Notes under the pieces: model-generated | The model's input: the letters and a program-made list of their open reading frames with translations, nothing else | Told to the model about the DNA's origin: nothing | The model's database searches: none | Part shown: piece after piece, positions 1 to 64,000 of the stretch | Position numbering within the stretch: the stretch's first letter is position 1 | How the letters are laid out: every line of letters begins with the position of its first letter | Source of the DNA: Candidatus Coprenecus stercorigallinarum | Lineage (GTDB): Bacteria; Bacteroidota; Bacteroidia; Bacteroidales; UBA932 | NCBI GenBank assembly: GCA_018711305.1 | Contig: DVIL01000074.1 | Coordinates: 1 to 64,000, forward strand | Reading direction: 5' to 3' | Length of the DNA stretch: 64,000 bases | Made by a program: the position numbers and the translations under genes

Positions 1-12
1 TGTTAAGTTTGG

Positions 13-645
13 TTATTCATATTTGTCTTGGATGAAGTGCGTCCGCATTCTCGGTTCATATTCCGGCTTGCGAACGCCGTTCTTCCGTCCGCTTTCAATG
101 CACTTTAGCAACCACGCCATATTTTGCCCCAAGATGCGCATGGTCTGCAAGCCTTCCTTGTCCTTGCGCACATCGTCGGGTGTGAAGCCGTGTACCGAGT
201 TCCAGTATTGCGATGCTACGATAGGCATATTCGCAATAGTGAAATATTGATTCAATTGCTCGAAGGTGGCGGAGGCTCCACCACGGCGGCACGATACTAC
301 TGATGCGCCGAGCTTGCCCGCCATGCGGTTCTCCGTGGCGAAGAACAGGCGGTTCAGGAACGAAACGAGTTGCCCCGTTGGTGCACTGTAATAAACCGGA
401 GAACCGATGACGATGGCATCAAATTCATCCAGCCGTTTCTGTATCTCTTGCACGAGGTCGTCGCGGAAACAATGTCCTGTATTCATGCAGGCTCCACAGG
501 CGATGCAGCCCGCTATGGGCTTCTTGCCTAAATACAGCAATTCCGTCTCAATGCCGTTTGCCTGCAAGGTGGTTTCCACTTCGTGCAGGGCGGTATAGGT
601 GCAGCCCGTTTGATTCGGGCTGCCATTAATCAACAATACCTTCAT
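13..645 (-). CDS. Flavodoxin family protein / NADPH-dependent FMN reductase
   Basis: MKVLLINGSPNQTGCTYTAL... flavodoxin-like N-terminus and GSPVYYSAPTGQ motif; start trimmed from the ORF track to the internal ATG. Confidence 0.85.
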   Translation of the reverse strand: MKVLLINGSPNQTGCTYTALHEVETTLQANGIETELLYLGKKPIAGCIACGACMNTGHCFRDDLVQEIQKRLDEFDAIVIGSPVYYSAPTGQLVSFLNRLFFATENRMAGKLGASVVSCRRGGASATFEQLNQYFTIANMPIVASQYWNSVHGFTPDDVRKDKEGLQTMRILGQNMAWLLKCIESGRKNGVRKPEYEPRMRTHFIQDKYE

Positions 646-649
646 ACGT

Positions 650-1189
650 TCAGAATTTATGCGCCAGTTCAGCCGCTTGCTTGCAGCCGTCCGTCTTGTT
701 GATGTCACCTTCGTTCAATACTCCGGTAATAAGCACTTCGCCAGCCATCTCCCATTTCAGCAGAGCGGCAGAACGTTCCAGCGGCATACGGATGCCGTCC
801 ATTACCGTCACGTCGTTTTCTTCGCAGCAGGCTATCAGTCCGCATTTCTTTCCGGCGATATCCTTTCCGCCCACCACGAATGAAAACAGGCGGTCAATCA
901 CACCCTTTATCTGTGCCGGGATGGAATACCAGTAGGTTGGCATGGTGAATACAACAGCATCGGCTTCCATAATGGCAGGTGCGATAAGGTTGAAATCGTC
1001 GTCGAACGAACAAGCCTTGCCCGTCTTGAAGCAGGTCTGGCAGGCACGGCAACCGCCTATCTTCATCAGTGCGGCATCAAATCGTCGCACCGTGTGGCCG
1101 AGTGTCTCCGCTTCCCTGATAAATGCGTCCGTCATGGCAAAGCTGTTGCCATGCTTGCGTGGACTTCCCGTAATAACTGTTATCTTCAT
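650..1189 (-). CDS. Flavodoxin family protein / NADPH-dependent FMN reductase (paralogue of the neighbour)
   Basis: MKITVITGSPRKHGNS... MPTYWYSIPAQIKGVIDR motifs. Confidence 0.87.
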   Translation of the reverse strand: MKITVITGSPRKHGNSFAMTDAFIREAETLGHTVRRFDAALMKIGGCRACQTCFKTGKACSFDDDFNLIAPAIMEADAVVFTMPTYWYSIPAQIKGVIDRLFSFVVGGKDIAGKKCGLIACCEENDVTVMDGIRMPLERSAALLKWEMAGEVLITGVLNEGDINKTDGCKQAAELAHKF

Positions 1190-1201
1190 GACGCTTCCTC
1201 C

Positions 1202-1585
1202 TTACTTTTGAATGGTATTCGAATTCTGATTGTACGCCTTCGCCACGCACCGCCACTCGCCGTCCATCTTCATCAGCAGCAGGTAGTCGGTGAAGTCGAT
1301 ACGGCCTCCCCATTTCTCTTCCAGCACGCGCACCACGGCGAGGGTCTCTTCTACGTCCACCACGTCGATGCGTGCCTTGAAGTCATCGCCTGCGCCTACG
1401 GTGTCCACATTGTGGTAGAACTGCTCGATGCTGCCGTGCTCCAGCTTCCCGTCCAAGTAGCCGAATAAGACGGCTTCGTCAATAAACAATTCGCGGGCAT
1501 ACTTGCTGTTGCCTTCTGCCACACTTTTCACAAACTTCATGGCAGCTTCTTCCACTGCCTTGTACTCTTCGATATTTGCTCTCAT
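1202..1585 (-). CDS. Nuclear transport factor 2-like (SnoaL/lumazine-binding-like) small protein
   Basis: MRANIEEYKAVEEAAMKFVKSVAEGN...LLLMKMDGEWRCVAKAY pattern; internal ATG preferred. Confidence 0.7.
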   Translation of the reverse strand: MRANIEEYKAVEEAAMKFVKSVAEGNSKYARELFIDEAVLFGYLDGKLEHGSIEQFYHNVDTVGAGDDFKARIDVVDVEETLAVVRVLEEKWGGRIDFTDYLLLMKMDGEWRCVAKAYNQNSNTIQK

Positions 1586-1623
1586 GATGCTAATGTTTAA
1601 TTGATTATCTTGTTTTGATGCTG

Positions 1624-1654
1624 CAAAGGTAGGTGATTCCTCCAGTTTGCACAA
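1624..1654 (-). promoter_or_regulatory. Bacteroidetes-type promoter (TTG-N20-TACCTTTG) for the NTF2/flavodoxin operon
   Basis: Minus-strand -33 TTG and -7 TAnnTTTG with 20-nt spacing, upstream of the 1585 start. Confidence 0.55.
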
Positions 1655-1655
1655 G

Positions 1656-1694
1656 TACCGAAAAATTATTCATATACTGAAAAATTATTCGGTA
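1656..1694. promoter_or_regulatory. Putative HxlR operator: TACCGAAAAATTATTC-N7-GAAAAATTATTCGGTA
   Basis: GAAAAATTATTC repeated directly, with inverted TACCG/CGGTA ends, in the divergent intergenic region. Confidence 0.5.
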
Positions 1695-1756
1695 TATACC
1701 CGTTACGATATATTATCCTTACCTTTGCAGGCGTAACATTCAATAAAGATAAAACC

Positions 1757-2107
1757 ATGTACGAAAGAAAGATACCCGTAGATTTGGACTGTCCCTTGCG
1801 GCTGACCATGAGCCTGATTGATTCCAAGTGGAAGTCATGCATCTTGGACGAACTGCGCCACCGTGCCCTGCGTCCCAGTGAATTGCACAAGATATTTCCC
1901 GAAGCCACGCCTCGTGTGCTCGACTTGCAACTGAAGGAACTGGTAGAGGACGGGCTCGTATCGAAGACCATCTACCCTGAACTGCCTCCTCGTTCGGAGT
2001 ATGCTATCACTCCGTTGGGGATGACGCTTATTCCCATCATCGATGCTATGATTGCATGGGGAGAGAAGAATACAGAATTATTTGAAAAGAAATATGGGAA
2101 ACGGTAA
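1757..2107 (+). CDS. HxlR-family winged-helix transcriptional regulator
   Basis: DCPLRLTMSLIDSKWKSCILDELRHRALRPSELHKIFPEATPRVLDLQLKELVEDGLV, a typical HxlR sequence. Confidence 0.92.
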   Translation: MYERKIPVDLDCPLRLTMSLIDSKWKSCILDELRHRALRPSELHKIFPEATPRVLDLQLKELVEDGLVSKTIYPELPPRSEYAITPLGMTLIPIIDAMIAWGEKNTELFEKKYGKR

Positions 2108-2368
2108 TAGAATTTGGTTGCTTTTCGGTATCTTTGCGCTAAGACAAGAGTTGTTTGACAGAAATTTACCGCATATTGCAGAATTTGTGACTGTTTCCAA
2201 GTCATTACCTCGTTTTTTGAGTGAAAAATTCTTGGAGTCAAACGAAGAAATCCTGCCACGTAATTACGAATATCTTAAATTCATAAAACATAGAAATAAG
2301 AAGGTCGGGGAACGGCCAGCGCCAAGGGGCGGGACCACCCGTCCCGACGAGAGTAAAAATACGGCAAG

Positions 2369-2560
2369 CTAATGTAGCGAATCTGTTGTTATAGCACACG
2401 ACATGAAACTGTCACGCCCGACGCGGACATCCGCCGGGAACTCGCGCCGGTACATGTGCCAGAGCTTGACGCCGCCTATCCCGGGGTCCTTGGACCTGAC
2501 CGACTTGACGAAGCGCACTATGAACTCCTCCATGGCGCGCCTGCGGAGTTCGGACCGGAT
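2369..2560 (-). pseudogene. IS3-like transposase N-terminal remnant
   Basis: RSELRRRAMEEFIVRFVKSVRSKDPGIGGVKLWHMYRREFPADVRVGRDSF resembles the N-terminus of IS3-family OrfB; the frame stops soon after. Confidence 0.55.
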
Positions 2561-2589
2561 GGAGAATACGGCACAGGGAGGCTTGTCGA

Positions 2590-2600
2590 GGGGGGGGGGG
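2590..2600 (+). repeat. G11 homopolymer tract
   Basis: gag followed by gggggggggg; read directly. Confidence 0.9.
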
Positions 2601-2616
2601 CTGCGAGACAGCTCTA

Positions 2617-2656
2617 CCACAACGGCACTGAATCGAGGGAAACACTGCCGGTGCGG
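2617..2656 (+). repeat. 40-nt REP-like palindromic repeat, copy 1
   Basis: CCACAACGGCACTGAATCGAGGGAAACACTGCCGGTGCGG. Confidence 0.65.
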
Positions 2657-2723
2657 CATCTACATGACAAAAATGCGTATCTTTGCACCCTGTAATCAGT
2701 AACAACACAGAACCGACACCGAT

Positions 2724-3479
2724 ATGAAATTTATCTCGTGGAATGTAAACGGCCTGAGGGCCTGCTGCGGCAAGGGATTCGAAGAGTCCTTCAAGACACT
2801 GGACGCAGACTTTTTCTGCCTGCAGGAGACCAAGATGCAGGAAGGACAGCTGGACATAGCCTTCGATGGCTACCGCTCATACTGGAACTACGCCCAGAAA
2901 AAAGGCTACTCCGGCACCGCCATATTCTCCCGGCATGAGCCGCTGTCAGTCACCTACGGCCTGGGCCTGGAGGAGCACGACACCGAAGGCCGCGTAATCA
3001 CACTCGAGATGCCTGAGTTCTACCTGGTTACGGTCTACACACCCAATTCCCAGGACGAGCTCAGACGGCTGGATTACCGCATGACATGGGAGGACGAGTT
3101 CCGCGCCTACCTGCTGCGTCTGGATGCCGTCAAGCCGGTCATCGTCTGCGGCGACCTCAACGTGGCCCACAAGGAGATCGACCTGAAGAACCCGAAGACC
3201 AACAGGATGAATGCCGGATTCACCGACCAGGAGCGCGGCAAGTTCTCCGACCTGCTCGCCGCCGGATTCACCGATACATTCCGCTATTTCTATCCCGACA
3301 CCGAGGGTGTCTATTCCTGGTGGTCCTACCGCTTCAAGGCCCGCGAGAAGAACGCCGGGTGGCGTATCGACTATTTCCTCGTATCCAACCGCCTCCAACC
3401 CAAGCTGCTCGGTGCGTCCATCCACAACGAGATATTCGGTTCCGACCACTGCCCCGTCGAGCTTACCCTCGACATCTGA
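2724..3479 (+). CDS. xth: Exodeoxyribonuclease III
   Basis: [19 protein letters not shown]...LQETKMQ...[12 protein letters not shown]...[10 protein letters not shown]...GSDHCPVEL. Confidence 0.96.
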
Positions 3480-3559
3480 GAGTCTGGGAAACGGACTGCC
3501 GGCAACACCGGCCCGATCCAACGAATGGTTTTCAGCAGTTAGACTTTGAGAACTACTAT

Positions 3560-3599
3560 CCGCACCGGCAGCAAATCGCGGGAAATGCTGCCGGTGTGG
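3560..3599 (+). repeat. 40-nt REP-like palindromic repeat, copy 2
   Basis: CCGCACCGGCAGCAAATCGCGGGAAATGCTGCCGGTGTGG; strong self-complementarity. Confidence 0.7.
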
Positions 3600-3624
3600 T
3601 AAGGGGACCCAGGATAGCGCAGGG

Positions 3625-7074
<3,450 letters not shown>

Positions 7075-7111
7075 TTAAAAAAGGCTGTGTCGAATTGCTT
7101 CAACCACAGCC
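7075..7111 (-). terminator. Intrinsic terminator downstream of sdhC
   Basis: Minus strand GGCTGTG-loop-CACAGCC followed by TTTTTT. Confidence 0.7.
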
Positions 7112-7177
7112 CGTTGATTTCTAAAGTCTATTTGGTGGCGTGTCAGATCAGAGCAGCTTGCCCGTTATGACGCACCG

Positions 7178-7849
7178 TTACAGTATAGCGTAGGCCTTCA
7201 GGCAGGATACTACAGCCACTGCCACAAACACCAGGCAGATGATGGTAGCCACGATGTAGGAAATCACCTTCAGGCGGCTGATCCATATATTGTTGTTCCA
7301 ACCGAGAGTGTGGAATGCGCTCCAGAAACCATGGGTCAGGTGCATCCACAGAGCCACGAACCATACGATGTACAGGACGGTAACCCACCATGTGCCGAAG
7401 GTCTCGAGCAGGAGGCCATAGGGATCGGGCAGATTCTCGTGAGCCACACCCTGGAACTGCAGCAGCTGCATGTCAGCCCAGAAATGGGTCAGGTGGAAAG
7501 CCAGCAGACCGAGAACCACGATACCGAGCACGAGCATGTTCTTTGCTGCCCAGTTGTCGGCCTGGCTCTTGTTGGCTACTGCGTAGCGGTTATTGCCGCG
7601 GGCCTTGTAGTTGGTCCATGAGAGGTAGATGGCATAAATGATGTGGATAATGAATCCCGCTGCAAGAATAGGCACCATCACCGTGATGATAGGCAGAGCC
7701 ATGAAGTCGCAACCTGCCCTGAAAGCGTCAGCGCTGATGAGGGACAGACCGTTGATGGTCGCATGCAGGAGAAGGAAGATTATCAGGAATAATCCCGTTA
7801 CACTCATTATAAGTTTTTTCCCGATGGAAGAAGTAAAAATATTAGCCAT
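7178..7849 (-). CDS. sdhC: Succinate dehydrogenase/fumarate reductase cytochrome b subunit
   Basis: MANIFTSSIGKKLIMSVTGLFLIIFLLLHATINGL...; typical b558-type membrane subunit. Confidence 0.92.
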   Translation of the reverse strand: MANIFTSSIGKKLIMSVTGLFLIIFLLLHATINGLSLISADAFRAGCDFMALPIITVMVPILAAGFIIHIIYAIYLSWTNYKARGNNRYAVANKSQADNWAAKNMLVLGIVVLGLLAFHLTHFWADMQLLQFQGVAHENLPDPYGLLLETFGTWWVTVLYIVWFVALWMHLTHGFWSAFHTLGWNNNIWISRLKVISYIVATIICLVFVAVAVVSCLKAYAIL

Positions 7850-7874
7850 TGTGTGTTGTTTTTGTTTTTCGCGG

Positions 7875-7906
7875 CAAAGATAAAAACTTGCTTGTAATTT
7901 TCACAA
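7875..7906 (-). promoter_or_regulatory. Promoter TTG-N21-TATCTTTG for sdhC
   Basis: Bacteroidetes -33/-7 consensus with 21-nt spacing upstream of the 7849 start. Confidence 0.5.
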
Positions 7907-7922
7907 TCTTTAAATACTTTTG
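7892..7922 (+). promoter_or_regulatory. Promoter TTG-N20-TACTTTTG for the DAHP synthase gene
   Basis: -33/-7 consensus on the plus strand; overlaps the divergent sdhC promoter. Confidence 0.45.
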
Positions 7923-7931
7923 TTGAGCCTT

Positions 7932-9005
7932 ATGAGCGATTTTTGTCAAATACAGGATTGGAAGCTCTTCTCCGGCAGCATACGGCCGTGGGTCATTGCA
8001 GGTCCTTGCAGCGTGGAAAACAGGGAAAGTCTGATTTCAGAGGCGTTCAGTCTCAAAAAAGCAGGAGTCAGAGTTCTCCGTGGAGGCTTATGGAAGCCCC
8101 GCACACACCCGGGATGCTTCGAAGGTGTGGGAGAAACCGGAGCACAGTGGCTACGCGAAGCGGGTGCGGCAGCAGACATGCATACAGCCACGGAAGTCGC
8201 CAATGCCCGCCACGTAGAAATCGTCCTTAAAAACGGAATAGATGCAGTATGGATAGGAGCCCGCACCACGGGCAATCCGTTCCTCGTTCAGGAAATAGCA
8301 GAGGCACTGCGCGGTACCGACACTCCGGTATTTGTCAAAAACCCCATGGTCCCGGACCCGGAACTGTGGAGCGGGGCCATCGAACGTTTTGCCCGCTGCG
8401 GTCTGGACTGCATCTGCGCCGTCCACCGCGGTTTCCATTTCTACGGAGAAAACCTGTACCGGAACCCTCCTTTCTGGCAGATACCAGTCGAGTTGCGCCG
8501 CCGCTTTCCGGGACTTCCTCTGTTCTGCGACCCGAGCCATATCACAGGACGCCGGGACCTGGTGGAGGATATCGCGCGGCAGGCCCTGATATTGGGATTC
8601 GACGGGCTGATGATAGAGGTACACCCAGATCCCGACCGGGCACTGAGCGATGCCGCACAGCAGATCACACCGGAAGACCTTGCCGGCATACTCGGCCGGT
8701 TGAAAATACGGAAAACATCGACTCAGGATGCAGAGGCAGCAGCGGCCATCGATGACCTGCGTACAGGCATAGATCGCATAGACGCAGCCCTTATAGACCT
8801 GCTTGCCCAGAGGATGGACATCTCGGCATCCATCGGTCTCATCAAAGAGAGGAGCGGCATGACAGTCCTGCAGGCGGACCGATGGAACAATGTTCTGGAA
8901 AGAGCCAGAGCCATGGCAAAAGAAAAAGACCTCGATGAAGATTTCATCACCGAGATCTTTACGACTATCCACCGCGCCTCGATGGAGCGGCAGCTTAAAA
9001 AGTGA
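7932..9005 (+). CDS. Bifunctional 3-deoxy-7-phosphoheptulonate synthase / chorismate mutase (type II)
   Basis: PWVIAGPCSVENRE..., RGGLWKPRTHPGCFEG, HRGFHFYG; C-terminal IDDLRTGIDRIDAALIDLLAQRMDISASIGLIKE chorismate mutase domain. The ORF-track TTG start at 7920 is replaced by ATG at 7932. Confidence 0.93.
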   Translation: MSDFCQIQDWKLFSGSIRPWVIAGPCSVENRESLISEAFSLKKAGVRVLRGGLWKPRTHPGCFEGVGETGAQWLREAGAAADMHTATEVANARHVEIVLKNGIDAVWIGARTTGNPFLVQEIAEALRGTDTPVFVKNPMVPDPELWSGAIERFARCGLDCICAVHRGFHFYGENLYRNPPFWQIPVELRRRFPGLPLFCDPSHITGRRDLVEDIARQALILGFDGLMIEVHPDPDRALSDAAQQITPEDLAGILGRLKIRKTSTQDAEAAAAIDDLRTGIDRIDAALIDLLAQRMDISASIGLIKERSGMTVLQADRWNNVLERARAMAKEKDLDEDFITEIFTTIHRASMERQLKK

Positions 9006-9008
9006 CTT

Positions 9009-9965
9009 CTACCTCTCGCTATAAGTGAGGATTACAGTTGCAGCATCATTGTCCGGATCGGCATTGGTCGTCAGAACGATGTCAGTATTCTCCGAATGCA
9101 GGGTAGCCTCGACACGTACATATCCCATGACCATTCCACACCCGAGATCTGTCTGTTCCTGTGCGTCAAGCGGCTGGTCATTTGAACCATTTGAATATCT
9201 GTTCACCAGATCCACATACTTGCTGTCCGTAGTATTGGATATCGGCTGACGCTTGCATGTTTCCGGATAGGCCGTTTCCAGAGTCCTGAGCGCTGCATCA
9301 AACACTGAGAACACTCTCTGATATGACCTGCTGGTACTTGGTGTCACGCTGAATTCCTCTGTTATCCCAACCAGCTTCTCCTTCTCGAACTTATACTCCA
9401 GATGCACATTCTTGGTGTATGCTGACATTGCGTGTATCGAGCTCACGCCTTCCCCGCTATACACCCCATCACTGGTAGGCGTAGGTGACAGACCGGGCTC
9501 TCTATGCAGTGTGATTTCTACGGAATCACCCCAGAACGAATTTCGTGCGTCGCACTCATATACGGTCAGTTCTGCGGTCTTTGACACAGTCTTCTCAGCC
9601 TCACCGTTGGGAGCATTCGCGAACATCATGCGCACGTTCAGCTCCACATCGAGAGCGCCTGTTTTTGTAGGTGTATAATAGCAGGTGTACTCTCCGATGC
9701 CGCCTACAGAATCATAGTGGGTAAACTCCTCTACGACCTGATTGCCGTTTATTGTCCAGGTTACCCATATCTGATACAGATTGCCTGACATAGGAACATC
9801 ATCCTTCGCGGTGAGCACTATCTGTTGCCCTACACCTATCTTTTCCTGACTGACATAAATCTCACTGATTTCCGGAGGAACGGGGGATGCAGACTGCTTA
9901 TTGCACCCAGAAAGAACCAGAGCGGCTGTCAGAATCGCTCCGGATAAAATGAAAATCCTTTTCAT
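9009..9965 (-). CDS. Hypothetical lipoprotein
   Basis: MKRIFILSGAILTAALVLSGCNK lipobox; no family recognised. Confidence 0.7.
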   Translation of the reverse strand: MKRIFILSGAILTAALVLSGCNKQSASPVPPEISEIYVSQEKIGVGQQIVLTAKDDVPMSGNLYQIWVTWTINGNQVVEEFTHYDSVGGIGEYTCYYTPTKTGALDVELNVRMMFANAPNGEAEKTVSKTAELTVYECDARNSFWGDSVEITLHREPGLSPTPTSDGVYSGEGVSSIHAMSAYTKNVHLEYKFEKEKLVGITEEFSVTPSTSRSYQRVFSVFDAALRTLETAYPETCKRQPISNTTDSKYVDLVNRYSNGSNDQPLDAQEQTDLGCGMVMGYVRVEATLHSENTDIVLTTNADPDNDAATVILTYSER

Positions 9966-9975
9966 TGCCCTTTCT

Positions 9976-10539
9976 TTATACTGTCATTATCTCTTTTTCC
10001 TTATTCGACAGAATGGTGTCGATCTTCTTATTGTAGTTGTCGACTTCCTTCTGCACATCGTTTTCGGCATCCTTCGCCACATCCTCGGGCATGCCGTCCT
10101 TCTGGGCCTTCTTCAGCAGGTCATTGGCCTCCTTACGGGCGTTGCGGACGGATATCTTGGCCGACTCTCCGGCGGCTTTCGACTTCTTTACCAGTTCCTT
10201 ACGGCGGTCCTCAGTGAGGGGCGGAACGTTGATGCGGATATGCTCGCCGTTGTTCTGGGGGGTGAAACCGAGGTTGGCGTCCATGATGGCCTTCTCTATC
10301 TTGGGTATCATGTTCTTCTCCCAGGGCTGGATGAGCATGGTGCGGGCATCAGGCACTGTTACGCTGGCCACCTGAGGCACCGGAGTCGGATTGCCGTAAT
10401 AGTCCACCATGACGTTGTTGAAAACAGCCGGATTGGCCTTGCCGGCCCTGTAGGTCTTGAGGTCCTCTTCCAGATAGTTGACGGCCTCGTTCATCTTTTT
10501 CACTGCTGAGGCAATGATGTCTTTTGCATTGTCTGCCAT
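9976..10539 (-). CDS. frr: Ribosome recycling factor
   Basis: LEEDLKTYRAGKANPAVFNNVMVDYYG...PPLTEDRRKELVKKSK. Confidence 0.98.
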   Translation of the reverse strand: MADNAKDIIASAVKKMNEAVNYLEEDLKTYRAGKANPAVFNNVMVDYYGNPTPVPQVASVTVPDARTMLIQPWEKNMIPKIEKAIMDANLGFTPQNNGEHIRINVPPLTEDRRKELVKKSKAAGESAKISVRNARKEANDLLKKAQKDGMPEDVAKDAENDVQKEVDNYNKKIDTILSNKEKEIMTV

Positions 10540-10568
10540 AATATTGTGATTTAGTAGTTATTTCCCTT

Positions 10569-11276
10569 TTATTTGTGGACCAGTGTGCCGACCTGCTCTC
10601 CTGAGAGCAGTCTGCCGAGGTTTCCCTCCCGGTTCATGTCGAAGACGATAATATGCATGCCGTTGTCCTTGCACAGGGCGAAAGCGGTGCTGTCCATCAC
10701 CTTCAGCCCGTCAGAGAGGGCCTTGTCAAATGTCAGCTCATCGTACCTGGCAGCCGCCGGATCCTTCTCCGGATCTGCGGTGTAGACTCCATCCACCCTG
10801 GTACCCTTCAGCAGAGCGTCAGCTCCGATTTCGCAGGCCCTGAGAGCCGCCGCCGAATCCGTAGTGAAAAACGGGTTGCCGGTACCTCCGGCTATAAGGG
10901 CAACCGCACCGCGCTCCATGGCCGCTACAGCATTGTCCCTGGTATAATACTCCGCAATGGGCTTCATCGGAGTAGAGGTGAATACCTCCGCATCCACCCC
11001 GGCACTGCGTATTGCCATCGCCAGACCGAGACTGTTGATCACCGTCGCAAGCATCCCCATGCGGTCTCCGCCTACACGGTCAAATCCCTTGCCGGCTCCA
11101 GAAAGTCCTCTGAAAATATTGCCGCCACCCACTACAATAGCGACCTGTACTCCGTTCCTGACTGCAGCGGCCACCTCTGCGGCATAACGGGCCAGCATAC
11201 CTTCATCGATGCCGCGTCCCTCATGTCCTCCAAGGCTCTCCCCGCTGAGTTTGAGCAATACCCTTTTATACTTCAT
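10569..11276 (-). CDS. pyrH: UMP kinase
   Basis: MKYKRVLLKLSGESLGG...VVGGGNIFRG...DRMGMLATVINSLAL-like; ATG at 11276 chosen. Confidence 0.97.
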   Translation of the reverse strand: MKYKRVLLKLSGESLGGHEGRGIDEGMLARYAAEVAAAVRNGVQVAIVVGGGNIFRGLSGAGKGFDRVGGDRMGMLATVINSLGLAMAIRSAGVDAEVFTSTPMKPIAEYYTRDNAVAAMERGAVALIAGGTGNPFFTTDSAAALRACEIGADALLKGTRVDGVYTADPEKDPAAARYDELTFDKALSDGLKVMDSTAFALCKDNGMHIIVFDMNREGNLGRLLSGEQVGTLVHK

Positions 11277-11526
11277 ATTATCCCGAATTTGCATTTATCC
11301 TGCAAATTTACTGAAATTTCTCTTTCGACATAGCTTCCATCCCTCTTTTTACCATCAGCCCCATCGGATTTCAAACAATTTTCGCAAAACTCCATTTTCA
11401 GCTCACTGACAACCCGAAAATTGCACATTGTTTTATACCCGCTTAATAATAAAGAACTTACAAAAGGTCCTGCATTTCTCACACGCACGGACATCATCAT
11501 AATGAAACCTGCCTTGGACAAGCAGA

Positions 11527-13095
11527 TCATTTCTCCTCCGCGAGCAGCCCGTCGATGTCGGAACAGATGGCGGTGCCGGAAGCGTAGTCCCAAAGGGTGA
11601 CGGAGCGGATGTTGTAGTAGTAGTACCAGTAGTAATAGAGTTGCTGGACGTAGTCCTGGCGGGCGAGGTCCTTGGCGTCGCGGGCGTCGTTGAGCTCGAG
11701 GACGCTCATGCGGCCGAGCAGGAAGGATTCGACGGAGGCCTGATAACGGGCCGAGGCCACACGGTCGGACTCCTGGGCGAGGGTGAGCTGGCCGGCCTGG
11801 TTGTTGAACTGCTCGGTAAGCAGGAATATATCCTGGTTGAAGTTGAGTTCCTCCTGCTGAAGCTGGGAGCGGACCACGTCGCGGTTGCTCTCGGCCACTT
11901 TGACCTGCCCCTTGCGCTTGCCCCAGTCCAGAATCGGAATCGACAGTCCGATAGACACCACTTCCTGGTCCCGAATGTCGTTGTAGGCCATGGCCAGCTC
12001 GCGGTTCACTCCGGAGTATCCGACTGTCACGTTCAGGTCCACCTGGTACCGCTGGCCCTTGGCTGTGGCTACATCGTAGTCGGCTTCGAGTTTGCGGCGC
12101 AGGATGTTCTGGGCAAATGAGCTGTTGGACAATGCCTTGCTGAGTACATCCTCATAGTCGAGCACAGGCAGGGGAATGGCTTCCGGCAGCACGGCCCGGA
12201 TGGTATCGTTTTCAGAGAGGCCGAGGAAGGCTCTGAGGGAGAACATGGCGGAGTTCAGACTGCTGCGGCAGGAGGTCACCTCTGCCTTGGCCTGCAGGGC
12301 AGAGAGGCTCAGCTGCATAAGCTCGGTCTCGGATATCTGTCCTATGGTCCGCCGCTCCTTGGCGATGGCATAGAGCTTGTCGGCGTTCTCGAGGTTCTGC
12401 TCGGCTATCTTCAGGTTCTCCACGGCGAGGATATAATTGAAAAAATAAGTGACCGTATTCATCTTGACTGTCTCCATGTCCTCGATGTAGGCGGCCCGGG
12501 ACTCGGCGTAACGCACAGGTTCAATTTTCTTGTCCCAACGGAAGGTGTTGACGGAAAACAGAGGCTGGTTGAGGGTCAATGCCACAGGCGCGGCCATGAA
12601 CTCGTTGTATCCGTTCGCCCCCAGCTGCCGCGTCATGTCCAGGCCGGTGGTCAGGGAGACAGTACCTCCGGTAAACGGAATGTTCTGGGTCACGGACAGT
12701 TCTCCGGTAAGTCCCAGCCAGTTGCTGCGCACGTAGCTGTAGGTTCCGTCGGCATTCTGGTAGGAATTGTAGTTGTTGTTGAATGTCGGGAGAGTGCCGT
12801 TGAAGACCAGTTCCGGCAGTCTCTCCGCCTTGTAGGTCCGGTACTGCCAGTATGCGCTCTTTAGCTGGTTAAGAGCCACCGCCGCATCCACCGACTGCCC
12901 GCAGGCCAGGTCCATCGCCCCCTCGAGGGTCAGCTCCATCACGCCGCCCTCCTGTGTCCCGTCCATCCCATCCGGGACATTGCCCATTTCCGGCAGGACG
13001 CTCTCACCGGTATCCTGCGCCGCCAGTCGCTGCCCCGGCACCGCTACCAGCAGCACCGCAATAATCATTGCCGTTTCCCGAAAAATACGTTTCAT
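11527..13095 (-). CDS. TolC-family outer membrane efflux protein
   Basis: 522 aa, signal peptide, paired coiled-coil repeats typical of TolC; last gene of the ABC permease operon. Confidence 0.9.
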   Translation of the reverse strand: MKRIFRETAMIIAVLLVAVPGQRLAAQDTGESVLPEMGNVPDGMDGTQEGGVMELTLEGAMDLACGQSVDAAVALNQLKSAYWQYRTYKAERLPELVFNGTLPTFNNNYNSYQNADGTYSYVRSNWLGLTGELSVTQNIPFTGGTVSLTTGLDMTRQLGANGYNEFMAAPVALTLNQPLFSVNTFRWDKKIEPVRYAESRAAYIEDMETVKMNTVTYFFNYILAVENLKIAEQNLENADKLYAIAKERRTIGQISETELMQLSLSALQAKAEVTSCRSSLNSAMFSLRAFLGLSENDTIRAVLPEAIPLPVLDYEDVLSKALSNSSFAQNILRRKLEADYDVATAKGQRYQVDLNVTVGYSGVNRELAMAYNDIRDQEVVSIGLSIPILDWGKRKGQVKVAESNRDVVRSQLQQEELNFNQDIFLLTEQFNNQAGQLTLAQESDRVASARYQASVESFLLGRMSVLELNDARDAKDLARQDYVQQLYYYWYYYYNIRSVTLWDYASGTAICSDIDGLLAEEK

Positions 13096-13134
13096 TTTAT
13101 TCGCACTTTAACATTTTGGTTACTATTCAAATAT

Positions 13135-14442
13135 CTACTCTTCCCTGAGCGCTTCCGAAGGCCGCATCCCTGTGACTTTCCACACGGAGAGGAGGGCCGC
13201 CAGGGCATTTATCAGGAATATCGTTCCGGCCACAATCACTGTCACCACGACTCCCGACAGGAAGCCGGACGTAATCAGAGGCCACGGTGCCATCGACTCG
13301 GCGGACGGATATGCACCGTAACGCACTGCTCCCAGCACTGCCGGTTCTCTTCCCATTGCAAGGGAAAGGTTGAATACGATCAGCACTCCTATGCCGACAG
13401 CGACAGCAGTTATTCCCACGCTCTGCAGCATGGCGTCCAGTCTCAGCCGGGAAGGCGTCGCTCCCATGGCAGTACGGACTCCATATTCGTCCTTGCTCTT
13501 GCGAGAATACAGAAGCCAGAATGACAGCACGCCCAAGGCCATGTTCAGGAGCAGGAACACAATACCGACACGGTAGAAAGTCACATCCTGATTGCTTTGC
13601 ACCTGATTGAGCATAGGCCATGCACTTCTGGCCCGCACGTTGCCGAATGCCGCCTGCGATGATGAGAGCCGGAGATTGACAGCCGCCGTAAGCTCATCCA
13701 TATCCGTACCCGGCTCAGCACGCACCGCCCATCCGGCATAACCGTTGGCTATATCGGAGTTCAGCCCGGACGCCCTGACATTGACAATCATCACGGGCAC
13801 AGGGACTCCGGTAGTCTCCCATACCTTCTGGCGGGACACCACCCCGACTATCGTGTTGGAGCCGCTCTCGTTGGTATCGAAAGACCTGCCTATCGGATTC
13901 TCCCCGGGGAACAGGAACTCCGCAAGATCCTCCGAGACAATCACCCTTCCGGGTATATCCTGTTCAGGAGGCAGACCTCCCTCCGGTAATACCCACCGGT
14001 AGCCCAAGGTCCCGATAAAGTCACTGCCGGTCACTCTATGCATCACGGCGCAACTGATAAAATGGGAAGAATCCCGGAATGCCCCGACAAAATGCTGATT
14101 GTTCACCCCTGGGGAAAACGCCCCGTAGGGAGTGACGGCCTCCGCACCTTCTACAGATGCCAAAAGTTCTCCCATCTGATTGAAATTACCCAAAACACGC
14201 TCAGGATCAGCCGCAGCGGCATCATACATCGGATCGTAATCCGGCAGCACCCTAACAGGTACCATCAGTACCTTCTCCGGCTCCCAGCCCATCGGGATCA
14301 GAGCCTTGCGCAGCTGTTTCATAATCTCCTCATCGGCCAGCAGCCAGCCTACCGTAAACACCATGACGGTCTCTATGACAAACCATGTCCGGCTCATTCT
14401 GTTCTTGTGTCTCTTTCTCATGGCAGATTTACTGTTTTTCAT
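13135..14442 (-). CDS. FtsX/MacB-like ABC transporter permease (B-type, pair 4)
   Basis: DLAEFLFPGENPIGRSF...KDEYGVRTAMGATPSRLRLDAMLQSVGIT...PSEALREE. Confidence 0.9.
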   Translation of the reverse strand: MKNSKSAMRKRHKNRMSRTWFVIETVMVFTVGWLLADEEIMKQLRKALIPMGWEPEKVLMVPVRVLPDYDPMYDAAAADPERVLGNFNQMGELLASVEGAEAVTPYGAFSPGVNNQHFVGAFRDSSHFISCAVMHRVTGSDFIGTLGYRWVLPEGGLPPEQDIPGRVIVSEDLAEFLFPGENPIGRSFDTNESGSNTIVGVVSRQKVWETTGVPVPVMIVNVRASGLNSDIANGYAGWAVRAEPGTDMDELTAAVNLRLSSSQAAFGNVRARSAWPMLNQVQSNQDVTFYRVGIVFLLLNMALGVLSFWLLYSRKSKDEYGVRTAMGATPSRLRLDAMLQSVGITAVAVGIGVLIVFNLSLAMGREPAVLGAVRYGAYPSAESMAPWPLITSGFLSGVVVTVIVAGTIFLINALAALLSVWKVTGMRPSEALREE

Positions 14443-15727
14443 TCAACGAATCGACAACACTGGACCTCATAGTCCTCAATACCGGGATAAGGGAGGAGAG
14501 CAGATTGAGCAGCAGCACGCTCATAAACACAGCCGCATAGACGTCAACCCGCAGGAACATATCCGTCGGGAAGACCAGATCAGCCTGCAGCACCCCCGTT
14601 CCATATCCGGATTTGGAGCCGGCCAGCACCGGAGAGAGCAGCCTCAGCAGACCGCCGGCACAAAACATTCCTGCCAGTCCTCCGATCAGAGTCAGGAGGA
14701 AATTCTCCGAAAGCACCTGCTTCACCAGCACCCCGGCCGAAGCCCCATAGGCCTTGCGCACTCCGAACTCGGCAATCCGCTCCTCCACGCTGGAAGACAC
14801 CATGCCGCTCAGATTGACTGCCGGAATAAGCATCAGCAGGAGCACCATCGCAGCGATTGCCGAGATGAATACTCCGACATGGGCATCTGTGGACGCGCCC
14901 AAATAGGTCAGAGGGACAGTCTCCTCCGGGGATATGTACATGCCGTCAGCCTTGCCGAACGAGGCATTGTATCTGGCTATCACCTCCTCTACCCCTGCCC
15001 TGATTGCAGGGAAATCCCTGCGGCTGCCGGCCAGCAGGCACATCATGTCAGTTCCTACGTAAGGCTCGTTGTGAATGAGCGAAGCCATCTCGCGGCCCAT
15101 CTGTATTGGCAGCCATATCCCAGCATCGGCAAGCATGGCCATAACTGACACGTCCCGCACCACCCCGCATATTCTGAGCGACGTACCGCCGTACATAAGT
15201 TCCCTTCCGGCCGCATCCTCGGTGCCGAAACATCTGCGTGCCGTAGTGGCGGACAGCACCGCCTCGGGGAGCGCCGGATTCCATTCTCCGGAAGGGGCCC
15301 TGCCGGAAATGAACTCGAACTGACAGACTTCCCAGAAGCCGTCATCCACATACAGTTCAGGAACGGTGACAATCCCTCTGCCCGGAACTTCCAGATCCAC
15401 TCCCTTGGTCAGACCGGAATAGGTAATCACGGCCGTATTCTCCACCCCATCAATACCGGCATCCTCCAACAGGGCTGCGAAACGGGAGCTGACCATAGTA
15501 TTCAGCTTGGGATTCCCGTCCTCATCACACAGGAGTACGCTGCCTATGAGCATCATTCTGTCACGGTCTCTTTCAGGGTAAATACTTCTGGAAGCCATCA
15601 GGACAAACATCAGAAACGCCATGATGAAAGCCATGGACAGAGTGACGCCCACTATGTAAAGCAGGCTGTACTGCCGGTTCTTAAGCATTATCTGCCAGCT
15701 CTGGCGGAGGTAAACGGGGAGTTTCAT
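14429..15727 (-). CDS. FtsX/MacB-like ABC transporter permease (A-type, pair 4)
   Basis: MKLPVYLRQSWQIMLKNRQYSLLYIVG...EERIAEFGVRKAYGASAGVLVKQVLSENFLLT. Confidence 0.9.
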   Translation of the reverse strand: MKLPVYLRQSWQIMLKNRQYSLLYIVGVTLSMAFIMAFLMFVLMASRSIYPERDRDRMMLIGSVLLCDEDGNPKLNTMVSSRFAALLEDAGIDGVENTAVITYSGLTKGVDLEVPGRGIVTVPELYVDDGFWEVCQFEFISGRAPSGEWNPALPEAVLSATTARRCFGTEDAAGRELMYGGTSLRICGVVRDVSVMAMLADAGIWLPIQMGREMASLIHNEPYVGTDMMCLLAGSRRDFPAIRAGVEEVIARYNASFGKADGMYISPEETVPLTYLGASTDAHVGVFISAIAAMVLLLMLIPAVNLSGMVSSSVEERIAEFGVRKAYGASAGVLVKQVLSENFLLTLIGGLAGMFCAGGLLRLLSPVLAGSKSGYGTGVLQADLVFPTDMFLRVDVYAAVFMSVLLLNLLSSLIPVLRTMRSSVVDSLNEKQ

Positions 15728-15739
15728 CTTTTCTCTTTT

Positions 15740-16405
15740 TTATCCGATGATACGGCCGTCGAGCATACGGACGATGCGGTCGGTCTGCTTGGCCTGGGAC
15801 TCGTTGTGGGTCACCATCAGGATGGTCTTGCCGCGCTGCTTGTTGACCTCGTGCAGGAGCTCCATGACCTCGGCTCCCATCTTGGAGTCCAGGTTACCGG
15901 TGGGCTCGTCCGCAAGGATGATCGAGGGGTCTCCGACAAGGGCACGGGCGATGGCAACTCTCTGGCACTGACCTCCGGAAAGCTGTGAGGGGAAATGCTT
16001 CACCCTGTGGCTCAGTCCCACGGCCTCGATCATCTTCATGGCCCTTTCCTTGCGCTCGGTCGCTCCCATCTTGCGGTAAAGCAGGGGCATCTGCACGTTG
16101 TCCAGGACGTTGAGCGAGGGAATCAGGTGGAAGCTCTGGAATACAAAGCCTAACTCTGTGTTGCGGAAGCGGGCGGCCTCCCGGGCGTTGAGTCCGGAAA
16201 CGGCCTTGCCGTGCAGCTCCACGGTGCCGGAAGAAGGCTCGTCGAGCAGGCCTGCGATGTTGAGCAGGGTGGACTTTCCGCAGCCGGAAGGTCCCATGAT
16301 ACTTACAAACTCCCCGTCGCGCACTTCGAGGTTGATGTTGTCGAGAGCCATGGTCTCGATCTCGGAGGTTCTGTAGATTTTGGAAATTTCGATAAGCTTG
16401 ATCAT
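15740..16405 (-). CDS. ABC transporter ATP-binding protein (MacB/LolD type)
   Basis: Walker A GPSGCGKST, signature LSGGQCQRVAIARAL, Walker B IILADEPTGNLD. Confidence 0.97.
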   Translation of the reverse strand: MIKLIEISKIYRTSEIETMALDNINLEVRDGEFVSIMGPSGCGKSTLLNIAGLLDEPSSGTVELHGKAVSGLNAREAARFRNTELGFVFQSFHLIPSLNVLDNVQMPLLYRKMGATERKERAMKMIEAVGLSHRVKHFPSQLSGGQCQRVAIARALVGDPSIILADEPTGNLDSKMGAEVMELLHEVNKQRGKTILMVTHNESQAKQTDRIVRMLDGRIIG

Positions 16406-16458
16406 GATTTTAAATTTTTATGTGTTTTTAAATATTTTGCAAAATTTAAATTCTTCGT

Positions 16459-17763
16459 TTATTCGTCCTTGAGCACATCCGCCGGCGACTCCCTGAGGGC
16501 TCCGAGCACGGGCACAATGGTCGAGAGGGTCACTACCACGAACAGCACGGCGGCAGTGATGCCGGCCACGGCGAGGAAGTGGCGGACAGGCTCGAACAAT
16601 ACCGGCAGGCTGTCAATGACGACGTCATTCAGATAGCCGGCATAGAGGGCGGTGGCACAGAAGTCGATCTTGCCTATGACAAGGACATTGATCACTATCA
16701 CCAGCCCTACAATCAGGGAAATGAGGAAGAGAATCCACACCTCGGCGAGCTGCTGCAGGACGATGCTGCCCACAGGTCCGCCCATGGCACGGCGCACTCC
16801 GGTCTCCCCCCGCCTCTCCTGTGTCCTCAGCCATGCGAAGGAGGCCACACCTATGAGGATGCACACTAACAGGAAGACGAAGAGGGCCCGCCACATGAAG
16901 GTGTCGTTCACGGTTGACTCCAGATTGCTCTCCAGCGCACTGACGGATGCCACCCTCCAGTTGCCGAAAGCAAGGTCCTCCCTCCATGTCTTCTTGGCCT
17001 GCTGTATGAAGGCTTCCCCGTCCACACCGGGAGCCAGACGGAATATCCACACTACGGACATCCCTTTATCGAGAGCCACGATATCGGCCCCGGCATACAT
17101 CACGAAACTCCGGTACTCCTTGTCCTTCTCGATCTTTACGGGTGCAATCACGCCTGAGATGCGCCAGTTGTACGCCGCATAGTTGCTGAACTGCGAGAGA
17201 CGGCGGCCTACGGGATTCTCCCCGGGGAAAAGCATCTGAGCCAGATCCTCGGTGATGATTACAGTGTTCGGAAGGTCCTCTATCGGAGCTCCCTGCGGCC
17301 ACACCTGCCGGTACTGCAGCAACTGCAGGTCGCTTGCCCCTGCCTCGCGGATATGGTACGCATACTGCACATAAGCCTTGCTTGCGGTATCTGTAATTAC
17401 CGCCTGGTTGTAGTTGCTGTAGTTCAGGCCGGGAAGAGTGGCACCGACCGGAGCCGCGTCCTGTATCTCCGACATCTCCCTGAGAGCGTTGCCGATACGG
17501 TGAAAGTCCTCCGATATGTGCTCCGGAGTATCCATCTCCGGACGGTATCCGCTCTGTCCCACTCCCAAGCGGTCGAGCGTGACGGCATACACTCCCTCCG
17601 CCTCGTATCCGTCCGGAAGATGAGTACGGTATATCCCGGGCCATACGGCATTGACCAGAAACCACGATGCTGCCGCGATGAGAGTCATCTCTATGAAAAG
17701 CCAGGCATTGCCGCGGCGGTAGTACCAGAGCTGTTTGAATATCTGTTTAAGCATAGCTGTCAT
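16459..17763 (-). CDS. FtsX/MacB-like ABC transporter permease (B-type, pair 3)
   Basis: MLKQIFKQLWYYRRGNAWLFIEM...RRGETGVRRAMGGPVGSIVLQQLAEVW. Confidence 0.92.
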   Translation of the reverse strand: MTAMLKQIFKQLWYYRRGNAWLFIEMTLIAAASWFLVNAVWPGIYRTHLPDGYEAEGVYAVTLDRLGVGQSGYRPEMDTPEHISEDFHRIGNALREMSEIQDAAPVGATLPGLNYSNYNQAVITDTASKAYVQYAYHIREAGASDLQLLQYRQVWPQGAPIEDLPNTVIITEDLAQMLFPGENPVGRRLSQFSNYAAYNWRISGVIAPVKIEKDKEYRSFVMYAGADIVALDKGMSVVWIFRLAPGVDGEAFIQQAKKTWREDLAFGNWRVASVSALESNLESTVNDTFMWRALFVFLLVCILIGVASFAWLRTQERRGETGVRRAMGGPVGSIVLQQLAEVWILFLISLIVGLVIVINVLVIGKIDFCATALYAGYLNDVVIDSLPVLFEPVRHFLAVAGITAAVLFVVVTLSTIVPVLGALRESPADVLKDE

Positions 17764-19082
17764 TATTTTGCAGAGTTCAGTGAATCAGTGATGGGCCGGC
17801 GGATAACCTTGGCGGCAGGTATCAGGGCCGAGACAATATTGAGTACCAGGACTATCGCCAAAAGCAGCACATAGAGCTTGAGCCTGAAGAAATCCCGGAC
17901 GGAGAACACCGCGGCCTCCACTTCCTCCATGGAGAAAGCCGTTGCCATGGCCTCCCCTGGCACCATGCCGTTGAGCTGTTCCGAGAACACGCCTAAAAGC
18001 AGGTAGGACAGGACGAGTCCGAGAACTCCGCCCAGTAGGGTCAGCAGCAGGTTCTCGCCCGTAATCTGCTGCAGCACGTCCCCCCGCCAGGCCCCGAAGG
18101 ACTTGCGCACTCCGAACTCACTCATGCGGGCCTCCATGCGGGAGCCGACCATGCCGGAGAGATTGATCATCGGTATCAGCAGGATGAAGAACATGATGCC
18201 TATCCCTATCCATGTAAACGAGGCAGAGGTCATGCCGGTCCATCTCAGGGCCATCTCCCTTACCGAGGGTATCCCGGTCTGGTAGGAGTACACCCACTCC
18301 ACGTCAGAGCCGTTGTTGTACCTTTCGAGCCTGCCTTCCAAAGTCTCCCGTATGGCCCTGAAGTCGCTCCTGTCCCGGGCGAGCAGATACACGAAGTACT
18401 CTCCGAGCAAGGTAGGACGGCCTATGAACTGCTTCAGCCCGGCACTCCGGGCGTCTCCGTCCAGGTCCGGAAGCCACAGCTGGGAGAAAGCGAACGAGGC
18501 CGTCTGCGGCACATCCCGCACCACTCCGCACACCCGGAACTCCCGGTCATTGATGAAAATCCTCTCCCCCACTATATCCTCCCGGCCGTACAGAGCCCTG
18601 GCAAGCGACCCGCAGACCACCGCCTCTGGCGCGGCCTGGTTCCAGCTCGTCTCCGACAGGGCGTGACCGTAGAGGAAATCCAGCTCGAAGACCTTCCAGT
18701 ACTCCGTATCCACGTTTGAGGCCACGCTGCTTACCGCCTCACCCAAGTCATTGACCACCATCGCCGGCTCATAGGCCACAGCCGTCAGAGCCTCCAGGCC
18801 CTCCACCGGCTCGTTCCGGATGAAGCGGTCGATGAATTCCTGGCTGACCCGTGCGTTGGATCCGCCTTCAGAGCCCCGTTGGGCCTCCACAAACGTGGGA
18901 ATCACCAGCATCCTGTCCCTGTGCACCTCCGGATAGGAGTTGTCGAAGTGCATCGACTGCACCGTCAGGTAAGCCATCACCAGCGCCAGCGAGAAGCCCG
19001 TACCGATGATATAGACCGCGCTGTACACCCTCGACTTGCGCAGGTCGTACCACGCCTCTTTTATATACATTCCAAGTTTCAT
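17763..19082 (-). CDS. FtsX/MacB-like ABC transporter permease (A-type, pair 3)
   Basis: MKLGMYIKEAWYDLRKSRVYSAVYIIGTGFS...SEFGVRKSFGAWRGDVLQQITGENLLLTLLGG. Confidence 0.92.
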   Translation of the reverse strand: MKLGMYIKEAWYDLRKSRVYSAVYIIGTGFSLALVMAYLTVQSMHFDNSYPEVHRDRMLVIPTFVEAQRGSEGGSNARVSQEFIDRFIRNEPVEGLEALTAVAYEPAMVVNDLGEAVSSVASNVDTEYWKVFELDFLYGHALSETSWNQAAPEAVVCGSLARALYGREDIVGERIFINDREFRVCGVVRDVPQTASFAFSQLWLPDLDGDARSAGLKQFIGRPTLLGEYFVYLLARDRSDFRAIRETLEGRLERYNNGSDVEWVYSYQTGIPSVREMALRWTGMTSASFTWIGIGIMFFILLIPMINLSGMVGSRMEARMSEFGVRKSFGAWRGDVLQQITGENLLLTLLGGVLGLVLSYLLLGVFSEQLNGMVPGEAMATAFSMEEVEAAVFSVRDFFRLKLYVLLLAIVLVLNIVSALIPAAKVIRRPITDSLNSAK

Positions 19083-19101
19083 ATTTTCTCCTTTTTCTGA
19101 T

Positions 19102-20400
19102 TTATTCGTCCTTTAAAATATCGGCCGTCCTCTCCCTCAGAGCCTTGCCGAGGGGGATCAGGGCCGCGAGGGTCACCGCAGCCAGCAGCACCGCCGTCAC
19201 TATCCCCGCCACCGCGAGAAAATGGACCGTCGGGTCGTAGAGCAGCGGCAGGCTGTCATAGAGCACCGGCAGCACCTGACCATGCGGGGCAGCGATGTCT
19301 ATCTTGCCTATGACAATGATATTGACGGCCAGGATAAGTCCCAGTACCAACGCAGCGCCGAAAATCAACCACGCCTCGGCCAGTTGCTGCAGGACAATTC
19401 TACCTGCATCCGAACCCAAGGCCCGCCGCACCCCTATCTCGGAACGCCGCATCCTGAGTCTGAGCCAACTGAAGGAAGCCATTGCTATGAGCACATTGGC
19501 TATCAGGAATACCCAGAGCGCCTTCCATTTGAATATTCCGGTAACGACATACATTCCCATCAGTTCCTCCATCGGAGCCACCGAAGCAACTCGCCAATTG
19601 CCGTATGTCATCTCACTGCGCCAGGTCCGGGAAGCCCGGTCAATGAAAGCGCGGGCATCCACATCCGGACGGATACGGAAGATATAGCACGGGGTACCGT
19701 ACCAGAAATTCAGGACACTGACATCGGAGGCCAGTACTGTCGGCACGGGATCCTCGTCAAAACTGAACTTCAGGGGTTCGACAACTCCGGATATCACCCA
19801 GTCCCACTCCTTTGGAGGAGGGCAGGAGGAGGCATCCGAAAGCCGGCGGCCCACCGGATTCTCTCCGGGAAAGAGAGTCATGGCCAGGTCATTGGTTATC
19901 ACGGCCGACCCGGGAACATCCTCTATCGGAGCATCCTTGGGCCATACCTGACGATAGTTCAGAATCTCCATGTCGCGGGCTCCGGTCCTGCGGGTGTGGA
20001 TACAATAGTATATGTTGTTCTCTGCAGAAGAGTCCACAGGAAAGAAATTATTGATGTAATTGCTCTTCAGTCCGGGAAGAGAAGCGCCGGTCTCCGCCCA
20101 TTCGCTCACCTCCGGCATCAGGTCCAGAGCCTGCCCGAAGCGTTCTAGTGCCTCCTTCCGAGCATTTCCCATGTCCGCTTCCGGGGCATAGCCGTCCTGC
20201 CCGTCATACAGGGATTCGAGCTTCATCACATACACGCCCTCGTAATCATAGCCGTAAGGCGCCCTATCCGCGCGGTAGTGCACGGTCCATATCTCATTGA
20301 CCAGAAACCAGGAGGTAACCACTATCACTACCAGCTCCAGCAGCAGCCAGAGGCTGTTCCTGCGGTAGAACCACAACTGTTTGAATATCTGTCTGAGCAT
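19102..20400 (-). CDS. FtsX/MacB-like ABC transporter permease (B-type, pair 2)
   Basis: MLRQIFKQLWFYRRNSLWLLLELV...RRSEIGVRRALGSDAGRIVLQQLAEAW. Confidence 0.92.
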   Translation of the reverse strand: MLRQIFKQLWFYRRNSLWLLLELVVIVVTSWFLVNEIWTVHYRADRAPYGYDYEGVYVMKLESLYDGQDGYAPEADMGNARKEALERFGQALDLMPEVSEWAETGASLPGLKSNYINNFFPVDSSAENNIYYCIHTRRTGARDMEILNYRQVWPKDAPIEDVPGSAVITNDLAMTLFPGENPVGRRLSDASSCPPPKEWDWVISGVVEPLKFSFDEDPVPTVLASDVSVLNFWYGTPCYIFRIRPDVDARAFIDRASRTWRSEMTYGNWRVASVAPMEELMGMYVVTGIFKWKALWVFLIANVLIAMASFSWLRLRMRRSEIGVRRALGSDAGRIVLQQLAEAWLIFGAALVLGLILAVNIIVIGKIDIAAPHGQVLPVLYDSLPLLYDPTVHFLAVAGIVTAVLLAAVTLAALIPLGKALRERTADILKDE

Positions 20401-20406
20401 ACCTGT

Positions 20407-21702
20407 CTATTTTTTAGAGTTCAACGATTCGGTAATGGGCCTGCGCAGTACCTTGAAGGCCGGCACCATGGCAGACAGCAGATTGAGGACAACCACCAGC
20501 ACGAACAGCAGGAGGTAGAGCTTCAGCCGGAAGAAATCCCTGAAGACAAATGCGGGAGCTTCGGCTATTCCCCGTATATCCGCCACTCCGTTCAGCGGCA
20601 GCAGGTCATAGAGCTGGTCCTGCAGCAGGTACAGCAGGAGGTAGGAAAGCAGCAATCCGAGCACACCCCCAAACAGCGTCAGCAACAGGTTCTCCGCCGT
20701 CACCTGACGGATGATGGCCCCGCGCCAGGCTCCGAATGACTTGCGCACTCCGAACTCGGCCATGCGGGCCTCCATCCCGGAGCCGGTCATGCCTGAAAGG
20801 TTGAGCACCGGCACGAGCAGAACCAGCAGCACCACACCGATACCGATCCAGCGGTAAGCCACGGCGCTGCCGAGCATGAATATCCGTTCTTTCTGGGAAG
20901 GTATGCCGTGGGTAAATGTCATCTGCCAGTCATCGCCTCCTGTGCTGTTGTACATCTCCACACGGTCCTCTATCTCCTGGCGCACCCGGCCGAAGTCTCT
21001 CCGGCTGTCGGCCAGCAGCACTATCTCGTAACTGCCCTGCATCCCCCCAAGCGAGGGCACGAGAAGACGCTCAAAGAATGTCTCGATATCCGGAGCCCAG
21101 ATCTGGGCAAAGGCATAGGTAGCCGTCATCGGCACATCCCGGACGACTCCGCAGATGCGAAATTCCCGGCTGTCGAAAAATACTGTCTCACCTGTCACAT
21201 CCTTGCGGCCGAAAAGCAGCACTGCCGCAGACTCGGAAATCATAATTTCAGGCACCGCCCGGTCAGCGGCATCTTCGGGCATCCAGGTACCGTCGGTTAC
21301 ATCAAGCGGGAATATTTTCCTGAAATCAGTGTCAATGAACTCCACCACCATATTCACGGACTCGCGGGAGGCTGTGGTAACTATGAAGTTGTCTGTCTTC
21401 ACAGCTGTCCAGGCCTCGAGTCCGGGGATGGGCGCGGAGAGGAACCTCTGCATAAAATCCTTGTTCACACCACGTTCACGCACAGACCGGGCGTTACTGT
21501 GTGTGTACGTCATGGAGGGTATCGACAGCATCCGGTCGCGGTGCGTCTCCGGATAGATGTTGTCCATACGTACAGACTGCACCGTCAGGTAGGTCATGAC
21601 CATGGCCATCGAGAAAGCGACAGCCAGAATATACACCAGACCGTAGGTCCTGTCCGCCAAAAGGTTGTGCCACGATTCCCTGAAATATACTCCTATCTTC
21701 AT
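20407..21702 (-). CDS. FtsX/MacB-like ABC transporter permease (A-type, pair 2)
   Basis: MKIGVYFRESWHNLLADRTYGLVYILA...AEFGVRKSFGAWRGAIIRQVTAENLLLTLFGG. Confidence 0.92.
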   Translation of the reverse strand: MKIGVYFRESWHNLLADRTYGLVYILAVAFSMAMVMTYLTVQSVRMDNIYPETHRDRMLSIPSMTYTHSNARSVRERGVNKDFMQRFLSAPIPGLEAWTAVKTDNFIVTTASRESVNMVVEFIDTDFRKIFPLDVTDGTWMPEDAADRAVPEIMISESAAVLLFGRKDVTGETVFFDSREFRICGVVRDVPMTATYAFAQIWAPDIETFFERLLVPSLGGMQGSYEIVLLADSRRDFGRVRQEIEDRVEMYNSTGGDDWQMTFTHGIPSQKERIFMLGSAVAYRWIGIGVVLLVLLVPVLNLSGMTGSGMEARMAEFGVRKSFGAWRGAIIRQVTAENLLLTLFGGVLGLLLSYLLLYLLQDQLYDLLPLNGVADIRGIAEAPAFVFRDFFRLKLYLLLFVLVVVLNLLSAMVPAFKVLRRPITESLNSKK

Positions 21703-21705
21703 AAC

Positions 21706-22965
21706 TTATTTCTTTTTAGACGGTTTGATTTTCAGTTCCGGCTGCCTGGAGTAGTCCTGCATGTCGGAGATGACCACCTGCTCGCCCGGCTCGATGCCGG
21801 AGATGACCTCCACATAGTCGTAGTTGGCCTCGCCGAGAGCCACGCGGCGGCGGACCAGACGGTCACCCTCGCGGACGAAGAGGTCGTAATTGCCCTCACC
21901 CTTGTAATATGTGCCCGAGGGCAGGCGGAGGACATTCTCGCGGTAGGCGTAGACCACGTAGATGTCGCACTTCAGGCCAGAGCGCAGGCCCGGGGCAGAC
22001 TCGTTGTCGAGCTGTACGGTAAAGGATATCAGACCGTCGGTGGACATCGGGGAGAGTACCGACACCATGCCGATGAGGGTGTCCCGTCCGGCCAGCACTG
22101 TAGTCCGGTAGCCCTCGGCTATCTTCCCGGCCTGCATGTCGCCCAGCTCGCCCTCCACCTTGAAGCGGGTGAGGTCGGCCAGCATCGCCAGCTTCTCGCC
22201 CTGCCCCACCTGGGCGCCTATCTCGCTGTTGATGAACGTAAGGGTCGCAGCGTAGGGCGCACGGACACCCGCGTCGTAGAGCCGGCGGCGGGTCTGCTCC
22301 TTGTTCTTGCGGAAGATGGACAGCTCCAGCTCGGCCACGGCTTCATCAGCGGCGGCCAGATCCCGCTGGTTCTGCAGTTTGCGGCGGTTGTCCTCCAGCT
22401 TGAGCGACGACACCGTGTAGTCCAGCTCGGCCTCGCGCACCTTGTCCGGAGTACCTGCCCCGAGGGAGTCCAGATACTTCTCGTTGCGCAGGGAAGCCGC
22501 CTTGCGGTCCAGCTCCATCTCCTGAATCTCGATATTCATCTCCATCTCCGAGATGCTGTTACGGTTGGTGATACGCAGCTGTTCCAGTTTCAGTTCCTTC
22601 ATCCGCTCCTCGTCCAGCATATTGTCGTACTCGGTCTGCACCTCCGAGAGTTCCAGGCGCAACAGGGGTTCACCCGCCTGCACCACCTCTCCTGCCCGCT
22701 TGTAAACCTCCATCACACGGGAGGTAATCGGGGAGTTGATGATCTCCTCGTAGCCCGGCACCACCTTTCCGGTAGCCGACACCGCGAAATCTATCGAACC
22801 GGTGTCCACCGTTGCGAGCCTCAGGCTGCTCTCCTTTACCGAAGGCTGAATCAGCACTGCCAGCAGCACCACCGCCACCACGACAGCCGCGCCGCCCGCA
22901 CTCCAGCGGATGATGACTTTGCGGCGGTCCTGCCATTTTTCTTTTGTTGTAAGTTCTCTATCCAT
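21706..22965 (-). CDS. HlyD/MacA-like periplasmic adaptor (membrane fusion protein)
   Basis: Single N-terminal TM, coiled-coil hairpin, GIEPGEQVVISDMQDYSRQPELKIKPSKKK tail. Confidence 0.92.
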   Translation of the reverse strand: MDRELTTKEKWQDRRKVIIRWSAGGAAVVVAVVLLAVLIQPSVKESSLRLATVDTGSIDFAVSATGKVVPGYEEIINSPITSRVMEVYKRAGEVVQAGEPLLRLELSEVQTEYDNMLDEERMKELKLEQLRITNRNSISEMEMNIEIQEMELDRKAASLRNEKYLDSLGAGTPDKVREAELDYTVSSLKLEDNRRKLQNQRDLAAADEAVAELELSIFRKNKEQTRRRLYDAGVRAPYAATLTFINSEIGAQVGQGEKLAMLADLTRFKVEGELGDMQAGKIAEGYRTTVLAGRDTLIGMVSVLSPMSTDGLISFTVQLDNESAPGLRSGLKCDIYVVYAYRENVLRLPSGTYYKGEGNYDLFVREGDRLVRRRVALGEANYDYVEVISGIEPGEQVVISDMQDYSRQPELKIKPSKKK

Positions 22966-23004
22966 GTTATTTACATTATACTTCTATTCAGCTTTATCAT
23001 TTTA

Positions 23005-24327
23005 TTACTCGTCTCTGAGGGCCTCGACGGGCGGCCGGCGGAGCGCTCCGGCAGCGGGAATGAGGATTGCTACGGTCACCGCCAGCAGCATGGTTCCTAA
23101 GACAATCCCCTCCACCGCGAGGAAGTGCGCCACGGGATCGAAGAGCAGAGGGAAGTCAGCGGCATTGAGGGGCAGACTGCCTGTAAAATTCTGCGGGGCC
23201 GTAATGTCTATCTTGCCGATAAGCAGTACATTGAGCGTTATCAGTATTCCGAGGACAGCTGCCGTAGCGAAGATGATCCAGACCTCGCTCATGTAGTGCA
23301 GGAGAATGCCGCGGGGAGAGTCTCCCATTGCCCTGCGGACACCTATCTCACCGCGCCGCTCCTCCATCCGGAGCCAACCGGTCGAGGCTACTGTCAGCAG
23401 AGCATTGATTATCAGGAAAATGAAAATGGCATTCCAGATAAAATTGCTGTCCAATACCGTCAGCTGCACATAGCTGTCGATACGCTCCTGATAACTGAAC
23501 ACATCGCTGACCCGGTAATTCCCAAAACGAAGGGTCTTTCTCCACTCTAAGCCAGCCTTCCCGATAAATTCCTCAGCATCCACACCGGGCTTGAGGCGGA
23601 AGGCGCAGCATATCTCATCCATGGCATAGGCGGCGAAATCGGGAATGTTCATGAAAACTGCCGGGACATTGTCCGAGCAGCCGTTGGACCTGATACTGCG
23701 GATTACTCCCACGATCGGAGTTGTCCAGCCGTACTCCATATCCGGCTCGGCACAGGCCGACTCGAGGTTCCTGCCTATAGGATTCTCGCCCGGAAATACG
23801 TACTCGGCGAGATCCTCCGTGATAATCATAGACATGGGCTGGGAGTCGTCTATCCTGCCGTTCTCGGGCCATACCACCTCATAGCCGAACACCTCGAAAT
23901 CATCCGGTCCCATAGCCCTGTCAATTGCCAGCAGAGTAATGTATGTCACACTGTCAAGCTCGAGACCTCCTGCGGATATAGGGCCCAGTCCAGGGTTGGA
24001 ATCCGTTATGGGCGCCGCGCACAGTACTTCCGGCATACTCTTGATCCGGTCCATTATGCGGCCGAAATCCCGTGACCACGCTTCCTCGCCGTCAGCCTGC
24101 GGGTCGTAATCCCTATTGCCGGACTGCAGCAGGTCGAACGATACGACGTACACGCCCTCGTACTTCATCCCGTCCGGCACAGCATTGATGCGGTAGCGGG
24201 GAGTCCAGGTCTGATGGACGAGGAACCATGAGACAGCGATTATGATCACCAGCTCGATGAAAAGCCAGGAGTTGCTCCTGCGGTAGAACCACAGCTGTTT
24301 GAATATCTGTTTGAGCATATCTGTCAT
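23005..24327 (-). CDS. FtsX/MacB-like ABC transporter permease (B-type, pair 1)
   Basis: MLKQIFKQLWFYRRSNSWLFIELV...RRGEIGVRRAMGDSPRGILLHYMSEVW. Confidence 0.92.
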   Translation of the reverse strand: MTDMLKQIFKQLWFYRRSNSWLFIELVIIIAVSWFLVHQTWTPRYRINAVPDGMKYEGVYVVSFDLLQSGNRDYDPQADGEEAWSRDFGRIMDRIKSMPEVLCAAPITDSNPGLGPISAGGLELDSVTYITLLAIDRAMGPDDFEVFGYEVVWPENGRIDDSQPMSMIITEDLAEYVFPGENPIGRNLESACAEPDMEYGWTTPIVGVIRSIRSNGCSDNVPAVFMNIPDFAAYAMDEICCAFRLKPGVDAEEFIGKAGLEWRKTLRFGNYRVSDVFSYQERIDSYVQLTVLDSNFIWNAIFIFLIINALLTVASTGWLRMEERRGEIGVRRAMGDSPRGILLHYMSEVWIIFATAAVLGILITLNVLLIGKIDITAPQNFTGSLPLNAADFPLLFDPVAHFLAVEGIVLGTMLLAVTVAILIPAAGALRRPPVEALRDE

Positions 24328-25616
24328 TTTTTATAGTTCAACGATTCGGTGATGGGGCGCCGGATGACCTTGGCGGCAGGTATCAGGGCCGATACAAGGT
24401 TGAGCACCAAGATGATTCCCAGCAGAGCCAGGTACAGCCAGAGCTTGAAGAAATCCCTGAAATCGAAGAATCCCGAATCGGGAATCTCTCCCATCTGCGA
24501 TATATTGTCCATGAAACTGCCTGGCACCAGTGAGTTGAGCTGACGCGAGAACAGGGCGATGATCAGCCAAGCGGCCAGCAGGCCCACAACTCCACCGATA
24601 ATGGTCATCAGCAGGTTCTCCCCCGCTATCTGGGCTATGATGGAGCGGGGTCCGGCCCCGAACGACTTGCGGGTACCGAACTCGGTCAGACGGGCCTCCA
24701 TGCGGGAGCCCACCATGCCCGAGAGATTGAGCAGCGGCACTATAAGGATAATCAGCACCACTCCTATGCCCAGCCACGTATATGCCGCCGAGCTCAGCTC
24801 GCTCCAGGCGAACAGCGACTTGCGGTAGGAGTCGAACGACTTCAGTTCCATCGTTATACCATTTGCCTCCGCATGCCGGCTCACTCTGCCGGTTATCTCC
24901 TCCTTGATAATGCCGAAATCCGATCTGTCCTCAGCTAAAATCAGCAGCGTTCCCATTCCAAGAAGTCCGCTCGGAGAGAAGTCGCTGTCCTCGCTCAGGC
25001 TCTGAGGCAGCCATACTCCGGCAAAAGCCGTGACAGCACTCATCGGCACATCCCTTACGACTCCGCATACGGTCATTGTGTGCCCGCCAAAGTAAACCGT
25101 CTCGCCTACCGCATCCGTCCGGCCGAACAGACTCCGCGCCGTGGACTCCGATATGACGGTCTCGGCAGTATTGGGCACCATCCCGTTCTGCGATATCGCC
25201 CGTCCTTCAATGAAATCGTAGTCGAACACCTTCCAGAAATCCAGATCCACATATTTCCCGTACACCTTCGTCACCTCCTCTTCCCCGCTCTCCAGCACCA
25301 CAAAACCTCCGGTCGCCGGACATGCCACAGACCAGACCTCCACTCCAGGCACATCCCGCATGAACTGCTCCGCGAACTTTGAGGTCACTCCGCTCTGCCA
25401 GTACGTCTCGTCATTCATCTCAGCAACCGATTTGAGCACCATCATCCTGTCCCGGTGCGTCTCCGGAACCGTGTTGACCACCCTCGACGACAACACCGTC
25501 AGGAAGGCCATCACCAGCGACAGCGACAGAGCCGTCCCTGCAATGAACACGGCACTGTACACCCTGTTCATCCGTAGGTTGTACCATGCCTGCTTGAAAT
25601 ACATCCTTAATTTCAT
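24324..25616 (-). CDS. FtsX/MacB-like ABC transporter permease (A-type, pair 1)
   Basis: MKLRMYFKQAWYNLRMNRVYSAVFIAG...TEFGTRKSFGAGPRSIIAQIAGENLLMTIIGG; 4-nt overlap with the next gene. Confidence 0.92.
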   Translation of the reverse strand: MKLRMYFKQAWYNLRMNRVYSAVFIAGTALSLSLVMAFLTVLSSRVVNTVPETHRDRMMVLKSVAEMNDETYWQSGVTSKFAEQFMRDVPGVEVWSVACPATGGFVVLESGEEEVTKVYGKYVDLDFWKVFDYDFIEGRAISQNGMVPNTAETVISESTARSLFGRTDAVGETVYFGGHTMTVCGVVRDVPMSAVTAFAGVWLPQSLSEDSDFSPSGLLGMGTLLILAEDRSDFGIIKEEITGRVSRHAEANGITMELKSFDSYRKSLFAWSELSSAAYTWLGIGVVLIILIVPLLNLSGMVGSRMEARLTEFGTRKSFGAGPRSIIAQIAGENLLMTIIGGVVGLLAAWLIIALFSRQLNSLVPGSFMDNISQMGEIPDSGFFDFRDFFKLWLYLALLGIILVLNLVSALIPAAKVIRRPITESLNYKK

Positions 25617-25772
25617 ATACTGTTTTTTATCCGTTTCTTCATTATTTCTTCCGTCTCACATCTCCTTTCCCTTCCCTATTTCCTTCCGCATCACATCTTT
25701 CTTTTCCCCCAATTTCCCCTCATCACAAAGTCCACCCTTAAAGCGGACACTCCTATCCCCCGCACAGCACAC

Positions 25773-25788
25773 GGCAACCACCGTGCCA
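25773..25788 (-). promoter_or_regulatory. Sigma-54 (RpoN) -24/-12 promoter: TGGCACGGTGGTTGCC
   Basis: Exact GG-N10-GC spacing; matches TGGCACG-N4-TTGC; about 145 nt upstream of the first permease ATG. Confidence 0.75.
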
Positions 25789-25843
25789 CTTTTATATCGT
25801 ACTGATTAACAAATATTTACAAACATAAAACAGTGTGCGAAAA

Positions 25844-25904
25844 CGGACAACTGTCCGATATCGGACACCTCCCGGCGGTCAATCCGGACACCCTGTTGCG
25901 GACA
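25844..25904. promoter_or_regulatory. Enhancer/operator array: CGGACA-AC-TGTCCG-ATAT-CGGACA plus two further CGGACA
   Basis: Perfect 16-bp palindrome TGTCCGATATCGGACA at 25852-25867, CGGACA at 25844, 25885 and 25899; located upstream of the sigma-54 promoter. Confidence 0.65.
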
Positions 25905-25918
25905 GAAACACAGCATGC

Positions 25919-26002
25919 GGAGGCACCGCGGCTATTCCACTCCTTCCGAAGGAGTAAGGAAAATGCGGGTATGGCCGACCCCTTCCGAAGGAGTCAGAAG
26001 GG
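25919..26002 (+). repeat. ~84-nt double-palindrome repeat, copy 1
   Basis: GAGGCACCGCGGCTATTCCACTCCTTCCGAAGGAGTAAGG...ATGGCCGACCCCTTCCGAAGGAGTCAGAAGG. Confidence 0.8.
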
Positions 26003-26036
26003 TTAGAAAACGAATAACGGATTCACAACGCCTACA

Positions 26037-26120
26037 GAGGCACCGCAGCAATTCCACTCCTTCCGAAGGAGTAAGAAAAACGCGGGTATGGCCGACCACT
26101 TCCGAAGGAGTCAGAAGGAG
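26037..26120 (+). repeat. ~84-nt double-palindrome repeat, copy 2
   Basis: GAGGCACCGCAGCAATTCCACTCCTTCCGAAGGAGTAAGAAAAACGCGGGTATGGCCGACCACTTCCGAAGGAGTCAGAAGG. Confidence 0.85.
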
Positions 26121-27026
26121 TGACGAGGCAAATCTTTCGCCGATGTCTACTTTGGAAAAAATGTTTAACTGAATTATTTTTCTATGTCTACTTTTTCATG
26201 CTGGCACATACGGGTAAAACCACAATGAAAGTGAAAGTGCCATATGGTAATGACCTATTGGGGATGAATAATGTGGAAATGCCACTAAACAGAATAGTTA
26301 AAGACAAGAGCATAGATGTCAAATACTTAGCCAGAACGATGCCGTTTAGTGATACCAAATAGCCCCGTTTATGCGACAAAGTGCCCCCACTCAGCTAATT
26401 GCAAAATCGTAACCCCTTGATTATAAGACCATCCCTTTTAACTAGGCTGTCTAGTGAACTTGTTCACTTTCCAATAAGCCGGTATGCGCGACAGCACCTC
26501 GCTGAGCCGGCAGCATTTCCCGCAATCTGACTTGCTTTTTCAAGTGGCTGGGAAAAGTCCATGCAATTCACACACCTTTCTGGGTGGCCGAGAAATGCAG
26601 TCCATTTTGTAACATACTCTTTTTAAGCGACTTGAAAAAACCAGTGCAATTCTCAGCATCTCAAAAGCACTCTCAAAATGCACATTGTCTTGCACATCCC
26701 TAATAATCAAGCATCTGCAAAAGAGCCCGCATTTCTCAGCCATACCAAAAGGCGGTTTCGCACCGCCACACCTTTCCGTCCGTCCGACCCATCCTTCCAT
26801 CCCATCCTTTCCTTCCGCAGGTGAACCGATACGCGGTATTTTTCAGGCACCTGAGACTCCTGCAAAATTTATCTCCCGCATCTGAACTTTGTCTGCAAGG
26901 TTAAAATATTGTGATAATGATGATTGCGAGAACTCTTCCGGTTCAGATGCCGCATAGCCATAGTCAGACTTTGCAGGTACCGGAGAGGTTCTGACGAAAA
27001 TGAAAAACAGGGGCACAGCGCACATA

Positions 27027-27110
27027 GAGGCACCGCAGCAATTCCACTCCTTCCGAAGGAGTGAGAAAAACGCGGGAATGGCCTACTCCTTCCGAAGGAG
27101 TGAAAGGGGA
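27027..27110 (+). repeat. ~84-nt double-palindrome repeat, copy 3
   Basis: GAGGCACCGCAGCAATTCCACTCCTTCCGAAGGAGTGAGAAAAACGCGGGAATGGCCTACTCCTTCCGAAGGAGTGAAAGG. Confidence 0.85.
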
Positions 27111-27185
27111 CAGCAAACGAGATGGGATGGAGAACGCTGCCGGTGTGGACAGAAACGGAGGATGTCGCACTCGGCACATTATCCC

Positions 27186-28547
27186 CTATGGCAGCAGCTC
27201 TCGGATAATGGAGTCGCTGATAAAGAGGCGGTCGGGTGGAATGCGGAGGCGGCCGTCACGTAAAATGAGGGAGCCGGTGCTCAATAGACGGTCAATAGAG
27301 GCCTGCATAAAACGGGGCAGGCGCAAAAGGGGCAGGCCGTCCACAGTGCGCAGGGCGAGCATGACAGTCTCGGTGAGAATGTCTTCTTCGGTGAGAACCT
27401 CACCGGACGCTACGGACAGCAGGCCAAGGAATCCGAATGAGCCGGAAGCACCTGAATCCCCGGAAGAACCGGAGGCAACCGGCGGCAAAGCAGCCGAATC
27501 CCCGAACGCCGCGATATACCGGTCCACATCCGGGACATTCCACGAGCGGCGGCGGTCTCCGTCGAAGGAGTGGGCGCCGGGGCCGAGGCCGATGTATGGG
27601 CTGCGGTCCCAATAGCCGCTGTTGTGGACAGCGCGGCGGCCGGGGAGGGAGAAATTGGAAACCTCGTACTGCACGTAGCCTGCGGAGGCGAGGCGTCTCT
27701 GCAGGAGGGAGTACTGGGCGGCGCACAGTTCGTCGGAGGGCTCCCGGTACCGGCCGGAGGAGGCCATTTCCCCGAGGACGCTACCCTCGTCCAGTCCCAT
27801 CTGATAGGCGGAGATATGCTCCGGCCTCAGGCGCATAATGGTCTCGAGGTCATTGTCCCACAGCCGCATCAGTTCCTCGTCCGAAGTACCGTGGAACTCC
27901 CGGGCCATGCCCCTGTCCGAAAACTCAGATACACAGGGATGCCCCGCCAGCACATTTCCGTCCGCTGAGTCAGCGGCATCCTGCAGCACCGGATCATAGC
28001 CGAAAATCAGGTCGAGGGAGATATTGCCGAAACCGGCGGAACGCAGCACCCGGAACGCCTCCACCGCCTCCGCAGCACCGTGCCTCCTGGCCATCCAACG
28101 CAGACTCCTGTCGCAGAATGACTGGACGCCCATACTGACGCGGTTGACCCCGAGCCGGCGCAGGGCCAGGGCATATTCCTCAGTGACATCATCGGGATTG
28201 ACCTCCACGGTGAACTCAGCGAACGGGAAGATTCCGGCGGCATCGCCTGAAATGGTACTGCCGGAATGGCCGTTGGAATTGACATAATCCGAAACCGTTT
28301 CCCCCTGAAGTACCGCAGAAATCGCCCGGACCACCTCCTCGAGTTGCTCCACAGGCCACAGCGAGGGTGTGCCTCCCCCGATGTAGAGGGTTGACGGCCT
28401 GGTGCATTGACATAAAAAAGCCTTCCGCAGGTCAATCTCCCGCAGAAGGCTTTCAGTGTATTTTCCTATCTTGTCCCTTTCCCTTACCGAATAGAATCCG
28501 CAGTAGGTGCAGAACGATTTGCAAAAGGGAAAGTGAATGTATATCAT
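27186..28547 (-). CDS. hemW: HemW-like radical SAM protein (coproporphyrinogen III oxidase family)
   Basis: MIYIHFPFCKSFCTYCGFYS, YIGGGTPSLW, FTVEVNPDDVT, GVQSF, YIGLGPGAHSFDG. Confidence 0.9.
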   Translation of the reverse strand: MIYIHFPFCKSFCTYCGFYSVRERDKIGKYTESLLREIDLRKAFLCQCTRPSTLYIGGGTPSLWPVEQLEEVVRAISAVLQGETVSDYVNSNGHSGSTISGDAAGIFPFAEFTVEVNPDDVTEEYALALRRLGVNRVSMGVQSFCDRSLRWMARRHGAAEAVEAFRVLRSAGFGNISLDLIFGYDPVLQDAADSADGNVLAGHPCVSEFSDRGMAREFHGTSDEELMRLWDNDLETIMRLRPEHISAYQMGLDEGSVLGEMASSGRYREPSDELCAAQYSLLQRRLASAGYVQYEVSNFSLPGRRAVHNSGYWDRSPYIGLGPGAHSFDGDRRRSWNVPDVDRYIAAFGDSAALPPVASGSSGDSGASGSFGFLGLLSVASGEVLTEEDILTETVMLALRTVDGLPLLRLPRFMQASIDRLLSTGSLILRDGRLRIPPDRLFISDSIIRELLP

Positions 28548-28571
28548 CTCTATATGTGCCGGGAAGAAAGG

Positions 28572-29513
28572 CTATCTGAGCAGAATGTCACCGGTTCCGA
28601 GCAGACCGGACGAGGTATAGGCCTCAACGGTGTATACGCCCTTGGTGAATCCCTGTTCCGAAGCGAAATAGATGCATACCTCGACCTCGGCTCCCTGGTA
28701 ATCCACCTCACGCGACTCGGAATATACGAGCTGCTCGCCGTTCATCTCGAAGATTCGCTGCTGGTCGGAGGTCATCAGGATTCCGTCCGGTCCCTTGACA
28801 CGGATATACACCCGCATGGGGCCTTTGGGAGCAATGGAGTTCTCTATGAGAGACAGGCAGGTACGGAGTTTCTTTATACGGCTGCTGCGGTCGGTTTCCT
28901 TGTTGGAGGCATTGATGCCCACGATATTGATGCCACGGCCCTTGATCTCAGAGCCCTGTTCCACGAGACGGGCGTACTCATCGGTGGTCTTGCTGAGTTC
29001 CTGATAGCGCTCGGCAGACTTGGCGGCCTCTGCACGGGCCAGCTCGGCGTCCTTGCGCAACGCGATATTAAGAGTGTTGAGCGAGTCTATCTGGAAGATA
29101 TAGTGCTTCATGATAGAGCGGAGGGTTCCGAGCTCCTTCTCGTACTGACGGATCTTGCTGCGGTTGGCGGCATCGGTCTTCTTGATGCGGTCGAGCAGCT
29201 GGCTGACCTTCTCACGCTCGCGGTCCAGCTGGACGTTGAGGCTGTCGTTGTTCGACGAAAGCTGGGCATACTCACCCTGCAGCTCAATCAATTCATTGGT
29301 CAGGTTCTGCTTGTCGACAGTCAGGTCATTGATCATCTTCTGTCTGTCTATCCAGACATAAGCAAACACGGCTGCCAGGACGACGGCCACGACTGCCAGA
29401 ACTATGACTGTAACTTTCAATCCCTTGTTTCCATTGTCAGACTTGTTGTTCTGAGGGTTCCATTCAGGTGTGGAACCGACGCTCACGGGTCTTTTGTTCT
29501 CTTCCATTTTCAA
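28572..29513 (-). CDS. Membrane-anchored coiled-coil protein
   Basis: N-terminal TM KVTVIVLAVVAVVLAAVFAYVW followed by a long coiled coil and a beta-rich C-terminus. Confidence 0.75.
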   Translation of the reverse strand: MKMEENKRPVSVGSTPEWNPQNNKSDNGNKGLKVTVIVLAVVAVVLAAVFAYVWIDRQKMINDLTVDKQNLTNELIELQGEYAQLSSNNDSLNVQLDREREKVSQLLDRIKKTDAANRSKIRQYEKELGTLRSIMKHYIFQIDSLNTLNIALRKDAELARAEAAKSAERYQELSKTTDEYARLVEQGSEIKGRGINIVGINASNKETDRSSRIKKLRTCLSLIENSIAPKGPMRVYIRVKGPDGILMTSDQQRIFEMNGEQLVYSESREVDYQGAEVEVCIYFASEQGFTKGVYTVEAYTSSGLLGTGDILLR

Positions 29514-29593
29514 TTAATCTGCTTTTAGTGTAAGGCAAAAATAATACGATTTGCTATATTTGCGGCAAATTTAATCAAAAACAGCGAAAAATC

Positions 29594-30196
29594 ATGAGTC
29601 CTAAAGCCCGCAGGGTCGTCAGATCCGTCAAATACTTCTTCGTTTTCATCATACTCGGCTGCCTGGCACTTGCCATTGTCACCCTCATCACTCCCGGTGC
29701 ACATATCGCTGACTTGTTCAAGCCATTCGATCAGGGCGGCATGCTCAAGGAAGGTGCATGGTGGCAGATGCTGCTGCTCTTCGGAGCCATAGCCGTCGTG
29801 TATCCCGGCCTGGTATTCGTGAAAAAGGAAGTGATGATAGAAGGTGATTTTGAAGACCACAGAGACACCATCGTCAACCAGTTCGAGAGCCTCGGCTACG
29901 TAAAGACAGCTGAGGATGAAGACAAGCTGACTTTCCGCATACGCAGCAAGTACACCCGCTTCATGAGGGCCTACGAGGACGCCGTGACCATCACCAAAGG
30001 CACAGCCCCGCTGATTCTCAGCGGAAACAGGAAAGACATCCTACGTCTGGAAAGCCACATCACTTACGCCCTTCGCGATGACATCGGAGGGGGCGCGGCA
30101 CAGAAGCACGATGACCCCTACGATTTCGGCAGCGGTGATACAACGGACACTCAGTCCGACAATGCCGGACAGCAGAACCGGGAAGATAACAAATAG
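29594..30196 (+). CDS. Hypothetical membrane protein (two predicted TM segments)
   Basis: Hydrophobic segments YFFVFIILGCLALAIVTLI and WWQMLLLFGAIAVVYPGLVFV; acidic tail. Confidence 0.65.
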   Translation: MSPKARRVVRSVKYFFVFIILGCLALAIVTLITPGAHIADLFKPFDQGGMLKEGAWWQMLLLFGAIAVVYPGLVFVKKEVMIEGDFEDHRDTIVNQFESLGYVKTAEDEDKLTFRIRSKYTRFMRAYEDAVTITKGTAPLILSGNRKDILRLESHITYALRDDIGGGAAQKHDDPYDFGSGDTTDTQSDNAGQQNREDNK

Positions 30197-30200
30197 CATC

Positions 30201-30413
30201 ATGAAAGTAGTCAGAAAATTCGACAACGCCATTTCGGCCAACATCTGTAAAGGTGTCCTCGAGGAAAACGGTGTTCCTGCCTTTGTCCTCGGCGAAAACC
30301 TCGTCTGGTCAACCGGAGCAGTCAACACCGATCTGGTCTCCATAGAGGTAGTGGTCGACGATTCCCTCTACGACCGTGCCATGGAAATACTCAGTTCCAG
30401 CCCGGTAGAATAA
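30201..30413 (+). CDS. DUF2007-like small protein
   Basis: MKVVRKFDNAISANICKGVLEENGVPAFVLGENL...IEVVVDDSLYDRAMEIL; ATG at 30201 follows the upstream stop. Confidence 0.75.
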   Translation: MKVVRKFDNAISANICKGVLEENGVPAFVLGENLVWSTGAVNTDLVSIEVVVDDSLYDRAMEILSSSPVE

Positions 30414-30520
30414 TCCCGTCAGAATCCAGACTATCCCCTGTCCGCAGGCACTTCTGCCGGACATGCCTCTTCAATACCCTTCGCAACAGCACCGAATCAC
30501 GGCAATCGCTCAAAAAAAAA

Positions 30521-30551
30521 TTTGGTGGAAAAAATTTTTTACCTACTTTTG
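30521..30551 (+). promoter_or_regulatory. Promoter TTTG-N19-TACTTTTG for the ABC/GntR operon
   Basis: Full Bacteroidetes -33/-7 consensus with 19-nt spacing. Confidence 0.7.
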
Positions 30552-30552
30552 T

Positions 30553-30576
30553 AGTGTAATAGCAAACTAATACACT
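30553..30576. promoter_or_regulatory. Putative GntR (YtrA-type) operator AGTGTA-N12-TACACT
   Basis: Perfect 6-bp inverted arms immediately downstream of the -7 box. Confidence 0.6.
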
Positions 30577-30623
30577 GCAAGGGTAGGACATCTACGACAA
30601 TATAACATAAAAAGCATAAAGTT

Positions 30624-31466
30624 ATGGACACCAAAAAAACGGTCGTCAAGATCGACCACCTGAAGTTCAACTACAGAAAACACATTGTGTTCGAGGATCT
30701 GAACCTCGAACTGGAACCCGGCCGGATATACGGTCTGCTCGGCGAGAACGGTGTGGGCAAGACCACATTGCTGCGTATCATCTGCGGGCTGCTGCATACC
30801 AAAAGCGGAAAATGCTCAGTGGACGGCATACCCTCCGAGAATCGCAATCCTGAGATGCTCAAGGAGCTCTACTATGTCCCGGAAATATTTCTGGCTCCCT
30901 CCATTTCCGTAAACACTTTCGCAAAGAGCAACTCACTGCTCTACCCTCATTGGGATGCCGCTCAGTTCAAGAGGTTGTGTCAGACCTTCGAAGTCGACCC
31001 CTCCTGCCGGTTCGACAAGCTCTCCCACGGCCAGCAGAAAAAGGCCCTGATAGCTTTTGCCCTGGCCCTGAACACCCGCATCCTGCTGATGGACGAGCCT
31101 TCCAACGGTCTGGACATCCCCTCGAAGACCACCCTCCGCAAGGTCATCTCAGAGTGCGCTACCGAAGACAAACTCATCGCCATCTCAACCCACCAGGTAC
31201 GCGACCTGGAAAACCTTATCGACCCTGTCATCATACTCGACCGCAGCGGTCTGATCATCAACGCCTCCATTGAGCGTATCAGCGAAAAACTGCTCTTCAC
31301 CATGAGCCAGAACCTCGATCCGGAAGCCTACTGGAGCGAAAGCAGCCTCAGCGGTTACTATCAGGTCGTTCCCAACCGCGAGGGCATGCCTTCCAGAGTA
31401 AACCTCGAAGCCCTCTTCAACGCCGCTCTCGGAAACAAGGAAACTTTCAAGGCACTGTTCAGATAA
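30624..31466 (+). CDS. ABC transporter ATP-binding protein
   Basis: Walker A LLGENGVGKTTLL, LSHGQQKKALIAFAL, LLMDEPSNGLD. Confidence 0.95.
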   Translation: MDTKKTVVKIDHLKFNYRKHIVFEDLNLELEPGRIYGLLGENGVGKTTLLRIICGLLHTKSGKCSVDGIPSENRNPEMLKELYYVPEIFLAPSISVNTFAKSNSLLYPHWDAAQFKRLCQTFEVDPSCRFDKLSHGQQKKALIAFALALNTRILLMDEPSNGLDIPSKTTLRKVISECATEDKLIAISTHQVRDLENLIDPVIILDRSGLIINASIERISEKLLFTMSQNLDPEAYWSESSLSGYYQVVPNREGMPSRVNLEALFNAALGNKETFKALFR

Positions 31467-31496
31467 TAAATAATTCAAATCAAACTTACCACTGAC

Positions 31497-32336
31497 ATGA
31501 ACGCAACATTCAACATACGCAGATTCGGGCTCAATATCTACAAGGAGCTCCTCGAAAAATACAGGGTCATCCTCGGCTTCTGGGCCGTAATCGCACTGGT
31601 ATACCTGATGTTCTGGGGCATGGCGCTCCTGCTGGGAAGTAATGTGGGAGAATACTCCCGCGGCACTGTCGCCATCACCTTGCTGCAGTTCTACTGCTGC
31701 CTCATTCCCTTCCTGATCTACAAAAACGAGAACCGCCACATCGAGGGCACATTCTACGGCATCGCCCCGGCATCCACTCTCGAGAAGACCCTGACTGTCT
31801 TCGTTATAGTCACCCTTCTCTTCCCCGCCCTGACTACCGTCCTGATGCTGTCGCTCGACTCCCTGCTCTCCGTCATGCCCACTGAGAGCGGCTTCAACGG
31901 ACACATCTGGGACACTGTCTTCTCATCCGACCGGTTCATGAGCGGACTGGAGAATTCCATATCCACAGAAGAAGGCAGGGACATACTGGACACTCTGTTC
32001 TTCGGAATCCCCAATGTCCTCTTCAACCCCTTCCTGAGCATGATTCTCGGCCAGGCTTCATTCGTCTTTTTCGCCATGCTGTTCCGCAACCACAAGATAG
32101 GCAAGACCCTCCTGGTGATCTGCGGTGTAGGATTTCTGCTCTCGATGGGAGCCACATGGTCGATAGTATCCACCGTAAAGCATCTCGAAGCCGAATCCCT
32201 CAGTTCCATGGATGCCGAAATCATGGCGAGATGGATGAAGAATTTCGTAAAGACAGTCATGGTCTTCACCTGCTACATCCTCCCTGTCATATTCTGGGTT
32301 CTGACATACTTCCGTATCCGCCGGGTACAATACTGA
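31497..32336 (+). CDS. ABC transporter membrane subunit-like protein
   Basis: Six hydrophobic segments; between the ATPase and GntR genes. Confidence 0.75.
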   Translation: MNATFNIRRFGLNIYKELLEKYRVILGFWAVIALVYLMFWGMALLLGSNVGEYSRGTVAITLLQFYCCLIPFLIYKNENRHIEGTFYGIAPASTLEKTLTVFVIVTLLFPALTTVLMLSLDSLLSVMPTESGFNGHIWDTVFSSDRFMSGLENSISTEEGRDILDTLFFGIPNVLFNPFLSMILGQASFVFFAMLFRNHKIGKTLLVICGVGFLLSMGATWSIVSTVKHLEAESLSSMDAEIMARWMKNFVKTVMVFTCYILPVIFWVLTYFRIRRVQY

Positions 32337-32349
32337 CACATTTTTAAAA

Positions 32350-32736
32350 ATGCAAGCGACCATGGAATTCGACCAGCATAAACCCATCTACCTGCAGATA
32401 GCCGACGCGATATGCGAGCGCATCCTGACAGGTCTGTGGCCGGAAGGCGAGCGCATCCCGTCAGTAAGGGAATGCGGCATCTCCCTCGAGGTCAATCCCA
32501 ACACCGTAGCCCGCTCCTATGACGAGCTCTCTTCCGAGGGCATCATCCACAACAAGCGCGGCATCGGGTACTTCGTCAGCCCGGGAGCCAAGAATGTCAT
32601 CCGCGACAAGCAGCGCGAAAGTTTCGTCTCCGGCGACCTGAAAGAGGTCTTCAGGAAAATGGAGATCCTCGGCATATCCATCGAGGACATATCTTCCCTC
32701 TACCACAAATATATTTCCAAAGGTTCCAAGGAATAA
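32350..32736 (+). CDS. GntR-family transcriptional regulator, YtrA subfamily
   Basis: KPIYLQIADAICERILTGLWPEGERIPSVRECGISLEVNPNTVARSYDELSSEGII; short C-terminal region. Confidence 0.92.
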   Translation: MQATMEFDQHKPIYLQIADAICERILTGLWPEGERIPSVRECGISLEVNPNTVARSYDELSSEGIIHNKRGIGYFVSPGAKNVIRDKQRESFVSGDLKEVFRKMEILGISIEDISSLYHKYISKGSKE

Positions 32737-32745
32737 CACGGTACA

Positions 32746-35238
32746 ATGAAACACAATACTACAATAAGGGCAGCGACGGCCGTCACCGCCCTGCTCCTCT
32801 GGGCTGTCTGCGCCTCAGCCCGTCCGCAGAACGGCCGCAGCATCTCCGGCACAGTCATCGATGCCGCTACATCACAGCCCATAGAGTTCGCAACAGTGGC
32901 CCTCATAGCACCGGACAGTACGGTAGTGAACGGCACTACCACCGACTCCGCCGGCCAGTTCACCATTGACCGCATCCCCTCCTCCGGCAACTACCGGCTG
33001 CTGGCTTCATTCATCGGCTACAAAGACCTCGTCACAGCCCTGGACGGCATACCATCACAGGGAGCCGTGATAGCCCTGGAGCCGGACACCGAAATGCTGG
33101 CTGAAGCCGTCGTCACGGCACGGCGCCCGGTAATCGAGCAGAAGCTGGACAAGATCGTGATGAATGTCTCGGATGCCGTCTCCACCGAAGGCAGCAACGG
33201 CACAGACCTGCTCCGCAAGGCCCCCGGCGTGACGATAGATTTCGACGGTAACGTAAAGCTCAACGGCTCTACCGTAGCCGTATGGCTGGACGGCCGTCCC
33301 TCCAACCTTTCCGGAAAGGAGCTGGAAGTCCTGCTCCAGTCCACTGACGGCACTACCATCGACAGGATAGAGATAATGGCCCATCCCTCGGCCAAATACG
33401 ATGCAGCGGGCGGAGGCGGTATCATCAACATCGTCACCAAGAAAAACTTCATGGAGGGCCTGAACGGCTCGGTCAATCTCAGCTACGGCGGCATGTACTT
33501 CGACCGCTACAACCAGAACGCCGACGGTTCCCTCAACCTCAACTACCGAGGACGCAAGACCAACACGTTCCTCACCTACAGCGCAGGCTACGATGACATG
33601 AACGCGAACCTCCTGTCCGAGTCCCTCTACGGCAGCAACTACGAGATGGCCATGTCCAATACATCCAACATGCTCATGCGCAACTTCAACCAGATGTTCC
33701 GCGCCGGCAACGACTGGTACATCTCCGACAAGGACGTCTTGGGAGTGATTGTCAACGGAACGTTCCGCAACGGCAGCACCGATACCTACGGGGATAATTT
33801 CACAGAGCATACCCTCAACGGCAGCCCTGTAGCCAGGCTTCTGAGCGACATCGACAACAATGACCGTTTCGACGGAGTCTCCGCCAACCTCAACTACACC
33901 CGCACCTTCGACCAGAGCAAGATGCAGGAACTGACCCTCAACGCCGACTACTCCTGGTACGACATCAGCAACAGGAGCCGGCAGGAAGATATCCCAGACC
34001 CGGATTTCACTCCCCTGATGATACTGGACTCCACGATCTTCCGTCAGAATGCCGCCCAAAACCTCCAGATATGGTCCGCCAAGGCCGACTACCAGCAGCT
34101 GTTCTGGCAGACAGGCCTTTTAGAAGCCGGTCTGAAATGGTCCCGCACCATCACCGACAACAACTCGGTACGCGAGGACTTCTTCCACAATACCTGGAAC
34201 TACAACGACAGTCTCTCCAACCTCTTCCTCTACGACGAGCAGATAGCCGCAGCATACATCTCGGCAGCCAAGAGTTTCGGACAGAAGTGGTCGGTCAAGA
34301 TAGGACTGCGGGGTGAATACACCTATGCCCGCGGAGACTGGCGCAGTGCGGAAAAAACCAGCGTCAAGAGCTATTTCAACCTCTTCCCCACCGCATTCGT
34401 AAGCTACATGCCCACCCAGAAGTGGCGTCTGGCCGCCTCCTATACCCGCCGTATCAACCGCCCGGGCTACAGCCAGCTCAACCCCTTCCGCACCTACATC
34501 TCGTCCAACTCCTACACCGAGGGAGACCCCAACCTGGACCCCCAGTTCTCCGACCAGGTCTCCCTTACAGTCGGCTACGGACAGCACCTCAACCTGAGCC
34601 TGCTCTACCAGCACAACTCCAACCTCATCATGCAACACCCCGAGGTCAATCCCGACAACGGCGAGCAGCGCCTGATCTGGGAAAATTTCGGCACACAGGA
34701 GATAGCCGGTGCTGCACTGTCCATATCCGAACTGCCCATCACCAAGTGGCTTAACATATCAGCCAACTACTTAGCCGCCTACAACGGCAATACCAGCACA
34801 GAAGGCAGCTACTCGGACGGCTCGTTCATCCAGAGTTTCTACGGCAACCTCACATTTCTCCTGCCCAAGGAATGGAAGATCGAGGCAGGAGGCTTCGGAA
34901 ACGGAAACATGACCATCGGCTACATGAGCATACGCCCTATGTACATGCTCTTCGCCGGCATAAAGAAAAATCTCTGGGACGGCCGGGGCACCATCGCCCT
35001 CAATGTCCAGGACCTTCTCCGCTCTTTCGCGACCAATGTGGAGTCCTACACCGGAAACGTCCGCACCTACCGCATCGACCAGCGCATCAACATGCAGAAG
35101 GTCACCCTCTCGTTCAGCTGGCGCTTCGGCACAGCCTCGAACGTCCGCAGACGCAATGTGGGCAATGTGGAGGAATCCTCCCGCGTAGGCGGTTCCTCAG
35201 GCATCAGCACCGGGCAGACCGGTATGGGAGGCAGATAA
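32746..35238 (+). CDS. TonB-dependent receptor / outer membrane beta-barrel protein with carboxypeptidase-regulatory-like N-domain
   Basis: ISGTVIDAATSQPIEFATVAL; plug motifs LLRKAPGVTIDFDGNVKLNGSTVAVWLDGRP; C-terminal beta-barrel. Confidence 0.9.
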   Translation: MKHNTTIRAATAVTALLLWAVCASARPQNGRSISGTVIDAATSQPIEFATVALIAPDSTVVNGTTTDSAGQFTIDRIPSSGNYRLLASFIGYKDLVTALDGIPSQGAVIALEPDTEMLAEAVVTARRPVIEQKLDKIVMNVSDAVSTEGSNGTDLLRKAPGVTIDFDGNVKLNGSTVAVWLDGRPSNLSGKELEVLLQSTDGTTIDRIEIMAHPSAKYDAAGGGGIINIVTKKNFMEGLNGSVNLSYGGMYFDRYNQNADGSLNLNYRGRKTNTFLTYSAGYDDMNANLLSESLYGSNYEMAMSNTSNMLMRNFNQMFRAGNDWYISDKDVLGVIVNGTFRNGSTDTYGDNFTEHTLNGSPVARLLSDIDNNDRFDGVSANLNYTRTFDQSKMQELTLNADYSWYDISNRSRQEDIPDPDFTPLMILDSTIFRQNAAQNLQIWSAKADYQQLFWQTGLLEAGLKWSRTITDNNSVREDFFHNTWNYNDSLSNLFLYDEQIAAAYISAAKSFGQKWSVKIGLRGEYTYARGDWRSAEKTSVKSYFNLFPTAFVSYMPTQKWRLAASYTRRINRPGYSQLNPFRTYISSNSYTEGDPNLDPQFSDQVSLTVGYGQHLNLSLLYQHNSNLIMQHPEVNPDNGEQRLIWENFGTQEIAGAALSISELPITKWLNISANYLAAYNGNTSTEGSYSDGSFIQSFYGNLTFLLPKEWKIEAGGFGNGNMTIGYMSIRPMYMLFAGIKKNLWDGRGTIALNVQDLLRSFATNVESYTGNVRTYRIDQRINMQKVTLSFSWRFGTASNVRRRNVGNVEESSRVGGSSGISTGQTGMGGR

Positions 35239-35249
35239 GACCGGAGACA

Positions 35250-35984
35250 ATGGGCAATCCGTATTTCAGATTCAAGCAATTCACCGTATGGCATGACCGG
35301 TGCGCGATGAAAGTGGGAACCGACGGGGTCCTGCTGGGGGCGTGGGCCGGTCAGGGCTGTCCGGATGCATTTCCCGGGACAATTCTGGACATAGGCACAG
35401 GAAGCGGGCTGATCGCCCTGATGCTGGCCCAACGATTCCCCGGAGCACAGGTCACAGGTATTGACATCGATGCCGCAGCAGCGGCCCAGGCAGCGGAAAA
35501 TTTCGCGGCCTCCCCCTGGCCGCAGCGGCTCAACTCCCTGCACATATCCATCCAGGACTTCCTCTGCAGAGCCGAAGCCTGCCAGAACCGGCGTTTCGAC
35601 CTGATAGTCTCCAATCCGCCCTTCTACGACACCACCCTCACCAGTCCGGACTCGCAACGCACTACAGCCCGCCACACCTCCACATTACCCTATTCGGAAC
35701 TGATGAGATGCAGTGCGTCCCTGCTTTCCGACAAAGGCATGCTCGCTATAGTCATTCCTGCCGAATACTGGAAGCCGATTTTCCATGAAGCCAGTGCCAA
35801 TGGCCTTACACTCCGACATCTGACGAAAGTCCATTCGACCCCGTCTTCAGGGATACGACGCCTGCTTATATCTTTCGGCAAAGGAGAAGGACCGACAGGC
35901 TCCGACGAAGTCCTCCTGACCGGAAGCGACGGCAACCGCTCCGAGTGGCACAGAGGACTGACCGGAGACTTCTACCTGAAATGA
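35250..35984 (+). CDS. trmN6: tRNA1(Val) (adenine(37)-N6)-methyltransferase
   Basis: FRFKQFTVWHDRCAMKVGTDGVLLGAWA, ILDIGTGSGLIALMLAQR, DLIVSNPPFYD; start trimmed to ATG at 35250. Confidence 0.92.
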   Translation: MGNPYFRFKQFTVWHDRCAMKVGTDGVLLGAWAGQGCPDAFPGTILDIGTGSGLIALMLAQRFPGAQVTGIDIDAAAAAQAAENFAASPWPQRLNSLHISIQDFLCRAEACQNRRFDLIVSNPPFYDTTLTSPDSQRTTARHTSTLPYSELMRCSASLLSDKGMLAIVIPAEYWKPIFHEASANGLTLRHLTKVHSTPSSGIRRLLISFGKGEGPTGSDEVLLTGSDGNRSEWHRGLTGDFYLK

Positions 35985-36565
35985 GCGGCAGCAGCCTCCA
36001 TCGCCCGGTAGAATTCTTCTCCGAAAGCATCGGTCAACGGCTTCTGCAGAAACCTGTACACAGGGACCCCTTCCCTCCTGCCTTTGGCAAAAGCACAGGC
36101 ACAGATATTCCAGCGGTGAAGATTGAGAGCGGTCATACCATTGGAGAGTTTCAGTACCCGGATGGGATACAGCCGGCACGAAATGGGCTTGATGAAGTCC
36201 GAACCGCCGCGGCACCACGATCTCTCGATGGTACAGAACCAGTTTCCATCCTCATCACAGGCGGCATAGGCACATTCTTCCTTTCCCGGCACAAGCGGAG
36301 TTACGATATCCCCGTCCGCATCTATCTCGAAAAAGCCTTTTTCTTCTATCACTGCCCGCCCGCCAGGAGACATCAGTGGGGAGAACTCCGCATAATTGGC
36401 CTCGATCCGTTCCGACTCTTCCTCTTCCATGGGAGCCCCGCTGTCGCCTATAATGCAGCATGCACCGCCGCAGACCCCGTAATCACAGGAAAAGCACTCT
36501 GTAAATATCTCAGAAGAGACTATCTTATCTTCTATTATCACCATAGTTTCCATATATTCCATCAC
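35972..36565 (-). CDS. DUF3109-family cysteine-rich protein
   Basis: CFSCDYGVCGGACCIIGDSGAPM...ISCRLYPIRV...LNLHRWNIC. Confidence 0.9.
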   Translation of the reverse strand: MMEYMETMVIIEDKIVSSEIFTECFSCDYGVCGGACCIIGDSGAPMEEEESERIEANYAEFSPLMSPGGRAVIEEKGFFEIDADGDIVTPLVPGKEECAYAACDEDGNWFCTIERSWCRGGSDFIKPISCRLYPIRVLKLSNGMTALNLHRWNICACAFAKGRREGVPVYRFLQKPLTDAFGEEFYRAMEAAAAHFR

Positions 36566-39357
36566 TGACGCCCCGTTTCCGGAACCACAGAAAGTACTGA
36601 AATACGCCCGTCATCCAGGACATCGAGCAGAGCCTGGTTCACCTCTTCCTCCGTAACGGCATCCATAGCCTCCTGACGGCGGGTGTAAAAATCCTTCCTG
36701 TCGATATATCTGTTTCTCATGAGGCCCTTCCAGTAATCATAGTCGGTCTCCTCACGCAGTCTGTCCTGCAATTGCATATTCCGTTTGATACCTTCCACTT
36801 CGTTCGCGCTCACCCCTTTTCCGGCCAGGTCCATTATTATATCCGCAAACATCCCCTCCATATCTTCCACCCCGTCTCTCGTAGTAAAATGGAAATCAAG
36901 AGTAACCACTTCATCCGGGAAACTGTAGTATCTCCTGTGCACATCTGCAAGGATACCGCGCAGGGACAGCTGGCGGATGACCTCCCGCTCTATAACCTTT
37001 GCCGTGATATCGGACAGTACCCTGTCCTCTATATTCATCTCGTAGGGAAAAGTGAGCTTGCAGCTGTTCAGATGCCTTTCAAATGCCATCGGGACGGAGA
37101 CTTCTTCCACATCGTCATAGGAAGCAATGAAAAATTCCTGGTTTTCACGTTGTCTGGCCGCACCCGTCCGACGTCCTCCCGGCAGCGAGGCGATACGGCA
37201 GTACACTGAATTGAGCAATGCTTCCTCGTCAAAATCTCCCACGAACATAAACGAGAAATCTGCCGGATTGGAAAACAGCATATTTACAAACTTCAGGGCT
37301 CCAAGATAATCCAGGCTGTCAACGGATGCATCAAGGTCGATGTCCTCGCCGTAGCCGGAACGGACATCCCGGTTGTGGAGCATCCCGAAAACGGCTTCGG
37401 GAGAATTGAATGCATAGGGAGAGCAGCCGTCCATCATCCTGCGGTACTTCGCGAATGTCTCCATATCAGGCCCGGATCCCAAGAAATACATCGACACAAT
37501 ATCCATGAACTGATCCATGCACGATGTATGGAAACGGCCTGTTATCTTCCTTTCGCCGACTGTTATCTCCCGGTCTATCTCCAGATGCATTGCATTCTGC
37601 AAGCGGTTCAGTTCGAACATGTTCATATCTCCGTTTATACTGATACGGGCCACATCGTCAATATAGTTCCTGAGCAGGGACAGATCCTTCCCGACAAGTC
37701 CTGAAAGTGATATGCCTCCTCTCGCCACCGCTTCAAAATAGACCCAGCCGGGCTCCACCGACATCTTGCGGTAAGCCATTGTCGCTCCGTTAGGAAGGCG
37801 TCTGGAAACCACTCCGGTAGAAGTATTTACGAACTTCTCCTGATATTTCTGGCCGTAAAATGGCGAAGCCTGGGTACACTTGCTTTCCGGATACAGATAC
37901 AGGCTGTCTCCGTCTACTGGAAGCGGGTCCACAGCAAAATACTCCAGTCCTCCCGATTTTTCCGGAGATGTACAGATCACCGTCCTGCTGTCCTTGTCCG
38001 AAAGCACTGTCCTTACAAAATCGGTAACTGTAGAACTGTCTATCAGAGGGCCGGCCGTCTCGATATACTCCTTGTAGAATTCTATGCCGGCCATGGCATA
38101 CCCCCGGGTATAATTGTTTACGCACAGATCCGTATAATATTTATTGTCCAATGAAGCCCTTCTGGCATAGGTGTTCTCCAGATCAAAGAAAAAATCACTG
38201 CGCCCCTTCTCGTATTCCTGTGCGGAGATATCGCTGTCAAGCATGGAGTTCACTGTCCGGAGAAGGAACTGATACGCCTCGGTATAGTCATCAGGTGCAC
38301 ACTCGACAGAGAGCCTCCAGCACCTGCGGTCCATGGAGCGGATCATTTCCACATCTGCACTGCGGGCATAGAAAGGAGCCTGTTCCAGAGCCGCGAGCAT
38401 ACGGCTGCGCATTATGTCAACACCGATTGTGGAGATATATTCGTATATGAAAGGTACCGCAGTGCTGCGCAGGGCCATATCGACAGGATCCATCACGTAG
38501 TCGACGGTAACCCTGGCACAGTCAGCCTCACGGTCCTGGAAATAGAAGAACTGTCCGCCCACAGCGTCTGCAACCGAATCCGGAAATACCGGAGCAGGGC
38601 CATCTGCCTTCGGTACAACCTGAAAAAGTGAGCGGATCTTCGATTCCACCGCAAGGGGATCGATATCCCCCACTATGACTATCGCCTGCCGGTCAGGACG
38701 GCAGCGGGTACGGTAGAACTGCTCCACATCACCGGTCGTGTAGGAATCCACCTTATGTATGAGCTTTTCCATCGATACCGGCTCGAGAGGAGTACCTGTC
38801 AAATAGAACCGTGCCACTGAATCCCTCACCCTGTTTTCCATCGTCTCGGTACCGGAAAACACATTCCGGAAAAAATTCTTGCCCCGCTCCACCGAGCGGT
38901 CATCAATTATCAGGGCCGAGGACATATTGTATATTGCAAGCAGCATCGAATCCACCACGTAATCGTGTTTGCTCACCGGAACATCGCTGAACGTATACGT
39001 CGTATAATATCCACCTCCTTCAATGACCAGCCCATCGGTACGGTCCAGTCCCATATCGTCTATAAAGGGAAATATGGCTCCGTCAGGGAAATTCACCGTC
39101 TCAGTCAAAGCCATGCATTCCATAAGGTAAGTCATGCCGCGGGAAGAGCTGTCTTCCAATGCCATACCGGTTTTCTGGATAAAGGCGAAATCGGCATAAC
39201 CATTTACGGATGTGTTCTTTACAAGATAGAATACCAGACCGTTGGGCATGGTGTCGCGTACTATGCGCGCATCGTCGTCCAGAAGTCCTACCATCTGTGA
39301 AAATGCCGTTCCGGCATGAAACAGGAGAACAGAAATGAGGAAAATTTTCAGTTTCAT
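36562..39357 (-). CDS. M16-family (insulinase-like) peptidase homologue with degenerate zinc site
   Basis: MPNGLVFYLVKNTSVNGYADFAFIQKTG fold signature; canonical HFLEH replaced by YLMEC. Confidence 0.87.
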   Translation of the reverse strand: MKLKIFLISVLLFHAGTAFSQMVGLLDDDARIVRDTMPNGLVFYLVKNTSVNGYADFAFIQKTGMALEDSSSRGMTYLMECMALTETVNFPDGAIFPFIDDMGLDRTDGLVIEGGGYYTTYTFSDVPVSKHDYVVDSMLLAIYNMSSALIIDDRSVERGKNFFRNVFSGTETMENRVRDSVARFYLTGTPLEPVSMEKLIHKVDSYTTGDVEQFYRTRCRPDRQAIVIVGDIDPLAVESKIRSLFQVVPKADGPAPVFPDSVADAVGGQFFYFQDREADCARVTVDYVMDPVDMALRSTAVPFIYEYISTIGVDIMRSRMLAALEQAPFYARSADVEMIRSMDRRCWRLSVECAPDDYTEAYQFLLRTVNSMLDSDISAQEYEKGRSDFFFDLENTYARRASLDNKYYTDLCVNNYTRGYAMAGIEFYKEYIETAGPLIDSSTVTDFVRTVLSDKDSRTVICTSPEKSGGLEYFAVDPLPVDGDSLYLYPESKCTQASPFYGQKYQEKFVNTSTGVVSRRLPNGATMAYRKMSVEPGWVYFEAVARGGISLSGLVGKDLSLLRNYIDDVARISINGDMNMFELNRLQNAMHLEIDREITVGERKITGRFHTSCMDQFMDIVSMYFLGSGPDMETFAKYRRMMDGCSPYAFNSPEAVFGMLHNRDVRSGYGEDIDLDASVDSLDYLGALKFVNMLFSNPADFSFMFVGDFDEEALLNSVYCRIASLPGGRRTGAARQRENQEFFIASYDDVEEVSVPMAFERHLNSCKLTFPYEMNIEDRVLSDITAKVIEREVIRQLSLRGILADVHRRYYSFPDEVVTLDFHFTTRDGVEDMEGMFADIIMDLAGKGVSANEVEGIKRNMQLQDRLREETDYDYWKGLMRNRYIDRKDFYTRRQEAMDAVTEEEVNQALLDVLDDGRISVLSVVPETGRQ

Positions 39358-39430
39358 GGGACAAATGTATGAAAATATGAGTATATTTGACGTCCAAATT
39401 TCCTTCCAACACTAAAAACAAAGAAAGAAT

Positions 39431-40372
39431 ATGAAGAAAGTATTAGCAACACTGGCCATCGCCATTCTTTCCATGGCCTCCCTCTTCGCTCAGGACATGG
39501 AATCCGCGACCGCACTGTACAACGAAGGAGCTACTGCGCTCAACGCAGGTGACAAGGAAACGGCATTAGGATATTTTGAGGAAGCTCTCGCACAGGCTGA
39601 GCTTATAGGACCCGAGGCTGAAGAGCTTGCATACAACTGCAAGAGAAATATCCCCACCCTTATCAATGCCATCGGCAAGGAACTCGCAGCAGCCAATGAA
39701 CTTGATGCAGCCATCGAAAAACTCGGCCAGGCTATTGAAAAGGCAAACGAATACGGACAGGAGGACATCGCAGCCGATGCTCAGACACTCATTCCCCAGC
39801 TGTACATGCAGAAAGGCAATCTCGCTCTCAACCAGAAGAATTATGCGGAGGCCATAACCTGCTACCAGAAAGTTGTGGAAATCAATCCCAGCGATGCCAA
39901 CGGATACCTCCGTCTGGGTCAGGCAGCTTCCCGTGCCGACCAGCTTGACGTAGCCATCAGCGCCCTCACAAAAGCCGGTGAACTTGGCCAGCAGAAAGCC
40001 GCAGACAAGGAGATGTCCACCATCTATCTCAGCAAGGCTGCCGAGGTGCTCAAGAGCAAGGACTACCAGGGAGCATACGACAATGCCGTCAAATCCCTCG
40101 AGATCCTTCCCACCCCCACAGCAATGCAGATAGCCGGAACAGCCGCACTCCAGCTCAAGAACTATGACGCAGCCATCAACAACTTCGAAGGTTTCCTGAC
40201 AGCATCCCCCAACGCCAGGAATGCTGACCAGATCAAATATCAGCTCGCCACAGCTTACGAGGCAAAAGGCGACAAAGCCAACGCATGCGTCAACTACAAG
40301 GCCATCCTGAACAACCCTCAGTTCGCCGAGTACGCAAAGCACAAAATCAACAACGAACTTAAATGCCAGTAG
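39431..40372 (+). CDS. Tetratricopeptide repeat protein
   Basis: Signal peptide and repeated TPR units such as YAEAITCYQKVVEINPSDANGYLRLGQAA. Confidence 0.9.
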   Translation: MKKVLATLAIAILSMASLFAQDMESATALYNEGATALNAGDKETALGYFEEALAQAELIGPEAEELAYNCKRNIPTLINAIGKELAAANELDAAIEKLGQAIEKANEYGQEDIAADAQTLIPQLYMQKGNLALNQKNYAEAITCYQKVVEINPSDANGYLRLGQAASRADQLDVAISALTKAGELGQQKAADKEMSTIYLSKAAEVLKSKDYQGAYDNAVKSLEILPTPTAMQIAGTAALQLKNYDAAINNFEGFLTASPNARNADQIKYQLATAYEAKGDKANACVNYKAILNNPQFAEYAKHKINNELKCQ

Positions 40373-42258
40373 CCTTAGAGCTTCTTGCTCCGGCACGGAA
40401 TAAAGACATCGGCATCGCGGCCATCGACTGCGGTGCCGATGCTGTGTATATCGCAGGACCGGATTTCGGAGCACGTGAAGCGGCGGGAAACCCCTTCGGG
40501 GATATCGCCCTTCTCACCGACTATGCCCACCGTTTCGGGGCAAAGGTATATCTTACCCTCAACACGATTATCTACGAAGAGGAGCTGGAAAAGGCCAGAC
40601 AGTGCGTATTCGGCGCCGTGGAGGCCGGATGCGACGCCCTCATCATCCAGGACCTGGGCATCCTGAAAATGAGCATCCCGCCCATTGAACTGCACGCATC
40701 CACCCAGTGCAATATCCGCACTCCAGAACAGGCCCGCTGGCTCGCATCCTTAGGATTCCGCAAACTGGTGCTGGCCAGAGAACTCAGCCTGGAGCAGATA
40801 CGCGGAATAGCCGAAGCCGTGCCGGAATGCGAGCTGGAATGCTTCATCCACGGAGCCCTCTGCGTGTGCTACAGCGGCCAGTGCTACCTGAGCCAGTATC
40901 TGACCGGACGCAGCGCCAACCGAGGAAGCTGCATCCAGGCCTGCCGGTCCCTGTACGACGTGCAGGACGCCTCCGGCAAAGTGCTGCTGCCCAACAAGGC
41001 CGTCCTCTCCCTCAAGGACCTCTCGCTGCTGGACAGACTGGAGCAGCTGGCCGGAGCCGGAGCCACCTCCTTCAAGATCGAGGGACGCCTGAAGAACATC
41101 TCCTACGTACGGAATATCGTCCGGGCCTACAGCGATGCCCTCGACAGCATAGTGAAGAACAGCGGCGGCCGCTACACCCGCAGTTCCTGGGGCACTCCCG
41201 AAGGAGGATTCACCCCAAACCCCACAGCTACCTTCAACAGGGGCTATACCAGCTACTTCATAGACGGCAAGCGGGGAAAATGGAACTCGCGGGACTACGC
41301 CAAAGGCATCGGGGAGCCGGTCGGCAGGGTTTCGGACATCCTCTCTTCCGGCAACGGCACCACCGTATTCCGGCTGAGCCTGTACCCTGAACTCAGCACC
41401 CCCGTCAGCAACGGGGACGGCCTGTGCTTTATAGGACGAAAGGGGAAAATATACGGTATGCGCGCGAACAGCGTGAAAAACGGCTGCGAGATAAGCTGCC
41501 TGATGCCGGAAGAGACATCGGCCAGACTCGTCAAGGGAAGGGAGATCTTCCGCAGTTTCAACCAGGAGATGGAAAGCAGCCTCAACCACAACCTTCCGTC
41601 AAGACTGATACCGGCGGAACTGACCCTGTCCTGCGCAGAAGAAGGAGGATGGGTTCTCCGGGCCTCCACTGTCGAAGGACTGGAGCTGCAAAGACATTTC
41701 AACGCAGAGCCGGCCAGGGAAAGAGCCAAGGCCGAAGCCGGGCTCAAAGCTTCCCTGTCGCGGAAAAGCGGACTTTTCACTTTTACCCTGACCGGACTGC
41801 CTGAAGACGGTCTCCTGCCCTTCCTGCCATCGTCCGCTGCCAACGCCCTGAGACGGGAGATGGCCGTAGAACTGGAAGACATGCTTTACGACAGGATGGA
41901 CACCGCCCGCGAAGAGGCCGACATGACTGAGAGCATCCCCTGGGAAAAAATAGACCACAGCAGACTGGTGCGGCCGGAGCAAGTCACCCAGCTCAACTGC
42001 GCCAACAGTCTTGCAAAAGAAGTATATGCTGCCGTAGGGATTGAGGCTGCTCCGGCCTACGAACTGGACGGCTCGGGCCGTGTGGAGCTCATGCGCTGCA
42101 AATACTGTCTGCGCTACGAGATGGGCATCTGTCCCAAACAATCAGGGAACAGGGTCAGGAAAGCGTCTCCGCTTTATCTGGTCAACAACGGCAGACCCGT
42201 CATGGCCACCTTCGACTGCTTCCGGTGCGAGATGGTGATCAAACCAGCCAACCCGTAA
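40363..42258 (+). CDS. Peptidase U32 family protein
   Basis: ELLAPARNKDIGIAAIDCGADAVYIAGPDFGAR...ELECFIHGALCVCYSGQCYLSQYLTGRSANRGSCIQACR. Confidence 0.95.
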   Translation: MPVALELLAPARNKDIGIAAIDCGADAVYIAGPDFGAREAAGNPFGDIALLTDYAHRFGAKVYLTLNTIIYEEELEKARQCVFGAVEAGCDALIIQDLGILKMSIPPIELHASTQCNIRTPEQARWLASLGFRKLVLARELSLEQIRGIAEAVPECELECFIHGALCVCYSGQCYLSQYLTGRSANRGSCIQACRSLYDVQDASGKVLLPNKAVLSLKDLSLLDRLEQLAGAGATSFKIEGRLKNISYVRNIVRAYSDALDSIVKNSGGRYTRSSWGTPEGGFTPNPTATFNRGYTSYFIDGKRGKWNSRDYAKGIGEPVGRVSDILSSGNGTTVFRLSLYPELSTPVSNGDGLCFIGRKGKIYGMRANSVKNGCEISCLMPEETSARLVKGREIFRSFNQEMESSLNHNLPSRLIPAELTLSCAEEGGWVLRASTVEGLELQRHFNAEPARERAKAEAGLKASLSRKSGLFTFTLTGLPEDGLLPFLPSSAANALRREMAVELEDMLYDRMDTAREEADMTESIPWEKIDHSRLVRPEQVTQLNCANSLAKEVYAAVGIEAAPAYELDGSGRVELMRCKYCLRYEMGICPKQSGNRVRKASPLYLVNNGRPVMATFDCFRCEMVIKPANP

Positions 42259-42369
42259 AATGGCTATCCGCAAAAATGCATAGTGACAACCTGGAACACG
42301 GAATTTAACGGCTGCCCAGCTGTGCGAGTGCCGGAAGGTGACGATGAAACACCACTTTTGTCGGCACCT

Positions 42370-42468
42370 TCAGACAACATCAACCGATGCCCTTGCTAAT
42401 ACGACGGATGGTGATAGCGCCCCTGTTCCTGCGTGATTTTACCCCAGTCGATGGCACGGACGGGGCAT
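42370..42468. repeat. Downstream duplicate copy (A) of the 3' end of the EFR1-like gene
   Basis: Nearly identical to 42517-42612 apart from one 4-nt indel and one substitution. Confidence 0.85.
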
Positions 42469-42516
42469 CCCGGAGCTTCGCGACTAAGCCCTCCCTGAGG
42501 GAGGGTTTGGGTGGGG

Positions 42517-42612
42517 TCAGACAACATCAACCGATGCCCTAATACGACGGATGGTGATAGCGCCCCTGTTCCTGTGTGATTTTACCCCAGTCGATGGCAC
42601 GGACGGGGCATC
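42517..42612. repeat. Parent copy (B) of the duplicated segment, covering the 3' end and stop of the EFR1-like gene
   Basis: tcagacaacatcaaccgatgccc...gatggcacggacggggcatc. Confidence 0.85.
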
Positions 42613-43321
42613 GGTTGATGCATGCCGTACACTGCACACACCCCCTCCCCCACACCGGCCGTCCATCCTGCATGGTAACCGTACCCGTAGGACAGCTGTC
42701 TGCACACAGACCGCATCCGATGCAGTCATCATTGACATGAAATTCCGTCCTGCTGCCCGGCCCCGCCACAAAACGGCGGAAAAGCGGATTGATCACCCTG
42801 CTCTTGAAAGCAGGATATGTACCAACAATATATTTGCGGCATGGCTTCAGACCGCTTATGTCATCCACCACCGACCTGACTTCGTCGGGAGCAGTATGCA
42901 GTTTCATTTCCCTGACCTCGTCACTGTCCACGCCAAAGCCTTTCATCAGAATGTAGTTGTTGGGCATACGCACTGACCAGCATGCACTCAGGTGCAGTCC
43001 CCTGCGTGCAAGGGCCCTGCCTATGATCCTGTCAGTCTCTCCGCAAGTGTCACCGCAGGTACACACCGCATATATGGACTGCCTGGAATATCCGGTCAGA
43101 GTAAGCCGCTCCACAAAACGCAGCATCATCACGGCAGGTCCCCACGAATGTACAGGAAAGACCAGTATCAGATGTCCCTCCTTTCCTATTTCATACGTGC
43201 AGTCCCCATCCGGATGTTTTCTCAGTTCATCCGTAACTGATACCGGCTCCTCGCCGAAGGCATTGCCGAGCTGCCTTGCAACCCAGAGCGAATTGCCTGT
43301 TCCGGTAAAATAGAATATCAT
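42539..43321 (-). CDS. EFR1-family ferredoxin (flavodoxin domain plus two 4Fe-4S clusters)
   Basis: MIFYFTGTGNSLWVARQL; DDCIGCGLCADSCPTGTV and CVQCTACINRCPVRAI. Confidence 0.93.
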   Translation of the reverse strand: MIFYFTGTGNSLWVARQLGNAFGEEPVSVTDELRKHPDGDCTYEIGKEGHLILVFPVHSWGPAVMMLRFVERLTLTGYSRQSIYAVCTCGDTCGETDRIIGRALARRGLHLSACWSVRMPNNYILMKGFGVDSDEVREMKLHTAPDEVRSVVDDISGLKPCRKYIVGTYPAFKSRVINPLFRRFVAGPGSRTEFHVNDDCIGCGLCADSCPTGTVTMQDGRPVWGRGCVQCTACINRCPVRAIDWGKITQEQGRYHHPSY

Positions 43322-43324
43322 ATC

Positions 43325-44459
43325 TCAAAAATTGTTTATTGCATACAGAACATTCGCCAGATTGCAGAACACCATCTTGGAATTGACATTTGCCTCAACG
43401 GATATCCTTGCCTCCTCCAGCGCCTTGAAAGCCCTCTCATAAAAACTGTCCCTGAGCACTGACGCGAAACGTGCCGCCTCCGCACTCTCCGAAGGAAGAG
43501 TATCCGCAATGGAAGGGAGTCCCCTGCGTATCATCATCACCTTGCGGATAAAATCCTCCATATACACACAGAAGTCCTTCTGCCTTTCCCGTCCGAGAGA
43601 CAGCACGGCCTCACTGCTCCCGAGCAGACCGGCCAGATCAGCGCCGGCTACGGCTCCGAGCATAGCGGAAACGACTGGCAGATAAGATGCGGCGGCGGAC
43701 CCCTGAAGTGCCATGCCGATGGCAAGCCCTGGGCTCCCTCCCGAGGTCCTCGCATAGACCTGCGCCTCCTGGAGAGTCACTCCGGCACGGGAGACGATGA
43801 AAGGCGCCAGTTCCTGCCCGGCGACCGGATAAAGGCGTATCATCTGGGAGCGGGAGCGGATGGTAGGGATGACTTTCTCAGGGGCATGGGTAATGAATAT
43901 GAAATATGTATCCGGCATGGGCTCCTCCACTATCTTCAGAAGACGGTTGGAAGCTTCCGCATTCATCCGTTCAGGCAGCCAGATGAGCATATATTTGTTG
44001 TACCCCTCATAGGCCTTCAGACTCAGCGCGTCCAATATCCCACGGGCCTCAGCCACACTGATCACCCCGGCCTTGCCGTCTATGCCGAGACGGCTGTAAA
44101 GCTCAGCCTCCGTGAAATAGGGATTCTCCTTGTACAGCTCCCGCCACTGCTGCAGGAAGGAAGAACTGAGTGGCTTTTTTGAGGAACTGCCGGCTGCGGC
44201 ACTGACAGGAAATGCAAAATGCAGGTCGGGATGCATCATCTCCCCTATCTTCCGGCAAGCCGGACAGACTCCGCATGAGTCCTCGCCTTCGCGACGGTCG
44301 CGGCACATCATATACTGAATGAAAGCCATGGCAAGCGGCAGTGCCCCATAGCCGTCCTGTTCCACGAACATCAGGGAATGCCCCGTGCGGGAACTGTCCG
44401 CCATCCGTATGAGACGACGGATGAGATCCTTGTTTCCTAATACTTCTTTGAATTGCATA
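43325..44459 (-). CDS. holB: DNA polymerase III subunit delta'
   Basis: MQFKEVLGNKDLIRRLIRMADSSRTGHSLMFV...CGVCPACRKIGEMMHPDLHFAFP; start trimmed. Confidence 0.9.
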
Positions 44460-44495
44460 TCCGAATTCAAAGATAAATATTTATCTTTGTAATTT

Positions 44496-45659
44496 ATGGA
44501 TATTATGGAAGAAAAAAATATAATATACGACTGCTCCCGCGGCTGCACTACCGAGAGGACCGACAACGGGGAGCTGCTGTGCGAATACCACCACGGATGC
44601 TGCAAGCTCCACGACTTCAACTGGCTCGGCGGCATCAACGATCCGAAATTCAACAACATTTTCGAAGTCCGCTTTAAAAACACCAGGAAAGGCTTTTATG
44701 AGAACACTTCCCGCCAGCTTCTGAAAATAGGGGACCTGGTGGTGGTGGAAGCCGTCACAGGCCACGATGTGGGCATCATCACTCTCGAAGGTCCTATTGT
44801 CGGACGGCAGATGCTGCGCAACCACTTCGACATGGAGACAAAGGAAATACGCAAGATATACCGCAAGGCAAGGCCCCTCGACCTCGAGAAATGGCAGGAG
44901 GCCATTGCCCGCGAGAACAGCACAATGATCCGTGCCCGTCAGATTGCCGCCGACCTGGGGCTTGACATGAAAATCGGAGACGTGGAATTCCAGGGTGACG
45001 GTTCAAAGGCCATTTTTTACTATATCGCCGACGAAAGGGTAGACTTCCGCCAGCTCATCAAGGTATTCGCGGAAGAATTCAGGATAAGGATAGAGATGAA
45101 GCAGATAGGCGCCCGCCAGGAAGCCGGGCTGATCGGAGGTCTCGGAGTCTGCGGAAGATCTCTGTGCTGCTCCAAGTACATCTCCAACTTCCAGTCCATT
45201 TCCACACAGGCTGCCCGTTGCCAGGACCTTTCCCTCAACCCCCAGAAACTGGCCGGACAGTGCGGCAAACTGAAATGCTGTATCAACTACGAAGTTCCTG
45301 TCTACGTGGATGCCCACAACAATACTCCTGTCGTCAACGCTCCGCTCGAATTCCAGGACGGTCCTGCATGGCTGGTCAAGACCGACATCCTGAAGGGCAT
45401 AATGTGGTTCTCCTACGAGGAGGGCAACATGTCCAAGATGATGCCCCTGACCACTGAGGAAGTCCGCCGGATCAAGGCTGCCAACCACAAGGGGATCAAG
45501 CCGGCCACACTGCTAAAGGAGGACGGGAAGGAGGAAGCCATGGATTTCGTCTCCTCCATCGGCGACGACAGCATTGACCGCTTCGACAAGAAAGGCAGGA
45601 AAAAGAAAAGGAAAAAAAGACCGGCAAGGCCCGACGGCAAATCCTCCGACAAGCAATGA
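44496..45659 (+). CDS. PSP1-domain protein (RicT/YaaT-like)
   Basis: VVVEAVTGHDVGIITLEG...RVDFRQLIKVFAEEFRIRIEMKQIGARQEAGLIGGLGVCGRSLCCSKYI. Confidence 0.95.
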   Translation: MDIMEEKNIIYDCSRGCTTERTDNGELLCEYHHGCCKLHDFNWLGGINDPKFNNIFEVRFKNTRKGFYENTSRQLLKIGDLVVVEAVTGHDVGIITLEGPIVGRQMLRNHFDMETKEIRKIYRKARPLDLEKWQEAIARENSTMIRARQIAADLGLDMKIGDVEFQGDGSKAIFYYIADERVDFRQLIKVFAEEFRIRIEMKQIGARQEAGLIGGLGVCGRSLCCSKYISNFQSISTQAARCQDLSLNPQKLAGQCGKLKCCINYEVPVYVDAHNNTPVVNAPLEFQDGPAWLVKTDILKGIMWFSYEEGNMSKMMPLTTEEVRRIKAANHKGIKPATLLKEDGKEEAMDFVSSIGDDSIDRFDKKGRKKKRKKRPARPDGKSSDKQ

Positions 45660-46186
45660 CCCGGTCCACAGCGCTACATTGTCTGACAGCCGCAGTGCTG
45701 TGCGCAGTATTAACATCATGTACCGTCACACCGGTCCCTGACTCCGGCTTTGCGGAATTCTCCGAGGAGAACGGCATGAAGATAACCCTGCCCCTCGACA
45801 TGTCCGACTCTACCTGCTCCTACAACCTGAGCCTGATGGCCCGGTTCATCAAGGGCAAAGGACCGGAATCGGTCACAATGGACATCACAGTCATCTCCCC
45901 TTCGGGAATTCGCGGCCGCGAAACGGCGGTCCTGCCCTCAGACTACTACGGAATCCGCAGTCACCTGCGCTCCAACCCGTCAGACAGCCTCATCAGGATA
46001 GCCGGGACCACTTCCTACTACGATATCAGCTGGGTGTACCGCAGCGGAATCATTCCGGAAGAAAGGGGATCATGGAAGATGGAAATTGCCCTGAGAGGAA
46101 AACCTGAAGGGGTACTCGGAGCCGGCTACATACTTGACAGAATACCGTACACGAAAGAAGGACAGCAAGATTATGGGAAAAGATAA
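45656..46186 (+). CDS. gldH: Gliding motility lipoprotein GldH-like
   Basis: Lipobox VLTSC; RFIKGKGPESVTMDITVISPSG; position after the PSP1 gene is typical in Bacteroidetes. Confidence 0.82.
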   Translation: MTRSTALHCLTAAVLCAVLTSCTVTPVPDSGFAEFSEENGMKITLPLDMSDSTCSYNLSLMARFIKGKGPESVTMDITVISPSGIRGRETAVLPSDYYGIRSHLRSNPSDSLIRIAGTTSYYDISWVYRSGIIPEERGSWKMEIALRGKPEGVLGAGYILDRIPYTKEGQQDYGKR

Positions 46187-46901
46187 AATCAGGAAATTCA
46201 AGGAAAACGAAGAGTTCAAATGCCTTATCCAGCCCCGCATGGATGAGGTCATGCACAAAGACCATCCGCTAAAGGGAAGATGGGGTGCCGAAATATTCGG
46301 CAACAGCCATCCTATCATACTCGAATTAGGATGCGGAAAAGGAGAATACACCATCGCCCTTGCGGAGCGCTTTCCCCAGAACAACTACATAGGCGTGGAC
46401 ATCAAGGGTGCCCGCCTATGGAAAGGGGCCAAGTATGCAACCGGGCACTCTCTGCCCAACGTGGCATTTCTACGTACAAGGATAGACTTCATAGACTCGC
46501 TCTTCGGGCCGTCCGAAGTATCGGAGATCTGGCTGACTTTCTCCGACCCGCAGCCCAAAAAGCCGAACAAACGGCTGTCCAGTCCCATATTTTTAGAAAG
46601 ATATTCACACTTCCTCAGGCCGGACGGCATCATACACCTCAAGACAGACAGCCAGCTGCTGCATGAATCCACTCTTGAAGTCATACGTGAGGGAGGCCAT
46701 ACCCTGCTCGAAGCAGACAACGACATCTACGGCTCAGGCCTCGTGGAGAGGGAACCATTGCTTTCCATCCAGACATTCTACGAACAGATGTTCCTGTCTG
46801 AAGGGAAAGCCATAACTTATGCAAAATGGAAATTAAATCCCTCCCACATACCCGGCGACAGCCATAAGATTGTCCCGGCTGCGGGAAGGGGCGAGAACTG
46901 A
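46173..46901 (+). CDS. trmB: tRNA (guanine(46)-N7)-methyltransferase
   Basis: PIILELGCGKGEYTIALAERFPQNNYIGVDIKGARLWKGA; TFSDPQPKKPNKRLSSPIFLERY. Confidence 0.95.
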   Translation: MGKDKIRKFKENEEFKCLIQPRMDEVMHKDHPLKGRWGAEIFGNSHPIILELGCGKGEYTIALAERFPQNNYIGVDIKGARLWKGAKYATGHSLPNVAFLRTRIDFIDSLFGPSEVSEIWLTFSDPQPKKPNKRLSSPIFLERYSHFLRPDGIIHLKTDSQLLHESTLEVIREGGHTLLEADNDIYGSGLVEREPLLSIQTFYEQMFLSEGKAITYAKWKLNPSHIPGDSHKIVPAAGRGEN

Positions 46902-47828
46902 GAGACAGCCCTGCGCCTTGTACACATAGTCCCGGAGTACGGTCGCAGCCGATTCGAGACCGCCGTGTTCAAGGACAAACTCACGGATCTCGGCTGCAAC
47001 TTCCCTGTCCTGCCCGACTTTCGCCGGATCACAGGTGATATCGTGCATTCTCCGGCGGATACGCTGCTCCTCCTCGGGGGGGGCATTGCGCATCGCACAC
47101 AGAAGCGGCATGGTAATCTTACGTTCCATGATGTCGGAGTCGCTGTCCTTGCCTGTCTCAGATGTCGGACGGTAGTCCAGGATATCATCCCGGATCTGGA
47201 AACTGCATCCGAGCCAGCAGGCATACTGCTCCATGGATGAGACCACCTCCCCGGAAGCCCCTGAAACAATCGCCGGCCCTTTGACTGACGCTATGAAAAG
47301 AGAGGCCGTCTTGCGCCTGATAACCTGCATGTAGTCTTCTTCAGTAGCCGAAAGGCTGTCTGCCAGTTCCATCTGGATTATCTCGCCTTCTGCAAGTTCC
47401 TCGATTGCCTTGGAATATGCTCCGAGCACCTCGTACGGGCAACCGTAGGAAATGAGAAGGTGAATGGCCTTTGTCAGCCAGTAATCCCCCAAAAGAAGGG
47501 AGGCACCGGATGAAAAAAGCCTGCGCACGGTCAGTTTGCCACGACGGTAATCGCTGCCGTCCACCACATCGTCATGAAGCAGCGTCGCGGTGTGGATGAG
47601 TTCGGATACGGCGGCACACGCAATGGCTTTCTGGTTAATAGAACCGCTGCAGGCCTTCGCGGTGACGAGGGCCAGCAGCGGTCTGAGCTGTTTGCCGGAA
47701 GTATCCAGGAGATAGGAGTTGATCTTGTTGAGAAGGTTGCTGCGTGAAGCCAGGGCAGCCGAGAGGATTTTCTCGAAACCTTCCCACTCGGGAACGATTG
47801 TACTCCGGATATCTTCTGTGAGAGTCAT
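46833..47828 (-). CDS. Polyprenyl (all-trans) diphosphate synthase
   Basis: LIHTATLLHDDVVDGSDYRRGKLTVRRLF; QIRDDILDY. Confidence 0.95.
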   Translation of the reverse strand: MTLTEDIRSTIVPEWEGFEKILSAALASRSNLLNKINSYLLDTSGKQLRPLLALVTAKACSGSINQKAIACAAVSELIHTATLLHDDVVDGSDYRRGKLTVRRLFSSGASLLLGDYWLTKAIHLLISYGCPYEVLGAYSKAIEELAEGEIIQMELADSLSATEEDYMQVIRRKTASLFIASVKGPAIVSGASGEVVSSMEQYACWLGCSFQIRDDILDYRPTSETGKDSDSDIMERKITMPLLCAMRNAPPEEEQRIRRRMHDITCDPAKVGQDREVAAEIREFVLEHGGLESAATVLRDYVYKAQGCLSVLAPSRSRDNLMAVAGYVGGI

Positions 47829-47837
47829 TGTAGGATA

Positions 47838-48482
47838 TTAAAAGAAATAAGTGAGTGAAAGTTCTCCTCCGTTGAACTTTGAGCGCTGGCTCACACCCAA
47901 AGCCTCCAGCAAGGCATTCATCCTGTCCCCGTAGTCGAATATGGGGTTGAGGTCCCAGTTCCATTTGAAGGCCAGCTGAAAACGCCAGACATACACTCCG
48001 GCTCCTATACCGATACCGTACTGGAAACGGTTGAGCTCGTCATTGTACTTTGTAATCGTCTTGCTTTCACCCGCAAGGACCGTCTGCTTGCCGAAGAGGA
48101 CCCCTCCGAAATAGGGAGAGAATACGACATAGGGCTTGATCAGGTCGAAGAAACGGAAACCCCACTGCAGGTTTATAGGTATGCGGAATGCTCCTGAGGA
48201 AAAGCGGTTCGAACTGTTCAACATATAGCCGGACTGGACGTACTGCAGTTCGGGATTGAGTTCAAATCCTAAAGGAAGATTGAAATTGAATACGATACCG
48301 GCATTAAACCCTGTGTATGTTCTCAGAAATCCGTTCCTGAACGCATCGCTGGGCTGAGACATGTTGGAGAAGTTCAGTCCGGCTTTGACGCCGAGGTTGA
48401 AAAAGTCCTTGCCTGGCTGAGCGTTGGCCGGCACAGCTGCTGTCAGGAAAGCAAGGAGCAGGATCGGGAAAATCTTTTTCAT
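47838..48482 (-). CDS. PorT-like outer membrane beta-barrel protein
   Basis: FFNLGVKAGLNFSNMSQ...TGFNAGIVFNFNLPLGFELNPELQYVQSGY. Confidence 0.85.
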   Translation of the reverse strand: MKKIFPILLLAFLTAAVPANAQPGKDFFNLGVKAGLNFSNMSQPSDAFRNGFLRTYTGFNAGIVFNFNLPLGFELNPELQYVQSGYMLNSSNRFSSGAFRIPINLQWGFRFFDLIKPYVVFSPYFGGVLFGKQTVLAGESKTITKYNDELNRFQYGIGIGAGVYVWRFQLAFKWNWDLNPIFDYGDRMNALLEALGVSQRSKFNGGELSLTYFF

Positions 48483-48491
48483 GACACTTGA

Positions 48492-48806
48492 TTACTCTAC
48501 AGACTGCATTTTGCTTACGATGGCGCTCTTGGTGGTGGAGCCTACCATCTTGTCCTTCATGACACCGTCCTTGAAGAACAGCAGGGTCGGGATGTTGCGG
48601 ATGCCGAACTTCATGGGAATGTCTGTGGACTCGTCCACGTTGCACTTCGCGATGAGCCATTTGCCCTCATACTCTTTGGCAAGCTCCTCTACGATAGGGG
48701 AGATCATGCGGCAAGGACCGCACCATGGTGCCCAGAAATCCAGAAGGACGGGTATCTGGGACTTGATTACCATTTCCTCGAAATTAGAATCATTAATTGC
48801 TAACAT
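48492..48806 (-). CDS. trxA: Thioredoxin
   Basis: PVLLDFWAPWCGPCRMISPIVEELAKEYEGKW. Confidence 0.97.
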   Translation of the reverse strand: MLAINDSNFEEMVIKSQIPVLLDFWAPWCGPCRMISPIVEELAKEYEGKWLIAKCNVDESTDIPMKFGIRNIPTLLFFKDGVMKDKMVGSTTKSAIVSKMQSVE

Positions 48807-48817
48807 AATTTTATTAT

Positions 48818-49471
48818 TTAAAAGAAAAACACTAAATTCACTTCCAGGCCGCGGTAGTTGCCCATGCGCACAGGTCCGGTAGGCTGTATCTGGAAGCCTG
48901 TCTCGGATCCTGACAGGGACTCCGGCAGATTGCGGGCCAACTGGCCGAAATTCCAGTTGTACCTGACCTGAAGCTGGAACCTCCAGAAATCAACTCCGCC
49001 ACCGATACCGATTCCATACTGGAAACGGTTGATTCCGGACCACTGCACTGCATCCGGCTGCTTCAGCACGGCATAGCCGATATAGGGAGACAGCATAAGA
49101 TAAGGACGCAGAAGGATAAGATCCAGACCTACCTGCAGGTTCACAGGCAGTTCGATAAAGTCCGTACGGAGCCAGATGTCTTCAGGACCGCGGTAGACCG
49201 CCCCCTTTGAGACATAGTTCAGTTCCGGCTGTATGGTCATGCCCTGCACGGGAAGGTCGAAGCTGAAGGCCACTCCTGCATTGAAGCCCGTGTAATTATT
49301 CACGGACTCGGAAATATATCCGAGCTCAAAACGGCTGAGAGAGGTGAAGTTGATACCTCCCTTGACTCCGAACTTGAAGAAAGAGGATCCCCCGTCCTGA
49401 GCGGAGAGGGGCACTGCGGTACAAAGTACAGCCAGCACCAAAGCCGATATTGTCTGTCCGAAACGCTTCAT
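48818..49471 (-). CDS. PorT-like outer membrane beta-barrel protein (paralogue)
   Basis: FFKFGVKGGINFTSLSRFE...TGFNAGVAFSFDLPVQGMTIQPELNYVSKG. Confidence 0.85.
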   Translation of the reverse strand: MKRFGQTISALVLAVLCTAVPLSAQDGGSSFFKFGVKGGINFTSLSRFELGYISESVNNYTGFNAGVAFSFDLPVQGMTIQPELNYVSKGAVYRGPEDIWLRTDFIELPVNLQVGLDLILLRPYLMLSPYIGYAVLKQPDAVQWSGINRFQYGIGIGGGVDFWRFQLQVRYNWNFGQLARNLPESLSGSETGFQIQPTGPVRMGNYRGLEVNLVFFF

Positions 49472-49489
49472 CCCGCGAATATACTAAAT

Positions 49490-50701
49490 TTATTGATTCT
49501 TTTTAACCAAGTAGGCCAATCCGCCCTCCGATGTCTCCTTGTAGAGGTTGGGCAGATCGTGTCCCGTACGCTTCATCGCCTCTATTACTGTATCGAACGG
49601 CACAATGTGACTTCCGTCGGACATCAGGGAATACTGGGTGCAGTCCATCACCCTTGCGGCGGCAAAGGCATTGCGCTCTATACATGGAATCTGGACCAGA
49701 CCGCATACCGGATCACAGGTAAGGCCGAGAAAATGCTCCATGCCCATAGCTGCGGCACACTCTATCTGGGGAGGGGTTCCCCCGAAAAGGCGGGTGGCGG
49801 CTGCACAGGCCATGGCACAGGCACTGCCCACCTCTCCCTGACATCCCACCTCAGCTCCCGAGATAGAGGCGTTGGCCTTGATGACAGAGCCGAAAAGGCC
49901 TGCTGTAGCCATTGCATTGATGATTTTTTTCTCGGTCACATTATACTGGGTGTGGATAAGATACAGAACTGCAGGCAGCACTCCGCACGAGCCGCAGGTG
50001 GGAGCTGTAACTATCGTACCTCCGGCGGCATTCTCCTCCGACACCGCAAGGGCATAGGAAAAAAGAAGGCCGCGGCGCTGCATGGTATTCTGATAGCTCA
50101 TGGCATGCTGGTAATACGAATAGGCCTTGCGGCGTACATTCAGTCCCCCGGGCAGGACGCCCTCGTGGTCCAGGCCGTCCTCGATGGCCTTTTTCATCAC
50201 CACCCAGCGCTCGTAGAGAAAGTCCCAGATATCCGGATCCTCGTGCTGGGCCACATACTCCCAGAAATAGGAATTGTACTTGTTGCACCAGTCCAGAATA
50301 TCCTTCATCTTGTTGTAGGGATAGATACTTTTCTCGGGCTGGCGCTTTCCGTCCTCGCTTATATCGCCTCCGCCTATGCTGAACAGCGTCTTCTCGCCCA
50401 TGAGGTGTCCCTCGGAGTCGAAGGCCTGGAAGTTCATGCCGTTGGGATGCTGGGGGAGGAAGACGTCCGGCTTCCAGACGATGTCCACCCGGGGACTCCG
50501 CTCATCCTTGAGGGCCTCTATGAGCGCCACGTCGGTCATGTGCCCCTTGCCTGTCGCGGCCAGGCTGCCGTACAGGGTAACAGTAAACGAAGATGCCCCG
50601 GGATACATTCCCTTGAACATCTCCGCCGCTTTTTTGGGGCCCATCGTATGACTGCTCGAGGGGCCCTTTCCTATCTTGTAGATTTCCTTTATGCTCTCCA
50701 T
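49490..50701 (-). CDS. sdaA: L-serine ammonia-lyase
   Basis: IGKGPSSSHTMGPKKAAEMF; TAPTCGSCGVLPAVLY; GCQGEVGSACAMA. Confidence 0.96.
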   Translation of the reverse strand: MESIKEIYKIGKGPSSSHTMGPKKAAEMFKGMYPGASSFTVTLYGSLAATGKGHMTDVALIEALKDERSPRVDIVWKPDVFLPQHPNGMNFQAFDSEGHLMGEKTLFSIGGGDISEDGKRQPEKSIYPYNKMKDILDWCNKYNSYFWEYVAQHEDPDIWDFLYERWVVMKKAIEDGLDHEGVLPGGLNVRRKAYSYYQHAMSYQNTMQRRGLLFSYALAVSEENAAGGTIVTAPTCGSCGVLPAVLYLIHTQYNVTEKKIINAMATAGLFGSVIKANASISGAEVGCQGEVGSACAMACAAATRLFGGTPPQIECAAAMGMEHFLGLTCDPVCGLVQIPCIERNAFAAARVMDCTQYSLMSDGSHIVPFDTVIEAMKRTGHDLPNLYKETSEGGLAYLVKKNQ

Positions 50702-50767
50702 CTCTGTTTCAATGGTATCTCAATGAAGGCGCAAAGATATACAAAATCAAAAATTGTATTCAAAAAA

Positions 50768-51061
50768 TCACACTGTCCGCTCTATATTCCATACGAAAGC
50801 CCTTACGCCTACCTCGCGGTTGCGGTTATCGAGCTTGCGCACAGTCTGCAGCAGCTCCTCGACGCGGTCGTCATCTACGACCGTCATCATGGCGGAATTC
50901 ATCTCAGGCCAGGTGTGCGTGCCGCGGCGGGGCTCACCGTCCCGGCTGCCGCGGCCCTGGACCTGTTCGAAGAAGGTGAAGCCGCGGATTCCAAGCTCAT
51001 CGAGCATGAACTCTACCCTTTCAGTATTTGCCTGATTATAAACTATAAAAACACATTTCAT
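50768..51061 (-). CDS. Small PII-like protein encoded at the end of the RND efflux operon
   Basis: MKCVFIVYNQANTERVEFMLDELGIRGFTFFEQVQGRGSRDG...MMTVVDDDRVEELLQTVRKLD; inferred PII/CutA-like fold. Confidence 0.65.
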   Translation of the reverse strand: MKCVFIVYNQANTERVEFMLDELGIRGFTFFEQVQGRGSRDGEPRRGTHTWPEMNSAMMTVVDDDRVEELLQTVRKLDNRNREVGVRAFVWNIERTV

Positions 51062-51063
51062 AT

Positions 51064-54000
51064 CTACTGTAGTTTTTTACGGTCTTCGGGGTCGTCACCC
51101 TCCGGATTGGGAGACAACTGCATGAAAATAAACTGTGAACGGGTCTTACGGTCCTTATCCCTCTCGCCGTGACGGGAGAGCAGGGCGTAGAAGACGGGCA
51201 CCACCACAAGGGTCACCACAGTGGCGACAAGAAGTCCGCCGATGACGACGATGCCCATGGGCTTCCACATCTCGGCGCCCTCACCCTGGCTCAAAGCCAT
51301 AGGCAGCATGCCGAGGAAGGTGGTGATGGCGGTCATGAGCACGGGACGCAGACGGGAGGCGCCTGAAAGGGCAATGGCCTCGTTGAGCTCGTAGCCACGG
51401 TCGCGCATCAGGTTGGTGTAGTCCACCAGCACGATGGCGTTCTTGGTCGCGATACCCACCAGCATGATGAATCCGAGGGAGCCGATCATATCGAGGGTCG
51501 TGCCTGTGATCCAGAGGGCAAGCACCACGCCGGAAAGAGCGAAAGGCACTGCAGTCATGATCATCACCGGCTTGACGAAGGACTCGAACTGGGAGGCAAG
51601 CACGATGTATATCAGCAGCACGATCAGGGCTAAAAGGAGGAGCAGGTCCTGGAAAGTATCCTGCTGGTCCTCATAGTTACCGGCCAGTCTGACGGTAATG
51701 CCGCTCGGCACTCCCATCCGGTCGATGGTCTGCTGTATACCTGCCGCCAGCTCACCCATGGAAGTCTCGTAAGGGGTAACGGAGATAGTCACTATCCTCT
51801 GGCGGCTCTTGCGCTCGATGGTGGGCGGGGCGAAGTACTCCTCTATCTTGCCGAGCTCCTTGATCTTGATCATGGCACCGGTGGCGGTGGGAATGGTCAT
51901 GTCCTCGATATCGGTGATGGAGTTGCGGTCCTCCTCCTGCAGGCGCACTACTATGTCGTACTCGTCTCCGTCCTCCTTGAGGAATCCGGAGGCCATGCCG
52001 TTGACACGGTTGCGGACATAGGTGGAGACTGTAGAGGAATTGAGTCCGTGGTAGGCCAGTTTCTCCTTGTCAAGGTTGATCTTGATCTCGGGACGGTCCT
52101 TCTCGCGGCTGATGTCGATGTCGCGGGCTCCGGGCACATTGTCGCGGATGGCGTTGCGGACCTCCTGGGCGAACGCGTTTGTCTCATCGAAGCTGTAGCC
52201 GTAGATCTCCACATCGACTGTGGACGAAGAGCTGCCCATGAAGCTGGAGACATCGCACTGGTAGTCGATAATCTCCGGATAGGAGGCCAGTTCCTGACGC
52301 AGTACCTCGGCTATCTCGAAGATGGAACGCTCGCGCTCGTTCTTCTTGTTGCAGACCACGGTCATGGACATGGTGTTGTTCATGGTGGTGGAGAACATGG
52401 CCGAGACACCGTCGTCGTCGGTAGTACCCGCAGAAGTAGAAATAAGCCTTATCTCGGGCACCAGCTCATAGAAACGGCTTTCGATGTGACGGGCCATTTT
52501 GGCGGTCTCCTCGATACGGTAGCCTGTAGCCAGCTCAATGGACACGGAGAGACGGCCGTTGTCGGTCTCCTGTATAAAGTCGGTTCCGATCTTGCCCATC
52601 AGGAAAGGAGTGATGGAGGCGAAGAAGAACAGGACAATCGCTCCTAATGTTATAGCCTTGTGGTTCAGGCACCAGCGCAACAGACGGGCATAGGCACGGT
52701 CCAACGCGTCGAGTACAGGGATCACGAACCTCTGGTAGAAGTTGCGCTTGGGCGGAATGTTCTCGATGACTCCCCTCTCGTTGATACGCACGGGACGGGC
52801 CTTCAGCAGCTTGGAACAGAGCATGGGAGTAAGGGTGATGGCCACTACCGTGGAAGTACATACCATGATGGTCACCAGCCAGCCGAGTTCCTTGAACATG
52901 ATGCCTGCCATGCCTGTAAGCATCGTCAGAGGCACGAACACCACCACTATCACGAGTGTAGTGGCGATGACGGACACCCACACCTCGTTGGTCGCATAGA
53001 TGGACGCCTCTCTCGGCGACGAGCCTCTCTCAATATGCTTGGTGATATTCTCGAGCACCACTATGGCATCGTCCACCACCATACCGATGGCCACGGTCAG
53101 GGAGCTGAGCGATATGATGTTCAGCGAGCTGTCCGCCAGCATCAGGTAGATGAAGGCCACAATCAGGGATATAGGAATCGTCAGGGAAATAATGAGGGTC
53201 GAACGCCACTCCCCGAGGAAAAAGAGCACCACCAGCACCACAAAGAGCAGTGCGTACAGAATGGACTCCTCAAGCGAACTGATGGAGTTCTGGATATCTT
53301 CCGAAGAATCGTAGATGGTCTCTATCTTGATATCCCGCGGCAGGGTCTTCTCTATCTTGGCCAGTTCCTTCTCGAGATCCTGGCAGATCTGTACCGTATT
53401 TGCGCCTGTCTGTTTGGTCACCATGAGACGGACGCTCTCGCGGCCGTTGGTCTTCTCGTCGAGGCTGAGGTCCTTTATGGTATCACGCACGGTGGCCAGG
53501 TCCCGCACGAAGACCTGCCGGCCCTCCGGGGTCACAGTCACTACTATGTCATTGATCTCGGAACTCTCGACGTACTCGCTACGTACCTCCAGCTGGTACT
53601 GCTCCTTGTTCATCTTGACGGTACCGGAGGAGAGGTTGAGGTTGTTGGCGGCAATCGCACTTCCTACGGTCTCGAGGGGGATTCCATAGGCATCCAGCTT
53701 CTGCTGGTCGATATCCACGTACACATAACGCTCCGGGGAGCCTGAAAGGGTAAGGTTTCCGATACCGTTCACCATGCTGAGCTGCGGGATAATCTCGTCA
53801 TTGAGCAGCTTGTCCAGTCCCGGATAGCTCTCGTCGGCCGTAATCGAGTACTGGAGAATAGGCATGGAACTGGTACTGAACTTGAAGATGAACGGGTTGG
53901 TACAGCCGTCGGGCAGCTCGTCCGTCACCATGTCGATATAGGACCGGACATCGTTGATAATCTCGTCCAGGTCCGTTCCCCACTCCAGCTCGAGCATCAC

Positions 54001-54270
54001 CACGGAGATGTTGTCCTTGGTGGTGGAGGTTATCTCCTTGAGGTAGTCGACGGAGTTGAGGTTGTTCTCTATGATTTTCGTAACGTTGGTCTCTATCTCG
54101 GAGGCACTGGCTCCCGGATAGACGGTCAGCACGGAAATGTACGGCGGGTCCATCTCCGGGAACTGGTCGATAGGCAGCCTCAGGAACGAGAAGATACCTA
54201 TCACTATCACGGCGACAAACACCAGGAGGGTCGTCACCGGACGGTTGATCGCTGATTTGTATATACTCAT
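51064..54270 (-). CDS. RND efflux transporter permease (AcrB-like)
   Basis: 1068 aa; PVTTLLVFVAVIVIGIFSFLRLPIDQFPEMDPPYISV; HIERGSSPREA; GATNRSRPVLMT-like region. Confidence 0.97.
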   Translation of the reverse strand: MSIYKSAINRPVTTLLVFVAVIVIGIFSFLRLPIDQFPEMDPPYISVLTVYPGASASEIETNVTKIIENNLNSVDYLKEITSTTKDNISVVMLELEWGTDLDEIINDVRSYIDMVTDELPDGCTNPFIFKFSTSSMPILQYSITADESYPGLDKLLNDEIIPQLSMVNGIGNLTLSGSPERYVYVDIDQQKLDAYGIPLETVGSAIAANNLNLSSGTVKMNKEQYQLEVRSEYVESSEINDIVVTVTPEGRQVFVRDLATVRDTIKDLSLDEKTNGRESVRLMVTKQTGANTVQICQDLEKELAKIEKTLPRDIKIETIYDSSEDIQNSISSLEESILYALLFVVLVVLFFLGEWRSTLIISLTIPISLIVAFIYLMLADSSLNIISLSSLTVAIGMVVDDAIVVLENITKHIERGSSPREASIYATNEVWVSVIATTLVIVVVFVPLTMLTGMAGIMFKELGWLVTIMVCTSTVVAITLTPMLCSKLLKARPVRINERGVIENIPPKRNFYQRFVIPVLDALDRAYARLLRWCLNHKAITLGAIVLFFFASITPFLMGKIGTDFIQETDNGRLSVSIELATGYRIEETAKMARHIESRFYELVPEIRLISTSAGTTDDDGVSAMFSTTMNNTMSMTVVCNKKNERERSIFEIAEVLRQELASYPEIIDYQCDVSSFMGSSSSTVDVEIYGYSFDETNAFAQEVRNAIRDNVPGARDIDISREKDRPEIKINLDKEKLAYHGLNSSTVSTYVRNRVNGMASGFLKEDGDEYDIVVRLQEEDRNSITDIEDMTIPTATGAMIKIKELGKIEEYFAPPTIERKSRQRIVTISVTPYETSMGELAAGIQQTIDRMGVPSGITVRLAGNYEDQQDTFQDLLLLLALIVLLIYIVLASQFESFVKPVMIMTAVPFALSGVVLALWITGTTLDMIGSLGFIMLVGIATKNAIVLVDYTNLMRDRGYELNEAIALSGASRLRPVLMTAITTFLGMLPMALSQGEGAEMWKPMGIVVIGGLLVATVVTLVVVPVFYALLSRHGERDKDRKTRSQFIFMQLSPNPEGDDPEDRKKLQ

Positions 54271-54282
54271 GGCTGAGGGGAA

Positions 54283-55296
54283 TTATTTTACCACATTCAG
54301 TTTCACTCCGTCCACGAGCTTGGCCTGGCCTGTGGTGACGATAGGATCGCCTACCTTGAGGCTGTCACTCGATATCTCGATGGTCTGGTCGTGACGCTCC
54401 CCTATATCCACGAAAACCCTTTTTGCCACTCCGCCTTCATCCACGAAGACATAGCGGTCGTTGGAACCGATAAGCCTGAGAACCGCCTGGTAGGGCACCA
54501 CGAGGGCTTCGGTCCGGCCCAGATCGAGCACCGTGCTCACGTACATGCCCGGACGGATGAGTTCCGAGGAGTTCGGAATCCTGAGCTTGAGGGTAAATGT
54601 ATGGGAGGCAGGATCAATCGTGGGATAGACTATCTCGATAGAGGCAGGGAAGGCCCTATCGGGATATATGTCCGAGTAGACATTGACCCTCATTCCCTTC
54701 TTCACTAAAGGATAATACGTCTCCGGCACATTGATGTACGCCTTCAGTTCATTGATTTTGGTCAGCTGGAGGATGGGCTGGGCCCCGCTGTAGAGCTCCC
54801 CGTCCTCGTAGTTCTTGGCCGAGATGACTCCGTCGAACTGCGCCCTTACGAAGGTGTTCTCCTCCAGGAAACGGAGGGTCTCCTGCGTCTGGTCGTAGCT
54901 CAGCTTGGTCTGGTCGTAGACCTGCTGTGAGATGGCCTCACTTTCTATGAGCATCTGCACGCGGTTCATCTCTATCTGGAGGTTTGCAAATGCTATCCGG
55001 GTGGTGTTGAGCTGGTTCTGGTCCATCCGCACCAGTGTGTCACCCTTGCGCACGCGGTCACCCACCTCTACGTATATCTTCTCGATAAGGCCCGTCAGCG
55101 AGGGGGATATGTTCATCTGGTCATAACCCTGCAGGGTGGTAGAGAGCTCGATCTGTCTCGACACCTCCTCGTATGCGAGGGGGGAGGTCCTCACCTGCTC
55201 CACTCTTTCCTGGGCCATATCGCCGGTGTTGCCGCCACCGCAGCCGGCCAGAAGGGCTGCCGAGGCAAGAATTGATGCTATTGCTTTGAATTTCAT
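54283..55296 (-). CDS. RND efflux periplasmic adaptor (lipoprotein)
   Basis: Lipobox LLAGCGGG; VEVGDRVRKGDTLVRMD; RAQFDGVISAKNYEDGEL. Confidence 0.95.
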   Translation of the reverse strand: MKFKAIASILASAALLAGCGGGNTGDMAQERVEQVRTSPLAYEEVSRQIELSTTLQGYDQMNISPSLTGLIEKIYVEVGDRVRKGDTLVRMDQNQLNTTRIAFANLQIEMNRVQMLIESEAISQQVYDQTKLSYDQTQETLRFLEENTFVRAQFDGVISAKNYEDGELYSGAQPILQLTKINELKAYINVPETYYPLVKKGMRVNVYSDIYPDRAFPASIEIVYPTIDPASHTFTLKLRIPNSSELIRPGMYVSTVLDLGRTEALVVPYQAVLRLIGSNDRYVFVDEGGVAKRVFVDIGERHDQTIEISSDSLKVGDPIVTTGQAKLVDGVKLNVVK

Positions 55297-55302
55297 GATG
55301 AT

Positions 55303-56679
55303 TTATTTTTCTGCTTCTGTTTGTCCGTAAGTATTCTTGTTCAGGAGTTTCTCCAGTTCGATCTGTGCCGTCACATAATCCAGTGCCGCCTGCACGTAGG
55401 TGCTCTGGGCGGATATGAGGGTAGTCGCCGAGTTGGTAACGTCGAGACTCGACGAGTAACCGAACTCGTATTTCTTGCTGATATTGTCAAATACGCTCTG
55501 CGATACCTCCACGTTCTTCTTCTGGGTCAGGTAGCGCTCGTAGGCGGAAGAGAGGTTGTACTTTAGCTGGCGGTGCTGGATGTTCAGGGCCATCTCCGTG
55601 CTTTCCAATGTATTCAGCTGCTTCTGGTATTCGAGCTTTGCCTTCTGGAAGGAGGTGAAATTCCTGCCCGAGGAGAAAATGGGAATCGACAGGGTCAGTC
55701 CTACCATATTCGGAGGTGTCATGTTCATGGTCATCTCGTCGGAGAAATACTTCCTGCCCGTGTACTGGTAAAATGCGCTGAGGGTAGGTCCGTAGGCCCA
55801 TCCGGCGAGGTTCTTCTGCTGACGGTAAAGGTCCGCACTCTTGAGGGCCAGCTGGTAGGAGAAGTTGTTCTCGAGGATGAAGTCATCGTAGAGCAGGTCC
55901 AGCGAGTGCTCCACGTCCATCAGCTCGTCGAGGGTCTGGGTCAGGACTATCTCCTTGTCGAATCCGATGTTCATCTGCAGGCGCATGGAGTTGTAGACCA
56001 TCTCCAGTCCGCGGCGTGCCTCGTTGATCGAAGTCTCGAGAGTAGCCACCTGCACCATGATCTGGTCAGCGTCCACCTGCTCGGCCACTCCGGCCTCCAC
56101 CGATTTCTGGGAGAAGGCGTGAAGTCTGCGCACTGTCTCCAGATTATTTTCCAGCAGATCGATGGTCTGCCGGCTCACCAGGACGGAAAAATACAGGAGC
56201 CGCACCTGCTCGGCCACCTCCTGCTGCGACTGGCGGTAGGTCACGTCGGACATCTCTATCGAGAGTTTGCCGATGAGGGCACTGACGATCTGCGCCCCGC
56301 TCACGGCCATCGAGGCATTCACTCCTATCGAGCCGTATGGCGGCATGGCAATGGAAAGGCCTGTGCCTCCGAAAGCCATTTCATAACCCATATAGTTTGA
56401 ATAGTCGAGTGTCCCGTTGACCTGGGGCAGCATGCCTGCTATAGCCGCCCAGCGGTCCGCTTCGGCCTGACGGACTGCCAAGGAGGAGTTCTGCAGGTCC
56501 CAGTTGTGCTCCAGAGCATAGCTCATCGCCTCGTCCAGGGTGAAATGCAGGACAGTGGTGTCCTCCTCCTGGATAGCCCGGGGCGCTCCCCCTGTCTCTG
56601 TCTGCGCAGCGGCCGGCCCTGCCTTCAAGACGAGGAGGGAGGCGCACAGAACTGCCGTGATTCTAAAGAATTTTCTCAT
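55303..56679 (-). CDS. TolC-family outer membrane protein
   Basis: LHFTLDEAMSYALEHNWDLQNSSLAVRQAEADRWAAIAGMLPQVNGTLDYS. Confidence 0.94.
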   Translation of the reverse strand: MRKFFRITAVLCASLLVLKAGPAAAQTETGGAPRAIQEEDTTVLHFTLDEAMSYALEHNWDLQNSSLAVRQAEADRWAAIAGMLPQVNGTLDYSNYMGYEMAFGGTGLSIAMPPYGSIGVNASMAVSGAQIVSALIGKLSIEMSDVTYRQSQQEVAEQVRLLYFSVLVSRQTIDLLENNLETVRRLHAFSQKSVEAGVAEQVDADQIMVQVATLETSINEARRGLEMVYNSMRLQMNIGFDKEIVLTQTLDELMDVEHSLDLLYDDFILENNFSYQLALKSADLYRQQKNLAGWAYGPTLSAFYQYTGRKYFSDEMTMNMTPPNMVGLTLSIPIFSSGRNFTSFQKAKLEYQKQLNTLESTEMALNIQHRQLKYNLSSAYERYLTQKKNVEVSQSVFDNISKKYEFGYSSSLDVTNSATTLISAQSTYVQAALDYVTAQIELEKLLNKNTYGQTEAEK

Positions 56680-56680
56680 T

Positions 56681-57313
56681 TTATTGTTGTAACAGTGATT
56701 TATTGTTTTTCAGATATCCGTCTATATAGGCCCTGCCCTTTTCCGTGGCGATACCCCGCACGAGGAAAAACATCAAGTAGTCCCCGCAACGGTCATGCTT
56801 TATTTCCAGATAGTTCCGCACTGCCTTATCCGTCACTGCAACCGAAAGCTCAAACAGCTGGAGTGACAGGCTGTGAGCATCCAGAACACCCGTAACGAAC
56901 AGACCCTCACCCTGCCCTCTCTCCACAATCCTCTCGAGGAGTTCGCAGTGCCGTCGGTTCACACCCTGAACCACATTGACAAACACTTCAGGATAATACC
57001 TCTTCACTTCCGTGAAGAAATCGTAAAAATTACTCATGCGCTTCTCCTCCTTACTGACCATATGGTGCATAAACCACTCGAGGACATTGTCCGCTTTTGC
57101 CAGTTCCGCTTCCATTTTAGTAACATTATCCCTGTGCATCAGAAGGATGCATTCCTGCAGCAAATTCGCCTTGTCATGGAAAAGCTCGTAGAGAGTGCGC
57201 TTGGACATACCGTTGGCCGAAGCCACCTCGTCCATAGTCACCGACTTGCAGCCACGCTCTAAAAAAAGGGAGGCCGTATTTTTCAGTATTTGTTCCCTGT
57301 TTGTCATAATCAA
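56681..57313 (-). CDS. TetR/AcrR-family regulator
   Basis: REQILKNTASLFLERGCKSVTMDEVASANGMSKRTLYELFHDKANLL. Confidence 0.95.
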   Translation of the reverse strand: MIMTNREQILKNTASLFLERGCKSVTMDEVASANGMSKRTLYELFHDKANLLQECILLMHRDNVTKMEAELAKADNVLEWFMHHMVSKEEKRMSNFYDFFTEVKRYYPEVFVNVVQGVNRRHCELLERIVERGQGEGLFVTGVLDAHSLSLQLFELSVAVTDKAVRNYLEIKHDRCGDYLMFFLVRGIATEKGRAYIDGYLKNNKSLLQQ

Positions 57314-57445
57314 GGCGCAAAACTAAAAAAACTTCCGGAGTTTTCAAATTTTTATTACAAGTCCGGAATTATTTCATGCGGATGACAACTCTGCCGCTAT
57401 TTTATTATTTTTGCATTCAGAAAATTACTCTAAAAACCCAATATT

Positions 57446-58636
57446 ATGTATAAAGATTTTCAAGCCTATCTTCAGAATGAGCTGAACAGCATCAGGGAAG
57501 CCGGCCTCTACAAAGAGGAGCGCGTTATCGTAACCCCCCAGGGTCCCGAAATCACTCTTCAGGACGGCACCAAGGCTCTTAACTTCTGCGCCAACAACTA
57601 CCTCGGACTTGCCGACAGCAAGGAATTGGTAAACGCCGCCAAGGAAGCTCTCGACACACACGGCTACGGAATGGCCAGCGTGCGTTTCATCTGCGGTACA
57701 GGTGACCTGCAGAAGACCCTCGAGGCCAAGATCGCCGAGTTCTTCGGAACTGAGGACACTATCCTCTATGCAGCCTGCTTCGATGCAAACGGAGGTGTAT
57801 TCGAGCCCCTTCTGAACGAGCAGGACGCCATTATCTCCGACTCCCTAAACCACGCCTCCATCATCGACGGCGTGCGTCTGTGCAAGGCCAAGAGATACCG
57901 TTATGCCAACGCTGATATGGCAGAGCTGGAGAAATGCCTCCAGGAAGCCCAGGCCCAGCGTCACCGCATCATCGTCACCGACGGTGTGTTCTCGATGGAC
58001 GGCAACGTATGCCCTCTGGACAAGATCCACGCCCTCGCCGAGAAGTACAACGCCATGGTTATGGTCGATGAGTCGCATTCAGCCGGCGTCGTAGGCAAGA
58101 CCGGACGCGGCGTTACCGAGCGCTACAACCTCCGCGGCCAGATCGAGATCATCACAGGCACTCTCGGAAAGGCATTTGGCGGCTCCGTAGGCGGATTCAC
58201 CACCGGTAAGAAGGAGATCATCGCCATGCTGCGCCAGAGGTCGAGACCTTATCTGTTCTCCAACTCGATTCCTCCCATGATCGCAGCAGCAGGTATCCGC
58301 ATGTTCGACATGATGAAGGAGTCCAACGAACTCCAGGACCGCCTGCACGAGAACACCGACTACTTCATCAGCAAGATGAAGGCAGCCGGCTTCGACATCA
58401 AGCCCACCGAGTCAGCTATCTGCGCAGTAATGCTGTACGATGCCAAGCTGTCCCAGGAGATGGCCGCACGCCTGCAGGACGAAGGTATCTTCGTAACAGG
58501 CTTCTACTACCCTGTAGTGCCCAAAGACCAGGCCCGTATCCGCGTACAGGTATCCGCCGGCCACAAGAAGGAGCACCTCGACAGATGCGTCGCAGCCTTC
58601 ACCAAGATCGGCAAGGAGCTCGGCGTACTGAAATAG
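57446..58636 (+). CDS. kbl: Glycine C-acetyltransferase (2-amino-3-ketobutyrate CoA ligase)
   Basis: FCANNYLGLADSKELVNAAKEALDTHGYGMASVRFICGT; VMVDESHSAGVVGKTGRG; GTLGKAFGGSVGGF. Confidence 0.96.
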   Translation: MYKDFQAYLQNELNSIREAGLYKEERVIVTPQGPEITLQDGTKALNFCANNYLGLADSKELVNAAKEALDTHGYGMASVRFICGTGDLQKTLEAKIAEFFGTEDTILYAACFDANGGVFEPLLNEQDAIISDSLNHASIIDGVRLCKAKRYRYANADMAELEKCLQEAQAQRHRIIVTDGVFSMDGNVCPLDKIHALAEKYNAMVMVDESHSAGVVGKTGRGVTERYNLRGQIEIITGTLGKAFGGSVGGFTTGKKEIIAMLRQRSRPYLFSNSIPPMIAAAGIRMFDMMKESNELQDRLHENTDYFISKMKAAGFDIKPTESAICAVMLYDAKLSQEMAARLQDEGIFVTGFYYPVVPKDQARIRVQVSAGHKKEHLDRCVAAFTKIGKELGVLK

Positions 58637-58658
58637 CCGCCGTCAGCGAACATCACAT

Positions 58659-58696
58659 AAGCCCCGGCCACCGCATTCCGGCAGCCGGGGCTTTTT
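58659..58696 (+). terminator. Intrinsic terminator after kbl
   Basis: AAGCCCCGGC-loop-GCCGGGGCTTTTT. Confidence 0.85.
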
Positions 58697-58739
58697 ATAA
58701 TCCTCAAGCGTAGAGATATCCCCAGGCAATTAAAGGGCT

Positions 58740-58760
58740 CAGCAGATTTTTAGTGGGGAT
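58740..58760 (+). repeat. Left copy of a 21-nt inverted repeat flanking the kbl-def intergenic region
   Basis: CAGCAGATTTTTAGTGGGGAT; 19/21 match to the reverse complement of 59476-59496. Confidence 0.65.
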
Positions 58761-58858
58761 ATGCAAATAAGTTTGCAATACGGAATAAGAAGAGCTTCTT
58801 ATCGGCAACCCCTCCGAAATTGACGCTGAAACTCACTTAAAAACACTGATAAAATTTA

Positions 58859-58898
58859 CCACAATGGCAGCAATTCCCACGATTCGGTGTCGGTATGG
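58859..58898 (+). repeat. 40-nt REP-like palindromic repeat, copy 3
   Basis: CCACAATGGCAGCAATTCCCACGATTCGGTGTCGGTATGG. Confidence 0.65.
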
Positions 58899-58963
58899 AA
58901 ATGCCCTGCGAGCGAAAGGGCATCTGGAGGGCCTATGACGCAGGTGTCCATGATGACCGTCCA

Positions 58964-59003
58964 CCACAACGGCAGCGTTTCCCGGGATTCAGTGCCGGTG
59001 TGG
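58964..59003 (+). repeat. 40-nt REP-like palindromic repeat, copy 4
   Basis: CCACAACGGCAGCGTTTCCCGGGATTCAGTGCCGGTGTGG. Confidence 0.7.
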
Positions 59004-59323
59004 AAGGACTCTGAGGGCATTGGAAAAAGGCCTGCATTTTTCGAACTCTTGTAATGCCTCGCCAGGCAATACCGACCGGAATGGACGGAAACCAAAACCG
59101 TGTGGAGACCGGGAGCAACTGTAGGCAGGAACACACCCGGTTTTTTGTACTGCTTTAATTACAAGCTATTTAGGAAAAGATCAGAGGTTTTCTGTATATA
59201 GTTGTGTCATAGATGATTGCAAAATACAGGTGCGTCCCTGATTACGGTTGTTCAGAAAGCTCCCGGGCACGACGAACGAAAGGTTAACCGGATTGGAGCG
59301 TTTTCGATGCACCTGTGTGAGCT

Positions 59324-59416
59324 CGTTCAATAGTACAGGCTGCGGGATCCTCCCCACCTTCGGCGGGTCCCCTCCCTTTTCGGGAGCCAAAGTCCCGCAG
59401 CCTGTACTATTGAACG
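59324..59416. repeat. Long hairpin: 24-bp perfect inverted repeat with a 45-nt structured loop
   Basis: CGTTCAATAGTACAGGCTGCGGGA (59324-59347) and TCCCGCAGCCTGTACTATTGAACG (59393-59416). Confidence 0.9.
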
Positions 59417-59475
59417 GCAAAACTGTAGCAAGTGCGAAAGTTGGCATTGCAGTGTTCTGGGAATTCTTTAAAAGA

Positions 59476-59496
59476 ATCCACACTAAAAATCTACTG
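59476..59496 (-). repeat. Right copy of the 21-nt inverted repeat
   Basis: ATCCACACTAAAAATCTACTG. Confidence 0.65.
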
Positions 59497-59502
59497 ATCC
59501 AA

Positions 59503-60132
59503 TTAAAGTCTGTCTGTAAACAGAATCCCTTCGAGATGATCGACTTCGTGCTGGAATATGACCGCAGTGTAACCGTCCACCGTATCGCGGACTGATGACA
59601 GTGTTGCCGGATCGGTATAGCGGATGACTATCCGCTGCGAGCGTTCCACTTCTCCGGCCAAATCCGGAATGGAAAGGTAGCCTTCCGGACCTGTCTGCGT
59701 CTCATCAGAAAAATACTCGATATGGATATTGGGATACACCTCAAACGGATATCCCGGCTTGTCGTAACGCATTACAGCCACTACCCTGCGGTTCAGTCCG
59801 ACCTGGGGAGCCGCCAGCCCCACCCCGTCCTGAGTGGAATCCGTCACCGTAGTCACCATCCTTCGGGCCAGACGGTCATAGACCTCCGACTGAAGATCCT
59901 CCGCTGTCAGGTCCGTGCAATGTTTCCGCAGCAGCAGCGAGTCTTCCCGCGAAGTGACCAGCAACACCCTCATCAGCCCGTCAGAGGACATCACCAGTTC
60001 AGTCTCTTCTGTCGTAAGACGTGCCGCTGTCCCGCCACATCCGGTGAGCATCAGCATCATAACCAGCATTACTGATACAGTCGCCATCAAAGTCGCCTGC
60101 CTTGAATTGATTACGGTTTTTACCATGTGCAA
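59503..60132 (-). CDS. Peptide deformylase homologue with lipoprotein signal peptide
   Basis: Lipobox MLMLTGCGG; GVGLAAPQVG (motif 1), EGYLS (motif 2, Cys to Tyr), QHEVDHLEG (motif 3). Confidence 0.9.
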   Translation of the reverse strand: MHMVKTVINSRQATLMATVSVMLVMMLMLTGCGGTAARLTTEETELVMSSDGLMRVLLVTSREDSLLLRKHCTDLTAEDLQSEVYDRLARRMVTTVTDSTQDGVGLAAPQVGLNRRVVAVMRYDKPGYPFEVYPNIHIEYFSDETQTGPEGYLSIPDLAGEVERSQRIVIRYTDPATLSSVRDTVDGYTAVIFQHEVDHLEGILFTDRL

Positions 60133-60172
60133 AATATTTACGCAAATGTAGAAAATTCAAAAAGGAGATAGT

Positions 60173-60202
60173 AAAAAAGCCCGGCACAGATACCGGGCTT
60201 TT
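60173..60202 (-). terminator. Intrinsic terminator after tsf (palindromic, possibly bidirectional)
   Basis: AAAAAAGCCCGG-CACAGATA-CCGGGCTTTT. Confidence 0.8.
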
Positions 60203-60235
60203 CAGATATGTGAACCGGACAGCGCCGGTTGTGAT

Positions 60236-61231
60236 TTAGTCTACGAGTGAGATGCGCTTGAAGACGGTTACCTTGGCCTCTTTGTCAACGGCTGCAATAG
60301 CTGCCTTTACAGAGGTCTTGCCGTCGCCCATCTGGTACTCCTGCTCCTCAAGGGTATTCTCCTTGAAGAACTTGTTGAGACGGCCGTTGGCGATGTTGTT
60401 GACCATGGCCTCCTGGAGGTTGGCGGCCTTCTCGGCGGAGACAGTCTTGATGATCTCGCGGGCCTGGTCAGCCTGCTCGGGGGTGAGCCAGCCTTTGGCA
60501 GTGTTGGACTGGATGTGGTCCTCGCTGTCTACGTGGGCAGGGTTGATTCCGGCCTTGGTGAGGGCTGCATCAACAGCCTTCTTGACGAGTTCTTCCTTGG
60601 TCTTCTCTACGGCCACTTTGAGCTCCTCGTCGATCACATTCTGAGGCACGGCCTCTTTGTTGACAGCGACGGGATTCATAGAAGCCACCTGCATGGCCAC
60701 GCCCTTTGCAAGATCGAGGGGAACTTCCTTGTTGAAGCCTACGATGGCACCGAGCTTGCCGTTGATGGTGTGGATGTAGGAAATGATGTAAGGAGCCTCT
60801 ACTTTCTCGTATGCTACAAGAGAGTGCTTCTCACCTGTCTTGCCTATCTGTTCGGTGATGGCAGCCTCCACTGTACGGCCATCTGCAATGGTGCAGGCCT
60901 TGAGGGCTTCCATGTCAGCAGGCATAGCTTTGATGGCTGCGTCTGCAATAGCATTTGCAAGTGCCTGGAACTCCTCGTTCTTGGCTACGAAGTCTGTCTC
61001 GCAGCCGAGGCAGAGCAGTATTCCCTTGCTGCCGTCAACCTTTGCTACTACTGCACCCTCGGAGGTCTCGCGGTCAGCCCTCTTGGCAGCCACGAGCTTA
61101 CCTTTCTCGCGGATGATCTCCTTTGCTCTCTCGTAATCGCCGTTAGCCTCGATGAGGGCCTTTTTGCAGTCCATCATACCGGCTCCGGTCATCTTGCGAA
61201 GCTTCTGAACATCTATTGCTTTGATTTCCAT
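60236..61231 (-). CDS. tsf: Elongation factor Ts
   Basis: [37 protein letters not shown]. Confidence 0.98.
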
Positions 61232-61249
61232 TGTTTTTCCTCCTTAAAC

Positions 61250-62107
61250 TTATTCTTTTACTTCAGCGGGGCCGGCTGCGGGGGCTTCCTCAGCGGCAGG
61301 TGCGGCCTCTACTGCGGGAGCGGCCTCAGCCTTGGGAGCGGCACCCTTGCGGGGACGCATCTTCTTGCCGGAAGCGGCGTTGTCAGCCTCACGGGCCTCT
61401 TCTTCCTTGTCCTTTTCGAGCTTCCTCTCTTCCAGACCCTCCTTGATAGCTCCGCAAAGAGCATCGAGGATAGCCGAAACAGACTTAGCTGCATCGTCAT
61501 TACCCGGAATCACATAATCAATGGGAGTGGGATCGCAACATGTATCAACAACTGCGATAACGGGGATATTGAGACGGTTTGCCTCCTTGACGGCATTCAT
61601 CTCTTTCTGAACATCCACTACGAAAAGGGCTGCGGGAAGACGGTTGAGGTCAGCGATGGAACCGAGGTTTTTCTCGAGCTTGGCCCTCTGACGGGTAATC
61701 TGGAGACGCTCTCTCTTGGCGAGGGTCTCGAAAGTACCGTTGGTCATCATCTCATCGATGGTGTGCATCTTCTTGACAGCTTTACGGATGGTGGGGAAGT
61801 TGGTAAGCATTCCACCAGGCCATCTTTCAGTCACGTAAGGCATTCCGACACTCTGGGCATACTCTGCCACGATGTCCTTTGCCTGTTTCTTGGTAGCCAC
61901 GAAAAGGATACGGCGGCCCGCATGTGCGAGCTGCTTCATTACGTTCGCGGCCTCGTCTATCTTTACAACAGTCTTATGCAGGTCAATGATATGGATTCCG
62001 TTCTTCTCCATGAAAATGTAGGGAGCCATTTTGGGATTCCATTTTCTCTTCAGGTGACCGAAGTGAACACCTGCATCAAGTAAATCTTGGAAATTTGTTC
62101 TGGGCAT
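61250..62107 (-). CDS. rpsB: 30S ribosomal protein S2 with Ala/Glu-rich C-terminal extension
   Basis: LLDAGVHFGHLKRKWNPKMAPYIFMEKNGIHIIDLHKT. Confidence 0.98.
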   Translation of the reverse strand: MPRTNFQDLLDAGVHFGHLKRKWNPKMAPYIFMEKNGIHIIDLHKTVVKIDEAANVMKQLAHAGRRILFVATKKQAKDIVAEYAQSVGMPYVTERWPGGMLTNFPTIRKAVKKMHTIDEMMTNGTFETLAKRERLQITRQRAKLEKNLGSIADLNRLPAALFVVDVQKEMNAVKEANRLNIPVIAVVDTCCDPTPIDYVIPGNDDAAKSVSAILDALCGAIKEGLEERKLEKDKEEEAREADNAASGKKMRPRKGAAPKAEAAPAVEAAPAAEEAPAAGPAEVKE

Positions 62108-62286
62108 TGTTTTGTTAATTTTGTCTCTGTGTTATACAAGAGTTCTCTTTGTTAATTTTGAAGTAGCGGTCGGCTCATGCGGCCGGTCTTCGAAATTTTC
62201 CGCAGCAGGACAAACGCGCAGTAACCTGTAAAAGGGTCTGTCCGTTTTGAATCCTGGCTGTGCATCTTAGTGTTCTTACGTAAATA

Positions 62287-62676
62287 CTAACGTTTGCTGA
62301 ACTGGAAGCGTCTACGTGCACCGGGCTGTCCGGGTTTCTTTCTCTCGACCTCGCGGGCATCGCGGGTGAGGAAACCGTTGGACTTCAGAACCGGACGGTA
62401 GGCCTCCTTGTTGATCTCGCAGAGTGCGCGGGATATGGCAAGGCGGAGTGCCTCGGCCTGACCTTTGATTCCACCACCGTCAAGATTGGCGTTGATGTCA
62501 TAATCGGCCAGAGTCTCGGTCACATTCAGAGGCTGCTTTACGATATAACGGAGAGTATCCTCCTTGAAGTACTCCTCAAGGGTACGGCCGTTAATGGTAA
62601 TGTTGCCTTTGCCTGCAGTCACATAAACGCGAGCGACAGCTGATTTACGTCTTCCAAGGGCGTTGATTACTTCCAT
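62287..62676 (-). CDS. rpsI: 30S ribosomal protein S9
   Basis: NALGRRKSAVARVYVTAGKGNITINGR...KKPGQPGARRRFQFSKR. Confidence 0.98.
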   Translation of the reverse strand: MEVINALGRRKSAVARVYVTAGKGNITINGRTLEEYFKEDTLRYIVKQPLNVTETLADYDINANLDGGGIKGQAEALRLAISRALCEINKEAYRPVLKSNGFLTRDAREVERKKPGQPGARRRFQFSKR

Positions 62677-62685
62677 GTGCTCTGT

Positions 62686-63141
62686 TTACTTTTGTTCGTT
62701 AATGTTGATTAATACTGGAGACTGGGCCTGATGAGGATGCTCGGGACCTGCGTATACATGAAGGTTCCTGTACATCTTGGCGCCCAGACGGGTCTTGGGG
62801 AGCATCTTGCGGATGGCCTCCCTCACTACGGCTTCCGGCTTGCGAGTAAGAAGTTCCTTGGGAGTAGCGAAACGCTGGCCTCCGGGATAGCCGGTGTGAC
62901 GTACATAGACCTTGTCGGTGAGTTTCTTCCCGGTGAAACGGACTTTCTCGGCATTGATTATGATGACATAATCGCCGCAGTCCATGTTCGGAGAATAGTA
63001 CACCTTGTTCTTACCGCGCAGCATGATAGCCACTTTGGAGGCAAGGCGACCCACGATCTGGTCTGTTGCATCAACCACTACCCATTTCTTCTCGATCATG
63101 TTCGGGTTAGCCGACACTGTTTTGTAGCTTAATGTGTCCAC
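62686..63141 (-). CDS. rplM: 50S ribosomal protein L13
   Basis: KKWVVVDATDQIVGRLASKVAIMLRGKNKVYYSPNMDCGDYVIIINAEKV. Confidence 0.98.
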   Translation of the reverse strand: MDTLSYKTVSANPNMIEKKWVVVDATDQIVGRLASKVAIMLRGKNKVYYSPNMDCGDYVIIINAEKVRFTGKKLTDKVYVRHTGYPGGQRFATPKELLTRKPEAVVREAIRKMLPKTRLGAKMYRNLHVYAGPEHPHQAQSPVLININEQK

Positions 63142-63202
63142 TGTGTTGATTTTTAAGTTAATACATTAAAATTTGTTGCAATCCCCCTATTATAAGGGGG
63201 TG

Positions 63203-63233
63203 CAAAGATAGAGAAAAAATCCAATGATGCAAA
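63203..63233 (-). promoter_or_regulatory. Promoter TTTG-N19-TATCTTTG for the rplM-rpsI-rpsB-tsf cluster
   Basis: Full -33/-7 consensus on the minus strand upstream of rplM. Confidence 0.7.
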
Positions 63234-63243
63234 ACAAAGCGCT

Positions 63244-63275
63244 AAAAAAGAGGCCGCTCCATCGGGGGCGGCCTC
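63244..63275 (-). terminator. Intrinsic terminator after the 63313 CDS
   Basis: Minus strand GAGGCCGC-loop-GCGGCCTC followed by TTTTTT. Confidence 0.8.
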
Positions 63276-63312
63276 CAGGTTAAGTACATGAAAAAGTGAA
63301 ATTTCAGAGACT

Positions 63313-64000
63313 CTATTCTTTTGTTTCTTCCGGAGCCATGAAGACTTCGAGGTAAATGATATTATCCGAGCCGGCTATGAAATAGTCAGTGGCAATATCG
63401 TGAATCTCGATAGGCAGGACATACCTCTTGCCGGGCTGCATCGCGCTCGTATTGGCGGTCACTTTGATGGCGGTCTTCATCGTGCCTGTCTTAATCGTAA
63501 CAGGCGTTGTCTTGACCTGATCGGAAGTGTCTCCCTCACCGTCTCCGCCTTCATCGCCTTCTGCCGTAAGCCCGGCCTCACCGGCACTGGCTGCAGGCAC
63601 GTACTCTTTTATAGAGATAGCGGGATCAACCGTGAAGTAAGTCGGTATGTCTGCGCTCGAAAGCAGTTCATATTTCGTAGAGTCATCAGGAAGACTTGCG
63701 CTGAGAATTACTACCCGTTCAGGGTCAATGAGCAGATCAGCCACAACATCCTGGTTGATGGTAACGGGATAGTCGATAGCAAGCTCGATATCGAAACTTA
63801 CAGGGTCCCCGGGCTTTACATTCCTTACGGCATTGGTATCCTTTGCGGCAGACGCGATTCCTACCTCGGGCTCGGCCATATTGATCTCAAGGTCGAGATA
63901 ATTGAAGTTGCCGCTGATGAGATAACCGTCGCTCGCTCCGGCTATTTTGAGAGGCAGAACGTAAGACCTGCCGACTTCGAAAGTCTCATCCACATCTACA
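63313..64000 (-). CDS. Secreted DUF1735-like protein with two repeat domains (5' end outside the window)
   Basis: Repeated YVLPLKIAGASDGYLISGNFNYLDLEI / YVLPIEIHDIATDYFIAGSDNIIYLEV; no start signal in the window. Confidence 0.65.
   Translation of the reverse strand, partial: VDVDETFEVGRSYVLPLKIAGASDGYLISGNFNYLDLEINMAEPEVGIASAAKDTNAVRNVKPGDPVSFDIELAIDYPVTINQDVVADLLIDPERVVILSASLPDDSTKYELLSSADIPTYFTVDPAISIKEYVPAASAGEAGLTAEGDEGGDGEGDTSDQVKTTPVTIKTGTMKTAIKVTANTSAMQPGKRYVLPIEIHDIATDYFIAGSDNIIYLEVFMAPEETKE

Follow-up and report, generated by a model that had tools for sequence, protein, structure and literature searches.

A predicted sigma-54 promoter with paired upstream palindromes before a MacAB-TolC-like efflux operon in an uncultured gut Bacteroidales genome

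Background

Two-component activation of the NtrC family involves a -24/-12 core, tandem palindromic upstream sites, a regulator of REC-AAA+-HTH architecture and a partner kinase, and all of these have counterparts in the genome described here, that of Candidatus Coprenecus stercorigallinarum, where a predicted promoter precedes an efflux operon. Two features depart from the usual layout, namely that the candidate regulator, encoded on contig C47, is unlinked to its target operon in its own genome, and that its sigma-54-contact loop reads GAFTDA, not GAFTGA. GAFTDA is present in all 16 C47-type loci that were read, where GAFTGA is usual. In the available portions of the relevant papers, GAFTGA was called invariant and enhancer-binding proteins were retained only if they carried it (PMC12316311), GAFTDA was listed among the variants expected to keep activity (PMC4641369), and VfmH, a protein with GAFTDA, gave no sigma-54 pull-down, the reason being left open (PMC10714721).

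As far as its available text goes, the first of these papers is also a survey in which predicted sigma-54 promoters were enriched before COG0577 FtsX-like permeases in Bacteroidia, which was called the first evidence of such a link (PMC12316311). It concerns the same kind of target gene, the same bacterial class and likewise a predicted sigma-54 promoter, but it used promoter matrices and, in that text, left the activator and enhancer of these operons unnamed; the activator proposed below would fail its GAFTGA filter. The accessible part of another study linked the sigma-54 regulon of Flavobacterium psychrophilum to envelope stress and gliding (PMC9723704). PMC3162934 does not mention Bacteroides, Porphyromonas, Bacteroidales, FtsX, MacB or efflux, and the portions at hand of PMC10434189 and PMC5524665 contain nothing on the present circuit. 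A literature search covering few subscription-journal papers and few preprints found no activator or enhancer named for these operons. Judging from these partly available sources, the promoter class and the kind of target were already known in outline, and the activator, the enhancer, the fixed geometry and the loop variant are new here.

The operon

The window, i.e. the whole 64,000-nucleotide stretch that was analysed (C43:1-64000), carries an operon of 11 genes running from 25616 down to 11527, with a largest internal gap of 53 bp and with 232 bp between the TolC-type gene and the next gene:

24324-25616, minus strand: MacB_PCD/FtsX permease, first gene (Pfam)
23005-24327, minus strand: FtsX permease, pair partner (Pfam)
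21706-22965, minus strand: HlyD/MacA-type periplasmic adaptor (Pfam)
20407-21702, minus strand: MacB_PCD/FtsX permease (Pfam)
19102-20400, minus strand: FtsX-type permease (by reading, from likeness to 23005-24327)
17763-19082, minus strand: MacB_PCD/FtsX permease (Pfam)
16459-17763, minus strand: FtsX-type permease (by reading, from likeness to 23005-24327)
15740-16405, minus strand: ABC ATPase (Pfam)
14429-15727, minus strand: MacB_PCD/FtsX permease (Pfam)
13135-14442, minus strand: permease-like pair partner (from ORF and position)
11527-13095, minus strand: TolC-type outer-membrane efflux protein, last gene (Pfam)

Adaptor, ATPase, MacB_PCD/FtsX permease and channel, the components of a MacAB-TolC-like exporter, are all present by Pfam, and the operon is predicted to encode an envelope efflux or export machine of this kind. 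As in tripartite ABC export of the MacAB-TolC type, these components lie within one operon; unlike in MacAB-TolC, ATPase and permease are encoded as distinct proteins, and a set of eight half-size FtsX/MacB-type permeases accompanies a single ATPase, a single HlyD-type adaptor and a single TolC-type channel. The eight permease ORFs form four pairs, the number of pairs varies among relatives, and the sharing of one ATPase, adaptor and channel by all eight suggests that the permease pairs are interchangeable.

The predicted promoter and its upstream palindromes

Three predicted regulatory elements precede the first permease gene:

25852-25867, minus strand: distal enhancer site (UAS1), perfect palindrome TGTCCGATATCGGACA, starting 79 bp before the start of the -24 element
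25834-25849, minus strand: proximal enhancer site (UAS2), TGTCCGTTTTCGCACA, with one mismatch, starting 61 bp before the start of the -24 element
25774-25788, minus strand: sigma-54 core promoter, TGGCACGGTGGTTGC, an exact match to the consensus TGGCAC-N5-TTGC, with a predicted start near 25762

The original prediction, of an RpoN-consensus match with GG-N10-GC spacing about 145 nt upstream of the first permease ATG, was borne out: the minus-strand reading of 25788 to 25773, TGGCACGGTGGTTGCC, is exact for TGGCAC-N5-TTGC, and the ATG at 25616 is about 146 nt away from the predicted start and 156 nt away from the motif's end. By itself, however, the core motif is weak evidence, close to chance frequency, because 37 of 300 dinucleotide shuffles of the window hold at least one exact match. 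The window has two such matches against 0.13 expected, the second (60745-60759, plus strand) being antisense within an elongation-factor-Ts-like ORF and probably due to chance; genome-wide there are four, and two for the reversed pattern.

It is the context, i.e. the upstream palindromes and their conservation, that makes the core match convincing. The two palindromes, offset by 18 bp and absent from the original prediction, are the strongest local evidence for a sigma-54 promoter. The perfect one occurs once in the window, in none of the 300 shuffles and twice in the genome, the second copy lying inside an ORF on contig C67; the proximal site is perfect in several relatives. The strict palindrome-plus-core pattern occurs only once in the genome, and it was found 13 times, in 10 of 395 genomes of the phylum, with no match for the reversed control. 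Given these counts and the shuffles, the combination of core and palindrome is far beyond chance.

A palindrome-like unit, CTTCCGAAGGAG, is repeated six times just upstream of the promoter (25943, 25982, 26060, 26099, 27050 and 27089).

Sigma factor and candidate activators in the genome

A single rpoN gene is present in the genome (G000; 2.14 Mb in 102 contigs, 94% complete); it encodes a complete RpoN of 469 amino acids with the activator-interacting, core-binding and DNA-binding domains, so the refutation that absence of rpoN would have provided fails. As originally claimed, no PF00158 protein is encoded in the window. Among eight PF00158 matches in the genome, four are weak (20-35 bits) and belong, by reading, to Clp- or RuvB-like AAA proteins; the four strong ones (225-247 bits), true enhancer-binding proteins, are as follows:

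Contig C30: no Fis-type HTH seen
Contig C47: REC-AAA-HTH_8, with a histidine kinase gene next
C55:18896: without REC, beside an LptE-like gene
C55:68674 (68203-69606): REC-AAA-HTH with a kinase, oriented divergently from its own TolC-HlyD-permease-ATPase operon

The C47 regulator has the domains of the NtrC family (PF00072, PF00158 and HTH_8 by Pfam), and its partner histidine kinase matches HAMP, PAS, HisKA and HATPase_c. The NtrC-type activator that the original prediction implied thus has a candidate outside the window, whose orthologues adjoin the same operon in relatives.

Conservation within the genus

Relatives of the first permease are found in 16 of the 19 genomes of the genus and orthologues of the C47 regulator (at least 72% identity over its length) in 15; the three genomes that lack the permease (G005, G173, G179) also lack the regulator, and one genome, G197 (81% complete, 6% contaminated), has permeases but no regulator orthologue. 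In G197 and G191 the start of the operon runs off the contig, leaving 14 assessable genomes, and in all 14 a palindrome with no or one mismatch stands at fixed spacing from a core, before the first permease in 12 and before HlyD in two (G075 and G151). An alignment of 13 of these promoters, leaving out G151 with its core AGGCACAAGGTTTGC, has invariant columns at 12 of 16 positions in UAS1, 10 of 15 in the core and 7 of 16 in UAS2, against 3 of 45 in the spacer and 0 of 15 in the downstream flank. Ten of the 13 have TTGT as their -12 element.

Of the 15 genomes that have the regulator, six carry its gene beside the operon, on one contig: it is divergent to the operon at a distance of about 260 bp in G087, separated from it by one gene in G046, G185, G075 and G167 (in the last from coordinates and the gene seen), and forms the operon end in G151. 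Its orthologues also occur beyond the genus, where four genomes carry the site before an operon that ends in the regulator gene. Because of this linkage the C47 response regulator is the probable activator of the window operon.

The promoter of a locus in another genus (L092, genome G165) is nearly identical to that of G167 (L060), and G167 has two regulator copies, which points to either transfer or cross-binning of metagenome bins.

Family and phylum surveys

Across 199 genomes of the family, the pattern TGTC-N8-GACA-N38-68-TGGCA-N6-TTGY gave 22 matches in 20 genomes, 12 of them in the genus, against 5 matches, each in a different genome, for the reversed control. This loose form has a background, since its N9 variant (N9 for N8) is matched in 22 of the 199 genomes, though not in the genome studied here. 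Of the eight matches outside the genus, five have a perfect TGTCCG palindrome, and the genes that follow encode a permease, HlyD, ATPase, TolC and HlyD, respectively; the other three (G076, G126, G157) are not clearly related.

Orthologues of the C47 regulator were found in six family genomes outside the genus. In four of these (G092, G172, G003, G006) regulator and kinase end an operon with HlyD, ATPase, two permeases and TolC in varying order; before HlyD each has a sigma-54-like core, preceded at 60-61 bp by a palindrome with 0, 0, 0 and 2 mismatches, respectively. G172 was known from the pattern search, whereas G092, G003 and G006 came to light solely through their regulator genes, independently of the site. 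Some of the cores outside the genus are weak, e.g. TGGCATTGTTTTAGT. Neither operon nor site was present in the DNA fetched around the other two orthologues (L246 and L242), those of G154 and of G071, the last on a 4-kb contig.

At the level of the phylum, 10 of the 12 foreign strict sites lie within HlyD/ABC-ATPase/FtsX-permease clusters. The gene that follows is HlyD in six cases, an ABC ATPase in one and a MacB/FtsX-type permease in two, of which one comes after a PadR-like gene and one was named by reading only; a further site (L134/L151) is inside an HlyD-TolC-permease-regulator cluster, its directly downstream gene being seen only as an antisense ORF. No efflux gene lies directly downstream of the remaining two (L137/L156 and L143/L155). 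At least 6 of the 12 fetched regions encode an enhancer-binding protein (L150, L151, L153, L157, L158, L160).

Proposed circuit and alternatives

The predicted sigma-54 promoter before the efflux operon is very probably real, because a two-site enhancer lies just upstream, the arrangement is conserved before the same efflux-pump genes in relatives and a likely activator is present in the genome. A GG-N10-GC core, an rpoN gene in the genome and enhancer-like sites conserved together with the core are all found. We consider it likely, with good confidence, that the -24/-12 core drives the 11-gene operon and is switched by the C47 kinase and regulator through the two palindromes, a reading drawn from sequence, conservation, gene content, domains, linkage and co-occurrence. 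RpoN-RNA polymerase would wait at the core as a closed complex; the C47 membrane histidine kinase, presumably responding to an envelope or antimicrobial signal, would phosphorylate its partner, an NtrC-family response regulator of REC-AAA+-Fis HTH architecture with a GAFTDA loop. Regulator dimers would then bind the two TGTCCG-N4-CGGACA sites 18 bp apart, and a hexamer would assemble and use ATP to open the promoter. The machine might export a drug, a peptide or a lipid.

Several observations count against this circuit: the core alone is near chance, the regulator is unlinked in its own genome, and G197 has the permease without the regulator. To these are added the orthologues at L246 and L242 without operon or site, the TTGT -12 elements, the weak cores outside the genus, the GAFTDA loop with its VfmH precedent, and a reverse search from regulator to operator that yielded no strict sites (see below). 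The frequency of exact core matches in shuffled windows would favour a chance match without function; this reading was rejected and is very improbable, being contradicted by conservation in genus, family and phylum and by the association with palindrome and efflux genes. Somewhat less remote, though still improbable, is a coincidental sigma-54 core in a housekeeping promoter of the sigma-ABfr type (consensus TTG/TAnnTTTG), with the palindromes binding a repressor or other classical regulator. A TTG-N20-TATGTTTG element does overlap the proximal site and the spacer in the window, and the sigma-54 core motif alone is not rare; however, this -33/-7 match is confined to the window, a scan of the 12 other genus promoters giving no sigma-ABfr-like element, whereas core and palindrome persist at constant spacing in genus, family and phylum, and the sigma-ABfr promoter was rejected.

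The promoter could also depend on sigma-54 with the second response regulator (C55:68203-69606) as its activator, an unlikely reading to which we would give slightly more weight than to a housekeeping promoter. The C55 regulator has the same architecture and a similar target operon (TolC-HlyD-permease-ATPase), and in other genera (L153, L158, L160, L163) members of its wider clade adjoin strict TGTCCG sites. However, its HTH in the genus ends in LYNKLKKYG rather than LYRR.EKY, its own target promoter has GTGTCTAATT-type repeats in place of TGTCCG palindromes, and G087 combines a window-type operon and a one-mismatch palindrome with the nearby C47-type regulator and no C55-type orthologue at E<=1e-105; on these grounds it was rejected as activator in the genus. 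In a tree of 28 regulators, C47 groups (84/89) with those of the genus, the family and L150/L151, and C55:68674 falls in another clade.

If the circuit led by the C47 regulator is correct, a bare motif becomes a testable circuit with named promoter, enhancer, activator and kinase, one that concerns an efflux or export operon in uncultured Bacteroidales of the gut and, going by the shared signature, in other Bacteroidota. It would also be natural material for asking whether sigma-54 works with a GAFTDA loop, a question that, in the part available of the VfmH paper, one pull-down left open (PMC10714721). More broadly, there is perhaps an even chance that an old sigma-54 circuit dedicated to MacAB-type envelope export is common to Bacteroidota, with a GAFTDA regulator plus kinase and with a TGTCCG-N4-CGGACA enhancer set at a constant distance from the core, whose regulator is missed by surveys demanding GAFTGA, and that two paralogous circuits in the genus diverged in operator (TGTCCG versus GTGTCTAA) and recognition helix (LYRR versus LYNK). 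The two sigma-54 efflux operons of the genus would then be separately switchable.

Recognition helix and operator

All 10 regulators linked to strict sites outside the genus whose end was read carry LYRR.EKY (L150, L151, L153, L157, L158, L160, L161, L163, L247, L248). The reverse test used 39 loci retrieved solely by their homology to the C55 regulator, two of which (L210, L219) gave no HTH by the pattern used. The fetched stretches of eight LYRR and two LYRK loci held no strict palindrome; there was one palindrome with one mismatch, as well as two TGTTCG variants near a sigma-54-like core, and in one of the eight LYRR loci, G092:C28 (C47-type), a strict site lies just beyond the stretch. The 27 loci with LYNK, LYAK or LYSK helices held no palindromes. 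As the fetched stretches of LYRR/LYRK loci lack strict palindromes, and as G151 has two perfect palindromes yet an LYRK helix, the helix-to-operator code is one-way at best, and no general code is shown.

The GTGTCTAATT-type repeats at C55-type target promoters are conserved in part, in some species of the genus. On contig C55 (L025, 13990-14230), the second operon of the TolC-HlyD-permease-ATPase kind, with its own regulator divergent to it, combines a TGGCACGATAATGGA core with GTGTCTAATT repeats in tandem.

Follow-up and report, generated by a model that had tools for sequence, protein, structure and literature searches.

A predicted clade of exported Bacteroidota peptide deformylases, with a Candidatus Coprenecus stercorigallinarum member carrying tyrosine in place of the metal-ligand cysteine

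Peptide deformylase is usually regarded as a cytoplasmic, ribosome-bound enzyme and as a drug target. A deformylase gene found in a 64,000-nucleotide stretch of the Candidatus Coprenecus stercorigallinarum genome (contig DVIL01000074.1, positions 1 to 64,000; hereafter the window) encodes a lipoprotein-type signal as well as a Tyr at the position of a metal-binding Cys, which raises the question of what such an enzyme would do outside the cytoplasm and whether its export and its altered metal site belong together. An earlier note on this DNA had linked the two. In the analysis presented here, they proved to be separate matters, the lipoprotein location being a trait of the family and the Tyr being confined to the window copy. 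The gene probably belongs to a separate, exported lineage of Bacteroidota deformylases that would deformylate formyl-Met peptides beyond the cytoplasm, and the Cys-to-Tyr change most likely lowers or abolishes the activity of the window copy. The clade is the finding, and the Tyr is a one-genome curiosity.

The open reading frame lies on the reverse strand at 59503-60132 and has TTG as its first codon. The first ATG, at 60126, leads into MVKTVINSRQ...MLMLTGC and gives a gene of 59503-60126 for a predicted lipoprotein of 207 amino acids. Its assignment as a peptide deformylase is based on the reading frame, a Pfam PF01327 match at residues 67-209 counted from the TTG (E 1.6e-33, 116 bits against a cut-off of 22.8 bits), and a fold match to solved deformylases. 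Both by sequence and by fold, the closest solved proteins are peptide deformylases; an AlphaFold2 model (mean pLDDT 77.5, made with ten relatives) retrieved deformylases as all of its best 50 PDB matches, with a best E of 5e-9. Homologs from the same genus are 76-81% identical over almost the full length, a match well beyond chance. On the same strand, motif I (GVGLAAPQVG, 59797-59826) is intact, as is motif III (QHEVDHLEG, 59527-59553) with both metal His residues and the catalytic Glu. Motif II (59671-59685) reads EGYLS with the codon TAC, as the earlier note had described, so that the Cys-His-His ligand set is incomplete. The protein ends 7 residues past motif III.

Upstream of the gene, a possible Bacteroidetes -7 promoter element (TACATTTG, 60143-60150, reverse strand) was recognized by eye, and no clear -33 element was seen beside it in the same inspection. 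A terminator-like hairpin, AAAAGCCCGG-TATCTGTG-CCGGGCTTTT, lies at 60175-60202 between tsf and the deformylase gene; it was also found by eye and is absent from the output of a stricter scanner. Its position suggests that the deformylase gene may be transcribed separately from tsf. Just downstream of the gene, at 59324-59416, lies a stem-loop about 93 bases in length whose arms are 24 bases each. Elsewhere in the genome it recurs in about ten near full-length copies, 97-100% identical, as well as in several partial copies, and it is a dispersed REP- or MITE-like element.

The N-terminus, MVKTVINSRQATLMATVSVMLVMMLMLTGC, has the sequence pattern of a type II (lipoprotein) signal peptide: a positive n-region, a hydrophobic core and a lipobox. 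The region 60037-60126 (reverse strand) comprises the signal peptide MVKTVINSRQATLMATVSVMLVMMLMLTG and Cys30, the predicted lipid-modified residue of the lipobox L-T-G-C. The lipobox is kept in the homologs of the genus although the signal sequence evolves fast. A true start downstream of the lipobox, which would have removed the signal, is unlikely because the genus homologs that were checked have a lipobox of their own upstream of the domain, within signal sequences that have diverged. Signal peptidase II is present in the genome (LspA, PF01252, G000:C14:52319-52876). In Bacteroidetes, surface lipoproteins carry acidic residues shortly past the Cys as their export signal (PMC5080379). The window protein continues after its Cys with GGTAA, without such a signal, and at least two acidic residues at positions +2 to +6 were observed in only 3 of 139 lipoproteins of the clade. 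From this pattern, the window protein would be lipidated and located in the outer membrane, facing the periplasm. For the clade as a whole, action in the periplasm or at the cell surface is predicted, with the periplasm-facing position as the better guess.

The genome contains one other deformylase (G000:C3:11962-12441, 167.8 bits), a canonical cytoplasmic enzyme with EGCLS that lacks a signal peptide and has a C-terminal tail of the usual kind. The possibility that the window gene encodes the only deformylase in the genome has thus been removed, and it is unlikely to be the essential one.

Relatives of the window protein were collected by domain score and not by signal, giving 175 non-redundant proteins, to which 42 were added later, for a total of about 217. 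All are from Bacteroidota except one (L116), from a deltaproteobacterial MAG. Within the genus, 9 of 19 genomes have such a relative in addition to the canonical copy, and a profile of the exported form has matches in about 170 of 300 genomes from the family (best E < 1e-36). In the order as a whole, matches were counted in the same way in about 43 of 296 genomes, which represent nearly 30 families. The form is sparser elsewhere in the phylum, including Weeksellaceae, Sphingobacteriaceae, Flavobacteriaceae, Saprospiraceae, Dysgonomonadaceae and others. Among the 175 proteins, 115 match a strict lipobox pattern, and another 47 carry either a signal peptide or a membrane anchor, in several cases with a lipobox of unusual form; for most of the remaining 13, an export signal was seen by eye. 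In a tree of 60 exported and 66 other deformylases, calculated with the signal peptide left out, all the exported proteins of the sample lie to one side of a branch supported at 99% (SH-aLRT), and the canonical Bacteroidota copies group apart. Export thus appears to be the trait of a single lineage.

The exported clade shares the fold and motifs I and III with canonical bacterial Def (PF01327), and nearly all of its members share motif II; the catalytic motifs are conserved throughout the clade. It differs from canonical Def in its signal peptide, its separate position in the tree and the absence of the C-terminal tail from most of its members, the median length past motif III being 12 residues versus 37 in canonical relatives. 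In Escherichia coli, the C-terminal region of deformylase docks on the ribosome. An interaction role of the C-terminus is also mentioned in a 2025 survey of accessory deformylases (PMC12690207). The three clade members that were run against the NCBIfam peptide deformylase models, the window protein and two others, all fall below the equivalog cut-offs; the window copy, which unlike canonical Def lacks the metal Cys, scores 88.2 bits against 103.95 for TIGR00079 and 101.3 against 125 for NF001159. The genes do not have a conserved neighborhood: no shared partner was found across the 113 loci with enough flank, and the commonest neighbor clusters, present at no more than 11 of these loci, look like unrelated housekeeping genes. 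Gene context therefore provides no support for a particular pathway. At five loci (L092, L107, L147 and others; Flavobacteriaceae where named), the exported deformylase follows apparent mreC, mreD, PBP2 and rodA genes, as judged from sequence.

Several unusual architectures have been identified in the clade. In three distinct proteins of about 765 residues (L111, L200 and L201), a lipobox deformylase is joined to a Peptidase_M14 zinc carboxypeptidase; the M14 profile was run on L111, of which the other two are near copies. Three lipoproteins of 386-396 residues (L317-L319) have two deformylase domains, the second of which is intact. Their first domain has Gln changed to Glu in motif I and an altered motif II in which the Cys is kept, and in two of the three, motif III reads QHAITH or QHAMTH, a Glu-to-Ala change that leaves the metal ligands in place and removes the catalytic Glu. 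This first domain is possibly a pseudo-deformylase. In two proteins of the Sphingobacteriaceae type (L061 and L089), a type I signal precedes a fusion of DUF1684 and the deformylase, a possible clue to DUF1684, and in L320 and L321, the deformylase is preceded by about 300 residues of other exported sequence. L203, L204, L205, L212, L213 and others were considered as fusions and rejected, since their deformylase has its own internal signal peptide and the open frame merely runs on. L206 and L322, in which the deformylase is followed by a flavin reductase or deaminase, may reflect missing stops.

The metal ligand of motif II is a Cys in 159 of the 175 proteins collected first and in those of the 42 later ones with a readable motif, about 200 in total, which read EGCLS or DGCLS. 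EGDLS, with Asp as the ligand, was found in 14 clade proteins, all Weeksellaceae or matching family f6, and these carry type I signals and not lipoboxes. EGYLS is present in the window protein only, among the approximately 217 members, and it was therefore not found to go together with the lipobox, as had been supposed. The exported deformylases of the Chryseobacterium and Epilithonimonas type (L062-L068, L093-L096, L099, L103, L108 and L109) all show EGDLS together with a type I signal peptide and no lipobox. Oxidation of the iron in deformylase takes the Cys ligand along (PMC10751367), and an aerobic lifestyle was considered as an explanation for the loss of the Cys. It fits the Asp in Weeksellaceae, but members from Sphingobacteriaceae and Flavobacteriaceae keep the Cys, and it is retained as a lead only.

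The sister species provides the nearest relative (L033, 82% identical), and this protein has EGCLS. Between the mature parts of the two proteins, dS is 0.37 and dN 0.051 (dN/dS about 0.14). The window branch, scored at positions on which five outgroups agree, carries 12 synonymous changes and 3 nonsynonymous ones, among them Cys-to-Tyr; the sister's branch has 7 amino-acid changes. Nonsynonymous sites outnumber synonymous ones about threefold, and without selection along the whole branch, nonsynonymous changes in the tens would have been expected. Apart from the Tyr, the window protein is under strong purifying selection, and the few changes indicate that the Tyr is very recent, that the protein remains of use despite it, or that the base is wrong.

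If the Tyr is very recent, the clade would be real and exported, and the window copy would be in decay, killed by the loss of its Cys and becoming a pseudogene. This is a possible, if tentative, reading. It agrees with the fact that elsewhere in the clade the Cys is kept or replaced by Asp only, and with the absence of the gene from about half of the genus, which indicates that loss is common, but the reading frame and all the other catalytic residues are intact, and the counts of 3 amino-acid changes against the sister's 7, and of 12 synonymous against 3 nonsynonymous changes, speak against decay.

If the protein is instead still useful, it could bind formyl or other peptides and leave them uncleaved, as the degenerate first domain of the tandem lipoproteins may do. 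The earlier note had suggested altered catalysis or binding without cleavage; this could apply to the window copy and not to the family, considering that about 200 exported relatives, the nearest one included, carry the Cys. The apparent selection on the window protein and the combination of degenerate and intact domains in the tandem proteins are in line with such a role. However, the degenerate domains keep the Cys and both His, so that catalysis would have been lost by a different route, and the window protein retains the catalytic Glu. The tandem proteins thus represent a separate path to non-catalytic domains in the clade. Binding by the window copy is considered unlikely.

An error of assembly or sequencing, or a mixture of strains, in which case the true protein would have EGCLS like most other exported deformylases of the clade, is regarded as improbable. 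The genome is a draft (102 contigs, 94% complete) and the one genome of its species in the analysis, TAC differs from TGC by one transition, and all close relatives have a Cys. Their codons are TGT in five (L033-L037) and TGC in one, so that in the nearest relatives the third base differs from TAC as well, and consensus errors are rare per base.

Protection from actinonin and other deformylase inhibitors, as provided by the accessory deformylases of Vibrio, is a very improbable role for the exported enzymes: accessory deformylases can give actinonin resistance (PMC12690207) and the position equal to E. coli Arg97 is variable in the clade, but an exported enzyme is unable to replace the cytoplasmic target, the Arg is kept in 127 of 175 proteins, and the gene neighborhoods showed no association with mobile elements.

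The preferred reading, that of a deformylase clade working beyond the cytoplasm, agrees with the extracytoplasmic role proposed earlier, which best accounts for the clade as a whole. Nascent chains bound by SRP are spared deformylation, and formyl-Met can persist on N-out membrane proteins and on signal peptides once freed (PMC5454389), which makes substrates beyond the inner membrane plausible. The exported enzymes may deformylate formyl-Met peptides missed by the cytoplasmic enzyme, with N-out membrane proteins, cleaved signal peptides and incoming peptides as candidate substrates. Removal of the formyl cap would open these peptides to aminopeptidases or other exported peptidases for degradation. 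Processing of formyl-Met peptides outside the cytoplasm is suggested by the M14 fusions, which fit a role in peptide breakdown and amount to three distinct proteins, and by the tandem proteins, in which one of the two domains is degenerate. In the window copy, weak or no activity with iron is predicted as a result of the Cys loss, and deformylation would most likely be lowered or abolished while the remainder of the protein stays under selection, unless the Tyr or another metal supports activity. The wider proposal, judged evenly balanced, is that Bacteroidota have an undescribed extracytoplasmic deformylation system, in which the exported clade, with its carboxypeptidase fusions, additional degenerate domains and Asp ligands, would deformylate formyl-Met peptides.

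Accessory deformylases have been surveyed recently: half of the species have more than one deformylase, and the motifs vary (PMC12690207). Vibrio cholerae Def2 and the integron and plasmid enzymes of that survey are likewise second deformylases beside an essential one; in contrast to the exported clade, these support growth in place of Def1 and confer actinonin tolerance. The type 3 deformylases of Gram-positive bacteria, described as weakly active or inactive where cited in PMC12690207, are also accessory copies, with altered motifs, whereas the exported clade keeps its motifs almost everywhere and is exported. The text of PMC12690207 does not mention lipoproteins or Bacteroid- taxa, and it mentions signal peptides and the periplasm only for substrates and a cloning vector. 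No description of an exported, secreted, periplasmic or lipoprotein deformylase was found in the non-subscription literature searched. As far as this literature goes, the exported clade is rated as a new form of a known family and the Tyr change as minor.

The clade offers natural experiments on the metal site, with Cys, Asp and Tyr at the same position. Its wide distribution would mean that many Bacteroidota, from the gut and from the environment, handle formyl-Met peptides beyond the cytoplasm as well, which is of relevance to peptide salvage and to formyl peptide supply. Formyl peptides strongly attract white blood cells of the host, and extracytoplasmic deformylation, if true, could limit how much of them arrives at host receptors.
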